This document shows positions 1-43,683 of a DNA stretch of 43,683 nt, piece by piece. Position numbers and translations under genes: made by a program. Source of the stretch: a virus; IMG/VR virus record IMGVR_UViG_3300042305_000849, positions 1-43,683 of that record; one strand, written 5' to 3'. The first letter of the stretch is position 1, and each line of letters begins with the position of its first letter. The notes under the pieces are model-generated. The model saw only the letters and a list, made by a program, of their open reading frames with translations. It was not told the DNA's origin and made no database searches.

Positions 1-81
1 ACAGGAAGAGATTACTACTTAGGTCGTGATGTTTATGGTAATATTTTTTCAGATCATCAAATGCCAAAAAGAAAAAAATAA
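1..81 (+). CDS. 3' end of an unidentified gene (partial)
   Basis: Frame 1 is open from the window edge to a TAA at 79-81 and encodes the last 26 residues of a protein, ending in a basic tail (MPKRKK). It is cut by the window start, so its identity cannot be decided. The large terminase is missing from the rest of the window and is usually upstream of portal, so it is one candidate, but nothing in these residues proves that. The next promoter starts 14 nt downstream. Confidence 0.5.
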   Translation, partial: TGRDYYLGRDVYGNIFSDHQMPKRKK

Positions 82-95
82 CATTAGGTCCAATA

Positions 96-104
96 TGCTA
101 CAAT
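96..104 (+). promoter_or_regulatory. extended -10 promoter (TGCTACAAT), leaderless type
   Basis: TGCTACAAT fits the extended -10 pattern TGnTAnaAT. The hexamer ends at 104 and an ATG begins at 111, exactly 6 nt later, so the expected start of transcription coincides with that ATG. No -35 box is seen. It should drive the 12-codon ORF at 111 and the operon from 146. Confidence 0.6.
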
Positions 105-110
105 GGTATT

Positions 111-149
111 ATGATAAAAAAAACATTAAAGAAAAAAAATAAAAAATGA
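111..149 (+). CDS. 12-codon lysine-rich leader ORF
   Basis: ATG at 111 opens a 12-residue peptide (MIKKTLKKKNKK, seven or more lysines) ending at TGA 147-149. The stop overlaps the next gene's start in an ATGA arrangement (ATG 146-148). The ORF sits where a leaderless mRNA from the 96-104 promoter would begin, and the downstream gene has no Shine-Dalgarno site, only poly-A. I infer that ribosomes start on this ORF and pass by termination-reinitiation to the gene at 146. It may be only a translation-loading device; a function for the peptide itself is not implied. It could also be chance in an A-rich stretch. Confidence 0.4.
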   Translation: MIKKTLKKKNKK

Positions 150-934
150 ACAATTCTTTAAAAACAATAAAAAATATAATAACTTTTAAATCATATAGAT
201 TTTGGCTTAATGAAAAAAGCCCGTCATTGCCTTCTTCAACCCAAAGTGCAATTCCAAAATGGTATAAAGAAGCAGACAGGTTTGCAAAAATGCCAAATGG
301 AGAATACTATAAAGCACCAAAAGAAGTATGTCCGTTTCCAAAAGAAGGAACAACTGATGACTACGGTAAAATTCCAACATGGAAAGCATGTCCAGCTATT
401 TTAGATGCTTTTTCAACAGGATATATATTAAAAACACCATGCGATATTACATTTTTTAAAAATCAACAGGGCTTAATCGATGTTGCTATTTCTGATGAAA
501 AACATCAAGATTTTTGTGGAAAAAGATTTCCAATGCCACAATTTAACCACCCTTATGGATATTATAAAGAACATTTTGCCTGGTATCCAGATTGGGGTTT
601 AGAGCTTCCAGAAGGCTATAGCGCCCTTTTTATGACACCAATGAATAGGTTTGACCTACCATTTTTAAACACTACTGGCATAGTCGATTGCGATAAAGTT
701 CAAATTCTTGGAACATTTCCATTTTTTATCCCAGAAGGATGGGAAGGAACAATCCCTGCTGGAACGCCATACATGCAAATTATTCCATTTAAAAGAGAAG
801 ACTGGGAACAAAATATAGAACTACAGCATGAAAAACAAATCTATGATAAAATTGTAGATAACGCAACGTTTTATCGTCAACCAGACGGCGGTATATATAA
901 AAATAAAGTTTGGTCTAAAAGAGAATACAAGTAA
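146..934 (+). CDS. DUF6065-like protein of unknown function
   Basis: 262 residues. I recognise the layout of an uncharacterised family found in marine and cyanophage genomes and annotated, as far as I recall, DUF6065: an early Ile-Pro-x-Trp-Tyr (36-40), an ACPAILDAFSTGY block (81-93), GYSALFMTPMNR (158-168) followed by LPF, GIVDCD (178-183), and a late IPAGTPYMQIIPFKRE block (203-218). No catalytic motif is known to me. The protein at 1623 shares this order of blocks more weakly, so the two are probably distant paralogs. First full gene of an operon with 2OG dioxygenases; the start has no ribosome site and overlaps the stop of a 12-codon leader ORF, suggesting coupled translation. The family name needs a profile search. 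Confidence 0.6.
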   Translation: MNNSLKTIKNIITFKSYRFWLNEKSPSLPSSTQSAIPKWYKEADRFAKMPNGEYYKAPKEVCPFPKEGTTDDYGKIPTWKACPAILDAFSTGYILKTPCDITFFKNQQGLIDVAISDEKHQDFCGKRFPMPQFNHPYGYYKEHFAWYPDWGLELPEGYSALFMTPMNRFDLPFLNTTGIVDCDKVQILGTFPFFIPEGWEGTIPAGTPYMQIIPFKREDWEQNIELQHEKQIYDKIVDNATFYRQPDGGIYKNKVWSKREYK

Positions 935-945
935 AGGGGTAGCAA

Positions 946-1623
946 ATGCAAACTTGGACAGAAAAACAAGACCTGGGTAACGGAATCTTTTTATATAAAA
1001 ATGTTATAAAAAAAGAGTTTGACGTTATTAATAGATTAGAAAATGTTTTAGGAGAAATTGCACCACAGGGAGAGCCATTAAAAGATGGAAAAATTTATCG
1101 TTGGAATCCAGCATTCGTAGGGTATAGAGAGTTAATGCCTTTATATAGAGACTGTAGTGATTTTAAATTTAAAAAATCTGATATTGAAAAAGATATAAAT
1201 GAAGACTCTGTTGCCCTTCAATCATTATGGCAAGATGTTTATGATGCACAATTTCATGCAGTAGAAGACTATAGAGCACATCACAATATTATGCCTTTAA
1301 AATATTGGGAAGCGTTTAACTTTATTAAATATGGACCAGGACAACATTTCCAAGAGCATCACGATCATGGTTTTTCATACAACTGCACAGTGTCTTTGGT
1401 TGCATACGTAAATGATGACTACGAAGGTGGAGAATTATTTTTTAGGCTACAAAACATAAACGCTAAGCCAGAAGCGGGAGATCTGTTTATCTTTCCTTCT
1501 AATTATATGTATCCACATAGGGCTATGCCAGTTCATTCTGGAACAAAATATTCTATTGTTACTATGCTAGATTACAATAAAAAGTTTCACACTAGAGAAA
1601 TGTATCTTCCAGACGAAGACTGA
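946..1623 (+). CDS. 2OG-Fe(II) dioxygenase (prolyl-4-hydroxylase-like)
   Basis: 225 residues. The iron-binding triad is visible: His138-x-Asp140 (in EHHDHGF) and a distal His191 (PHRAMP). Between them is the family core VNDDYEGGELFF, and the usual 2OG-binding basic residue appears to be Lys201 (GTKYS) rather than Arg. This is the 2OG-FeII_Oxy_3 / P4H-like fold, which hydroxylates proteins, nucleobases or small molecules using 2-oxoglutarate, oxygen and Fe(II). The substrate cannot be read from sequence. AAAGGGGT precedes the ATG at a normal distance. It ends in a TGATG overlap with the next gene, so it belongs to a coupled operon. Confidence 0.88.
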   Translation: MQTWTEKQDLGNGIFLYKNVIKKEFDVINRLENVLGEIAPQGEPLKDGKIYRWNPAFVGYRELMPLYRDCSDFKFKKSDIEKDINEDSVALQSLWQDVYDAQFHAVEDYRAHHNIMPLKYWEAFNFIKYGPGQHFQEHHDHGFSYNCTVSLVAYVNDDYEGGELFFRLQNINAKPEAGDLFIFPSNYMYPHRAMPVHSGTKYSIVTMLDYNKKFHTREMYLPDED

Positions 1624-2342
1624 TGCTAAACATATCAGTTGAAAAACAAAACAATTCTCATGTAGACATATCCCCAATGTCTATAAAAAGAGATTGGATG
1701 GACGAAACTCCAGAAAAACATGCCTATAGGTGTTTTCCAGTAACCCAAGCAAACATGGTTGGCTGGAATCTGTATTGCGATGAGGATGTTAAGTTTATTT
1801 GGAATGGAACAACTGATACTTCTCCGGAAAATGTTAAAATTTTACAAGGGGAAGATTTTACATATTCGGGAAGAGGTCAATCTACCGTAAGTTTTATAAC
1901 TGGACTGGTATTTAGATCAGAAAAAAACATTAGTTTTTTAGTTATTAATCCAGTCAACTATTTCAATCCTGATTTTGAAACTATGTCTTACTTAGTAAGC
2001 ACCTCCTGGTATGATAACGACTTTCCATTAGCAATCAGGGTAAAAACTGCTAATAAAGAAATTACAATAAAGGCGGGGGATCCGATTGCAACAATAATTC
2101 CAATATCTTTAACTTCTATTGATAATACAACTATAGAGATGTTTGATTATTACGATAAAGACAGCATTCGTTATAACAATAATAAATCTTACGGTGACGC
2201 TGCAAGAGGCATAATCGAAAGCGGTAGGTGGACTGATTGGTATAGGGATGCTGTAAACGAAAAAGGAGAAACTCTTGGCTCTCACGAAACCAAGGCTTTA
2301 CGTCTTTTTGTAAATAAAAATACAAAAAAGAAAGTGGTATAA
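1623..2342 (+). CDS. DUF6065-like protein of unknown function (second copy)
   Basis: 239 residues. It shows the block order I associate with DUF6065: a near-N-terminal DW, then RCFPVTQANMVGWNL (36-50), FITGLVFRSE (91-100), INPVNYFN (108-115), TSWYDNDFPL (127-136), and AGDPIATIIPIS (151-162). The blocks line up in order with those of the protein at 146, though identity is low. No catalytic residues are known. It overlaps the preceding dioxygenase gene by 1 nt (TGATG). An extended -10 promoter for the next gene is embedded in its last codons. Its repeated company with dioxygenases suggests a linked function, but this is inference only. Confidence 0.6.
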   Translation: MLNISVEKQNNSHVDISPMSIKRDWMDETPEKHAYRCFPVTQANMVGWNLYCDEDVKFIWNGTTDTSPENVKILQGEDFTYSGRGQSTVSFITGLVFRSEKNISFLVINPVNYFNPDFETMSYLVSTSWYDNDFPLAIRVKTANKEITIKAGDPIATIIPISLTSIDNTTIEMFDYYDKDSIRYNNNKSYGDAARGIIESGRWTDWYRDAVNEKGETLGSHETKALRLFVNKNTKKKVV

Positions 2343-2343
2343 T
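2335..2343 (+). promoter_or_regulatory. extended -10 promoter (TGGTATAAT), leaderless type
   Basis: Perfect TGnTATAAT; hexamer 2338-2343 lies across the stop codon of the upstream gene. The next ATG (2350) begins exactly 6 nt after the hexamer and has no Shine-Dalgarno site, predicting a leaderless transcript and a second transcription unit inside the dioxygenase block. Confidence 0.7.
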
Positions 2344-2349
2344 TTTATT

Positions 2350-3024
2350 ATGATAGAAATAAGCAATTTAAACCCAAGAAAAGAAATGTCAATAACACCA
2401 TCTGGGTTTTTTGGCAATGACAAAAGCATGATTGTTGAGCTAGAAAACTTTATGACAAAAGATGAAATTGATTTTTTAGAACATGCTGCTAAGTCTATTA
2501 CAATTTGGGATATTTCAGAAACCCATGTAAATGAAAATGGAACTATTACATACGACTCAGACTATTGGAAAGATAGAGTTGCCAATAGATCATCTTTAGA
2601 TAAAAATGATCCAAAGATTGGTCCAGTTATTGAAGGACTATTTAAAAGACTGCAACCAATCATTGAGGACTTTTTTAGTGTTAAGGTAGTCCCTACAGGA
2701 CAAAGCATTGTTAAATGGCTTCCTGGGCAATTTCAAAATCCTCATGCAGATAAAGAACTCCATGAAGGTCCAGATGCTGGACTGCCAAACGATTTTCCAC
2801 ACTATGACTTATCTAGTCTATTTTATTTAAATGATGACTATGAAGGTGGAGAGCTTTACTTTCCGCTTCAAGATGTTAAGTTTAAACCCAAAAGAGGTGC
2901 AGCCTATTTTTTCCCAGGAGATAAAAACTTTATACACGGAGTAACAGAAATAAAAAGTGGTTTAAGATTTACTTGTCCATTTTTTTGGGAAATTTTAAAA
3001 CACACTGGCGAAAGGCAGCCATGA
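2350..3024 (+). CDS. 2OG-Fe(II) dioxygenase (prolyl-4-hydroxylase-like)
   Basis: 224 residues. Iron ligands are His132-x-Asp134 (NPHADK) and distal His196 (IHGV); Arg206 (LRFTCPFFW) is the expected 2OG carboxylate anchor. The core strand LNDDYEGGELYFP is almost the same as in the neighbouring paralogs. All catalytic residues are present, so an active enzyme is expected; the substrate is unknown. Translation probably begins on a leaderless mRNA. The stop overlaps the next start (ATGA at 3021-3024). Confidence 0.9.
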   Translation: MIEISNLNPRKEMSITPSGFFGNDKSMIVELENFMTKDEIDFLEHAAKSITIWDISETHVNENGTITYDSDYWKDRVANRSSLDKNDPKIGPVIEGLFKRLQPIIEDFFSVKVVPTGQSIVKWLPGQFQNPHADKELHEGPDAGLPNDFPHYDLSSLFYLNDDYEGGELYFPLQDVKFKPKRGAAYFFPGDKNFIHGVTEIKSGLRFTCPFFWEILKHTGERQP

Positions 3025-3833
3025 CTGATGCTCAAGATACAATAGAGTATGAGGTTTTATTTGACAAAGTTCATATTTATAAAAACCTAATAAAAGATCC
3101 TTTAGCTTTTGTAGAAATTTTAAAAGACTCTGAAATTAATCCAGATAAAAGTCCTTTATTTTTTGATTGGCAAAAGTGGTCAACCTTTGGAACATATATG
3201 TCATCAACAAGACAAATTATGCCTGAAGATGAAATAAGTTTATCTGATAAAGGCAAAGAAGAAAAACAGTATAGAGATAATATTGAAAAAGCTTTTAAAG
3301 ATAGTGTTGCTCACTTCCTAAACAAGTATAATCTATCTGTTGATAAAAGTTGGGAAACCATGGGCCCATCATACTGTAAATACTATTCAGACCTTAAACC
3401 ACATGATACAGAAGAGCCTTTAGCCATGGTTCCACATACCGACTACCAATGGTATGAGTTTGATTCAGATAGATCTAAGTTTGCAGTAACGTGTGCTATT
3501 TATCTTAATGATGATTATGATGGCGGAGAGTTGATATTTACCGTTAAAGGAAAAAAAGAAAAAATAAAATATAAGCCAAAAGCAGGAGACGTTGTTGTTT
3601 TCCCGTCAGGGCATCCAGATCTTTTATCTGAAGAAGGATTATATTACCATGCAGTTGGCCATGTTTCTAAAAAAGAAAAATATTTTATTAGGTGTTTTTA
3701 TTTAATTCCAAACAAGCCATCTGAAAAGTTTTTAGAGTATCAACAAAAATATGGTAAAGAAGAATGGCTAAAAAAATATGACGAAATTATGCAGTATAGA
3801 ATTAAAACCAAAACAGTAGATGAGTTAAAATAG
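3021..3833 (+). CDS. 2OG-Fe(II) dioxygenase, longer form
   Basis: 270 residues from ATG 3021, chosen over the upstream in-frame ATG at 2973 because 3021 overlaps the previous stop as ATGA and removes a 16-residue N-terminus lying inside the upstream gene. Ligands: His139-Thr-Asp141 and distal His210 (YYHAVGHV); a Lys at about 220 (KEKYF) may replace the usual Arg. Core LNDDYDGGELIF is conserved. The N-terminal half is longer than in its paralogs and the C-terminus has a charged helical extension. Substrate unknown. It is followed 1 nt later by the gene at 3835. Confidence 0.88.
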   Translation: MTDAQDTIEYEVLFDKVHIYKNLIKDPLAFVEILKDSEINPDKSPLFFDWQKWSTFGTYMSSTRQIMPEDEISLSDKGKEEKQYRDNIEKAFKDSVAHFLNKYNLSVDKSWETMGPSYCKYYSDLKPHDTEEPLAMVPHTDYQWYEFDSDRSKFAVTCAIYLNDDYDGGELIFTVKGKKEKIKYKPKAGDVVVFPSGHPDLLSEEGLYYHAVGHVSKKEKYFIRCFYLIPNKPSEKFLEYQQKYGKEEWLKKYDEIMQYRIKTKTVDELK

Positions 3834-3834
3834 A

Positions 3835-4548
3835 ATGACAGAAAGATCAGAAGTGGTTAGCCACCTGTCAATAAAAGGTTTTACCCTTAACCCTTTAAAA
3901 AGTGAACATCTTGCAAGAAACCTTCTTAATGGATTGGGAACAACCTATGAAAAAAAACATACATGTGACTGGGACCCTAACTTAACACATTCTTATCACT
4001 TTGAAGGAATTATTCCAGGATCAATAGTCTGTAATTACATAGAAGATAAAGGTTCTAGGGGAATGATTGGCTTTGCAGCATTGGTAAATGGTTATTATGT
4101 TTTAAGAATTTGGGACGAATACAAACCAGCACAAATTGAGTTTAACGTATATGTTAGGGGAGACCTAGACCCTGATATTTGCTTAGATCATTTAAAGGCT
4201 CCATATGCCAAAGAAGATGGTGTTGTGGATGGGCTTGGAATGTTTGATTTTTCATATTCTATAGTAAAAGAACCAATTCCATTTAATCAAATAATGAAAA
4301 CAAACAAAGAGTTAAAGCCATACGCTATTAATGCAGAAGGCTATAAAGTTTTGGACATTATTAGCTGTTATTGCTGTCCCATGCAAGCAAAATATTGGGG
4401 TATTCTGCCACCAGCACCATCCAAAGATTATAGAGATAGCATAGAAGATTCTTGGATACGAGAAAATTATGAAAATGGATTTTACAAAAATAGCTTTATG
4501 AGTGTTCCAATATGTGAAAATCATAGAAACGATACAAGGAGCGAATAA
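3835..4548 (+). CDS. AdoMet decarboxylase (SpeD)-like protein lacking catalytic residues, tentative
   Basis: 237 residues. Residues about 52-120 resemble the SpeD fold: a His-Tyr-His-Phe-Glu-Gly stretch (53-58), a strand ending YVLRIWDE (88-95) that lines up with the SpeD signature SIHTWPE, then FNVYVRGDLDP (103-113) lining up with the DxFTCGD region. By this alignment the pyruvoyl-forming Ser is Gly86, the catalytic His is Arg91 and the catalytic Cys is Arg108, so normal self-cleavage and decarboxylation are not expected. The C-terminal third is unique, with a CYCC cluster. It may be a repurposed SpeD fold or an unrelated protein. The match is by eye and weak. It sits between two dioxygenase genes with tight spacing, so shared function is plausible. 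Confidence 0.35.
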   Translation: MTERSEVVSHLSIKGFTLNPLKSEHLARNLLNGLGTTYEKKHTCDWDPNLTHSYHFEGIIPGSIVCNYIEDKGSRGMIGFAALVNGYYVLRIWDEYKPAQIEFNVYVRGDLDPDICLDHLKAPYAKEDGVVDGLGMFDFSYSIVKEPIPFNQIMKTNKELKPYAINAEGYKVLDIISCYCCPMQAKYWGILPPAPSKDYRDSIEDSWIRENYENGFYKNSFMSVPICENHRNDTRSE

Positions 4549-4550
4549 AA

Positions 4551-5219
4551 ATGAAAAGCAAAAATGATATAGAGGTAAAAAATTTTAAGCATGATGTTTT
4601 CTATGTTGAAAATTTTCTTACAAATGAAGAGTGTGATGGACTAGCCCAATACTTTGACAATGAAGGTCAGGCCTGGGATTTTATAGCTTTTTATGGTGCA
4701 TCTGGAAAAGGTCTACAAGACACAAGCCCAACCCTTTTGAATTATGGATTACCAGAAACTTTTATTAAAGATTTAAGAGTAGAAATGCTAGATCATGTTG
4801 AAGTCGTATTTGAAAGAAAGCTAAGAGCAAACACATCACACGCTCAAAAGTGGGGTATCGGTGGATTTGCCAACCCACACTCAGATAATTCAGATTTTGA
4901 TGGAACCCCAAATGCTTTTGAAATTAATAAATATGTAACCCTACTGTATCTTAATGAAGATTTTGGTGGTGGAGAATTATTTTTTCCAGACCATAAATTA
5001 GAAATAAAGCCTAAGAAAGGTATGTTAATTTCATTTCCTGGCGGTCATGAGAATATTCATGGAGTAAAAGAAGTAACAAGTGGAGAAAGACATACAATGA
5101 TGGCTTTTTGGGATTATGCTGAAGCAGAATACTCACAAGAGACAAAAGATAAATGGGAAGAAGAAATAAAGGGTATTAGAAAAGTTCAAGAAAAACAAAA
5201 AGAGGAGTGGTCAAAATAA
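4551..5219 (+). CDS. 2OG-Fe(II) dioxygenase (prolyl-4-hydroxylase-like)
   Basis: 222 residues. Ligands His110-Ser-Asp112 (NPHSDN) and His170 (NIHGVKEV), with Arg180 (GERHTMMAFW) as the 2OG anchor. Core LNEDFGGGELFFP. It is closest in layout to the protein at 2350 (same HGV and FW endings). The last 35 residues form a Lys/Glu-rich helix. An AAGGAG ribosome site lies before the ATG. Active enzyme expected, substrate unknown; ends 2 nt before the next paralog's start. Confidence 0.9.
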   Translation: MKSKNDIEVKNFKHDVFYVENFLTNEECDGLAQYFDNEGQAWDFIAFYGASGKGLQDTSPTLLNYGLPETFIKDLRVEMLDHVEVVFERKLRANTSHAQKWGIGGFANPHSDNSDFDGTPNAFEINKYVTLLYLNEDFGGGELFFPDHKLEIKPKKGMLISFPGGHENIHGVKEVTSGERHTMMAFWDYAEAEYSQETKDKWEEEIKGIRKVQEKQKEEWSK

Positions 5220-5221
5220 AT

Positions 5222-5839
5222 ATGACTAATAGCAAACTTACGGTTTTAGAAAAAAATATTTTTTATTATGAAAAAGCTATGTCTAACCACGAGACATTAA
5301 TTGAAAGAATTGAAAAACTTGACGAGCTAACTGACCCTGAAAAAGAAAATGAATACTTAATCACAAGGTGGAAAACTTGGGGACCTGACGAAAATAATAC
5401 TTTTGGAATGCAAAAACGTGTAGTAGATTCTTTAAGAGCAGATTCAGATTCCCCACTATACCTAGATCTGGTTCAAATAGTTTTAGACGTTGAAACTGCA
5501 ATTAAGGCCTGCTCTTACGATTATGCAAAAAAGAATAATTTAGAAATTGGCTTTTTATCTCCATTATCTATATCAAAATATGATAAAGGAGCTAATATGG
5601 GAAAACATGTTGATTCATATGATGAAAATGGATTAGAAACAATTTCTGTTGTTGGATATATTAATGATGACTATGAAGGTGGAGAAATAGAATTTCCAGA
5701 ACAAAACATAATAGTTAAACCTACAGCTGGATCAATAATTATTTTTCCATCACAAAAGCCATATTTTCATTCTTCTAATACTATAAAAAATGGAAATAAA
5801 TACATATCTCCTGGATTTTGGAAAAAACAAAAAGCCTAA
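5222..5839 (+). CDS. 2OG-Fe(II) dioxygenase (prolyl-4-hydroxylase-like)
   Basis: 205 residues from ATG 5222, preferred over the in-frame GTG at 5207 because the GAGGAG site at 5202-5207 would directly abut that GTG and 5222 lies just after the upstream stop. Ligands His129-Val-Asp131 (GKHVDS) and His183 (YFHSSNT); Lys193 (GNKYIS) stands where Arg is usual. Core INDDYEGGEIEFPE is conserved. Last + strand gene of the accessory operon; the gene beyond it is convergent, only 7 nt away. Confidence 0.86.
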   Translation: MTNSKLTVLEKNIFYYEKAMSNHETLIERIEKLDELTDPEKENEYLITRWKTWGPDENNTFGMQKRVVDSLRADSDSPLYLDLVQIVLDVETAIKACSYDYAKKNNLEIGFLSPLSISKYDKGANMGKHVDSYDENGLETISVVGYINDDYEGGEIEFPEQNIIVKPTAGSIIIFPSQKPYFHSSNTIKNGNKYISPGFWKKQKA

Positions 5840-5846
5840 ATTACTT

Positions 5847-6524
5847 TTAGTAAATAGTTCCTGGAAGTTCCATTTTTAGTATATTTTCATTAGGCTTTAA
5901 TGGAGTTAGCCAGCTCATTAAATTTTTTACATCTTCATAATATTCTGGGGTTTTGTAGTTACTAAAAGTTCCTGGATTTTTGTCTGCAGGAAGAGAAAAT
6001 GTAGAAAACGCATATCTGTTACCAGATAATACTTTCTTTACACCATGAAGACAATCATCAAGCGCACCATGAATTACAAGATCACCAGGCTCTACTGCAA
6101 TTTCTATTCCTTGTTTAGGATAATATACTTCTCCACCAGTAAAATCTCCAAAATAAACAATGGCTCCCCAACTCAATAAGCAACATGTTGCCCAAAGGTC
6201 TGGGACGGTCAATGATTCATGATTTCCTTCTCCAGGACTATCACAATGTGGAAGCATTTCTTTATCTTCTTTAAAATGTAAAAGACTTAGTATTGGGTGT
6301 ATGACATACTCGGGATAAAGCAGCTCTGAAATGCTTTCCCATACTTCATGTAGCTCAAAAGTAGCTGGTGTTAGTCCAAATTGAATTTCGTCAAAATAGT
6401 GACTAACAGATACCTTTTTAAATATATACTCATTGATTTCATTTACCTTTTCTCTAGGAATGAAATTTTTATATAAAAATATTTTTTCATCTAGCTTTGT
6501 TATATTAGGGTTATCTGTAAACAT
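5847..6524 (-). CDS. 2OG-Fe(II) dioxygenase, divergent paralog, only minus-strand gene
   Basis: 225 residues, the only gene I support on the - strand. Ligands His93-Cys-Asp95 (LPHCDSPGEG) and His160 (CLHGVKKV), with Arg170 (GNRYAFS). The core is YFGDFTGGEVYYP rather than LNDDYEGGEL, so it is the most divergent member and may have come in separately. A leaderless-type promoter (TGATATAAT) lies 6 nt before its ATG on the - strand. It is convergent with the 5222 gene, separated by 7 nt with no convincing terminator. All iron and 2OG ligands are present. Confidence 0.86.
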   Translation of the reverse strand: MFTDNPNITKLDEKIFLYKNFIPREKVNEINEYIFKKVSVSHYFDEIQFGLTPATFELHEVWESISELLYPEYVIHPILSLLHFKEDKEMLPHCDSPGEGNHESLTVPDLWATCCLLSWGAIVYFGDFTGGEVYYPKQGIEIAVEPGDLVIHGALDDCLHGVKKVLSGNRYAFSTFSLPADKNPGTFSNYKTPEYYEDVKNLMSWLTPLKPNENILKMELPGTIY

Positions 6525-6530
6525 GATTTT

Positions 6531-6539
6531 ATTATATCA
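6531..6539 (-). promoter_or_regulatory. extended -10 promoter on - strand (TGATATAAT), leaderless type
   Basis: Read on the - strand this is TGATATAAT, then 6 nt, then the ATG of the dioxygenase ending at 5847. The spacing predicts a leaderless mRNA, as at several + strand genes. No ribosome site is seen. Confidence 0.65.
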
Positions 6540-6687
6540 CAGTTTAAGAAATCTTGAATTCATTTGTTTGTTTTTTGTCCTATACCCCACCCCAAAAACA
6601 ATACCAGAGACACAAAAATCATAAAGCTCTAACCCTAAAGAAAACCTTTATCTCTTTTAAATAAGCGTGTTTTTATTTTTAAACTTA
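6540..6687. other. intergenic spacer between divergent units
   Basis: About 150 nt between the minus-strand dioxygenase promoter and the reductase promoter. I see no convincing ORF, tRNA or strong hairpin. It holds a C-rich patch around 6583-6595 (two C4 tracts) whose role is unknown. It is the longest stretch in the window without a gene. Confidence 0.5.
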
Positions 6688-6696
6688 TGATATACT
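6688..6696 (+). promoter_or_regulatory. extended -10 promoter (TGATATACT) with a short leader
   Basis: TGATATACT; start of transcription expected near 6703, giving a leader of about 54 nt before the ATG at 6757. The leader begins with a 6-bp stem (TGCTTC 6703-6708 with GAAGCA 6718-6723), which may protect the 5' end, and carries an AAGGG ribosome site at 6742-6746. It is too short to be a cobalamin riboswitch. Confidence 0.55.
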
Positions 6697-6756
6697 TTAG
6701 ACTGCTTCGTAAAATAGGAAGCACTGGTTAATTTTTCTATGAAGGGTAAATAATAA

Positions 6757-8790
6757 ATGTCAGAAAGCGTATTTTCATTTCGTCTATCAGAGGATTTTGT
6801 AACAAAATACTCACTAACCCCAGCACCTTTTGGTTTTTCAGATGCAGGGTCTAACTCTTTGGGGGAAATTACCTTCATTAGGACGTATTCTAGAATGAAA
6901 GAAGACGGAACAAAAGAACGCTGGCACGAAGTTTGTCGTCGTGTAATTGAAGGCATGTATTCGGTTCAAAAAAATCATGCTAAAGATAATCGTTTACCAT
7001 GGAACGACAATAAGGCACAAAAGTCTGCCCAGGAAGCTTTTCAGAGAATGTTTGAACTAAAGTGGACACCACCAGGACGTGGACTATGGGCATTTGGAAC
7101 TCCTATGACTATGGAAAAGCGTAACTCTGCATCCCTTCAAAATTGTGCAATGGTATCTACTCGTGATATTGATCGCAATGACCCAGGCGCCCTTTTTGCT
7201 TGGGTAATGGATGCTTTAATGTTAGGTATAGGTGTAGGATTCGATACTATTGGTCAAGATAAAAATATGCCAATTTATGAACCAACAGAACCAGAAAATA
7301 TTTGGGAAATACCAGATACTCGTGAAGGATGGGTAGATTCAGTTAGAATGCTATTAAACTCATATCTTCGTCCAAACCAATCTATTCAAAAGTTTAACTA
7401 TGACCTTATCCGTCCACTAGGAGCACCAATTAAAGGCTTTGGTGGCGTTGCTAGCGGTCCAGCACCACTTATTGCGCTACATGACAGGATAAATCATGTT
7501 ATTGGCTCTAGAGCTGGAGAGACGCTTGATTCTAGGGCTATTGTTGATATAGTTAATCTTATTGGAACCTGTGTTGTTTCAGGAAATGTTCGTAGGTCTG
7601 CTACTCTTGCCCTTGGAGCCTCGGGAGATGAAACATTTATTAATCTTAAAAATCCAGAAGCATTTCCAGAAAGAAATTCTTATGATTCAGAAAAACCAGG
7701 ATGGGCTTGGATGAGTAACAACTCTATTGCTGCTGAGGTTGGAACAAAGTATGAAGATTATGTAGATTTAATTTCAGATAATGGTGAGCCAGGTTTTATT
7801 TGGCTTGATGTAGCTAGAAATTTTGGTCGTCTTGCAGATCCTGCAGATGGAAAAGATTCTAGAGTTATGGGGTTTAATCCTTGTGCAGAGCAACCGCTAG
7901 AGTCATATGAATTATGCACACTTGTAGAAGTGCATTTAAATCGCCATGAATCTAAAGAAGACTTTCTTAAGACATTAAAGTTTGCCTACCTATACGGTAA
8001 GACTGTAACTCTTCTTCCAACACATTGGCAACAAACAAACGGTATTATGCAACGTAACCGCAGAATTGGAACATCTCTTACTGGCATTGCATCATTTGCA
8101 GATGAGAATGGACTTCCAGCTGTTCGTGAATGGATGGATGAGGGATATCAAAAGATTCGTCACTATGACCATGAGTATTCTGAGTGGTTATGTGTTCGTG
8201 AATCAATTCGTGTAACAACAGTTAAGCCATCAGGCTCTGTATCACTTCTTTCTGGTGCTACTCCTGGAGTTCACTGGGGCCCTGGTGGTGAGTTTTACCT
8301 TCGTGCTATTCGTTTTGGTAATACAGATCCTATGCTACATTTATTTAAAGCAGCGGGATATAAAATTGAAGATGATCTAGTCTCAGCAAATACTTCAGTA
8401 GTATATTTTCCAATAGCATCAGGACACAAGCGTTCTGAAAAAGAAGTTAGCTTATTTGAAAAAATTGGTTTAGCAGCAACTGCTCAAAAATACTGGTCAG
8501 ATAATGGTGTTTCTGTAACACTTTCATTTGATAAACAAGAAGAAACAAAGTTTATTGCTCCAGCCCTCAATATGTATGAAGGACAGCTAAAGGCAGTCTC
8601 ATTCCTTCCCATGGGAAATAAGACTTATCCTCAACAACCTTATACCGAAATTACTCGTGAAGAATATAATTCTCATGTGGGTAAAATTGGTAAAATTGAT
8701 TGGTCTGCTATTTATGATGGAGTAGAAAATCTTGAGGCTGAGGGAGAATCTTATTGCTCTACAGATGCCTGCGAGATTAAATTATATTAA
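6757..8790 (+). CDS. nrdJ: adenosylcobalamin-dependent (class II) ribonucleoside-triphosphate reductase
   Basis: 677 residues, near the 739 of the monomeric Lactobacillus leichmannii enzyme. It reduces ribonucleotides to deoxyribonucleotides for phage DNA synthesis, using a thiyl radical made with coenzyme B12. Visible residues: Cys130 (QNCAMVST) and Cys387 as the redox pair, Asn374-Pro-Cys376-Ala-Glu378 as the radical Cys and general base, and a C-terminal Cys667-x4-Cys672 pair (CSTDACEI) that would re-reduce the active site. The Cys376-to-Cys387 spacing of 11 matches the family. No N-terminal ATP cone is evident. Own promoter and AAGGG ribosome site. Codons for Arg are mostly CGT here, unlike the AGA-rich dioxygenases next door. 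Confidence 0.93.
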   Translation: MSESVFSFRLSEDFVTKYSLTPAPFGFSDAGSNSLGEITFIRTYSRMKEDGTKERWHEVCRRVIEGMYSVQKNHAKDNRLPWNDNKAQKSAQEAFQRMFELKWTPPGRGLWAFGTPMTMEKRNSASLQNCAMVSTRDIDRNDPGALFAWVMDALMLGIGVGFDTIGQDKNMPIYEPTEPENIWEIPDTREGWVDSVRMLLNSYLRPNQSIQKFNYDLIRPLGAPIKGFGGVASGPAPLIALHDRINHVIGSRAGETLDSRAIVDIVNLIGTCVVSGNVRRSATLALGASGDETFINLKNPEAFPERNSYDSEKPGWAWMSNNSIAAEVGTKYEDYVDLISDNGEPGFIWLDVARNFGRLADPADGKDSRVMGFNPCAEQPLESYELCTLVEVHLNRHESKEDFLKTLKFAYLYGKTVTLLPTHWQQTNGIMQRNRRIGTSLTGIASFADENGLPAVREWMDEGYQKIRHYDHEYSEWLCVRESIRVTTVKPSGSVSLLSGATPGVHWGPGGEFYLRAIRFGNTDPMLHLFKAAGYKIEDDLVSANTSVVYFPIASGHKRSEKEVSLFEKIGLAATAQKYWSDNGVSVTLSFDKQEETKFIAPALNMYEGQLKAVSFLPMGNKTYPQQPYTEITREEYNSHVGKIGKIDWSAIYDGVENLEAEGESYCSTDACEIKLY

Positions 8791-8799
8791 TCCCCATCC

Positions 8800-8808
8800 T
8801 GCTATAAT
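8800..8808 (+). promoter_or_regulatory. extended -10 promoter (TGCTATAAT), near-leaderless
   Basis: Perfect TGnTATAAT just after the reductase stop. The next ATG (8818) starts 9 nt after the hexamer, giving a leader of 0-3 nt. No -35 box is seen. Confidence 0.7.
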
Positions 8809-8817
8809 AGGGTTATC

Positions 8818-11800
8818 ATGTCTAACCCATCAAATCTTTATGCAGAAAAAATATACGCAGAGCATCCCCTGGTGCTTTGGGCATTAGACGACCAATCCGA
8901 CTATGTTAGTCTTATTTCAGAAAGCCAGCGAGATATAGAAAGTCAATGGTTTACTACTGGCGGAACAGCAACAGAATCAACCATAGGCTCAGAGCCATTT
9001 TTAGATAGCACAACAACGTTATTAGAAGGAAATGTTCCAGTTGGATCTGAAGGTGAAATAGTTTGCATTAGTCCAGATCTTGTTAATTTTTTAGATTTAA
9101 ACTCAGAATTTGGAACATTTTCTGTTGGTTTATATTTATATTCAAACAGTGCATATACTAAATCAATATCAGTTGGGTATGAGTATACAGACACCACTAC
9201 GTCACTAATTATTCAAAAATTAGAAACTTTTGAAACAACCTTATTTCAAAGCTGGGGTTTTGTTTCAAAATCTTTTGAAATTCCAAACGAATATACAAAT
9301 TTACGAATAGTGGTTAAAGTAGGATATTTATCTGGCGGTTCTAATGCAACAGATTATCAGTTTTATTTAAATGGTATTACTCTGGGCCAATGGTCAGAAG
9401 AGTTTAATACAACATCGCTTGGTGTAACCCCACAGGTATTTCCATCTGAAATAGCTATAAATACAACAGACAAAGTTGTTCCGGCAGCAGCTTATGGACT
9501 TTCTTCAAACCAGGGATATTACATAGTAAATAATAATGCCTTGCTTGCAAGAAATACTAGCATTCCTTTAGTTTATGGTGCATCTGGAGTTACAAAGTTA
9601 ATACCAAACACATCACAAAATCCTTCTTTGATAATTCCTGGCAAAGGATTTTTAAATGAAGTTGGAAGGTATAAAGAGTATACAGTAGAATTTTGGGCAA
9701 GAATAAATTCAAACACCGCAGAGCCTAAAAGAATATTTGGACCAATTGCTGGAGCTAATGGCTTATATGTGGAATCTGGTTTTCTAACTTTAGTTATTGG
9801 AAATAGCTTTGCTTCACATTTTGTTGGTGAATGGGTAAGGCCAATGCTTATTCAAATTAGAGTAATTAGTAATTCTGCAACGATGATATTAAATGGTGAA
9901 GAAGTTGTATCTATTACAATTGATACAGATGGTATGGATTTGCCTTCAGAATTTATTAATGGAGATTCACAAGACTGGCTTGGTTTCTATGCTTATGAAG
10001 ATGTGTCTCCAGTAGAGATAGACTGTGTTGCAATATATTCATATCAAGTTCCAACTATTGTTGCTAAAAGGAGGTGGGTTTACGGACAAGGGGTTCTTTC
10101 TCCCGAAGGTATTAACTCAGCATACGGAGGATCTTCTGCCTTTATAGATTATCCGTTTGCAGACTATACATCAAATTACAACTATCCATCTTTTGCACAA
10201 TGGCAACAGGGATCTTTTGATAATCTCGTTACAACTTCAACATCGCTAACAACACCAGAATATTCATTGCCTGAAATTTCTTTAGGATCAAAAACATTAA
10301 ATAGTTTTTATTTAGATAATCAAGAAATTCAAGATGTTTCTTCGGGTCTTACAGTTCCATATAAATTTGTCACGTTTAGACCAAATGAAACCTGGTCTGG
10401 ACTGGGAACTTATTTTAATTTTCCAAGCTTAAACATTTTAAATAATAGGGTTAAATCTATATATGGGGTATTTAGTAGTAGCGTTTTGTTAATTGATGGA
10501 GGACTATATAACTCTGCTCAAACGTCATTGGCTGACGCAGAATATTACAATACCTTAACTTGGTCAGAAGTATATGATGGCGGTAGTGCACTTGCAGATG
10601 GATTTGCTCAAACATTAATAAAAATATACAATCCTTCTACTAATGACTTTTTTGTTATAAAATTTAATGGAAACATAATTCAATATATCCTAAACTATAA
10701 TGGAATAGAAGAAACTTTATACACAACAGAAACAGTTGAGTCTGATCAACTTTTTGCAGTTGGCATTAATATAGATGATTTGACAAATCATTTTGGAGGA
10801 AATGTTTCAGCTTTTTTTGGTAATATAAACGGCTTAAAAATTTATGTTGCAGGGGACGAAGAGTTAGAAAATTCATTTTCTGGCAAAATATACTCTTTAG
10901 GATTTGCAACAGACCTTAACCATAAATCAATATCAAATTATTTTAATGAACTTGGAATTGTTAAATTTGATGATTTGTCAGAAAGCGGGGCAATAGAAGA
11001 AACAAACGCCATTGCTCTTATAGACCACACAGCAAGCTATACGCTTCTACCAGTTGAGGCATATGATAAATTCTTTTTAGATATTGGTGTTTCTGGATAC
11101 TGGCAAGACTATTTGCCACTATCATATTTTGCACAATTTGTAGCCAATGATGTTGGAAATGAGTTCTATGATCTAGACTTTTTACAATTTAATATTGGAT
11201 ATCCATCACCAGATAAGGTTTTAGAGGTTGAGTCTATTGCAGAAAGCTGGACATATTCTGATTTAAAGAATGAATACAAAAACCCAGTTCAAAGAACATA
11301 TGAGCAGCTAGGAAACATTCTTTACACTGGTTGGTCAGATTATCAAGATATGTTAGAAAAATCTGAAAAGTTTTATCAGTATGACACAACCAATGCCTCA
11401 ATTAGAAGTTATTTAACATTTCAATATATTGATGCGGGAGCAAATGCATTACAAGATTCTTTTACTATAAATGAAACACCAAAAAGCAACAAAATAATAG
11501 ACATGGATGACCATCCAGCATGGGCAAATACTAGATTTGAAATTATCGACAACACACTAATATATCCTACAAAATCTGTTGACTTTAATGACTTGGCTGT
11601 TGTATTTAATTTGGAATTTAATTTAAGGAACACATTGACAAAGCCAATAAAGCTTAATAAATTAGAGTTTGCATCTCAAGCATTAAGCGAAAATTCTTTT
11701 AATTCAATTGGAACTCGTTTTGGACTTAACCTATTTCCATATAAAAGATCTGGAATATATTTTGACTATAAATCTAAAAATCCATTTAGCATATATAAGG

Positions 11801-12564
11801 GAAGCACTCCCTATTTGTATTTAGATAGAAAAACTGGAATACAGGTTCGTGGTGAATTTGATAAACAAATAAATCGTGGAATTGCTGTTCCTATAAATCA
11901 AGAATTATCTTCAAGCTATCGTGTTAGTGCTACACAGCTTTGGATGAGGTATGATGAAGAAAATTTCCCACTAGTTCCTACCGAAATATTTGAAATTAAT
12001 TATAAAAACGATACTATTAAATTTTACATGGTTGCGGATAGTCAAAAAGGAAACAGGGCAAGAGTTTATGCAAAAAGTCAAAGCACTGGGCTAGATGTAG
12101 ATGGATTATCGTATTTTTGGAACGGTCTGTTGGTTAAAGAGCCAGTTATAACAATAAAAGAATGGGGAGTTCTTGGAATAGCATTTTCAAATGCATTAAA
12201 TTTTGACTTGTATCTTGGAGGAATTAACCTAACTGGCCCAATGCTATTTAATAATGTTGGATATTATCAAGCTAACAACCTACAACAGGTCCAGAGCGCA
12301 TTAACTAGGCCTTGGCTAAAAGTTAAAAATGATGGCATATCCAACCTTAATTGGCAATACTGGATAAATAATTTCACTTGGCAGGGCGTTTTAGTTATTG
12401 GAACGTCTAACCTATATGGAGTAAGCCCAGACTCAGTTTATAAGACTTACCTTGGAACTAATAAAATTATTATTGATGATTCAGAAGGAATGATTTTTGA
12501 TGCAGATAGGGTAAAAATATATGCAGATACAATTTGGCAGACATCTGTCAGTGTCCCTGTCTAA
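8818..12564 (+). CDS. large LamG-type structural protein, probable tail fibre or adhesin
   Basis: 1248 residues. The N-terminus (YAEHPLVLWALDD) and a block near 287-400 (YTVEFWARINS, then GLYVESGFLTLVIGN, then MILNGEEVVSI) look like a LamG/concanavalin-like jelly roll, typical of carbohydrate-binding modules in phage minor tail proteins. A second similar stretch lies around 600-720 (YVAGDEELENSFSGKIYSLGF). The C-terminal 400 residues are beta-rich and not recognised. No signal peptide, transmembrane segment or lytic motif is seen. It lies upstream of the portal rather than with the tail genes. Receptor binding is an inference from the fold; it could also be a capsid-surface fibre. Confidence 0.6.
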   Translation: MSNPSNLYAEKIYAEHPLVLWALDDQSDYVSLISESQRDIESQWFTTGGTATESTIGSEPFLDSTTTLLEGNVPVGSEGEIVCISPDLVNFLDLNSEFGTFSVGLYLYSNSAYTKSISVGYEYTDTTTSLIIQKLETFETTLFQSWGFVSKSFEIPNEYTNLRIVVKVGYLSGGSNATDYQFYLNGITLGQWSEEFNTTSLGVTPQVFPSEIAINTTDKVVPAAAYGLSSNQGYYIVNNNALLARNTSIPLVYGASGVTKLIPNTSQNPSLIIPGKGFLNEVGRYKEYTVEFWARINSNTAEPKRIFGPIAGANGLYVESGFLTLVIGNSFASHFVGEWVRPMLIQIRVISNSATMILNGEEVVSITIDTDGMDLPSEFINGDSQDWLGFYAYEDVSPVEIDCVAIYSYQVPTIVAKRRWVYGQGVLSPEGINSAYGGSSAFIDYPFADYTSNYNYPSFAQWQQGSFDNLVTTSTSLTTPEYSLPEISLGSKTLNSFYLDNQEIQDVSSGLTVPYKFVTFRPNETWSGLGTYFNFPSLNILNNRVKSIYGVFSSSVLLIDGGLYNSAQTSLADAEYYNTLTWSEVYDGGSALADGFAQTLIKIYNPSTNDFFVIKFNGNIIQYILNYNGIEETLYTTETVESDQLFAVGINIDDLTNHFGGNVSAFFGNINGLKIYVAGDEELENSFSGKIYSLGFATDLNHKSISNYFNELGIVKFDDLSESGAIEETNAIALIDHTASYTLLPVEAYDKFFLDIGVSGYWQDYLPLSYFAQFVANDVGNEFYDLDFLQFNIGYPSPDKVLEVESIAESWTYSDLKNEYKNPVQRTYEQLGNILYTGWSDYQDMLEKSEKFYQYDTTNASIRSYLTFQYIDAGANALQDSFTINETPKSNKIIDMDDHPAWANTRFEIIDNTLIYPTKSVDFNDLAVVFNLEFNLRNTLTKPIKLNKLEFASQALSENSFNSIGTRFGLNLFPYKRSGIYFDYKSKNPFSIYKGSTPYLYLDRKTGIQVRGEFDKQINRGIAVPINQELSSSYRVSATQLWMRYDEENFPLVPTEIFEINYKNDTIKFYMVADSQKGNRARVYAKSQSTGLDVDGLSYFWNGLLVKEPVITIKEWGVLGIAFSNALNFDLYLGGINLTGPMLFNNVGYYQANNLQQVQSALTRPWLKVKNDGISNLNWQYWINNFTWQGVLVIGTSNLYGVSPDSVYKTYLGTNKIIIDDSEGMIFDADRVKIYADTIWQTSVSVPV

Positions 12565-12566
12565 TA

Positions 12567-12575
12567 TGCTATACT
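12567..12575 (+). promoter_or_regulatory. extended -10 promoter (TGCTATACT), leaderless type
   Basis: TGCTATACT overlaps the end of the upstream gene's spacer; ATG at 12583 begins 7 nt after the hexamer and lacks a ribosome site. This is the likely promoter for the portal operon. Confidence 0.6.
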
Positions 12576-12582
12576 TGTGGTT

Positions 12583-12954
12583 ATGGATAATGAAATTCTT
12601 AAAAAAGTTGGCAATGTCCGACGCAAAGTAATTGAAAAAGACTACAATTGGGGTCTTTATGTGTATAAAAAGTCTGATGGAAATTGGTTTACTGATGGAA
12701 GTGGTAGTGTTTTAAACATTCCATCAGAGCGTGGAGATATATCAAAAATTTCAGAGCTAAAAAAGGTAGCCCTTCACTACGGAGATGATGGTGAAGGAAA
12801 ATGTGTTTTTGTTCCAGGACTCACCAGAATTAGCGAAGAAGAGTATTCAGAACAACTAGATAGAATGAAAAGTGGCTTAATCCCATCTATGAATGATCAT
12901 GGAGCTTGGGTAGCAGCACGACAAACCTATGATAAGTATGGTAGCGATGAGTAA
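12583..12954 (+). CDS. small head-module protein of unknown function
   Basis: 123 residues from ATG 12583; the in-frame GTG at 12577 is rejected because it lies within 1 nt of the -10 hexamer. The sequence is acidic and mixed (NWGLYVYKKSDGNWF near the N-terminus, GKCVFVPGLTRISEEEY in the middle). I do not recognise a domain. Its stop overlaps the portal start by 8 nt, so it is translated with portal. Confidence 0.65.
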   Translation: MDNEILKKVGNVRRKVIEKDYNWGLYVYKKSDGNWFTDGSGSVLNIPSERGDISKISELKKVALHYGDDGEGKCVFVPGLTRISEEEYSEQLDRMKSGLIPSMNDHGAWVAARQTYDKYGSDE

Positions 12955-14545
12955 CGAATATGTAAGTGTTGGACTAAACACTCAAGAAAAAGATGAAAAT
13001 ATTTTTGCTTCTCAAGATCCTTTTAATAAGTCTTGGGAAAACTTAAAAGACTATTCTGGACTTGATCAAAATTTTCGTAGAAAAACTGCACGGAATGTAA
13101 CAAAAGCAATTAACGCTGCAACTAATGCATACTTAGATTCAGCCAATGCAACACCTTCGGGCGTAGATGCTTCATCAAAAGCCATTAACCCTGGAACTGT
13201 ATATCGTAATGGATATGGGTTGTTTGATGTAATTACTCCACCATACAATATGTATGAGTTAGCTAACTTTTATGATACCTCTTTTGCTAATCATGCTGCT
13301 ATTGATGCAAAGGTAGAAAATGTAGTTGGTCTTGGATACTCATTTGAAGTTGCAGATAAAACAATGCTTAGGTTTGAAATGAATGATGATCAAGCAGCAG
13401 TTGACCGAGCTCGTCGTAGAATCGAAAGAATGAAACTTGAACTTAAGGATTGGGTTGAAAACCTTAATGATGATGACTCATTTACAAAAACAATGGAAAA
13501 GTTTTACACAGATGTTCAAGCTACAGGAAATGGATTTTTAGAAATAGGAAGAACGGTAACTGGAGAAATAGGATACCTTGGCCACATTCCAGCAACCACG
13601 GTCCGTGTGCGTCGCCTTCACGATGGATTCGTTCAAATTATTGGAAACTCTGTAGTTTATTTTAGAAATTTTGGGGCTAAAAATAAAAACCCAATGACAG
13701 CTGATGCACGTCCAAACGAAATTATTCACTATAAAGAATATTCTCCACTAAACACGTATTATGGAATTCCAGATATTATTGCTGCCTTGCCATCTCTTAT
13801 TGGAGATCAACTTGCATCACAATATAACATTGACTATTTTGAAAATAAAGCTGTCCCAAGATATGTTGTAACCCTAAAGGGTGCTAAATTGTCTTCTGAT
13901 GGAGAAGACAAGATGTTTAGATTCCTACAAACTGGTTTAAAGTCTCAGTCACATAGAACTCTATACATCCCTCTTCCTGGGGATACAGATCAAAATAAAG
14001 TTGAGTTTAAAATGGAAGCTGTTGAAAATGGCATTCAAGATGGATCTTTTAAAGAATATCGTAAACAAAATCGTGACGATATTTTTATTGCCCATCAAAT
14101 GCCTATGTCTAAAATTGGTGGATCTGAAAGCTCTGGTGTTGCAGCAGCTATTTCACAAGATAGAACATTTAAAGAGCAGGTTTGTCGTCCAGCTCAAAAC
14201 CATATTGCTAAGGTAGTGAATAAAATTATTAAAGAAAAAACAGACATTCTTGAACTTAAGTTTAACGAATTTACTCTTACTGATGAAATTGCCCAATCTC
14301 AAATTCTTGAGCGTTATGTAAAAACTCAAGTTATGACTCCAAATGAGGCTCGAATAAAGCTTGATCTTCCACAAAGAGCAGATGGAGATGAGCCTTTTGT
14401 AATGTCATCACGTCAGGCAACTGATGCAGCAGCAAATTTTGCGGGAAACAGACAACGCAATTCTGAAAGAACAAATAATAATTCAGACTCTCCTACAACT
14501 GTTTCTGGACGAAATGCCCAAGGTGAGGGGAGATCATCTCAATAA
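12947..14545 (+). CDS. portal protein
   Basis: About 532 residues from ATG 12947; in-frame ATGs at 12929 and 12938 are possible starts, and none has a clear ribosome site. The layout fits HK97/PBSX-type portals: YNMYELANFYDTSFANHAAID near the N-terminus, a WVENLNDDDSFTKTMEKFYTD region, YYGIPDIIAALPSLIGDQLA (the helix before the wing), and MPMSKIGGSESSGVAAAISQ, a common portal signature. It forms the ring through which DNA enters the capsid. A Gln/Asn/Ser-rich C-terminal tail of about 60 residues is probably disordered. Confidence 0.88.
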   Translation: MSNEYVSVGLNTQEKDENIFASQDPFNKSWENLKDYSGLDQNFRRKTARNVTKAINAATNAYLDSANATPSGVDASSKAINPGTVYRNGYGLFDVITPPYNMYELANFYDTSFANHAAIDAKVENVVGLGYSFEVADKTMLRFEMNDDQAAVDRARRRIERMKLELKDWVENLNDDDSFTKTMEKFYTDVQATGNGFLEIGRTVTGEIGYLGHIPATTVRVRRLHDGFVQIIGNSVVYFRNFGAKNKNPMTADARPNEIIHYKEYSPLNTYYGIPDIIAALPSLIGDQLASQYNIDYFENKAVPRYVVTLKGAKLSSDGEDKMFRFLQTGLKSQSHRTLYIPLPGDTDQNKVEFKMEAVENGIQDGSFKEYRKQNRDDIFIAHQMPMSKIGGSESSGVAAAISQDRTFKEQVCRPAQNHIAKVVNKIIKEKTDILELKFNEFTLTDEIAQSQILERYVKTQVMTPNEARIKLDLPQRADGDEPFVMSSRQATDAAANFAGNRQRNSERTNNNSDSPTTVSGRNAQGEGRSSQ

Positions 14546-14552
14546 TTGAGAT
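14536..14552. repeat. perfect inverted repeat over the portal stop codon
   Basis: ATCTCAA-TAA-TTGAGAT: 7-bp arms with a 3-nt centre that is the portal stop codon region. The right arm contains TTGAGA (14546-14551), 19 nt before the TATAAT of the protease promoter, so it could be a -35-like element, an operator, or a weak hairpin. There is no U-tract, so a terminator is unlikely. Confidence 0.45.
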
Positions 14553-14567
14553 AATGTTTAAAATGTT

Positions 14568-14576
14568 TGGTATAAT
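14568..14576 (+). promoter_or_regulatory. extended -10 promoter (TGGTATAAT), near-leaderless
   Basis: Perfect TGnTATAAT. ATG 14586 begins 9 nt after the hexamer and has no Shine-Dalgarno site. A dyad at 14536-14552 lies just upstream and includes TTGAGA. Confidence 0.7.
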
Positions 14577-14585
14577 AGAAAAGCT

Positions 14586-15908
14586 ATGATTATAAATAAA
14601 GCCCATTGGGTAACCGAAGGCGATAACGTTCGCATATCTATGCCTATTGGAAAGGTTGATATTGAGCGCCGTATGGTGTCAGGTTTTGCTACTCTTGACA
14701 ATATTGATAAGCAAGGAGATATTGTAACTACAGAGTCTAGCGTAAATGCATTTAAAAATTTCCGTGGAAACCTAAGAGAAATGCATCAGCCATCAGCAGT
14801 TGGAAAAATAGTTTCATTTAAAGAAGATAGATATTTTGATCCAAATGATAAAAAGTTTTATAGTGGAGTTTATGTATCTGCATACGTTTCAAAAGGTGCT
14901 CAAAATGCCTGGGAAAAGGTATTGGATGGAACATACACAGGGTTTTCAATTGGGGGAAACATTAAAACTTGGGATGACGCATTTGATAAAGAAATGGATA
15001 AAACCATTCGTGTTATTAAAGAGTATGATTTGTTTGAACTATCTCTTGTAGATTCTCCAGCAAATCAATTTGCCAACATTGTTTCTATAGAAAAGAAAGA
15101 TGGCCACAATGTAATTGAGGGAATGCTTTCAAAGATTGAAACAGAAAATATTTTTTATGATGCAGAAACAGGATTGGTAATGATTTCAGATTCCGAAACA
15201 GCAATGCATCCAATAACACAAAAGCAAATGCAAAATATAGGGTTTGTTGAAAAAAATGATAATGAAAAAGTAAACATGATAAAGTTCTTAGTTGATAGTG
15301 CCAAAGGCATTAGCACAATTAAGATTACAAAGGAGGTTAGTCCTATGACAGAAGCAGCGCAAGATATCCAAAAAGATAATCACGTTGAAAATGTTGAGGT
15401 CGCTCCAGAGGCACAACCAGTAGAAGTTATTAAAACTTCTGCAGTCGTTGATGAGGCATTAGTAGCAAAAGCTACAGATGCAGAAAATTCAGTCGATGGT
15501 AGTGCAAATTCTTCTATTGAAAAATCAGAAGAGGGAGAAAAGGTTGCAGATGTAAATGATGTAACCAAGTCTGATGATGTAATTGTTGAGGCAGTTGCTG
15601 ACATTAAGAATTCTCTTACAAATGCCTTTGGCGATCTTGCAGCAACAGTAAAGTCACTACATGACCAAATTGCTGCACTAAGTAAATCTATTGACACTGT
15701 ATCTAGTGAGGTTAAGGCCGTATCTGGAGAAGTTAACGATGTTAAGGGTGTCTTTAATGAGTTTGGTAAGCGAGTAGATGCCGTAGAGCAAGATACAGCT
15801 TTCCGCAAGTCTGGCGATCTAGGCGAGATCGTGCAGTTTGAACCTGTAAAGGTTCAGAAATCCCTATGGGGCGGTCGTTTCCTCAAATCAACCGACCTAT
15901 TTAACTAA
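14586..15908 (+). CDS. prohead protease fused to scaffold domain
   Basis: 440 residues. Residues 1-170 match the HK97-type (U35) prohead serine protease: His67 (REMHQPSAVGKI), Ser121 (GTYTGFSIGG), and the late ELSLVDSPANQFANI block (151-165). It matures the capsid by cleaving scaffold and capsid precursors. Residues about 254-440 are acidic and helical with repeated heptads (KSIDTVSSEVKAVSGEV) and look like a scaffold. A strong internal ribosome site and in-frame ATG at 15345 suggest that the scaffold is also made on its own. Read from a near-leaderless promoter, which may keep protease levels low. Confidence 0.85.
   Translation: MIINKAHWVTEGDNVRISMPIGKVDIERRMVSGFATLDNIDKQGDIVTTESSVNAFKNFRGNLREMHQPSAVGKIVSFKEDRYFDPNDKKFYSGVYVSAYVSKGAQNAWEKVLDGTYTGFSIGGNIKTWDDAFDKEMDKTIRVIKEYDLFELSLVDSPANQFANIVSIEKKDGHNVIEGMLSKIETENIFYDAETGLVMISDSETAMHPITQKQMQNIGFVEKNDNEKVNMIKFLVDSAKGISTIKITKEVSPMTEAAQDIQKDNHVENVEVAPEAQPVEVIKTSAVVDEALVAKATDAENSVDGSANSSIEKSEEGEKVADVNDVTKSDDVIVEAVADIKNSLTNAFGDLAATVKSLHDQIAALSKSIDTVSSEVKAVSGEVNDVKGVFNEFGKRVDAVEQDTAFRKSGDLGEIVQFEPVKVQKSLWGGRFLKSTDLFN
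15330..15347 (+). promoter_or_regulatory. internal ribosome site and in-frame ATG for nested scaffold
   Basis: AAAGGAGG ends at 15336 and is followed 8 nt later by ATG 15345-15347 in the frame of the protease gene. It is one of the best Shine-Dalgarno matches in the window, comparable with those of the capsid gene (15923) and short chaperone (21739), and the full-length protease start has none. Confidence 0.6.
15345..15908 (+). CDS. nested capsid scaffold protein (predicted internal product)
   Basis: 187 residues, identical to residues 254-440 of the protease-scaffold gene. It begins MTEAAQDIQKD, is Glu/Asp/Val/Ala-rich, and its C-terminal part has heptad-like spacing of hydrophobics (about 360-410 of the parent). 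Lambda C/Nu3 is the known precedent for a scaffold made from an internal in-frame start of the protease gene. It would assemble the major capsid protein and be removed by the protease. The ribosome-site evidence is strong; expression is inferred. Confidence 0.55.
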   Translation: MTEAAQDIQKDNHVENVEVAPEAQPVEVIKTSAVVDEALVAKATDAENSVDGSANSSIEKSEEGEKVADVNDVTKSDDVIVEAVADIKNSLTNAFGDLAATVKSLHDQIAALSKSIDTVSSEVKAVSGEVNDVKGVFNEFGKRVDAVEQDTAFRKSGDLGEIVQFEPVKVQKSLWGGRFLKSTDLFN

Positions 15909-15936
15909 GATATACAATCACTAGGAGGTGAACAAT

Positions 15937-17088
15937 ATGTCGGAACAAAATAACAATCTAGAAAAAAATTACCCTGGATCAGGCGGAGCAGGCAATGAGA
16001 TTAACTCTCAAGGCGGTTTCGTATCTGGTGGTGTTGGTAGTGCAACTGGTTTGGACTCTGCAGCACAGTCTGTAGGATCACAACTCGGTAACACAGCAAC
16101 TGCAGCATTCGGATCAACATCTGGAGCAAATGCAGTAAACCCAACAGGCGTGGCTGGTGGTATTCTAGCACCAGAGCAGGCTCGTCGCTTCATCGACTAT
16201 GTGTGGGATGCAACAGTTCTCGCCAAAGATGGACGTAGAGTTACAATGAGAGCAAACACAATGGAGATCGAAAAGGTCAACGTTGGAGAGCGTGTAATCC
16301 GTGCAGCTGCACAAGGCGCACCAGATTATACAAACATTGGCGCAACATTCTCAAAGGTTGAACTAACTACCAAAAAGATTCGTCTTGACTGGGAAGTATC
16401 AACTGAAGCACTTGAAGACAATATTGAAGGCGGAGCACTTGAAGATCATCTAGTTCGCTTGATGACAAATGCATTTGCTAACGATATTGAAGATCTTGCT
16501 ATCAATGGTCTAGGATCAGGCGGAGATGCCTTCCTTTCCATTATGCCTGGATTCGTAAAGCAAACTCGTGGAACAGTCGGTAACGACGCACACGAATATG
16601 CTGCAACAATTTCAGACAACAACTACACAACATCAGTAATGCAAGGCTTGCTTTTAGCAATGCCACGCAAGTATCGTGCACTTAAGTCAAACCTTAAGTT
16701 TTATGCAGGAACTGATGCATTCGCTGGTATTGTCCGTAACAACGGAACACTAGCTGACGCAGTTGCAGAAGCATTTGCTAACCGTCCAGGAAGCACTGAA
16801 GCAAATCGTCAAGCATTCCTTGATGGTGGTGCACAGACTACTGGCAACTCACGCACAACCCGTGTGCTTGGTGTAGATGTTCTTGAGGTTCCTTATTACC
16901 CTGCAGGATATGTCGACTTGACATTCCCTCAGAACCGTGTATGGGGCTTCCAACGTGATATCACAGTAAATCGTGAATATCGTGCAAAGAAGGACACAAT
17001 CGAATACACAGTATTCGTTCGCTTTGGTATTCAATGGGAAGAGCTAGATGCAGTCGCTTATGTCGACTCAGATAGTGCTGATTCCTAA
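15937..17088 (+). CDS. major capsid protein (HK97 fold)
   Basis: 383 residues from ATG 15937, placed 6 nt after a perfect AGGAGGTG (15923-15930); the in-frame GTG at 15928 lies inside that site. The first 80 residues are Gly/Ser/Asn-rich and flexible; then comes ILAPEQARRFIDYVWDATVL, a block common in actinophage capsid proteins, and the HK97-type P-domain (LTTKKIRLDWEVSTEALED) and A-domain. Codons are notably GC-richer and C-ending (AAC, TTC, ATC, CGC) than in other genes, as expected for the most abundant virion protein. It is followed by a strong terminator. Confidence 0.9.
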   Translation: MSEQNNNLEKNYPGSGGAGNEINSQGGFVSGGVGSATGLDSAAQSVGSQLGNTATAAFGSTSGANAVNPTGVAGGILAPEQARRFIDYVWDATVLAKDGRRVTMRANTMEIEKVNVGERVIRAAAQGAPDYTNIGATFSKVELTTKKIRLDWEVSTEALEDNIEGGALEDHLVRLMTNAFANDIEDLAINGLGSGGDAFLSIMPGFVKQTRGTVGNDAHEYAATISDNNYTTSVMQGLLLAMPRKYRALKSNLKFYAGTDAFAGIVRNNGTLADAVAEAFANRPGSTEANRQAFLDGGAQTTGNSRTTRVLGVDVLEVPYYPAGYVDLTFPQNRVWGFQRDITVNREYRAKKDTIEYTVFVRFGIQWEELDAVAYVDSDSADS

Positions 17089-17110
17089 GATTTAACCAAT
17101 AAATAATAGG

Positions 17111-17146
17111 GCGGGTAGCGTAAAAACTACCCGCTTTATTCTTTTC
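17111..17146 (+). terminator. intrinsic terminator after the capsid gene
   Basis: Perfect 8-bp stem GCGGGTAG (17111-17118) / CTACCCGC (17127-17134), 8-nt loop, then a T-rich tract TTTATTCTTTT. It ends the capsid transcript and is followed at once by the promoter for the connector operon. Confidence 0.88.
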
Positions 17147-17155
17147 TGGTATAAT
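17147..17155 (+). promoter_or_regulatory. extended -10 promoter (TGGTATAAT) with short leader
   Basis: Perfect TGnTATAAT directly after the capsid terminator. Expected transcript start near 17162 leaves about 16 nt before ATG 17178, with GGAGAA as ribosome site. Drives the neck and connector genes. Confidence 0.65.
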
Positions 17156-17177
17156 TACAAATAAGCATTGGAGAATT

Positions 17178-17528
17178 ATGAATCTAACAATAGAAGAGTT
17201 ATCAACAAAAACTGTAATGTCTTTAAAATCTTATGCTAAAAAAAATAATATAGAATTATTTGAAGCAAATACTAAACTTGAAATTTTAGAAATCTTGGCT
17301 AGTTGGATTCCACCAGAGCCAAAAGAAGAAGTAGAAAAAGTAGAAAAAGTAAAAACTTTGGTTAATAAGGTAGCCCTGTATTCAGAAAGAAACCTACATA
17401 TGGACAATCTAGGGGCTTTAAAAGTAGGTTACAACATAGTTTCAAAGGAGGCATCTGAAAAGTGGTTAACACACAGGTTGGTTAGAATTGCACCACCTGA
17501 AGAGTTATCCTCATACTACGGTAAATAA
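17178..17528 (+). CDS. small head-neck module protein with SAP/Rho-N-like N-terminus
   Basis: 116 residues. Residues 1-45 (LSTKTVMSLKSYAKKNNIELF and the following TKLEILEILASWI) fit the two-helix SAP or Rho-N type motif, which often binds nucleic acid; then a Glu/Lys/Val linker with a short repeat (EKVEKVK) and a C-terminal domain ending in APPEELSSYYG. Such proteins are frequent between capsid and connector genes in actinophages. A role in head completion or DNA contact is a guess. Ends 2 nt before the next start. Confidence 0.55.
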   Translation: MNLTIEELSTKTVMSLKSYAKKNNIELFEANTKLEILEILASWIPPEPKEEVEKVEKVKTLVNKVALYSERNLHMDNLGALKVGYNIVSKEASEKWLTHRLVRIAPPEELSSYYGK

Positions 17529-17530
17529 TT

Positions 17531-18523
17531 ATGTCAACAATTCTTCGTATTCCCCCATACCCATTATCCGTTACATATACCGTTCCAGATGCAAACACAG
17601 ACTACATTATTGTTATTGAAGATGTTGCAGAACAGACTGAAACAGAAGAGTCTATTATTTCAACGGGAAACTCAGAAATTGTTTATTCGCTAACTGGAGA
17701 TTTTGTTAAATATGATAAATCCTATGCTTTAAGCATTTACGAAGATGCTGGATCATCTGGAGCAGACCTTGTGCGTGGAGATGTTGTAGTTGAGGATAAT
17801 CTAGAAATTGTTAGACCATACGTAAATCCAGCAACACTTGCTACTTCTGGAACAGCTACAGATATTACTGCTTACACAGAATATGAAAATTTAGCAAGAA
17901 TGATAATTGATTCTATTACTGGTGGATTTTATTATAATAGAACATACTTAGAAGTTGTTGGACAAGGAACTGACTACATACCGCTTTGGAAAAGAACACA
18001 TAAAATTTTAAAAGCATATGAAAATGCAGAGCTGGTTTATGACCTTAGTGACACCGTAAATGGTCCAGCATTAAAAGAATATAACTACCTTATTACTAAA
18101 GATAAAAGTGCAATTACAAAAGATCCAATAGCATTTGTTGATTCCTTAAGTCGTGCAGAAAGAAAATATCCAAGCATACCCGTAGCCCCTTCAGACTCTA
18201 TTAGTTTATTTGATACCGAAGATAGTGGAAATGTTCAAACTATTTTTCCATCAGCAGCATTTTCAGAAGGACTTGATTGTATCTTTTTGCTGGAAACTGG
18301 CTATAAGGTAGTTCCAATAGATATTGTAGATGCAACAAAATTGTTAATTGAAGATATTAAATGCGGTAGATTAGACTATTATAAGCGTTATGTTAAAAAT
18401 TATTCAACAGATCAATTCAAAATTGAGTATGATAAAAGAATGATTGAAGGAACTGGAAATCTTTTGGTAGATAAAATATTAAATAAATATGTAGAAACGA
18501 TTATCCGTCCAGGAGTATTATAG
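17531..18523 (+). CDS. head-tail connector (adaptor) protein, probable
   Basis: 330 residues. The N-terminal 100 residues look beta-rich (YPLSVTYTVPDANTDYIIVIE), the middle holds YENLARMIIDSITGGFYYNR, typical of helix 1 in connector proteins that bind under the portal, and the C-terminus is helical (DIVDATKLLIEDIKCGRLDY). Position directly after capsid and before a closure-like gene supports the adaptor role. Overlaps the next gene by TAGTG. Confidence 0.55.
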   Translation: MSTILRIPPYPLSVTYTVPDANTDYIIVIEDVAEQTETEESIISTGNSEIVYSLTGDFVKYDKSYALSIYEDAGSSGADLVRGDVVVEDNLEIVRPYVNPATLATSGTATDITAYTEYENLARMIIDSITGGFYYNRTYLEVVGQGTDYIPLWKRTHKILKAYENAELVYDLSDTVNGPALKEYNYLITKDKSAITKDPIAFVDSLSRAERKYPSIPVAPSDSISLFDTEDSGNVQTIFPSAAFSEGLDCIFLLETGYKVVPIDIVDATKLLIEDIKCGRLDYYKRYVKNYSTDQFKIEYDKRMIEGTGNLLVDKILNKYVETIIRPGVL

Positions 18524-18972
18524 TGGATTCTTGTCTACAAACAGACTTTATGTATCCAATGAAGGCTGATATATATTATCCAATTATTAATCAAACACAA
18601 TATGGACAAGCAACTAAAACTTGGGTTTTTGATAGAACAATAATTTGTAATGCTACAAGCGTTGGCGGTGCAGGAACTGAAGATATTAAACCAGAAACAT
18701 TTCTTCAATATGAAAATAAACTTATTGCTAGGACTAAGTCTGATCCAAGAATATCCTCTAATAATTCTGAAAATGCCATAACCAATATTTTAGTAACTAA
18801 TATTCGTAATGCTCACGACGAGATGATTTACAAAGAAACAGCAGGACCTAGATCTGGAAAAGGAACAATATATGAAATGGCAACGGTAGAGCCATTTACT
18901 GGACCTTTTGGATCAGTAGAATATTTTAAGATGCTCTGGCGTAGAACAGAGAATCAAACAGTGAGTGACTAA
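18523..18972 (+). CDS. head closure (stopper) protein, probable
   Basis: 149 residues from GTG 18523, which overlaps the previous stop (TAGTG). The sequence begins with MYPMKADIYYPIINQTQYGQ after ten residues and ends with a YFKMLWRRTENQTV segment, consistent with the short beta-barrel head-closure family (SPP1 gp16-like). Assigned mostly by position, size and the early strand pattern. Confidence 0.5.
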   Translation: MDSCLQTDFMYPMKADIYYPIINQTQYGQATKTWVFDRTIICNATSVGGAGTEDIKPETFLQYENKLIARTKSDPRISSNNSENAITNILVTNIRNAHDEMIYKETAGPRSGKGTIYEMATVEPFTGPFGSVEYFKMLWRRTENQTVSD

Positions 18973-19649
18973 TGATAACAAGAACTAATACAAAACAATT
19001 TGAAAAACAGATAAATAATATTGTTAACTATTCTTTTGGGTTTTTAGATGGAGTGCAAAAAGGAAAAACTCTATTTTTAAAAAATCTTGGTCAGGGAGTT
19101 ATTCAGGCAATGGGGGCTTACATAGATGTTTCTGCAAGAGGAAATCCACAAGCATTACATCACGTTTATGAATGGTATCAAACTGGAAGTCCTCAAGCAA
19201 GACTTTTTGATTTAGATTATACAGTTAGCAATTTAGGATTAAGCATTAAGTCCACATTTAGACAATCTAAAAGTCTTCAGGAAGACTCTAATACACCATT
19301 TTATAATAAAGCAAAAATTATGGAAGAAGGAATTCCAGTAACTATAACACCTAAAAAATCATCAGTGTTGGTATTTACTGAAGGTGGAAAAACCGTATTT
19401 ACAAAAAGATCGGTGACTGTTAGAAATCCTGGAGGAGAATATGTTCAAGGATCTTTTGAAAACATTATGGATGAATTTATGCTAAGATATTTTAAACAAT
19501 CATTTCTTAGGGCTAGTGGCATTTATGACTATATTAGTAGACCCACAGTATTTAAGAAAAATGTTAAAGCAGGTTCCAGATTAGGAAGATCTAAGGGAAT
19601 TGATACTGGGTATAAATGGATTATTAATGCAAAGATTGGTGTAGAATAG
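18972..19649 (+). CDS. neck or tail-completion protein (HK97 gp10-like position)
   Basis: 225 residues, starting at a TAATG overlap. N-terminal helix with FEKQINNIVNYSF, then FLKNLGQGVIQAMGAYID, which fits the amphipathic helix in HK97-gp10-like neck proteins. The C-terminal 40 residues are basic (Lys/Arg/Gly-rich). Function in joining head and tail is inferred from position. Confidence 0.5.
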   Translation: MITRTNTKQFEKQINNIVNYSFGFLDGVQKGKTLFLKNLGQGVIQAMGAYIDVSARGNPQALHHVYEWYQTGSPQARLFDLDYTVSNLGLSIKSTFRQSKSLQEDSNTPFYNKAKIMEEGIPVTITPKKSSVLVFTEGGKTVFTKRSVTVRNPGGEYVQGSFENIMDEFMLRYFKQSFLRASGIYDYISRPTVFKKNVKAGSRLGRSKGIDTGYKWIINAKIGVE

Positions 19650-19653
19650 TCCT

Positions 19654-20226
19654 ATGGCTTCTAATGTTAATTTAAATACTGGCTTTCCCCCAACTTTTCT
19701 TAATGCTTTTGTAAATAGTGAGCTTCAAGAGTTTGGATTGGTTCCGGATGGGCCTAACCCATTCCAACCATTTTTCCCTGCACAAAGTCCAATAAATATA
19801 GAAGACATTTATAACGATAGTGTATATATTAGAAATAACCCTAACGCCACTGTAATTATGTTTGATAGATTAATTAGATTTAGACCAAACGCTTTCTATA
19901 GGCACAAGCGTGAGCAACTAGTATATTTTATATATGCCCCAGATCTTAGTAACCTTTTTGATGTAACTCGTGTAATTATTGAGTGCCTCGATAGAGAAGA
20001 CTCTTCAGCCCAAGATATGAATTCCTGGATTGCATCAAATGATATTTTAGATGAATCTGGCAATGTTATTACCCCCAACGTATATTTTCACAATACCAAG
20101 GTTTACCAAGCAGATGAGTCAAGAGATATAGCAGAATTGGCCTCAGCTAGGACACTATTCCTTAATAAGCTAGTTATTGAGTATGACTACCACACTACAG
20201 ATGCGGTCAGCGCTAGATATACATAA
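19654..20226 (+). CDS. tail terminator protein, probable
   Basis: 190 residues. It sits just before the tail tube gene, where the tail terminator normally lies. It shows the alternating strands RFRPNAFYRHKREQLVYFIYA and a long helix FDVTRVIIECLDREDS, which fits the gpU/SPP1 gp17-like fold by eye. Start ATG 19654 lacks a clear ribosome site; a TAGAAT hexamer at 19642-19647 lies 6 nt before it but is a weak promoter candidate. Last gene before the tail tube promoter. Confidence 0.5.
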   Translation: MASNVNLNTGFPPTFLNAFVNSELQEFGLVPDGPNPFQPFFPAQSPINIEDIYNDSVYIRNNPNATVIMFDRLIRFRPNAFYRHKREQLVYFIYAPDLSNLFDVTRVIIECLDREDSSAQDMNSWIASNDILDESGNVITPNVYFHNTKVYQADESRDIAELASARTLFLNKLVIEYDYHTTDAVSARYT

Positions 20227-20231
20227 AATGG

Positions 20232-20240
20232 TGTTATAAT
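20232..20240 (+). promoter_or_regulatory. extended -10 promoter (TGTTATAAT) for the tail tube gene
   Basis: TGTTATAAT, hexamer 20235-20240. Transcript start near 20247 gives a leader of about 53 nt, with AGAGGTG at 20288-20294 as ribosome site. With the capsid gene's, this is one of the better translation signals in the window. Confidence 0.65.
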
Positions 20241-20299
20241 TAGTTTGAGGAAACAAGCGCCAAAACTTAATATCTATTTTTACAGAAAGAGGTGAATAA

Positions 20300-20938
20300 A
20301 TGGCATATAGTCGTGGAACATCATCCAACATTATCGTTGGTGCAGCAGCACTTTTTGTTGCAGATACAACCCTAACTCCAAATACATTGGAGTCTTTTAG
20401 CACTGAAGTATCATTCAGAGAAACACTCTCAGATGATGCAACATATACTAACGTAGGTTACACCATGAACGGTCTAGAAATGCAGTTCCAACCAGACTTC
20501 GGTGAAGTTCAGGTTGACCAAATTCTTGACGTTGCTAAGCTTTATAAGCAAGGTATGCAAGTTAATCTTGCAACTGCCTTTGCTGAAGCTACCCTTGAGA
20601 ACCTTCTCTTGGCTCTAGCATTTAGCGATACTGAAATGACTGGATCCGTCAACACTCACACAGGCAAGTCTTTGAACTTATCTGCAGGAGATATCGGTGA
20701 ATGTCCAGTAGAGCGTGGAATTGTTGCAGTAGGACCTGGAACAGGTGATTGCGTAGATTCTCCATTTGTGGAGCGTGTCTACACAGCATACCGTGCTTTG
20801 TCAATTGAAAACGTAACAGTTTCAGCAAAGCGTGATGAGGCTTCAATGTTTGAAGTATCATTCCGTTTGCTACCAGAGGATACTTCAGGATCATACGGTA
20901 AGATCGTTGACCGCACATTCGGAGACCTTCTATCATAA
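20300..20938 (+). CDS. major tail tube protein
   Basis: 212 residues. A single-gene transcription unit with its own promoter, a strong AGAGGTGA ribosome site and a terminator right after the stop, as expected for the abundant tube subunit. The sequence has the tube-like strand pattern (TSSNIIVGAAALFVADTTL, then FSTEVSFRETLSDD; C-terminal VTVSAKRDEASMFEVSFRLL). Codons are GC-richer than in surrounding genes. Lies just before the tail chaperones and tape measure, the classic position. Confidence 0.82.
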   Translation: MAYSRGTSSNIIVGAAALFVADTTLTPNTLESFSTEVSFRETLSDDATYTNVGYTMNGLEMQFQPDFGEVQVDQILDVAKLYKQGMQVNLATAFAEATLENLLLALAFSDTEMTGSVNTHTGKSLNLSAGDIGECPVERGIVAVGPGTGDCVDSPFVERVYTAYRALSIENVTVSAKRDEASMFEVSFRLLPEDTSGSYGKIVDRTFGDLLS

Positions 20939-20957
20939 TAGTTTAACTATACTTCAC

Positions 20958-20991
20958 AGCCCATGTCTTCGGATGTGGGCTTTGTTGTTTT
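20958..20991 (+). terminator. intrinsic terminator with cUUCGg tetraloop
   Basis: AGCCCATGTC (20958-20967), loop TTCG, GATGTGGGCT (20972-20981): a 10-bp stem containing two G-U pairs and closed by a C-G pair around the very stable UUCG tetraloop, followed by a T-rich tract (TTTGTTGTTTT). It isolates the tail tube transcript from the chaperone genes. Confidence 0.88.
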
Positions 20992-20992
20992 A

Positions 20993-21001
20993 TGGTAGAA
21001 T
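20993..21001 (+). promoter_or_regulatory. extended -10 promoter (TGGTAGAAT), near-leaderless, weak hexamer
   Basis: TG then TAGAAT at 20996-21001, one mismatch to consensus. ATG 21011 begins 9 nt later without a ribosome site. Predicts low-level, near-leaderless expression of the long tail chaperone. Confidence 0.55.
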
Positions 21002-21010
21002 TGAATTTCT

Positions 21011-21706
21011 ATGGCAACTACAATATATAAAAGTGAAATAATTCAATTATTAGATGGAACTAGTGTAGAAATTGTGCCATTAAAAATTAAATATCTTCGT
21101 GAATTTATGAAAGCATTTGAAAATGTAAAAATAACTAAAAATGATGATGAAGCAATTGCAGCATTAGTAGAATGCGTAAGGGTTTGTATGAAACAATACT
21201 ATCCATCAATATCGGGCAGCGTTGAGGATATTGAAGAAAATATTGATATGCCAACAGTCTATTCAGTTTTAGATATTTCCGCTGGCATAAGAATTAATAA
21301 AAAATCTGAAGAGCCAGTAAAAACCCAAGCAGTAGAAAGTGGTTCTACCTGGGAAGATCTTGATCTTGCTAAGTTAGAGTCAGAGGTATTTTTGCTGGGT
21401 ATATGGAAAGACTACCAAGAGTTAGAGTTATCACTATCTATGCCAGAGCTAATGGCAACACTAGAAGTTAGTAGAGAATTAGATTATGCTGAAAAAAAGT
21501 TTATGGCTGCTATTCAGGGTGTTGACCTAGATAAACAGTCGGGGAAAAGCAAGGGACAACAAGAATGGGAAGATATGAAAGCTAGAGTATTTAGTAAAGG
21601 GCAAACTAGTGATTCAAATGATATATTATCTTTACAAGGACCAAAAGCTCAAAAGCTTGGGTTTGGTATAGGTATGGGATTAGATTACGAAAATCTAACA
21701 CAGTAA
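21011..21706 (+). CDS. tail assembly chaperone, long form (G-T fusion in one frame)
   Basis: 231 residues. Residues 1-96 are clearly paralogous to the separate 110-residue protein at 21752 (shared LDGT/MDGT, VPLKIKYLREFMKAFE versus RPLKISLLRPFMKKFE, DMPTVYSVL versus DLPTVYKVI). Residues about 110-231 form an extra domain (WEDLDLAKLESEVF, LSMPELMATLEVSRE) in the position of the T part of lambda gpGT, which contacts the tape measure. In most long-tailed phages this long form comes from a -1 frameshift; here it is an uninterrupted gene. Weak, near-leaderless promoter. Confidence 0.75.
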   Translation: MATTIYKSEIIQLLDGTSVEIVPLKIKYLREFMKAFENVKITKNDDEAIAALVECVRVCMKQYYPSISGSVEDIEENIDMPTVYSVLDISAGIRINKKSEEPVKTQAVESGSTWEDLDLAKLESEVFLLGIWKDYQELELSLSMPELMATLEVSRELDYAEKKFMAAIQGVDLDKQSGKSKGQQEWEDMKARVFSKGQTSDSNDILSLQGPKAQKLGFGIGMGLDYENLTQ

Positions 21707-21714
21707 GCGCTTTA

Positions 21715-21723
21715 TGCTATAAT
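21715..21723 (+). promoter_or_regulatory. extended -10 promoter (TGCTATAAT) for the short chaperone
   Basis: Perfect consensus TGnTATAAT. Transcript start near 21730; leader of about 22 nt with AGGAGG at 21739-21744 before ATG 21752. Confidence 0.7.
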
Positions 21724-21731
21724 TAACATAG

Positions 21732-21741
21732 CCTATATAGG
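21732..21741. repeat. perfect 10-bp palindrome at the transcript start (CCTATATAGG)
   Basis: CCTATATAGG overlaps the first part of the AGGAGG ribosome site and the expected transcript start of the short chaperone; a GCTAT/ATAGC pair (21716-21720, 21728-21732) flanks it. It could be a small operator or simply chance in AT-rich DNA. Confidence 0.3.
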
Positions 21742-21751
21742 AGGATACACA

Positions 21752-22084
21752 ATGGCAACAGCAATACATGAGGGTGAAGAACTTGTTCTCATGGATGGCA
21801 CAAAGATTAAGGTTCGTCCACTTAAAATTTCTTTGCTCCGTCCATTTATGAAAAAGTTCGAGCAAGTAGCGGGGGTAGCAGAAGATAATGAAAAGTCAAT
21901 GACTCTTCTTATTGAATGTGTTCAAATTGCTATGGAACAATACAGCCCAGAACTGTCAAAAGACATAAATAAACTAGAAGAGGTTTTAGACCTTCCAACA
22001 GTTTACAAAGTTATTGAGGCAGCCTCTGGAGTTAAACTATCAGATGCAAATGCTCTTTTAAATACAGTGCTTGCAAACAATTAA
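21752..22084 (+). CDS. tail assembly chaperone, short form (G-like)
   Basis: 110 residues, corresponding to the N-terminal domain of the long chaperone at 21011. It has its own consensus promoter and a strong AGGAGG site, so it should be in excess over the long form, as gpG is over gpGT in lambda. A U UUA AAU heptamer in the correct phase lies at 22057-22063, about 19 nt before its stop, but a -1 shift there adds only about 18 residues before TAA at 22117-22119, too short for a T domain. Lies directly before the tape measure. Confidence 0.75.
   Translation: MATAIHEGEELVLMDGTKIKVRPLKISLLRPFMKKFEQVAGVAEDNEKSMTLLIECVQIAMEQYSPELSKDINKLEEVLDLPTVYKVIEAASGVKLSDANALLNTVLANN
22057..22063 (+). other. 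slippery-type heptamer TTTAAAT (possible relic)
   Basis: Zero-frame codons are CTT TTA AAT, so the heptamer T TTA AAT fits X XXY YYZ. The position near the end of a G-like gene matches the usual site of tail-chaperone frameshifting, but the -1 frame is short. May be a relic or chance. Confidence 0.3.
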
Positions 22085-22106
22085 GTAATACAAGAGGTGT
22101 AAATGA

Positions 22107-25100
22107 ATGGCTGATGTAAATGCTAATATTGGCGTCCATATTGATACGTCAGCGGCCCTGGCAGAACTCAAAAATTTACAGCGCCAATTAGCGACCTTTC
22201 ATTCATCTGTAGCTAAAAATAGTGCAGCTTCTGCAGCAGCACAAAAAAATTTACAGACAAACCTTTTAAACTCCATCAATGCTACGGGCAAATTTTCTGC
22301 TCAGATGGGGAATGTAAGAACTTCAACGGAGTCATTTACTCACGCATTAGAGACAAATAAACTTTCTATGCGTGAGTATTTCCGTTATGCAGGCGGATCT
22401 ACTAGAACATTTGGAAGACTATTTAAACAAGAATTTGACACAATTGGCAAGGTAGCACAAGAGCGTGTAAAAACAATGCAGACTCAATATATTAAAATGG
22501 GTCGTGACGCATCTGGTGCAATGAAGGCTATGTCCATAAGACCAACTACTTTGAATATGAACGACTATGCTACCAAAACAGCAATAGCAGCACAAAAACA
22601 AGCATTACTAAATCAATTATTAAAACAAGGATCCACTAATCTTTTAAATTTTGGTAAAAATACACAATGGGCTGGTCGCCAACTTATGGTTGGTTTTACA
22701 GTTCCTCTTGCATACTTTGGATCTATGGCAGCAAAAACATTTATGGATCTTGAAAAACAGGCTATTAGATTTAGGCGTGTTTATGGAGATGTATTTACAG
22801 CTACTGAAGAAACAGATAAAGCTTTAGCAGATATACAAAAACTTGCTGAAGAGTTTACAAAGTATGGTGTTGCAATTGCTGATACTATGGAAATGGCAGC
22901 AGATGCTGCTGCAATGGGTAAAACTGGGGCAGAACTTACAGCACAAGTAGCACAAGCAACTCGTCTTGCAGTTCTTGGCGGAGTAGAACAATCTCAGGCA
23001 CTAGAAACAACAATATCTGTTACAAACGCTTTTGGTGTTGCAACAGAAGACTTAGCAAGTAAAATTAACTTTCTTAACGCAGTTGAAAACCAAAGCGTTG
23101 TATCTATTGAAGATTTAACAATTGCGATTCCTAAAGCAGGTCCAGTTGTAAAGCAACTTGGCGGAAGCGTTGAAGACTTAGCGTTTTTCTTAACTGCTAT
23201 GAAAGAGGGCGGTATAAATGCATCAGAAGGAGCTAACGCACTTAAGTCTGGACTTGCAGCATTAATTAATCCAACAGGCAAGGCAGTTGACATGCTTGCA
23301 GGATTTGGTGTTAACATTAATGCAATTGTAGAAGGAAACATGGGGAATGTTAGAGAAACAGTTATAGATTTTGCTCAAGCATTAGATACCTTAGACCCAT
23401 TAAACCGTGCTAGAGCTATTGAACAACTATTTGGTAAATTTCAATTTTCACGTTTGTCAACTTTATTTCAAAACGTAACAAAAGATGGAACCCAGGCTTC
23501 TAAAGTATTAGATCTTGCAGGAGCATCAGTTGAAGAACTTGCAATTATGTCTGAACGAGAGCTTGGTGTTTTAGAAGATGCAATTGGCACAGACTTTAAA
23601 GAGTCTATGGAACAATTAAAACTTGCCATAGCCCCAATAGGAAAAGAATTTTTAAAGGCAGTTACCCCAATTGCAAAAGCAATTGGAGGATTTTTAGAAA
23701 AATTTAATGATCTTGGTGATGGAACTAAAAAGTTTATTGTTATAGCAACTACTCTTGTTGGTGTGATTGGTCCAGTGCTATTAATGACATTTGGTTTGCT
23801 TGCTAACGGTGTTGCAAATATAATTAAACTGTTTATAACAATGAGGTCTGGATTTTTAAGAGCTGGTGCAAATAGCAATATCCTTGCACAACAAACTAGT
23901 TATTTAAATACCGAACAGCTAGAAGCAGCATCTGTTGCAGCTTCTTTAAATCAGGCGCATACAAAACTAACTCAATCTTTTACTATAGAAACATCTGCAA
24001 TAAAATTATTACGTCAAGCATATATTGATGCCACCATAGCAGCAACAAATTTTGCCAGAGCAAATCCAGGTATGATGATGCCAGGAAGAAAAGGGGCAGT
24101 TCCAAAGAAGTTTGCAACAGGAACAACTGGAATTCCAGGTCCAAGGGGCGCAGGAGATATTGTCCCAATTTTAGGTGCTCCTGGAGAAGCAATTATTCCT
24201 AGTAAAACAGCGCAGGACCCAAGATTTAAACCAATAATTGAGGCACTTGTCAATGGCACATTGCGAGGATTTGATAAAGGAACTGTAGATCTTCAACCAA
24301 TAACAAATTCTCCAGTTTCTGCAAGAAAAACAAAAGCATTAAAGCGTTATATGGATATGAAGTATGGTGGTCAACTTGGTGTAGATACCGAAGCAATGAG
24401 TAAATATAAAACACGAAGATCTGAATACCATGCAGTTTTAGATAGAATTCAGTATGATGAAAAAAGCAAAAAATATGTTTTTTACGATAAACAAGGAAAT
24501 ATAAAATCTACCTTTGATGAAAAACAGTTAAAGCATAACATAGCGTATGCCTTTAAAGAAGTTCCAAATTCACAGGGACAAATAACCAATAGGCCTATAG
24601 CCCCAAATGTTTTTGAACGTTTTATTGGTCGTGTTGGACAGTCAGGAAGCGGTGCTCCAAAACCTGTAAGAGTTTTAAGGCAGGCCAACAATCAAAGAAC
24701 TGCCGGACTTGGATTAAACAGAGAAAGTCTTGCTCTTCAAAAAGAATTAACCAGACAAGGTTTAACACCAGGTGAAATTGGAAAGTTTATGGGCAAGAGA
24801 GCAGAGTCCCATATATTTAACCCATTAGATCCAAAAACAAAATGGCAAAGTGGACTTACAATTTCTGATCATGAAGGAATTAACCAATACCTAAATCGTG
24901 CTGGTGAAAAATCTGTTGGAAAATTAATTAATAATGATAAATTATTAAAAGAATTAGGCTATACAGATAGAGATATTAAAGAATTAAAGAAATCTTATTC
25001 TTTTGCACAAAGAAAACAACAACCAATAAATGCAACACAATTTGGGCATTTAGCAAAAATTGCAGAGCTTGAAGTTAAAGCACACAACTCAGGAAAAGTA

Positions 25101-28100
25101 AAAAATCCAAAAATTTATCAAGCAAAAGGAATTCTTGGTGTTGCATCATTAAGAACTCCAGGAATTTGGCAAGAAATGCGAAAGAGCATTATAAAGCTTG
25201 GAGAAAAGCCCCGTCTTATAAATCAAAGAGAACAAGCACGTCTTGAAAAAGTAGCTGTTAAGCCAGGTCAAAAACCTAAAGATGTTAAAACTGGAAGAGG
25301 AGTTAATCCAAGCACAACTCCTTTAACAAAAACAGACAAGGCCGCAATTCCTAGTGGACAAAAGCTAAGCCATTCTAGAGGTATTCTGCTTGGTCGTGGA
25401 AGATTTGTTCCACCATTAGGAGCTACTGCAGAATTTGGATATAGCGCTAATCAAAGAATGCCTGGAATGCAAATGCCACCAGGCATGGCTATGTCAACAA
25501 TAGAAAAAGATTTTAAGGCTCAACAAAACTCTTTAAGACGACAAATTGAGTTAGTTGAAAAAAGAAGACTTAAAGCACTAAAAGAAGAACTAAAAATAAT
25601 TGAGGATAAAAATAAAACTGCTAAACAATCAGCTCCACTAACTAAGAAACAATTAGACCAGCAAAAACGTGAAGTAAGATCACAAAGAGTTGGCAGGATA
25701 GCGGGTCCAGTTGCTGGAATTGCTGGAATTGGAGCTATGGCAGGATTCATGACTGGCAATACTGGAGTGGGTAGTGCAATGATGGGAGTTTCTGCACTTG
25801 CAACAATAGCCCCAATGCTTACAAACCCTATCGGAATAGCTGTTGCTGCAGCAGCCACTCTTGCTGGAGGATTTTTCTTATTAAATAAAAGAATGGACGA
25901 TGCTACAAAGAAACAGGTAGCATATGTAAACTCTGTAACAGCAAGCACTAAAAAAATGCAACAAGTTGGTGAATTGACTAAAGAAATTGGAGCATCACAA
26001 ATTGCACAAGAACAGAGAGAGACTGGTGCAAGAACTAATGAATTTAGAACCGGATTTGACCGTGAAGATAACCAGTTTGGAACCACCTTCTTATCATCTG
26101 AAATTGGAAAAGAAATATTTAAAGGATTTAATGATAGTGTAGCAAAAGACGGTCCAAAAGCTGCTAAATTATTAGCAACACAGCTTGCTGCTTATATTTC
26201 TGATGGAGTAATGTCAGCAGAACAAGCAAACAGTGTAGCAAGAGCAATTGGAATTAATCTTAAAGATATGTCACTTTATACAAATATTAGTGGAGATCTT
26301 AGAGAGCTTATTGGTCCAGATGGACAAGACCTATTAACAAATCCGCTTAAAGTAAGATTAAGCATTATTTCTTCACAAGAGGACATGATTGATGAAGTAA
26401 AAAATAAAATGAAATCTGCAACATCGGATGAGTTTGTTTCTCAAGTAGCAGTTATAAATGCAAAAAATTTAGAAATTGTTTTAGCGCAAAGAGATGCTCA
26501 ATATCAAAGCAATCAAGCAATTATTGATGGTTTACAAAAACAAAAAGCGGCAACCACAGATAAAGCAAAACAATTACAATTAGAGAATCAAATTGTTGCT
26601 GCAAAAGCAAAACAAAAGTCAGAAGACCAAACTCTTGCAGCAAAATCTCAGCAAATAATTAAAGATGCTGAAATTTTGTATAACTCAGCAGTAGGCAATA
26701 GAAGTAAATTTATAGATGCTTTAACTTTTGGAATTGAATCAGCAAATAAAGATAACCCATTTTTATCAGATTTTAAAGATAAGTCTGCAGATATTATAAA
26801 TACACAAGATGGTATGGCACTTGAAGTTCAAATTAAAACTGCTGTTTTAGGCGGACAATTAAGTATTCCGGCAGCGATAAAGTTATTAGATATGTTTTCA
26901 GGAAAAACCGATAAAGAAGTAGCAATACTTAAATCAATTATAGAAACAACAGTTACATCACAAGATCCGGGCGTATTCCAAAAATTTATGGAAATTATGT
27001 CAGGTAAAGACATAAATCCAGAAATAAAGTTAGAAATTTTAACTGATGAAAAAAACTTTGAAGCCAGAGTTAAAGTATTGGATAAATTAAAAGATCTTGA
27101 TGGAGATGCCATAAATCTTGAAGCATTTGTTGATACAAAAGGAACAGCAGGTTTAGATGAACTTGTAAAAGACTTTGAAGCAGTAGAAAAAATTAAAAGT
27201 CCAATAACAGTAGAAACACTTGCTACAATAAAAACAATAACAGATGATCCAACTATAAACATGTCTGGCTTAGTTGATATTTGGAGTAAATATGAAAATG
27301 CAACTGATGAAATAAAAAAGACAGTAATACAAGAGTATATTGCTATATTTAAAAGTATTGGTGATAAAGAGGTTGAAGATTTAATTAAAAAAGAACTTGT
27401 AGGTAGCCCTGCTTCTCCAGATAGAATAGATGATAGAAAAAGGAACTTAGAGGCAAAGTATTTTACTGTTGATAAAGATGGTAAAAAAGTTCCAAATGCT
27501 CCAGCAGTTGCAGGTGCATTACTTGCTCAATCAGGAGTTGGCGCTCTTAATGAAATTCCATTTAAAAGGGACGACGACAATGATGATGGCTCTGTTAAAA
27601 AATCAGTTTTTGCAAATATTTTACAAGACCTAAAGCGAACAAGGAATGCAACAATTGATGCTCAAGGTGGAGCTAAAGAACTTATGCGTATTCTTGGTGG
27701 GGCAAAAGACCTAAAAGCATTTAATGGTATTGATCAACAACTATCCAAACTTGGCGCTAACTCTGATTTTATTGATTTTGTTGGTGGATTAGAAAATGCT
27801 GTTGAACAAAAAATTATTAAGATTAATAAAAAGGGAGTTGTTTCCTACGGAGAATTTGGAAAAGCTGCAAAAAAGGCTTATGACGAAAAACAATTAGGAT
27901 TATTTAGTGCTCAAAGTGCACAAGTAATTAATGAATCAATTAAGCAAAGAGATGCTTTCATTAAATTAAAGGCTGCTGGAGTTGAAACTGCAGACGCTCA
28001 AGAAATGCTTGCTGATTCAATCTTTGCAACTTCTCTTGCTGCACAAAAAAATCCTGTAGAAATCAGAAGAATGATTGCTGAATATAAAAATATGAAACTT

Positions 28101-29423
28101 GAGGTTCAAAAAACATTAGAAGAAACTGATCCAGAAAAAGCCTTTGATGTTGAAATGGACAAGGCTATGAAATATTATGACTTCCTTGAAAAAGAAGCTC
28201 GTGCTGCTGCTAAACCAGAAATTGATAGAATTGAAAAACTTATAGAAGTTAATGATAAATTAATTGAAGGTATGCAACGCACAATTGAAGAAAACTATGA
28301 TAGGCCAATTGAAAAATTTAATCAAGATTTAGCAATAATGGATAAGGCTGCTCAGGGTATTAACGATAAATATGATGCACAAGAAAAAGCACTCGAAAAA
28401 ATATCTAAAGTTAATGAAGAAATTTCACAACAAGAACAAGGAAGACTAACTCTTGCAGATGCTTTATCACAAGGAGATATAGCAGCTGCTGCTCGTGCTG
28501 CACAAGAAATGAGAGCAGAAGCAGCACAAAACGCAATGGAAAAAAGCTCTGAAGCACTTCAAGCAGCAAGAGAAGCAGAACTTGCAGGTCTAACAGTTGG
28601 TGGACTTACAAGAACACAAATTGAAGAAAAAATATATAGCCTTGAACAAGCTAGATTGCCAATTCTTGCTAGCATTAGAGACTTACAAGATAAAAATTAT
28701 AATCTTAGTAAAAAAGAATTAGAACCAATTACAGAAGCTTTAAGAATAAGAATTGAAAACATTGATACAGCAAGGACAGCATGGGAAAACCAAAAACTTG
28801 CAATTCAAAAAGCAGGGTTTGAAGCAGATAAAACTAGTGAAAGATTTAAGATTGCAGAAAGTATAGTTAATACAATTAAAAAACTCTGGGAAGATATTAA
28901 AGATAAGAATATAACCTTAACTATTAACACAGTTAATACAACTTCTGGTGGAGGCGGAGGCGGTGGCCAAGGTAGCAAGCGAGCAGAAGAAATAAAGAAA
29001 GCAACAGAGGAAGGTATTGCGCTCATGACAGAAGCAGAAATGGTTAGAGCTATGAATACAGGATACCTATCTTTAGGTGGACTAGTTCCTAAATATTTTG
29101 CTAAGGGCGGACTCTCAAGGGGAACCGATACAGTTCCAGCCATGTTAACTCCAGGAGAATTTGTAATGAGAAAATCTGCTGTAGATAAATTTGGACCAAT
29201 GCTTTCAGCAATGAATAGCCCAAGCTTTAAAATGTCAAATTTAGGATCTTATGACAAAGTGTCTTCTGGAATGAATAGTGTAGTAGATAACTCTAGTGCC
29301 ATGTATAATTATAATATTGGAATTACAGTTCCACAATCAAATGCAAATCCTAACGATATTGCAAATGCAGTTATTGGTCAGATTAAATATATTGATGCAC
29401 AAAGAATTAGAGGACAGAGATAA
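22107..29423 (+). CDS. tail tape measure protein
   Basis: 2438 residues, the longest gene. It sets tail length and is ejected ahead of the DNA. From ATG 22107 (AAGAGGTG at 22092-22099). Residues about 190-500 fit the TP901 tape-measure core (GRQLMVGFTVPLAYFGSMAA onward). Hydrophobic segments at about 544-580 and 1195-1260 may form membrane channels. A DIVPILGAPGEA motif near 670-705 and a DTVPAMLTPGEF motif near 2335-2360 are two copies of a signature normally seen once near tape-measure C-termini. Residues about 705-1190 are a charged region I do not recognise. The C-terminal part has coiled coils and a Gly-rich hinge near 2281-2290. Length predicts a tail of roughly 350 nm by the usual 0.15 nm per residue. 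Confidence 0.92.
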   Translation: MADVNANIGVHIDTSAALAELKNLQRQLATFHSSVAKNSAASAAAQKNLQTNLLNSINATGKFSAQMGNVRTSTESFTHALETNKLSMREYFRYAGGSTRTFGRLFKQEFDTIGKVAQERVKTMQTQYIKMGRDASGAMKAMSIRPTTLNMNDYATKTAIAAQKQALLNQLLKQGSTNLLNFGKNTQWAGRQLMVGFTVPLAYFGSMAAKTFMDLEKQAIRFRRVYGDVFTATEETDKALADIQKLAEEFTKYGVAIADTMEMAADAAAMGKTGAELTAQVAQATRLAVLGGVEQSQALETTISVTNAFGVATEDLASKINFLNAVENQSVVSIEDLTIAIPKAGPVVKQLGGSVEDLAFFLTAMKEGGINASEGANALKSGLAALINPTGKAVDMLAGFGVNINAIVEGNMGNVRETVIDFAQALDTLDPLNRARAIEQLFGKFQFSRLSTLFQNVTKDGTQASKVLDLAGASVEELAIMSERELGVLEDAIGTDFKESMEQLKLAIAPIGKEFLKAVTPIAKAIGGFLEKFNDLGDGTKKFIVIATTLVGVIGPVLLMTFGLLANGVANIIKLFITMRSGFLRAGANSNILAQQTSYLNTEQLEAASVAASLNQAHTKLTQSFTIETSAIKLLRQAYIDATIAATNFARANPGMMMPGRKGAVPKKFATGTTGIPGPRGAGDIVPILGAPGEAIIPSKTAQDPRFKPIIEALVNGTLRGFDKGTVDLQPITNSPVSARKTKALKRYMDMKYGGQLGVDTEAMSKYKTRRSEYHAVLDRIQYDEKSKKYVFYDKQGNIKSTFDEKQLKHNIAYAFKEVPNSQGQITNRPIAPNVFERFIGRVGQSGSGAPKPVRVLRQANNQRTAGLGLNRESLALQKELTRQGLTPGEIGKFMGKRAESHIFNPLDPKTKWQSGLTISDHEGINQYLNRAGEKSVGKLINNDKLLKELGYTDRDIKELKKSYSFAQRKQQPINATQFGHLAKIAELEVKAHNSGKVKNPKIYQAKGILGVASLRTPGIWQEMRKSIIKLGEKPRLINQREQARLEKVAVKPGQKPKDVKTGRGVNPSTTPLTKTDKAAIPSGQKLSHSRGILLGRGRFVPPLGATAEFGYSANQRMPGMQMPPGMAMSTIEKDFKAQQNSLRRQIELVEKRRLKALKEELKIIEDKNKTAKQSAPLTKKQLDQQKREVRSQRVGRIAGPVAGIAGIGAMAGFMTGNTGVGSAMMGVSALATIAPMLTNPIGIAVAAAATLAGGFFLLNKRMDDATKKQVAYVNSVTASTKKMQQVGELTKEIGASQIAQEQRETGARTNEFRTGFDREDNQFGTTFLSSEIGKEIFKGFNDSVAKDGPKAAKLLATQLAAYISDGVMSAEQANSVARAIGINLKDMSLYTNISGDLRELIGPDGQDLLTNPLKVRLSIISSQEDMIDEVKNKMKSATSDEFVSQVAVINAKNLEIVLAQRDAQYQSNQAIIDGLQKQKAATTDKAKQLQLENQIVAAKAKQKSEDQTLAAKSQQIIKDAEILYNSAVGNRSKFIDALTFGIESANKDNPFLSDFKDKSADIINTQDGMALEVQIKTAVLGGQLSIPAAIKLLDMFSGKTDKEVAILKSIIETTVTSQDPGVFQKFMEIMSGKDINPEIKLEILTDEKNFEARVKVLDKLKDLDGDAINLEAFVDTKGTAGLDELVKDFEAVEKIKSPITVETLATIKTITDDPTINMSGLVDIWSKYENATDEIKKTVIQEYIAIFKSIGDKEVEDLIKKELVGSPASPDRIDDRKRNLEAKYFTVDKDGKKVPNAPAVAGALLAQSGVGALNEIPFKRDDDNDDGSVKKSVFANILQDLKRTRNATIDAQGGAKELMRILGGAKDLKAFNGIDQQLSKLGANSDFIDFVGGLENAVEQKIIKINKKGVVSYGEFGKAAKKAYDEKQLGLFSAQSAQVINESIKQRDAFIKLKAAGVETADAQEMLADSIFATSLAAQKNPVEIRRMIAEYKNMKLEVQKTLEETDPEKAFDVEMDKAMKYYDFLEKEARAAAKPEIDRIEKLIEVNDKLIEGMQRTIEENYDRPIEKFNQDLAIMDKAAQGINDKYDAQEKALEKISKVNEEISQQEQGRLTLADALSQGDIAAAARAAQEMRAEAAQNAMEKSSEALQAAREAELAGLTVGGLTRTQIEEKIYSLEQARLPILASIRDLQDKNYNLSKKELEPITEALRIRIENIDTARTAWENQKLAIQKAGFEADKTSERFKIAESIVNTIKKLWEDIKDKNITLTINTVNTTSGGGGGGGQGSKRAEEIKKATEEGIALMTEAEMVRAMNTGYLSLGGLVPKYFAKGGLSRGTDTVPAMLTPGEFVMRKSAVDKFGPMLSAMNSPSFKMSNLGSYDKVSSGMNSVVDNSSAMYNYNIGITVPQSNANPNDIANAVIGQIKYIDAQRIRGQR

Positions 29424-30058
29424 TGGCTACCGCAGCATACTTAACAGGCAGACGTAGATATCAGCGCCCACAAGCCCTTTTATGGTCTGAGAACCCTGGG
29501 ACCTTAGCAGATGGAGTTTATTTACCAACAGGCTATGAAATAGGCTCAGAGGTGCCACCAGAGACCGATGAAGCCCTTATAAACCAGTTCCTAGTGCTGT
29601 CTGATCATAATCGTGGGGAACTTCAATTTAACCCAACTAGAATAGAGCAGCGTCAAAGAACAATTAATGGCAGGATGAGGTCTTATCATATTGCAGATAA
29701 ATTAACTATGAATCTATCTTGGAACAACCTACCATCAAGATCATATTATCAAGACCCATCATTTAATGCTTCTGGAGTATCTCCATATAAAGGTGGTAAT
29801 GGAGAATTTACTTCCGATGGTGGAGCTGGTGGAGTAGAAATATTAGACTGGTATGAAAACCATCCTGGACCATTTTGGATGTATTTAGCTTATGATAAAT
29901 ATTCTAACTTTGGAAAAGACGATGCAGCATATGGACATTTAGCACAATATAATCAAATTATACAAGTTTACTTTGCAGATTTTAGTTATACCGTTACAAA
30001 ACGTGGTGGGTCTAATCATGATCTTTGGAATATTTCGGTAACTCTGGAAGAGGTCTAG
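29423..30058 (+). CDS. distal tail or minor tail protein
   Basis: 211 residues, starting at a TAATG overlap with the tape measure. Begins TGRRRYQRPQALLWS and has strands with HIADKLTMNLSWNNLPS and a C-terminal FADFSYTVTKRGGSNHDLWN followed by NISVTLEEV. Position after the tape measure and before the large hub protein is that of a distal tail (Dit-like) protein in actinophages; sequence support for the fold is weak. Confidence 0.6.
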   Translation: MATAAYLTGRRRYQRPQALLWSENPGTLADGVYLPTGYEIGSEVPPETDEALINQFLVLSDHNRGELQFNPTRIEQRQRTINGRMRSYHIADKLTMNLSWNNLPSRSYYQDPSFNASGVSPYKGGNGEFTSDGGAGGVEILDWYENHPGPFWMYLAYDKYSNFGKDDAAYGHLAQYNQIIQVYFADFSYTVTKRGGSNHDLWNISVTLEEV

Positions 30059-30059
30059 G

Positions 30060-33000
30060 GTGTTTGTTAGTGAGGCATTAAAGACACATCTAGAAACATC
30101 TTCAACCGTAAGGCTAGAATCATTAGTCTTGGCTGAGTGGAATATGAATATGCCAGATAATATTCAAAAACTTGGAAACTATCGATATCGTCCAACTACC
30201 CCTGGATCTCAATACCACACATTACCAGATGCGTTTGATTCTTTAGACTCAGGTAACTACTATACTAATGCCACAGATGCAGATATTATAATTGATGGTG
30301 GATTTGATAATTTAAATATCCCACAAAAGTTTACTTTAAATAAAGATAAAATGAAAATGATTTATTCACTAGAAGATTGTTTAAAGCCATTTAGACCAAG
30401 ATCAGGAATTAACAAGCCATTATATTTTAATAATAGATTTCTTGCAAACTCTGGTGCTTCAATGGCACAAAGACCAAGATACTATATGCCTTCAAGATAT
30501 GATGAGTTTAAGTATTGGACATCATACAGAACTGAAAACAATATTGAACGTGGTATTGCAAAAAATATATCTAATGGATTAAACTATATTGATGATGCTG
30601 TTCCATTTGTAGTATATAAGGAAGCGGTTCCAACAAACAGAATTGTTGTAAAAATGCAAACAAATGTGGGAGATGTTGATTTGGGTCCATTTAGAAATTC
30701 ATCTTCTACTACTATAGATCCGCTTTTTGGAGAAGCCAACAAAACGGTTCCGAAAAGATGGAAAATTCAATATCTTAAAAATAACAACTGGATAGATGCT
30801 TATGTTTTTAATGAAAATGATCTTCGTGAATCTGGAGAACCTATAGTTGATAATGACGGGTATTTGGAATTAGAGTATGGATTAATAATCCCAGAAGAAT
30901 ATAAAAACAGTTTTGTCTTTGCAGACAGACTATCTTCAGATTCCCTTTTACCAGAATCAAGCCTAGAGGGATACGCATATCTTGTAATAAACAATAGTGG
31001 AAATCGTGGATTATTCTATATATGGAATAATGGAGAATATTCTTCATTTATACCACAATATGGATGGCAGCTAGGATCGGAAGAAGTTGTAAATAATACA
31101 AACTTTGTTACTGACCTTACATCTCCAGATTCTTTTAATAACGACATAGATGGTGGAACAACTTACCGTGAATTCTCATATATCTCTGGAATTAGAATTG
31201 TAGTAAGCACTATGAATAAGTTTGACTCAACATTTGATTTAATTGAAATGTCACCAAGATTAGCAGTAGATATTTCAGATAAAGTAATAGATTTTAAAAT
31301 TACAAAGGCGCTTTCTGATATAGGTATAACATCTTTACCAGTTGGACAGCTATTAGCTTCTAATGGACAAATATCTTTGTTTGATGATGACCAAGCTTTT
31401 AATGAACAAAACATTAATAGTATTATTTCTAAATATGTAAGAAAAAATATTAAATTTAATTTTTATGAAACAGTTTTAAATGTAGATGGATTTGACTACT
31501 ATATTCCAATAAAAACTTTATACTCAGAAGGATTTCCACAAGCAGATGTAACTGCTGGAACTCTATCAATTGATTTAAGAGATTTTTTCTTTTTCTTAGA
31601 ATCTATGCCAGCACCAAGATTACTTACAACACAAAGCTCTTTAAGTTACGCAATTACTACATTACTAGATTACATAGGTTTCAGTAATTATACCTTTAAA
31701 CGCATTAGTGGAGAATCAGATCCTATTATTCCATACTTTTTTGTTGCTCCAGATCAAAATGTTGCAGAGGTGTTAAGTCAGCTAGCAATAGCTACTCAAA
31801 CAGCAATGTTTTTTGATGAGTATAATAATTTTGTTGTAATGAGCAAAGATTATCTTATGCCCACAGAAGAACAAAGAATTACAGACTTTGTAATTTCCGG
31901 AAACAATAACCAGACAGACACTGGTGTAATAGAAAATTCAACATCTGGAAATCTTCCAAACATTATTTCTATTGCATCTAAAGATAAAAAAATATATAAT
32001 GATGGAAAAATTAACTATACAACTAGATATATTCAAAGATCTTACGGGTCAATCCGTCAATCAAATTTAGTAGACCAAGAAAAAACATGGATTTATAAAC
32101 CAGCGCTATTGTGGGAAGTATCTGGAACAGAAAACACAAAAACAATAAATGAGCTTGCCTCAAAGCAGGGTAGCTATGTGTTAGGAGCAATGCCTTTAAA
32201 CTCTAACCTAACTGACGTAGCTCCTACCGTAGTAAATCATAATGTTATTAATAACATAATTGACCTTGGAGAAAACATTTACTGGCTAACAAGATATCAG
32301 GGATACTTATACTCTAATGGAGAAATTATTAGATATGATGCAGCAGAGTTTAATATTACTGGCACTGGAAATGTTTGGATTAGCGATAACCAAGAATACC
32401 AAAAGTATTTTTCTTCACTACCATTTAACGGCAAAATATATCCAACAGGATTAATAAGAATTTTTTCTACTCCATATTATGAGGTTATAGATGGAGTTAC
32501 AAGGTTGCAAAATGGTAATGTAGTTGAGCATGGTCGTAGTCAATTTGGAACACCCATCTCTCTGCATACAGCAGGAATCAATTCATATTGGTCTAACAAC
32601 GAATATGTTAGGGGATGTGATATGGAATCTAGCTATATGTTTACAACCGTCCTAGACGAAAATGTTACATACCCACCAACATCTTCTGGCGCAGCTGGAA
32701 TAAATAATGCTCTTGCAAGACAAACTACAAGAAATGGAATTATTAAAAATTTTATGTCAACAAATTATTTAACTGAAACAGCGGTTAATAATTTAAAAAG
32801 CACAACATCTGGAACGGTTCAGTCTTCGGCTTTAGTGATGAATGGTCCATCTTTTAAAACAACAGAAACTCCATTAAACTTTGTTTCCTATGTTTATAAA
32901 GAACTTGACAATGCATACAAACATTTTGGAACTAGAATGCGTATTGTTGGAAAAATTGAAAATAACATTACAAGAACACAAACACCAATTGGAAGCACAA

Positions 33001-34367
33001 CATATTATCAAACTTCTGGAACTCAAACTGACCAAAGCGTAAATATTGGTGGAGGTTCTGGAGGACTAGCTCTTTTGCTTAATCCAGAAACTAACAATGG
33101 ATATTATTTTGAAATTATTGCTTTAACAGAAGACAACATTAATTCGTATTTAAAAATTGATAATAAGGGAAATGCAGAAAAATCAATAAACAATATTGTT
33201 TTTTATAAAATTAAAAAAGAATCATCTAGTAATAAAGCAATTCCAATAAAGTTATGGGGAGGTCTTTCAAAAATCTTAGTAGATGATGGAAGATTTACAG
33301 GTCAGTATAGAATGGCTAGCGAAGAAAATACAACTGTGTATGACTTATCGGTAGAATATCAAGATGTTGGAAAGACTAGAAGGTTTTATTTATATATCAA
33401 TAACCAATTAATTAAAATTGTTGATGATACAGATCCACTGCCGATATACAACAACATGGCTATATTCACTCGTGGATCCTCAAGATGTATGTTTGAAAAT
33501 ATTTTTGCACTATCCCATAATCCAGCAAATTTATCTTTTGCAACTGGAGAAACGCTAGGATCATCTTTATCCGATGTAGAAGTTAGCGACAGTGAATCTT
33601 ATAGAAAATATGGAATGAGTGGAATGGTAAAAAGCACATATTTTTCTGGGTTAAGTTCTCAGCAACCACCAAAATACAATATGTATTTTGAAGAGTTTGG
33701 ATCAATTATGAGAGAGTGTGCATACTTTGATATAAGATATGATAGAGCATACCCAGCACTTTATTCTCAAATTTCTCCTACATTTAATAGAATCAAAGGG
33801 TATTCAGTTTCTGGTTTTCAAGCAGATTCTTACGGAGCAGAATTTTTAATATTTAACTCCACAGACAAGGCTCTAAGTTTAGATGAAACCACTGGTAACT
33901 ATTTAAGAATTCAAGGCATAACATTTACTCAAGATACTACTCATGAGCTAACGGTTGATGATTATTTTAAAAAACGTGGAAATTTGTCAGACCCAGAGTT
34001 TAAAGGGGACTCGTTAATATATTCTCCTCTTCTTGAAAAATTAAAATATGATGAAATAAGACAAAGCAGAATGATCTATGGTAAAAATGAATTCTCAATA
34101 GAAAGCTTATATATTCAAACAGATGATGACGCAAATGCATTAATGGGTTGGATTATAAACAAATTGATGAAACCTAAAAAGTCAATCGGGATTGACATGT
34201 TTGCAATACCAACATTGCAACTTGGAGATATTGTAACTCTTGACTATAAAGATTCTTCTGGTTTAAATCTTATATCTTCTGATACAGATAGATTTGTGGT
34301 ATATAATATAGAGTATACAAGAAATAATGATGGCCCCAACATGTCAGTGTATTTGAGCGAGGTGTAA
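30060..34367 (+). CDS. large tail hub protein with inserted LamG-like domain
   Basis: 1435 residues from GTG 30060, after GGAAGAGG at 30046-30053. The region about 395-640 (DISDKVIDFKITKALSDIG, LSIDLRDFFFFLES, FVAPDQNVAEVLSQLAIATQ) fits gp27/Gp44-type hub modules, and the end (LQLGDIVTLDYKDSSGLNL, FVVYNIEYTRNNDGP) is the usual closing domain of such hubs. Between them about residues 955-1165 form an inserted beta-rich domain (NGYYFEIIALTEDN, FYLYINNQLIKIVDD, GSSRCMFENIFALS) that resembles a LamG or laminin-like sugar-binding fold. It caps the tail tube and probably helps host binding. Confidence 0.72.
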   Translation: MFVSEALKTHLETSSTVRLESLVLAEWNMNMPDNIQKLGNYRYRPTTPGSQYHTLPDAFDSLDSGNYYTNATDADIIIDGGFDNLNIPQKFTLNKDKMKMIYSLEDCLKPFRPRSGINKPLYFNNRFLANSGASMAQRPRYYMPSRYDEFKYWTSYRTENNIERGIAKNISNGLNYIDDAVPFVVYKEAVPTNRIVVKMQTNVGDVDLGPFRNSSSTTIDPLFGEANKTVPKRWKIQYLKNNNWIDAYVFNENDLRESGEPIVDNDGYLELEYGLIIPEEYKNSFVFADRLSSDSLLPESSLEGYAYLVINNSGNRGLFYIWNNGEYSSFIPQYGWQLGSEEVVNNTNFVTDLTSPDSFNNDIDGGTTYREFSYISGIRIVVSTMNKFDSTFDLIEMSPRLAVDISDKVIDFKITKALSDIGITSLPVGQLLASNGQISLFDDDQAFNEQNINSIISKYVRKNIKFNFYETVLNVDGFDYYIPIKTLYSEGFPQADVTAGTLSIDLRDFFFFLESMPAPRLLTTQSSLSYAITTLLDYIGFSNYTFKRISGESDPIIPYFFVAPDQNVAEVLSQLAIATQTAMFFDEYNNFVVMSKDYLMPTEEQRITDFVISGNNNQTDTGVIENSTSGNLPNIISIASKDKKIYNDGKINYTTRYIQRSYGSIRQSNLVDQEKTWIYKPALLWEVSGTENTKTINELASKQGSYVLGAMPLNSNLTDVAPTVVNHNVINNIIDLGENIYWLTRYQGYLYSNGEIIRYDAAEFNITGTGNVWISDNQEYQKYFSSLPFNGKIYPTGLIRIFSTPYYEVIDGVTRLQNGNVVEHGRSQFGTPISLHTAGINSYWSNNEYVRGCDMESSYMFTTVLDENVTYPPTSSGAAGINNALARQTTRNGIIKNFMSTNYLTETAVNNLKSTTSGTVQSSALVMNGPSFKTTETPLNFVSYVYKELDNAYKHFGTRMRIVGKIENNITRTQTPIGSTTYYQTSGTQTDQSVNIGGGSGGLALLLNPETNNGYYFEIIALTEDNINSYLKIDNKGNAEKSINNIVFYKIKKESSSNKAIPIKLWGGLSKILVDDGRFTGQYRMASEENTTVYDLSVEYQDVGKTRRFYLYINNQLIKIVDDTDPLPIYNNMAIFTRGSSRCMFENIFALSHNPANLSFATGETLGSSLSDVEVSDSESYRKYGMSGMVKSTYFSGLSSQQPPKYNMYFEEFGSIMRECAYFDIRYDRAYPALYSQISPTFNRIKGYSVSGFQADSYGAEFLIFNSTDKALSLDETTGNYLRIQGITFTQDTTHELTVDDYFKKRGNLSDPEFKGDSLIYSPLLEKLKYDEIRQSRMIYGKNEFSIESLYIQTDDDANALMGWIINKLMKPKKSIGIDMFAIPTLQLGDIVTLDYKDSSGLNLISSDTDRFVVYNIEYTRNNDGPNMSVYLSEV

Positions 34368-34368
34368 T

Positions 34369-35097
34369 ATGGATTTTGAATATCTTGATGCATTCGCTAG
34401 GCCAAATGCTGCCAAAGGTTATGAAAAACCCCCAGCAGTTGTTAAACAAAATACTAACACTGCACCAGTTCAGAATACTGATTTAACTGAAACAGAAAAA
34501 AGAATTTTTGGCATTAGCGGTAGTTCTGCAGTAGACAAGGGCGATACTGGTTTAAAAACAACAACAACAGCTAAAGCATTGGTGGTAGCAAAACAAGAAA
34601 CGGTAGTAGCTGCAACACCAAACACTGCATCACTACCAGTTGTCACTTTAAGCAAGCCCGCTATTAAAACTGCCCCCATAGACACTATTTTGTTTGATGA
34701 CAACTCAGTCTCAGTTGACAAAATGTTTAATCTAATTCTTGAAGATATTGGTGGTCAGGAACTAATAAATATTGCAAGAAATGATATAATAAATGGACAG
34801 CAGGTTTCTTATCAGCCTATTAAAAATCTTTCATCAATACAGCAACAATACAACCAAAATAATATTTTAGGAATTCAAAATACCTCTGACAAGTATTTTT
34901 CTAATTTTTCTATAAAGCTTGAAAATAAAATTCCAAACAACGGCAATGGGCCTAGCGGATCTAACGTATATCTAGAAAATTTAACAGGAAACCTAGTTAT
35001 AGAAACAGTTAATATGGAAAGTGACGAGCAAATTGAGGTAGAAGTTACAGTAAGTGCTACAATATATGAAGCGGAATTTGGAGATATTGAATCATGA
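34369..35097 (+). CDS. minor tail protein, unknown
   Basis: 242 residues, after a GAGGTG site just inside the previous gene. The N-terminal 100 residues are low complexity, rich in Thr/Ala/Val/Lys, and probably disordered; the C-terminal 110 (SNFSIKLENKIPNNG, NLTGNLVIETVNMES, VEVTVSATIYEAEFG) are beta strands. No family recognised. The position in the tail-tip operon suggests a virion role. Overlaps the next gene as ATGA. Confidence 0.6.
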   Translation: MDFEYLDAFARPNAAKGYEKPPAVVKQNTNTAPVQNTDLTETEKRIFGISGSSAVDKGDTGLKTTTTAKALVVAKQETVVAATPNTASLPVVTLSKPAIKTAPIDTILFDDNSVSVDKMFNLILEDIGGQELINIARNDIINGQQVSYQPIKNLSSIQQQYNQNNILGIQNTSDKYFSNFSIKLENKIPNNGNGPSGSNVYLENLTGNLVIETVNMESDEQIEVEVTVSATIYEAEFGDIES

Positions 35098-36248
35098 TAA
35101 CTAATACTGGCAAAGCTCTAATAGGAAAATATATGCTTGGTCAGGCACCAGCCTATGCATCATACATTGCTGTAGGTTGTGGCCCAACACCATTAGATAT
35201 AGCCGATACCGCTGAAGATTTTTCTACCAAAGAATCCTTAGATTTTGAAATGTTTAGGGTTCCAATATCTTCTAGAGGTTTTGTAAATGAAAACGGAATT
35301 AATAAAATTGTATTAACTGCAGAACTTCCAACAGAAGAAAGATACGAGATATCTGAGGTTGGAATATTTTCTGCAGGTTCTAATCCATCTGCTGGGGCAT
35401 ATGATAGTAAAAATGTTTTTGCATTTACTAATACGGAAAATTGGCAATATCACACTGAAGCATCAGCCGTAGCAATACCAATTATTTCATCACCATTGGA
35501 TGATCCAGAAGATGATAATGTAATTGCTACAATAAACCCAGTCTTTCAATCAAATGCAGATAACTCAATTTTCTATAAACCATCTCGTGTAAACAGGTAT
35601 GAAAGATGTAGATTTTTAAATAATATTATATTTATACAAGGCGATGATTCAAACTTAACAGTAAGTGAAGATAGCGGACCAACAGAAGATCATTTTGTCA
35701 TTGAGTCTGGATCAAACCACATTCATTTAACTGGAGCTAATGTAGATTTTACAAAAAATTCACCAATTGATGAGTTAAGGTTAGCGTTTTCTGTAATTAA
35801 TAAAAATGGAGATTCTATATCAATACCAGACACAGTTAGAGTATTGGTTGACTTTGCGTCTACGGATGCTGAGGGTGGAGAATTTGCAAAATTTGAAGTA
35901 GAGATTAATCATGGGACATCTGGTAATCCAGAGCTAGTTCAAGATTTTTCTTCTAATCGATATTTTGTAGTATCGAAACAATTACAAGAACTGTATACAA
36001 GTCCTAACTTTACTTGGGATGCTGTTACTGTTGTAAAAATATATGCATGTGTGATTGATGGCGGATCTCCATCTGCAGACTATTATGTTGCTCTTGATGC
36101 CATGCGTTTAGAAAATGTTGCAACTATTAACCCACTGTATGGATTAACTGGGTATTCTATAATAAAAACAGATGAAGCGGAAACTATTATAAAGTCTCCT
36201 AACACAAGCAATTATATTGAGTTTAGATTTTCAATTGGGGTAACATAA
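35094..36248 (+). CDS. tail tip or fibre-like protein
   Basis: 384 residues. N-terminal ITNTGKALIGKYMLGQAPAY and YIAVGCG resemble the start of tail-fibre collar proteins, with RYEISEVGIFSAGSN as in many phage fibres that attach to the baseplate. Residues about 190-370 form a beta-rich module (LRLAFSVINKNGDSISIPDT, NYIEFRFSIGVT) of unknown type. Probably a receptor-binding or adaptor subunit. Confidence 0.6.
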   Translation: MITNTGKALIGKYMLGQAPAYASYIAVGCGPTPLDIADTAEDFSTKESLDFEMFRVPISSRGFVNENGINKIVLTAELPTEERYEISEVGIFSAGSNPSAGAYDSKNVFAFTNTENWQYHTEASAVAIPIISSPLDDPEDDNVIATINPVFQSNADNSIFYKPSRVNRYERCRFLNNIIFIQGDDSNLTVSEDSGPTEDHFVIESGSNHIHLTGANVDFTKNSPIDELRLAFSVINKNGDSISIPDTVRVLVDFASTDAEGGEFAKFEVEINHGTSGNPELVQDFSSNRYFVVSKQLQELYTSPNFTWDAVTVVKIYACVIDGGSPSADYYVALDAMRLENVATINPLYGLTGYSIIKTDEAETIIKSPNTSNYIEFRFSIGVT

Positions 36249-36748
36249 TGGCCAATGAAGTTATTAAAAAAATTAAACTTAGTCAAGACAACCTTCCAAC
36301 AATAAATAGTATAACTGGAAAATACGATGTTAGATATAGGGTTGTGTCTGAAGATAAAAACAGAACCTCTCACTGGTCCCCCATAATAAATATTAATCCA
36401 AACTATATATATGTTGCAGGAAATATATCTATAGTTTCATCTGGAATAACCACAGTTGCCTGGGATACTGTAACTGTTAAAATAGGCACTAATATTATTG
36501 GGCAAGCAAAAGATTATGATGTTTGGGTAAAATGGAGTAAAGCTGCAGGTCTTGGAGATTTTAACTATGTTCAAAGAATCTCTGGTAATTCTATTACTCT
36601 TGTTCATCCCACAACATTTTATATTAACGGGGTAGATCAAGAACAAAGTCCAAATAGGGTAACAGTTGAAGTTTATTTAAAGGGTGAACCAATAACAAGA
36701 GACTCTGCAAGTTTGTTGGTTTATAGTCCTGCAATGCATACGATCTAA
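36248..36748 (+). CDS. small minor tail protein, Fn3-like strands
   Basis: 166 residues, starting at a TAATG overlap. YDVRYRVVSEDKNRTSHWSP and YDVWVKWSKAAGLGDFNYVQ look like strands of a fibronectin III-type or similar sandwich domain, common in tail-tip proteins. No enzyme motif. Last gene of the long tail operon before a new promoter. Confidence 0.55.
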   Translation: MANEVIKKIKLSQDNLPTINSITGKYDVRYRVVSEDKNRTSHWSPIININPNYIYVAGNISIVSSGITTVAWDTVTVKIGTNIIGQAKDYDVWVKWSKAAGLGDFNYVQRISGNSITLVHPTTFYINGVDQEQSPNRVTVEVYLKGEPITRDSASLLVYSPAMHTI

Positions 36749-36757
36749 TGATATAAT
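36749..36757 (+). promoter_or_regulatory. extended -10 promoter (TGATATAAT), near-leaderless
   Basis: TGATATAAT lies at the end of the upstream stop; ATG 36766 begins 8 nt after the hexamer and has no ribosome site. Confidence 0.65.
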
Positions 36758-36765
36758 GGATATAT

Positions 36766-37209
36766 ATGGCTAAAGTTCCGCTACCAGAAAGAGGTCAACC
36801 CTTAGATGTTACCTACATCTATCAGTTGGCTGATACTATTAATGACCTGTCTACACAGGTTTCATCTGCAACTTATAAAACTACGTCAATAGATACTGTT
36901 AGTGCTGGAAAACAAAACATTAAAACATCTGAGGCAAGACTAATTGGTGGATATATAGAAGTAGCCAATAACTCTACCGTGTCTGCTGGAAACGAAAAAA
37001 CGTTTTCATATGATTTTGGAAGCGATTTTAGATTTCAGCCTATTGCAACAGCAACAGCAGTAAATACTGGAAATACTCCTGCTGGACAAAATGTTAGCGT
37101 TATTTTAAAAACAGTTACAACTTCTCGTGTTGAAGGAGTCGTTAGGTTTGGTGCTTCTGGTGATTTATCCTTGGCAGTAAATTTAATAATTCTTGGTATT
37201 CCCAATTAA
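36766..37209 (+). CDS. small virion-type protein, unknown
   Basis: 147 residues. N-terminal helix (YIYQLADTINDLSTQVSS) followed by beta-rich repeats (IGGYIEVANNSTVSAGNEKT, FSYDFGSDFRFQPIATATAV). This is similar in style to short trimeric fibre or tail-tip proteins. Its own leaderless-type promoter sets it apart from the tail operon. No family recognised. Confidence 0.6.
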   Translation: MAKVPLPERGQPLDVTYIYQLADTINDLSTQVSSATYKTTSIDTVSAGKQNIKTSEARLIGGYIEVANNSTVSAGNEKTFSYDFGSDFRFQPIATATAVNTGNTPAGQNVSVILKTVTTSRVEGVVRFGASGDLSLAVNLIILGIPN

Positions 37210-37222
37210 TTAAGGGTGGTTT

Positions 37223-37414
37223 ATGATTTTTTGCAAAAAATGCAAAGGTCGTATGTTTGTTGACAGACAATACACTACGATTGATCACATAGAAATGTTT
37301 TGTGTTATCTGTGGGGTAAGAGATTTTTTTCACCCACCATCAGAAAGTGAGCGTGGTAGATGGATACTGCAAAAGGAAAAATTGAGAGCCAGAAATACAA
37401 TAACGACCCTGTAA
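37223..37414 (+). CDS. small zinc-ribbon protein
   Basis: 63 residues with two CxxC pairs, Cys4/Cys7 and Cys27/Cys30, forming a zinc ribbon; the C-terminal half is basic and charged. AAGGGTGG at 37211-37218 is a good ribosome site. Its 3' end overlaps the next gene's start by 55 nt in another frame. Possibly a small nucleic-acid-binding regulator; function unknown. Confidence 0.65.
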   Translation: MIFCKKCKGRMFVDRQYTTIDHIEMFCVICGVRDFFHPPSESERGRWILQKEKLRARNTITTL

Positions 37415-37902
37415 TAAAAGGAAACCAAAAGATTTGGTTTTTAAACGGGGATTTAGTTAGACTACATCACAGCTCTCGTTCTACTGGAATGGTTACTGTT
37501 TATAACATTACTAAAGATAGAATTGAAACATGTTTGCGATCTGACTTTAGGCGTAATAGGCAGAGAGCGTATACTGTTTCTGAAACTTCTAAATTAATTA
37601 ATCGTCATCGAAAATATATGCCAAGCTTAATTAAACGAGGAGTTATACCACCACCAATAGGGGCAAGTATTAATGGTAAGCGTGGATTTAAAATTAGAGC
37701 ATATTATTCGGAAGATAGTGTAAGAGAAATAAGATCTATTCTTGCGAGCATACATATTGGGCAGCCAAGAAAAGATAAATTAATAACAAATAACAGCACC
37801 CCTACAAATCAAGAGTTGACACGAAGGATGGGTGACGGTATACTTACATATACAAAGACAGAAGATGGACGATACATTCCAGTGTGGAGTGAGAATATCT
37901 AA
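37360..37902 (+). CDS. MerR-like HTH DNA-binding protein, probable
   Basis: 180 residues. Residues about 69-120 (YTVSETSKLINRHRKYMPSL, then RGVIPPP and YYSEDSVREIRSIL) fit a MerR/excisionase-like winged helix with its Tyr-x-Val-x-Glu-hydrophobic start. It probably binds DNA at the boundary between structural and replication genes. The start at 37360 overlaps the zinc-ribbon gene by 55 nt and has no clear ribosome site; no in-frame ATG, GTG or TTG is available between it and residue about 44, so the start is uncertain. Confidence 0.6.
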   Translation: MDTAKGKIESQKYNNDPVIKGNQKIWFLNGDLVRLHHSSRSTGMVTVYNITKDRIETCLRSDFRRNRQRAYTVSETSKLINRHRKYMPSLIKRGVIPPPIGASINGKRGFKIRAYYSEDSVREIRSILASIHIGQPRKDKLITNNSTPTNQELTRRMGDGILTYTKTEDGRYIPVWSENI

Positions 37903-37915
37903 ATTTTTGTTTCTA

Positions 37916-37924
37916 TGCTACAAT
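37916..37924 (+). promoter_or_regulatory. extended -10 promoter (TGCTACAAT) for the replication operon
   Basis: Same TGCTACAAT as at 96-104. Transcript start near 37931 leaves about 22 nt before ATG 37953, with AGGGTGG at 37941-37947. Drives the replication genes. Confidence 0.6.
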
Positions 37925-37952
37925 TGTAATAACAAATAAAAGGGTGGATAAA

Positions 37953-38159
37953 ATGGAAAATGATAATACAAAGGTATCTGTAACTCTTGGATATACTCTT
38001 AATCTTGGAAACTTTCAATCTTTGCGTTTAGATCTTGGAGTTATCGATTCAAGGCGTGATGGCGAAAACGTAGACCAAGCTTTTGAACGTGTATACAAGT
38101 TTGTTGAAGACAAGCTAACCGATAAGATTAATGAAGCAAAAGCTGAAATAGCAGAGTAG
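37953..38159 (+). CDS. small protein, unknown, head of the replication operon
   Basis: 68 residues from ATG 37953, following AGGGTGG; the in-frame GTG at 37944 lies inside that site. Beta-rich N-terminus (KVSVTLGYTLNLGNFQSLRL), then a C-terminal charged helix (AFERVYKFVEDKLTDKINEA). The layout is common in phage proteins next to replication genes, but I do not know a function. Ends in a TAGTG overlap with the next gene. Confidence 0.65.
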   Translation: MENDNTKVSVTLGYTLNLGNFQSLRLDLGVIDSRRDGENVDQAFERVYKFVEDKLTDKINEAKAEIAE

Positions 38160-38467
38160 TGGCTGAACGCAAAGACCGAATGGCTTTGCTTAGTAGGTTT
38201 AATAAACTATATCTACAGCGGTATGAGCAAAAGTCTAACATGAACCTTAATGCTGAACAATGGGCAGCAGATGGACTTGTAGAGTCTTATGGGGTATCAG
38301 AATGTTACGATCTTCTTGAATACTATTTTTCTATTGCAAAAGACCCAACATGGAATTATTTTGCCTATAATGCAGAAAAGATCTTAAACGGAAAGCTAGA
38401 AATAGAGCAAGATAAAGATGAAAGATTAGAGCGCAGGAATATTGCAAGGAAGTGGTTAAGTGAATAA
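38159..38467 (+). CDS. small helical protein upstream of helicase, possible loader
   Basis: 102 residues from GTG 38159 (TAGTG overlap); an in-frame ATG at 38180 is an alternative. Mostly helical, with WAADGLVESYGVSECYDLLE and YYFSIAKDPTWNYFAYNA. It overlaps the helicase start by 8 nt. Small proteins in this position may load the helicase, but no known loader motif is seen, so this is inference from position only. Confidence 0.55.
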   Translation: MAERKDRMALLSRFNKLYLQRYEQKSNMNLNAEQWAADGLVESYGVSECYDLLEYYFSIAKDPTWNYFAYNAEKILNGKLEIEQDKDERLERRNIARKWLSE

Positions 38468-39683
38468 TACAGAGGCTAAGTTAATAACTGCAGTATTAAA
38501 AGACAAGCAAATCCATGTTCTCTTGCAGGCTAATGTAGATAACCTACTTAGAACACATAGAGACATCTGGAACTTTATTCGCCTATACTCTGAAAATAAT
38601 CAATCACTTCCTCCAGTAGATTTAGTTAGAGAAAAGTTTAGAGATTTTGAACCAATCGAAGGGGTTGGTGCTACAAAGCATCATCTTGAAGAATTACAAG
38701 TTGAATATTTAAATGACAGCCTAAAGGACATAATTAAAAATGCAGCAGGAGAAGTTCAAGGTGGAAATGGTCCAAAAGCACTTGAAACTTTAATTACAAA
38801 AACATCTGAACTTAAAAAGAATACTGCATCTATTAGAGATATTGACGCTACCGATTTAGAATCCGCAGTTGCATATTTTGAAAATGTTCAAAAACAAAAT
38901 GCATTAGGACAGGTTGGAATTAAAACTAATCTACCAGGATTTGATAATTACCTACCTTCTGGAATTATGCCAGGTCAACTTGGAGTGTTTCTAGCCTACC
39001 CTGGCATTGGTAAATCTTGGATGGCCCTATATTTTGCAGTTCAAGCATGGAAGCAGGGAAAGTCACCAATGATTATTTCTTTAGAAATGTCTGAAACAGA
39101 AGTTCGTAATCGTATTTTTGCAATTATGGGTGAAGGTCTGTGGTCTCATAGAAAGTTAAGTAAAGGCGAAATAGAAATTGATATGCTAAAAAAGTGGCAT
39201 AAAAATAAAGTAGAGGGCCGTCCAGAATTTCATATCATATCTAACGATAGTGGTGGTGAAGTAACTCCTTCGGTTATTCGTGGAAAGATTGATCAATATA
39301 GACCAGACTTTGTTATAGTGGACTATTTACAATTAATGTCACCAAATCAAAAGTCTGAGAATGAAACGGTAAGAATGAAAAACCTTTCAAGAGAACTAAA
39401 GCTAATGTCTATTAGTGAAGAAGTTCCTATTATTGCTATTTCATCTGCTACCCCTGATGATGTAAAAGATTTATCAAGCCCCCCGACACTAGGTCAAACC
39501 GCTTGGTCTAGACAGATTGCTTATGATGCTGACTGGGTTATGGCTTTAGGTCGTGCTACCAATAGTGATATTATTGAATGTGTATTTAGAAAAAACCGTA
39601 ATGGTTTTATGGGAGATTTTTTAGTGCAGGCAGACTTTGATAAAGGATATTATCGTTATAAGGATTACGAAGATGGAAAATAA
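38460..39683 (+). CDS. dnaB: DnaB-like replicative helicase
   Basis: 407 residues from GTG 38460, after AAGGAAG. A helical N-terminal domain of about 150 residues, then the RecA-like domain: Walker A AYPGIGKSW (about 179-187), Glu-containing ISLEMSETEVRNR, Walker B VIVDYLQLM (about 285-293), and FRKNRNG near the end as the arginine-finger/beta-hairpin region. It unwinds phage DNA at the fork. The gene overlaps both its neighbours, so it is co-translated with the loader candidate and the 2OG dioxygenase. Confidence 0.92.
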   Translation: MNNTEAKLITAVLKDKQIHVLLQANVDNLLRTHRDIWNFIRLYSENNQSLPPVDLVREKFRDFEPIEGVGATKHHLEELQVEYLNDSLKDIIKNAAGEVQGGNGPKALETLITKTSELKKNTASIRDIDATDLESAVAYFENVQKQNALGQVGIKTNLPGFDNYLPSGIMPGQLGVFLAYPGIGKSWMALYFAVQAWKQGKSPMIISLEMSETEVRNRIFAIMGEGLWSHRKLSKGEIEIDMLKKWHKNKVEGRPEFHIISNDSGGEVTPSVIRGKIDQYRPDFVIVDYLQLMSPNQKSENETVRMKNLSRELKLMSISEEVPIIAISSATPDDVKDLSSPPTLGQTAWSRQIAYDADWVMALGRATNSDIIECVFRKNRNGFMGDFLVQADFDKGYYRYKDYEDGK

Positions 39684-40233
39684 TATTAAACCTAGAATTG
39701 ATAATGAGTTTATTACTATTTATTCAAACAATATAAATACACAGTATTGGATTGACCTTATTGAAACTGTAAGCAAAGATTCTTATCCACTTCAAAGCAT
39801 TACAAGAAGGCCTCACCTAACAATGGACCTTCCATTTTGTAATGATAGAAAAGATAGCTATGCTGCTATTGAACTTAGGTGTTTATTTCAAAACATAATG
39901 AGTGCTTCCTTATTTAAGTTTATGAAAGATAAGAAGATGAAACATATGGAACCACTTAGGTCAACAATAACTGTATCCAAGCTACTTCCATTTACCCCAA
40001 TGACGGAACACCAAGATATTACAGATCAAAGAGTAGACAGTTTTGTTGCTATGCTATACGTCAATGATGATTTTGATGGTGGTGAACTTTCTTTGCCAAA
40101 TTATAAGTATAAATATAAACCAAGGGCTGGGGATATTGCATACTACAAAATGAACGAAATGCATGGAGTTTGTGAAACCACAAATGGTTTAAGGTATACA
40201 ATTGGTTATGGTATTTTAGGACCATATGCGTAA
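39673..40233 (+). CDS. 2OG-Fe(II) dioxygenase embedded in the replication operon
   Basis: 186 residues from ATG 39673, chosen over 39637 because AAGGA at 39659-39663 gives correct spacing. Ligands His113-Gln-Asp115 (TEHQDITD) and His164 (EMHGVCET), with Arg174 (LRYTIGYGIL). Core VNDDFDGGELSLPN matches the accessory-block paralogs. It overlaps helicase by 11 nt and primase by 8 nt, so it cannot be separated in translation from the fork proteins. A DNA, nucleotide or replisome-protein substrate is suggested by this context alone. Confidence 0.88.
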   Translation: MENNIKPRIDNEFITIYSNNINTQYWIDLIETVSKDSYPLQSITRRPHLTMDLPFCNDRKDSYAAIELRCLFQNIMSASLFKFMKDKKMKHMEPLRSTITVSKLLPFTPMTEHQDITDQRVDSFVAMLYVNDDFDGGELSLPNYKYKYKPRAGDIAYYKMNEMHGVCETTNGLRYTIGYGILGPYA

Positions 40234-41149
40234 AAACATTTATACAGAAGAGCAAATACGTAGGGTATTGGCAGGTGCTGGCATTGATGTTGAAGCAGAG
40301 TTTGGCAATGATTTTATTATCTATTGCCCATATCATAATAATAGTAGAACCCCTGCTGGAGAAGTTGCAAAAGATAGTGGACTGTTCTTTTGTTTTGGTT
40401 GTCAAACTACAAAAAGCCTAGAAGAGTTTGTTATGTTTACTACTGGAAGAACATATTTTGAAACTGCAAGGTATATAAAAAGCAAAGAAACAGAACATAA
40501 TATAGAAAATATTGTAAACAAAACCCTGTATGCCCCACCAGAATTTATACAATATGATGAGCTTTTAATTAAAAGATTAAATAATCAAGCAACAGAATCT
40601 CCAAGAGCCATGAGATATTTTGAAGGTCGTAGAATTACAAAAGATTCTGTGATAAAATTTAATTTGGGTTATTCAGAAAAACAAGATTCTGTTACGATAC
40701 CAATGCAGTCTCCAGACGGAATGACTATTGGATTTGTTGCAAGAACTGTTGAAGGTAAAGAGTTTAAAAATACTCCAGGATTGCCAAAAAGTAAAATTTT
40801 ATTTAATTTGCATAGAGTAAAAAGCTCTAGCGTTGTATATGTAGTCGAATCATCATTTGATGCTATTCGATTAGATCAAGTAGGTTTCCCAGCAGTTGCA
40901 ACTCTGGGTGCTAATGTGTCTGCATCTCAAATCAGACTATTAGAAAAGTATTTCAACAACGTTATACTTGTTGCAGATAATGATGAAGCTGGAAAAATAA
41001 TGAAGGATAAGTTAATAGAAAAACTTGGATCTCTTATTAGTGTAATCACGATAGATAAAAAATACAAAGACATTGGTGATATGGATGATGAAACAATTAG
41101 GAGTTTAGAATTCCAATTTGACAAATCTATATCGTCTATGCTAAACTAA
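40226..41149 (+). CDS. dnaG: DnaG-like primase
   Basis: 307 residues. CHC2 zinc finger Cys34-x2-His37 and Cys56-x2-Cys59; TOPRIM domain with Glu208 (VVESSFDAI), LGANVSASQ, and Asp251-Asn-Asp253 (VADNDEAG). Synthesises RNA primers on single-stranded DNA. Shorter than E. coli DnaG (581) and lacking an obvious C-terminal helicase-binding domain, which is usual for phage primases. The start overlaps the upstream dioxygenase by 8 nt. Confidence 0.92.
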   Translation: MRKNIYTEEQIRRVLAGAGIDVEAEFGNDFIIYCPYHNNSRTPAGEVAKDSGLFFCFGCQTTKSLEEFVMFTTGRTYFETARYIKSKETEHNIENIVNKTLYAPPEFIQYDELLIKRLNNQATESPRAMRYFEGRRITKDSVIKFNLGYSEKQDSVTIPMQSPDGMTIGFVARTVEGKEFKNTPGLPKSKILFNLHRVKSSSVVYVVESSFDAIRLDQVGFPAVATLGANVSASQIRLLEKYFNNVILVADNDEAGKIMKDKLIEKLGSLISVITIDKKYKDIGDMDDETIRSLEFQFDKSISSMLN

Positions 41150-41173
41150 TATAAACAACACGAAGGAGAAAAC

Positions 41174-41830
41174 ATGAGCGTAGTAAAGGGATTAAAAGCA
41201 ATCAACGCCCTGCTCGACAAGCCAAAATATGATGAAAACTCACCAAAGGTAAAGTGGCTAAAGCTTGCCGATGGACAATCAGTAAAGATTCGTTTCATAG
41301 AAGAGTTAGACGAAGATTCTGCAAATTATAATGCAGAGCGTGGTTTATCACTTGTAGTAAAAGAACACACAAATCCAAAAGACTATAAGCGCAAAGCTGT
41401 AGACACAATGGAATCAGAAGGCCGTGACTGGGCAGAAGAAATGCATCGTAAAGATCCAAAGGCTGGCTGGAGAGGTCGCCTACGTTTTTATTGCAATGTT
41501 CTAGTTGACGATGGAATTGAAAAGCCATATGTCGCTATCTGGTCAATGGGTATCAGTAAGCAATCATCATTTAATACAATTCGTGAGTATGCACTTGAAA
41601 CTGGTAGCATCTCAAATGTTGTATGGAAGCTAAAGCGTAATGGTCAGGGAACTGAAACCAATTACACACTAATTCCATCAGCACCCGATACAGAACCATT
41701 TAACTGGTCTGGAATCGAACCATTCCCATTGGAACTTGCACTAAAGAAGATTCCATATGCGGAACAAGAAGCGTTCTATTTGGGCTTTGATGGCCCAACT
41801 ACCACTTCAGCAACAAACGCTGATTGGTAA
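41174..41830 (+). CDS. ssb: single-stranded DNA-binding protein, probable
   Basis: 218 residues, after a strong GAAGGAG at 41161-41167. Sequence KWLKLADGQSVKIRFIEEL is the typical opening strand of phage gp32-like OB-fold proteins; the middle has GRLRFYCNVLVDDGIEKPYV and IWSMGISKQSSF, with aromatic residues that would stack on bases. The C-terminus is Thr/Ser/Asp-rich but lacks the acidic tail of bacterial SSB. Codons are GC-richer than in neighbours, in line with high expression. Position between primase and polymerase supports the call. Confidence 0.72.
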   Translation: MSVVKGLKAINALLDKPKYDENSPKVKWLKLADGQSVKIRFIEELDEDSANYNAERGLSLVVKEHTNPKDYKRKAVDTMESEGRDWAEEMHRKDPKAGWRGRLRFYCNVLVDDGIEKPYVAIWSMGISKQSSFNTIREYALETGSISNVVWKLKRNGQGTETNYTLIPSAPDTEPFNWSGIEPFPLELALKKIPYAEQEAFYLGFDGPTTTSATNADW

Positions 41831-41831
41831 T

Positions 41832-43683
41832 ATGAACTATACTGGCTTACACGTCCATACACACTATTCATTATTTGATGGTGTTGCTACTCCAGAAGAA
41901 TATATAAACCGAGCAGTTGAACTTGGTATGCCAGCATTGGCTATCACAGATCACGGAACCTTATCTGGGCATCGAGAGCTGTATCGAATTGCAAAAGCAA
42001 ATGGTGTAAAGCCTATCCTAGGTGTAGAAGGATATTTTTGTGTTGATAGATTTGACAAGAGAGCAAAGGCAGAACGCACTGATCCTCTTGACATGGTTTA
42101 TTTTCACATTATCCTTCTCGCCAAGGACCAAAAAGGTTTAGAAAATCTTAATAAGATTAATGAAATTGCTTGGACTGAAGGATACTTTAATAAGCCACGC
42201 TTTGATTTTGAAACATTAGAAAAGTATAGTGAAGGCATTATTGTTTTATCTGGATGTCTTAGCGGAATAATTGCAAAAGCTATTGAGCATAATGAATATG
42301 CCCAAGCCAAAAAACATATTGAATGGTTTAAGAGAGTATTTGTAGATGATTTTTATATGGAACTTATGCCACACAATGGAGCAGAAGTAAATAAACAGCT
42401 ATCTGATTTAGCAGATGAGTTTAAGGTCCAAGTTGTTGTAACTCCAGACTGCCACCATGTTGATAAATCACAAAAAGAAATTCAAGAGTTTAAGTTGCTT
42501 ATGAATTCACATGCTAAGGTAGAAAAAACTTCTACATATGAAAAATCAAAAAAGCAAGATGGAATGATGAAGCGTCTTGACTATTTATACGGGGCAGATA
42601 GACAGATGTCATTCAATAAGTTTGACATTCATTTATTATCATATGATGAAATGAAATTTGCCATGGAATCCCAGGGTATAACTAGAGAAGATATGTATAC
42701 AAATACCCTACTAGTAACAGATAAAATTAAAGATTATGACCTTAAAGATGGATTAAACCTGCTCCCAGTTCAATATAAAGACCCAGACAAAGAACTTAAA
42801 GCCATTGCTATTGAAGGTTTGAAGCTAAAAGGACTTGATGGTAATCAGGAATATATAGACAGGCTAGATGAAGAACTTGAAATTATTAAAAATAAAAAGT
42901 TTGCTTCTTATTTTCTAGTTGTTAGAAGTATGATTAACTGGGCTAAGAAAGAAGGAATTCTTGTAGGACCTGGCCGTGGTTCTTCTGCTGGCTCTTTAGT
43001 TTGTTACACACTTGGCATAACTGATATTGATCCAATAAAACATGGACTATTGTTTTTCCGTTTTATTAATCCAGACCGTAATGACTTTCCAGATATCGAT
43101 ACAGATATTCAAGACAACCGTCGTGAAGAAGTTAAGGATTATTTAGTTAGACAATACAGACATGTTGCTTCCATTGCAACATTCTTACAGTTTAGAGGAA
43201 AAGGAATTGTTAGAGATATCTCTAGAGTTTTAAATATTCCTTTAGCAGATGTAAACAAAGTTTTAAAGTTAGTAGATACTTGGGATGATTTCTGCACATC
43301 AAAATCAACTAGAGAGTTTCGTGAAAAATATCCAGAGGTGGAGATATATGGTGAAAAACTTCGTGGTCGTATTCGTGGCACTGGCATACACGCTGCTGGT
43401 GTGGTCACTAGCAAAGATCCGATTTTTAGGTTTGCTCCGATGGAGACAAGATCTTCTCCTGGGTCTGATGAACGCATACCTGTCGTTGGTATTGACATGG
43501 AGGAAGCTGAACGGATTGGCCTCATTAAGATTGACGCACTTGGATTAAAAACTTTGTCGGTAATTAAAGATACTATTAATATGGTTAAGGAAAATCACTA
43601 TGTAGATATAGACTTGCTTTCAATTAATATGGAAGATTCTAATGTCTATCAAATGCTTTCTGATGGATATACTAAGGGTGTAT
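41832..43683 (+). CDS. dnaE: DNA polymerase III alpha subunit (DnaE-type), 3' end beyond window
   Basis: First 617 codons of a C-family polymerase, open to the window edge. PHP domain at the N-terminus (HVHTHYSLFDG, His7/9/11; ITDHGTLSGH). Polymerase core: GPGRGSSAGSLVCY from residue 379, PDIDTD with Asp421, Asp423 and Asp425, and KIDALGLKTL with Asp568, giving all three catalytic carboxylates. Starts 1 nt after the SSB stop. The phage thus encodes its own replicative polymerase. Proofreading, beta-binding and OB regions would be outside the window. Confidence 0.95.
   Translation, partial: MNYTGLHVHTHYSLFDGVATPEEYINRAVELGMPALAITDHGTLSGHRELYRIAKANGVKPILGVEGYFCVDRFDKRAKAERTDPLDMVYFHIILLAKDQKGLENLNKINEIAWTEGYFNKPRFDFETLEKYSEGIIVLSGCLSGIIAKAIEHNEYAQAKKHIEWFKRVFVDDFYMELMPHNGAEVNKQLSDLADEFKVQVVVTPDCHHVDKSQKEIQEFKLLMNSHAKVEKTSTYEKSKKQDGMMKRLDYLYGADRQMSFNKFDIHLLSYDEMKFAMESQGITREDMYTNTLLVTDKIKDYDLKDGLNLLPVQYKDPDKELKAIAIEGLKLKGLDGNQEYIDRLDEELEIIKNKKFASYFLVVRSMINWAKKEGILVGPGRGSSAGSLVCYTLGITDIDPIKHGLLFFRFINPDRNDFPDIDTDIQDNRREEVKDYLVRQYRHVASIATFLQFRGKGIVRDISRVLNIPLADVNKVLKLVDTWDDFCTSKSTREFREKYPEVEIYGEKLRGRIRGTGIHAAGVVTSKDPIFRFAPMETRSSPGSDERIPVVGIDMEEAERIGLIKIDALGLKTLSVIKDTINMVKENHYVDIDLLSINMEDSNVYQMLSDGYTKGV

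Follow-up and report, generated by a model that had tools for sequence, protein, structure and literature searches.

Two paralogous genes probably supply the tail chaperones gpG and gpGT in place of a frameshift in a clade of uncultured phages

The phage genome analysed here (IMG/VR virus record IMGVR_UViG_3300042305_000849; 43,683 nt, called the window, with coordinates referring to the whole stretch on one strand) very probably produces the tail assembly chaperones gpG and gpGT from two paralogous genes that replace an ancestral frameshift, with the excess of G set by expression. Frameshifting between G and GT is regarded as near-universal in long-tailed phages, with T4 as the exception named in a review; in phage λ, the 30:1 ratio of G to GT is crucial, with G coating the tape measure protein and T recruiting the tube protein (PMC5009743). 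The two-gene system belongs to a whole clade and not to a single genome, and the earlier note on this DNA undersold the case.

The chaperone module of the window

Two intact open reading frames, spaced by 45 nt, lie between the genes for the major tail protein and the tape measure protein (Table 1). The gene order is major tail, long (GT), short (G), and tape measure, which places the pair where gpG and gpGT are expected. The major tail gene matches the annotated major tail protein of Streptomyces phages both in homology and in position. The long form (G and T, 231 residues) and the short form (G, 110 residues) are thus encoded by separate intact genes, as the earlier note had claimed. Scans across the window with Rfam and for tRNAs gave no matches.

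Table 1. Features of the two-gene chaperone module and its flanks, in window coordinates.
Feature	Position	Strand	Remarks
Major tail (tube) protein gene	20300..20938	+	phrog_2175, E 3.5e-31; directly upstream of chaperone module
Intrinsic-terminator-like UUCG hairpin and U-rich tract	20955..20991	+	RNA fold -16.2 kcal/mol, z -3.0
Extended -10 of long gene, TGGTAGAAT	20993..21001	+	9 nt to ATG at 21011; leaderless geometry; no Shine-Dalgarno
Long gene, putative GT chaperone, 231 aa	21011..21706	+	ATG start; G and T in a single reading frame; G, residues 1-97; T, about 112-231
Consensus extended -10 of short gene, TGCTATAAT	21715..21723	+	upstream of ATG at 21752
Shine-Dalgarno of short gene, AGGAGG	21739..21744	+	upstream of ATG at 21752
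Short gene, putative G-only chaperone, 110 aa	21752..22084	+	ATG start
Position homologous to ancestral slippery heptamer	22045..22051	+	T_GCA_AAT (Asp-Ala-Asn), formerly C_CCA_AAC/T (Asp-Pro-Asn)
Tape measure protein gene	22107..29423	+	phrog_10030, E 1.6e-95; PF10145, E 2e-25; directly downstream of short gene

The G parts of the two genes are clear paralogs, again in keeping with that note. Alignment of both proteins by BLASTP gives 40% identity and 73% positives over 97 residues (E 6e-29), and a profile-profile comparison of the long-G and short proteins, each aligned with its orthologs, gives a probability of 100 (E 3e-39, 99 columns). Both proteins match phrog_10504, which corresponds to G (E 2e-23 and 1e-21), and the long protein alone matches phrog_10474, which corresponds to the T part. 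A G domain common to both products along with a T domain in only one is the arrangement of a gpG/gpGT pair. Homologs of G and T in Streptomyces phages are annotated as tail assembly chaperones, and the T part of the long protein is homologous to the T open reading frame located in the -1 frame of frameshift phages. A Pfam search with the long and short proteins gave no significant family, chaperone families included. Purifying selection acts on the long gene as well as on the short one (median dN/dS of about 0.11 for LONG-G, 0.06 for T, and 0.10 for SHORT).

AlphaFold models of the two proteins, predicted from an alignment containing only rows with ATG starts, have mean pLDDT values of 76.8 (long) and 76.9 (short). 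Rather than having unrelated predicted folds, the two N-termini agree in the order and positions of their strands and helices. The G parts of both models have strands at residues 9-12 and 18-21, followed by helices at 26-40, 45-63, 71-77, and 80-91 in the long protein and at 26-41, 46-64, 72-78, and 81-92 in the short one. A search of BFVD with the long protein model identified viral tail assembly chaperones (E 2e-4 to 0.03), and the GT protein of N15 weakly. No significant match was found to either model in the PDB; the HK97 chaperone (2ob9) had a TM score of 0.41 but an E value of 2.9, and was discounted as evidence.

Relatives, slippery sites, and history of the probable duplication

Several hundred relatives occur in IMG/VR, from which the best 80 per query were fetched for five queries (~400 loci) and scored with HMMs for G and T. 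Contig edges aside, only two layouts were found among the ~400 fetched loci: an in-frame GT gene followed by a G gene, or a G gene whose T lies in the -1 frame. Removal of identical sequences left 129 distinct two-gene loci and 117 distinct frameshift loci, many of which are close relatives and not independent samples. A frameshift version, which the earlier note had suggested seeking among relatives, is therefore present in 117 distinct loci, including those of Streptomyces phages of the Stanwilliamsviridae. The two-gene group is large and consists of uncultured phages, mostly from aquatic metagenomes. Among isolated phages, matches were limited to 127 records of Streptomyces phages, all with just one place for G, and in annotated Stanwilliamsviridae examples a single G gene precedes a T that is in another frame. 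Judged from these Streptomyces phage relatives, the host would be an actinobacterium; the G profile found no relative in 84,980 species genomes. One locus with a broken long gene (L051, 5520-5680) contains a tandem repeat of about 30 nt, which is likely an assembly error or a single mutant, and was set aside.

Heptamers of the frameshift loci were scored in frame with G, close to where G and T overlap. The junction has C_CCA_AAY in 73 of the 117 loci, G_GGA_AAY in 33, C_CCG_GAA in 9, and A_AAT_TTG in 2, such that one of the first three is present in 115. The two frameshift relatives with A_AAT_TTG instead of C_CCA_AAY are L303 and L307, and C_CCG_GAA, an imperfect XXXYYYZ heptamer, is found at the junction in L083, L086, L163, and related Streptomyces phages. 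In-frame CCCAAA and GGGAAA are absent from all 129 two-gene loci, both where the short gene ends and at the long-gene junction, and in no such locus is the short gene followed by a T-coding frame. The combination that marks programmed frameshifting, a slippery heptamer where G ends plus an open T frame shifted relative to it, is accordingly missing from the two-gene loci. At the site homologous to the ancestral heptamer, GAC CCA AAC has become GAT GCA AAT in short genes or is replaced by other non-slippery or unrelated codons.

A frameshift product serving as the real GT would have told against the two-gene proposal, and a frameshift route to a second GT was looked for in both genes and found in neither. 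TTTAAAT or TTTAAAC occurs inside the short gene in 24 of the 129 loci, including the window, but no T frame follows, and -1 reading from these sites encounters a stop within about 18 codons. As for the long gene, some tandem heptamer is located near the junction in 23 of the 129 loci (the window junction being AAT AAA AAA TCT); these heptamers are conserved neither in kind nor in place, and 106 loci have none.

In a tree of G sequences, LONG copies form one clade (SH-aLRT 99) and SHORT copies form another (SH-aLRT 96), the latter nested within a grade of frameshift G genes. The same LONG and SHORT clades were seen in an earlier tree with fewer frameshift rows. The nesting of SHORT among frameshift phages argues for a single duplication with frameshifting as the ancestral state. 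A tree built from 600 columns of tape measure N-termini likewise puts two-gene phages within frameshift phages. Where exactly LONG belongs in the G tree is unsure due to long-branch effects, and the T domain is too short for its tree to resolve the order of events. LONG-G evolves faster than SHORT, with a median pairwise identity of 0.57 as compared to 0.72, and is the less conserved copy in 644 of 700 pairs.

Two loci (L364 and L368) have a frameshift module, and their G gene groups with frameshift G genes, yet by tape measure sequence they branch within the two-gene clade (AU test against two-gene monophyly, p 0.007). These may reflect module exchange or reversion. A single origin of the two-gene state followed by module exchange would be the simplest reading of the trees.

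Expression signals of the two genes

The earlier note had described a weak hexamer (TAGAAT) and a leaderless-type start for the long copy, along with a perfect promoter and AGGAGG for the short copy, and all of these are present in the window (promoters here being consensus matches in sequence). The asymmetry of strong signals for G and weak signals for GT, which that note had proposed as the source of the excess of G, is conserved across the 129 two-gene loci. Short genes have TGnTATAAT 18-37 nt before the ATG in 129 of 129 loci, as compared to 22 of 6450 shuffled intergenic regions (0.3%), and a run complementary to the 16S end of at least 5 bases at the Shine-Dalgarno site in 121 of 129. 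Long genes have their best -10 at 5-9 nt before the ATG in 127 of 129 loci, and mostly have no useful Shine-Dalgarno. The hexamers at the -10 of long genes are TAGAAT (50), TAAAAT (29), TATAAT (24), TACAAT (13), and TATACT (10). Codon usage agrees with this asymmetry, in that codon adaptation relative to major tail genes is higher for SHORT than for LONG-G in 43 of 44 representative loci and higher than for T in 44 of 44. The G genes of frameshift phages have a leader like that of the short gene, mostly 23-30 nt in length and with a Shine-Dalgarno run of at least 5 bases in 113 of 116, meaning that the short gene has kept the leadered promoter type of frameshift G genes.

Genes with a -10-like signal roughly 10 bp upstream of their start codon are taken to be leaderless, a type of gene that is common in Actinobacteria (PMC3160421). 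Since 24 of the 129 long genes have the consensus TATAAT, a weak hexamer is a trend among them, and what consistently sets the two genes apart is the leaderless start. Leaderless mRNAs can be well translated in Actinobacteria, and thus a leaderless start alone need not mean a weak one.

The terminator-like hairpin is situated between the major tail gene and the promoter of the long gene. By inspection rather than by a formal covariation test, hairpins with varying stem sequence were seen at the same place in the listed related loci.

TGnTATAAT also occurs upstream of many gene starts in the window (2335, 8800, 14568, 17147, 20232, 21715, and 36749 on the plus strand, and 6539 on the minus strand), with several of these sites only 6-10 nt from the start codon. 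It thus seems that the window phage relies on many separate promoters of the host type and on leaderless starts.

Proposed mechanism, alternatives, and known systems

In the mechanism we propose, a single G/T gene pair in the ancestor would have yielded both products, through -1 frameshifting at a slippery heptamer. Duplication of the module would have followed, with the long copy joined in frame to T so as to yield GT only, and the short copy losing T and the slippery site so as to yield G only. GT may be held low by the terminator, the usually off-consensus -10, and the leaderless start. The consensus extended -10 and the Shine-Dalgarno leader would make G abundant, together with adapted codons and with transcripts that read through from the promoter upstream. 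The ratio of G to GT is most likely set by transcription and initiation and not by slip rate. By analogy with λ, many copies of G would coat the tape measure protein and a few copies of GT would recruit the major tail protein; the relative strength of the promoters, the protein ratio, and these binding roles of G and T are what we infer, beyond the observed paralogy, conserved layout, loss of slippery sites, tree, conserved signals, and codon bias. A mutant of TP901-1 in which G and T are permanently fused forms particles that look normal but are non-infectious (PMC4493119), which shows why a fused GT gene needs a separate source of G; here this would be the short gene.

The short gene might instead be a duplicate of G that has taken on another role, such as that of a chaperone for a different tail protein, with the long gene supplying its own G by frameshifting at the junction or by proteolysis. 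The junction sequence of the window and the tandem heptamers near some other junctions are compatible with such a G-only product, as is the differing rate of evolution of the two G copies with a new role for the short gene. We consider this reading very unlikely, as the junction heptamers are unconserved and mostly absent, and it is the short gene and not the long one that keeps the ancestral G regulatory region, evolves more slowly, and is better adapted in its codons, as expected of the main G. In addition, contig ends aside, the short gene is present in every fetched two-gene locus. It is likewise highly improbable that a single read-through transcript covers both genes, with the ratio arising only from translation start strength (Shine-Dalgarno versus none) and the promoter-like sites being irrelevant. 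No terminator was seen between the genes, whose gap is mostly 25-69 nt, as a single transcript would have it. Against this stand the invariable TGnTATAAT before the short gene and the near-invariable leaderless-spaced -10 before the long gene, measured against the rarity of TGnTATAAT in shuffled intergenic sequence, and the terminator-like hairpin that precedes the long gene.

A further alternative concerns history only and leaves the working system the same: the in-frame fusion arose in one phage, and the second G was acquired later from another phage and not by duplication in place. In the G tree, LONG and SHORT do not form a sister pair: SHORT groups with a particular set of frameshift G genes, and LONG is on a long branch. 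Modules also seem to move, as evidenced by the frameshift module of L364 and L368 beside a two-gene-clade tape measure gene. The faster evolution of LONG means that its placement may be due to long-branch attraction, and duplication in place takes fewer steps, making acquisition unlikely, though less so than the two readings above. We therefore retain duplication in place. On balance, it is probable that duplication and a division of labour at the level of promoter and start codon replaced a conserved recoding event in a large uncultured clade, and that modules have since been exchanged between phages as interchangeable ways to set the same ratio of G to GT.

As in λ, a G-only protein and a G-plus-T protein share their G part and are encoded between the genes for the major tail and the tape measure proteins; unlike λ, which has one gene and a slippery site, there are two genes here, with no slippery site and with T in frame. 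The Stanwilliamsviridae phages (Coruscant, Circinus, Beuffert, EGole, and Faust) have direct homologs of both the G part and the T part, with gene order unchanged, but theirs is a single G gene whose T lies in the -1 frame, with C_CCA_AAY or C_CCG_GAA at the junction. The engineered TP901-1 fusion also joins G and T in frame, although that mutant has no separate G gene. In Microbacterium cluster EA1 phages, the chaperones are separate open reading frames with no evident frameshift according to the authors (PMC7302621, PMC6856279, PMC11659878). The absence of an evident frameshift is shared with the two-gene phages, but in the one EA1 phage checked, MillyPhilly (L402, 8381-9336), the second open reading frame is T only, whereas here each open reading frame has a G domain. 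The second MillyPhilly open reading frame has no similarity to the first (E 6.2), leaving no second copy of G, and shares 75% identity with the T that the EA4 phage Bustleton has in its -1 frame; this differing layout led us to reject EA1 as a precedent. No description of paired G and GT paralogs was found in openly accessible papers (subscription literature being outside the scope of the search), and with this reservation the pair appears to be an undescribed variant of the gpG/gpGT chaperone system.

The proposed replacement would mean that a long-conserved recoding trick is replaceable by gene duplication. A clade without the frameshift, with both states available and a tree between them, allows one to ask whether selection keeps the product ratio rather than the slip, and gives access to how a recoding element gets lost. 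For annotation, the absence of a frameshift beside a tape measure gene need not mean a failure of annotation, and adjacent pairs of chaperone-like open reading frames may be G and GT paralogs.

Elsewhere in the window, four 2OG-Fe(II) oxygenase-like genes are clustered with a DUF6065 gene (946-5216), and a ribonucleotide reductase of the B12-dependent type is encoded at 6757-8790.
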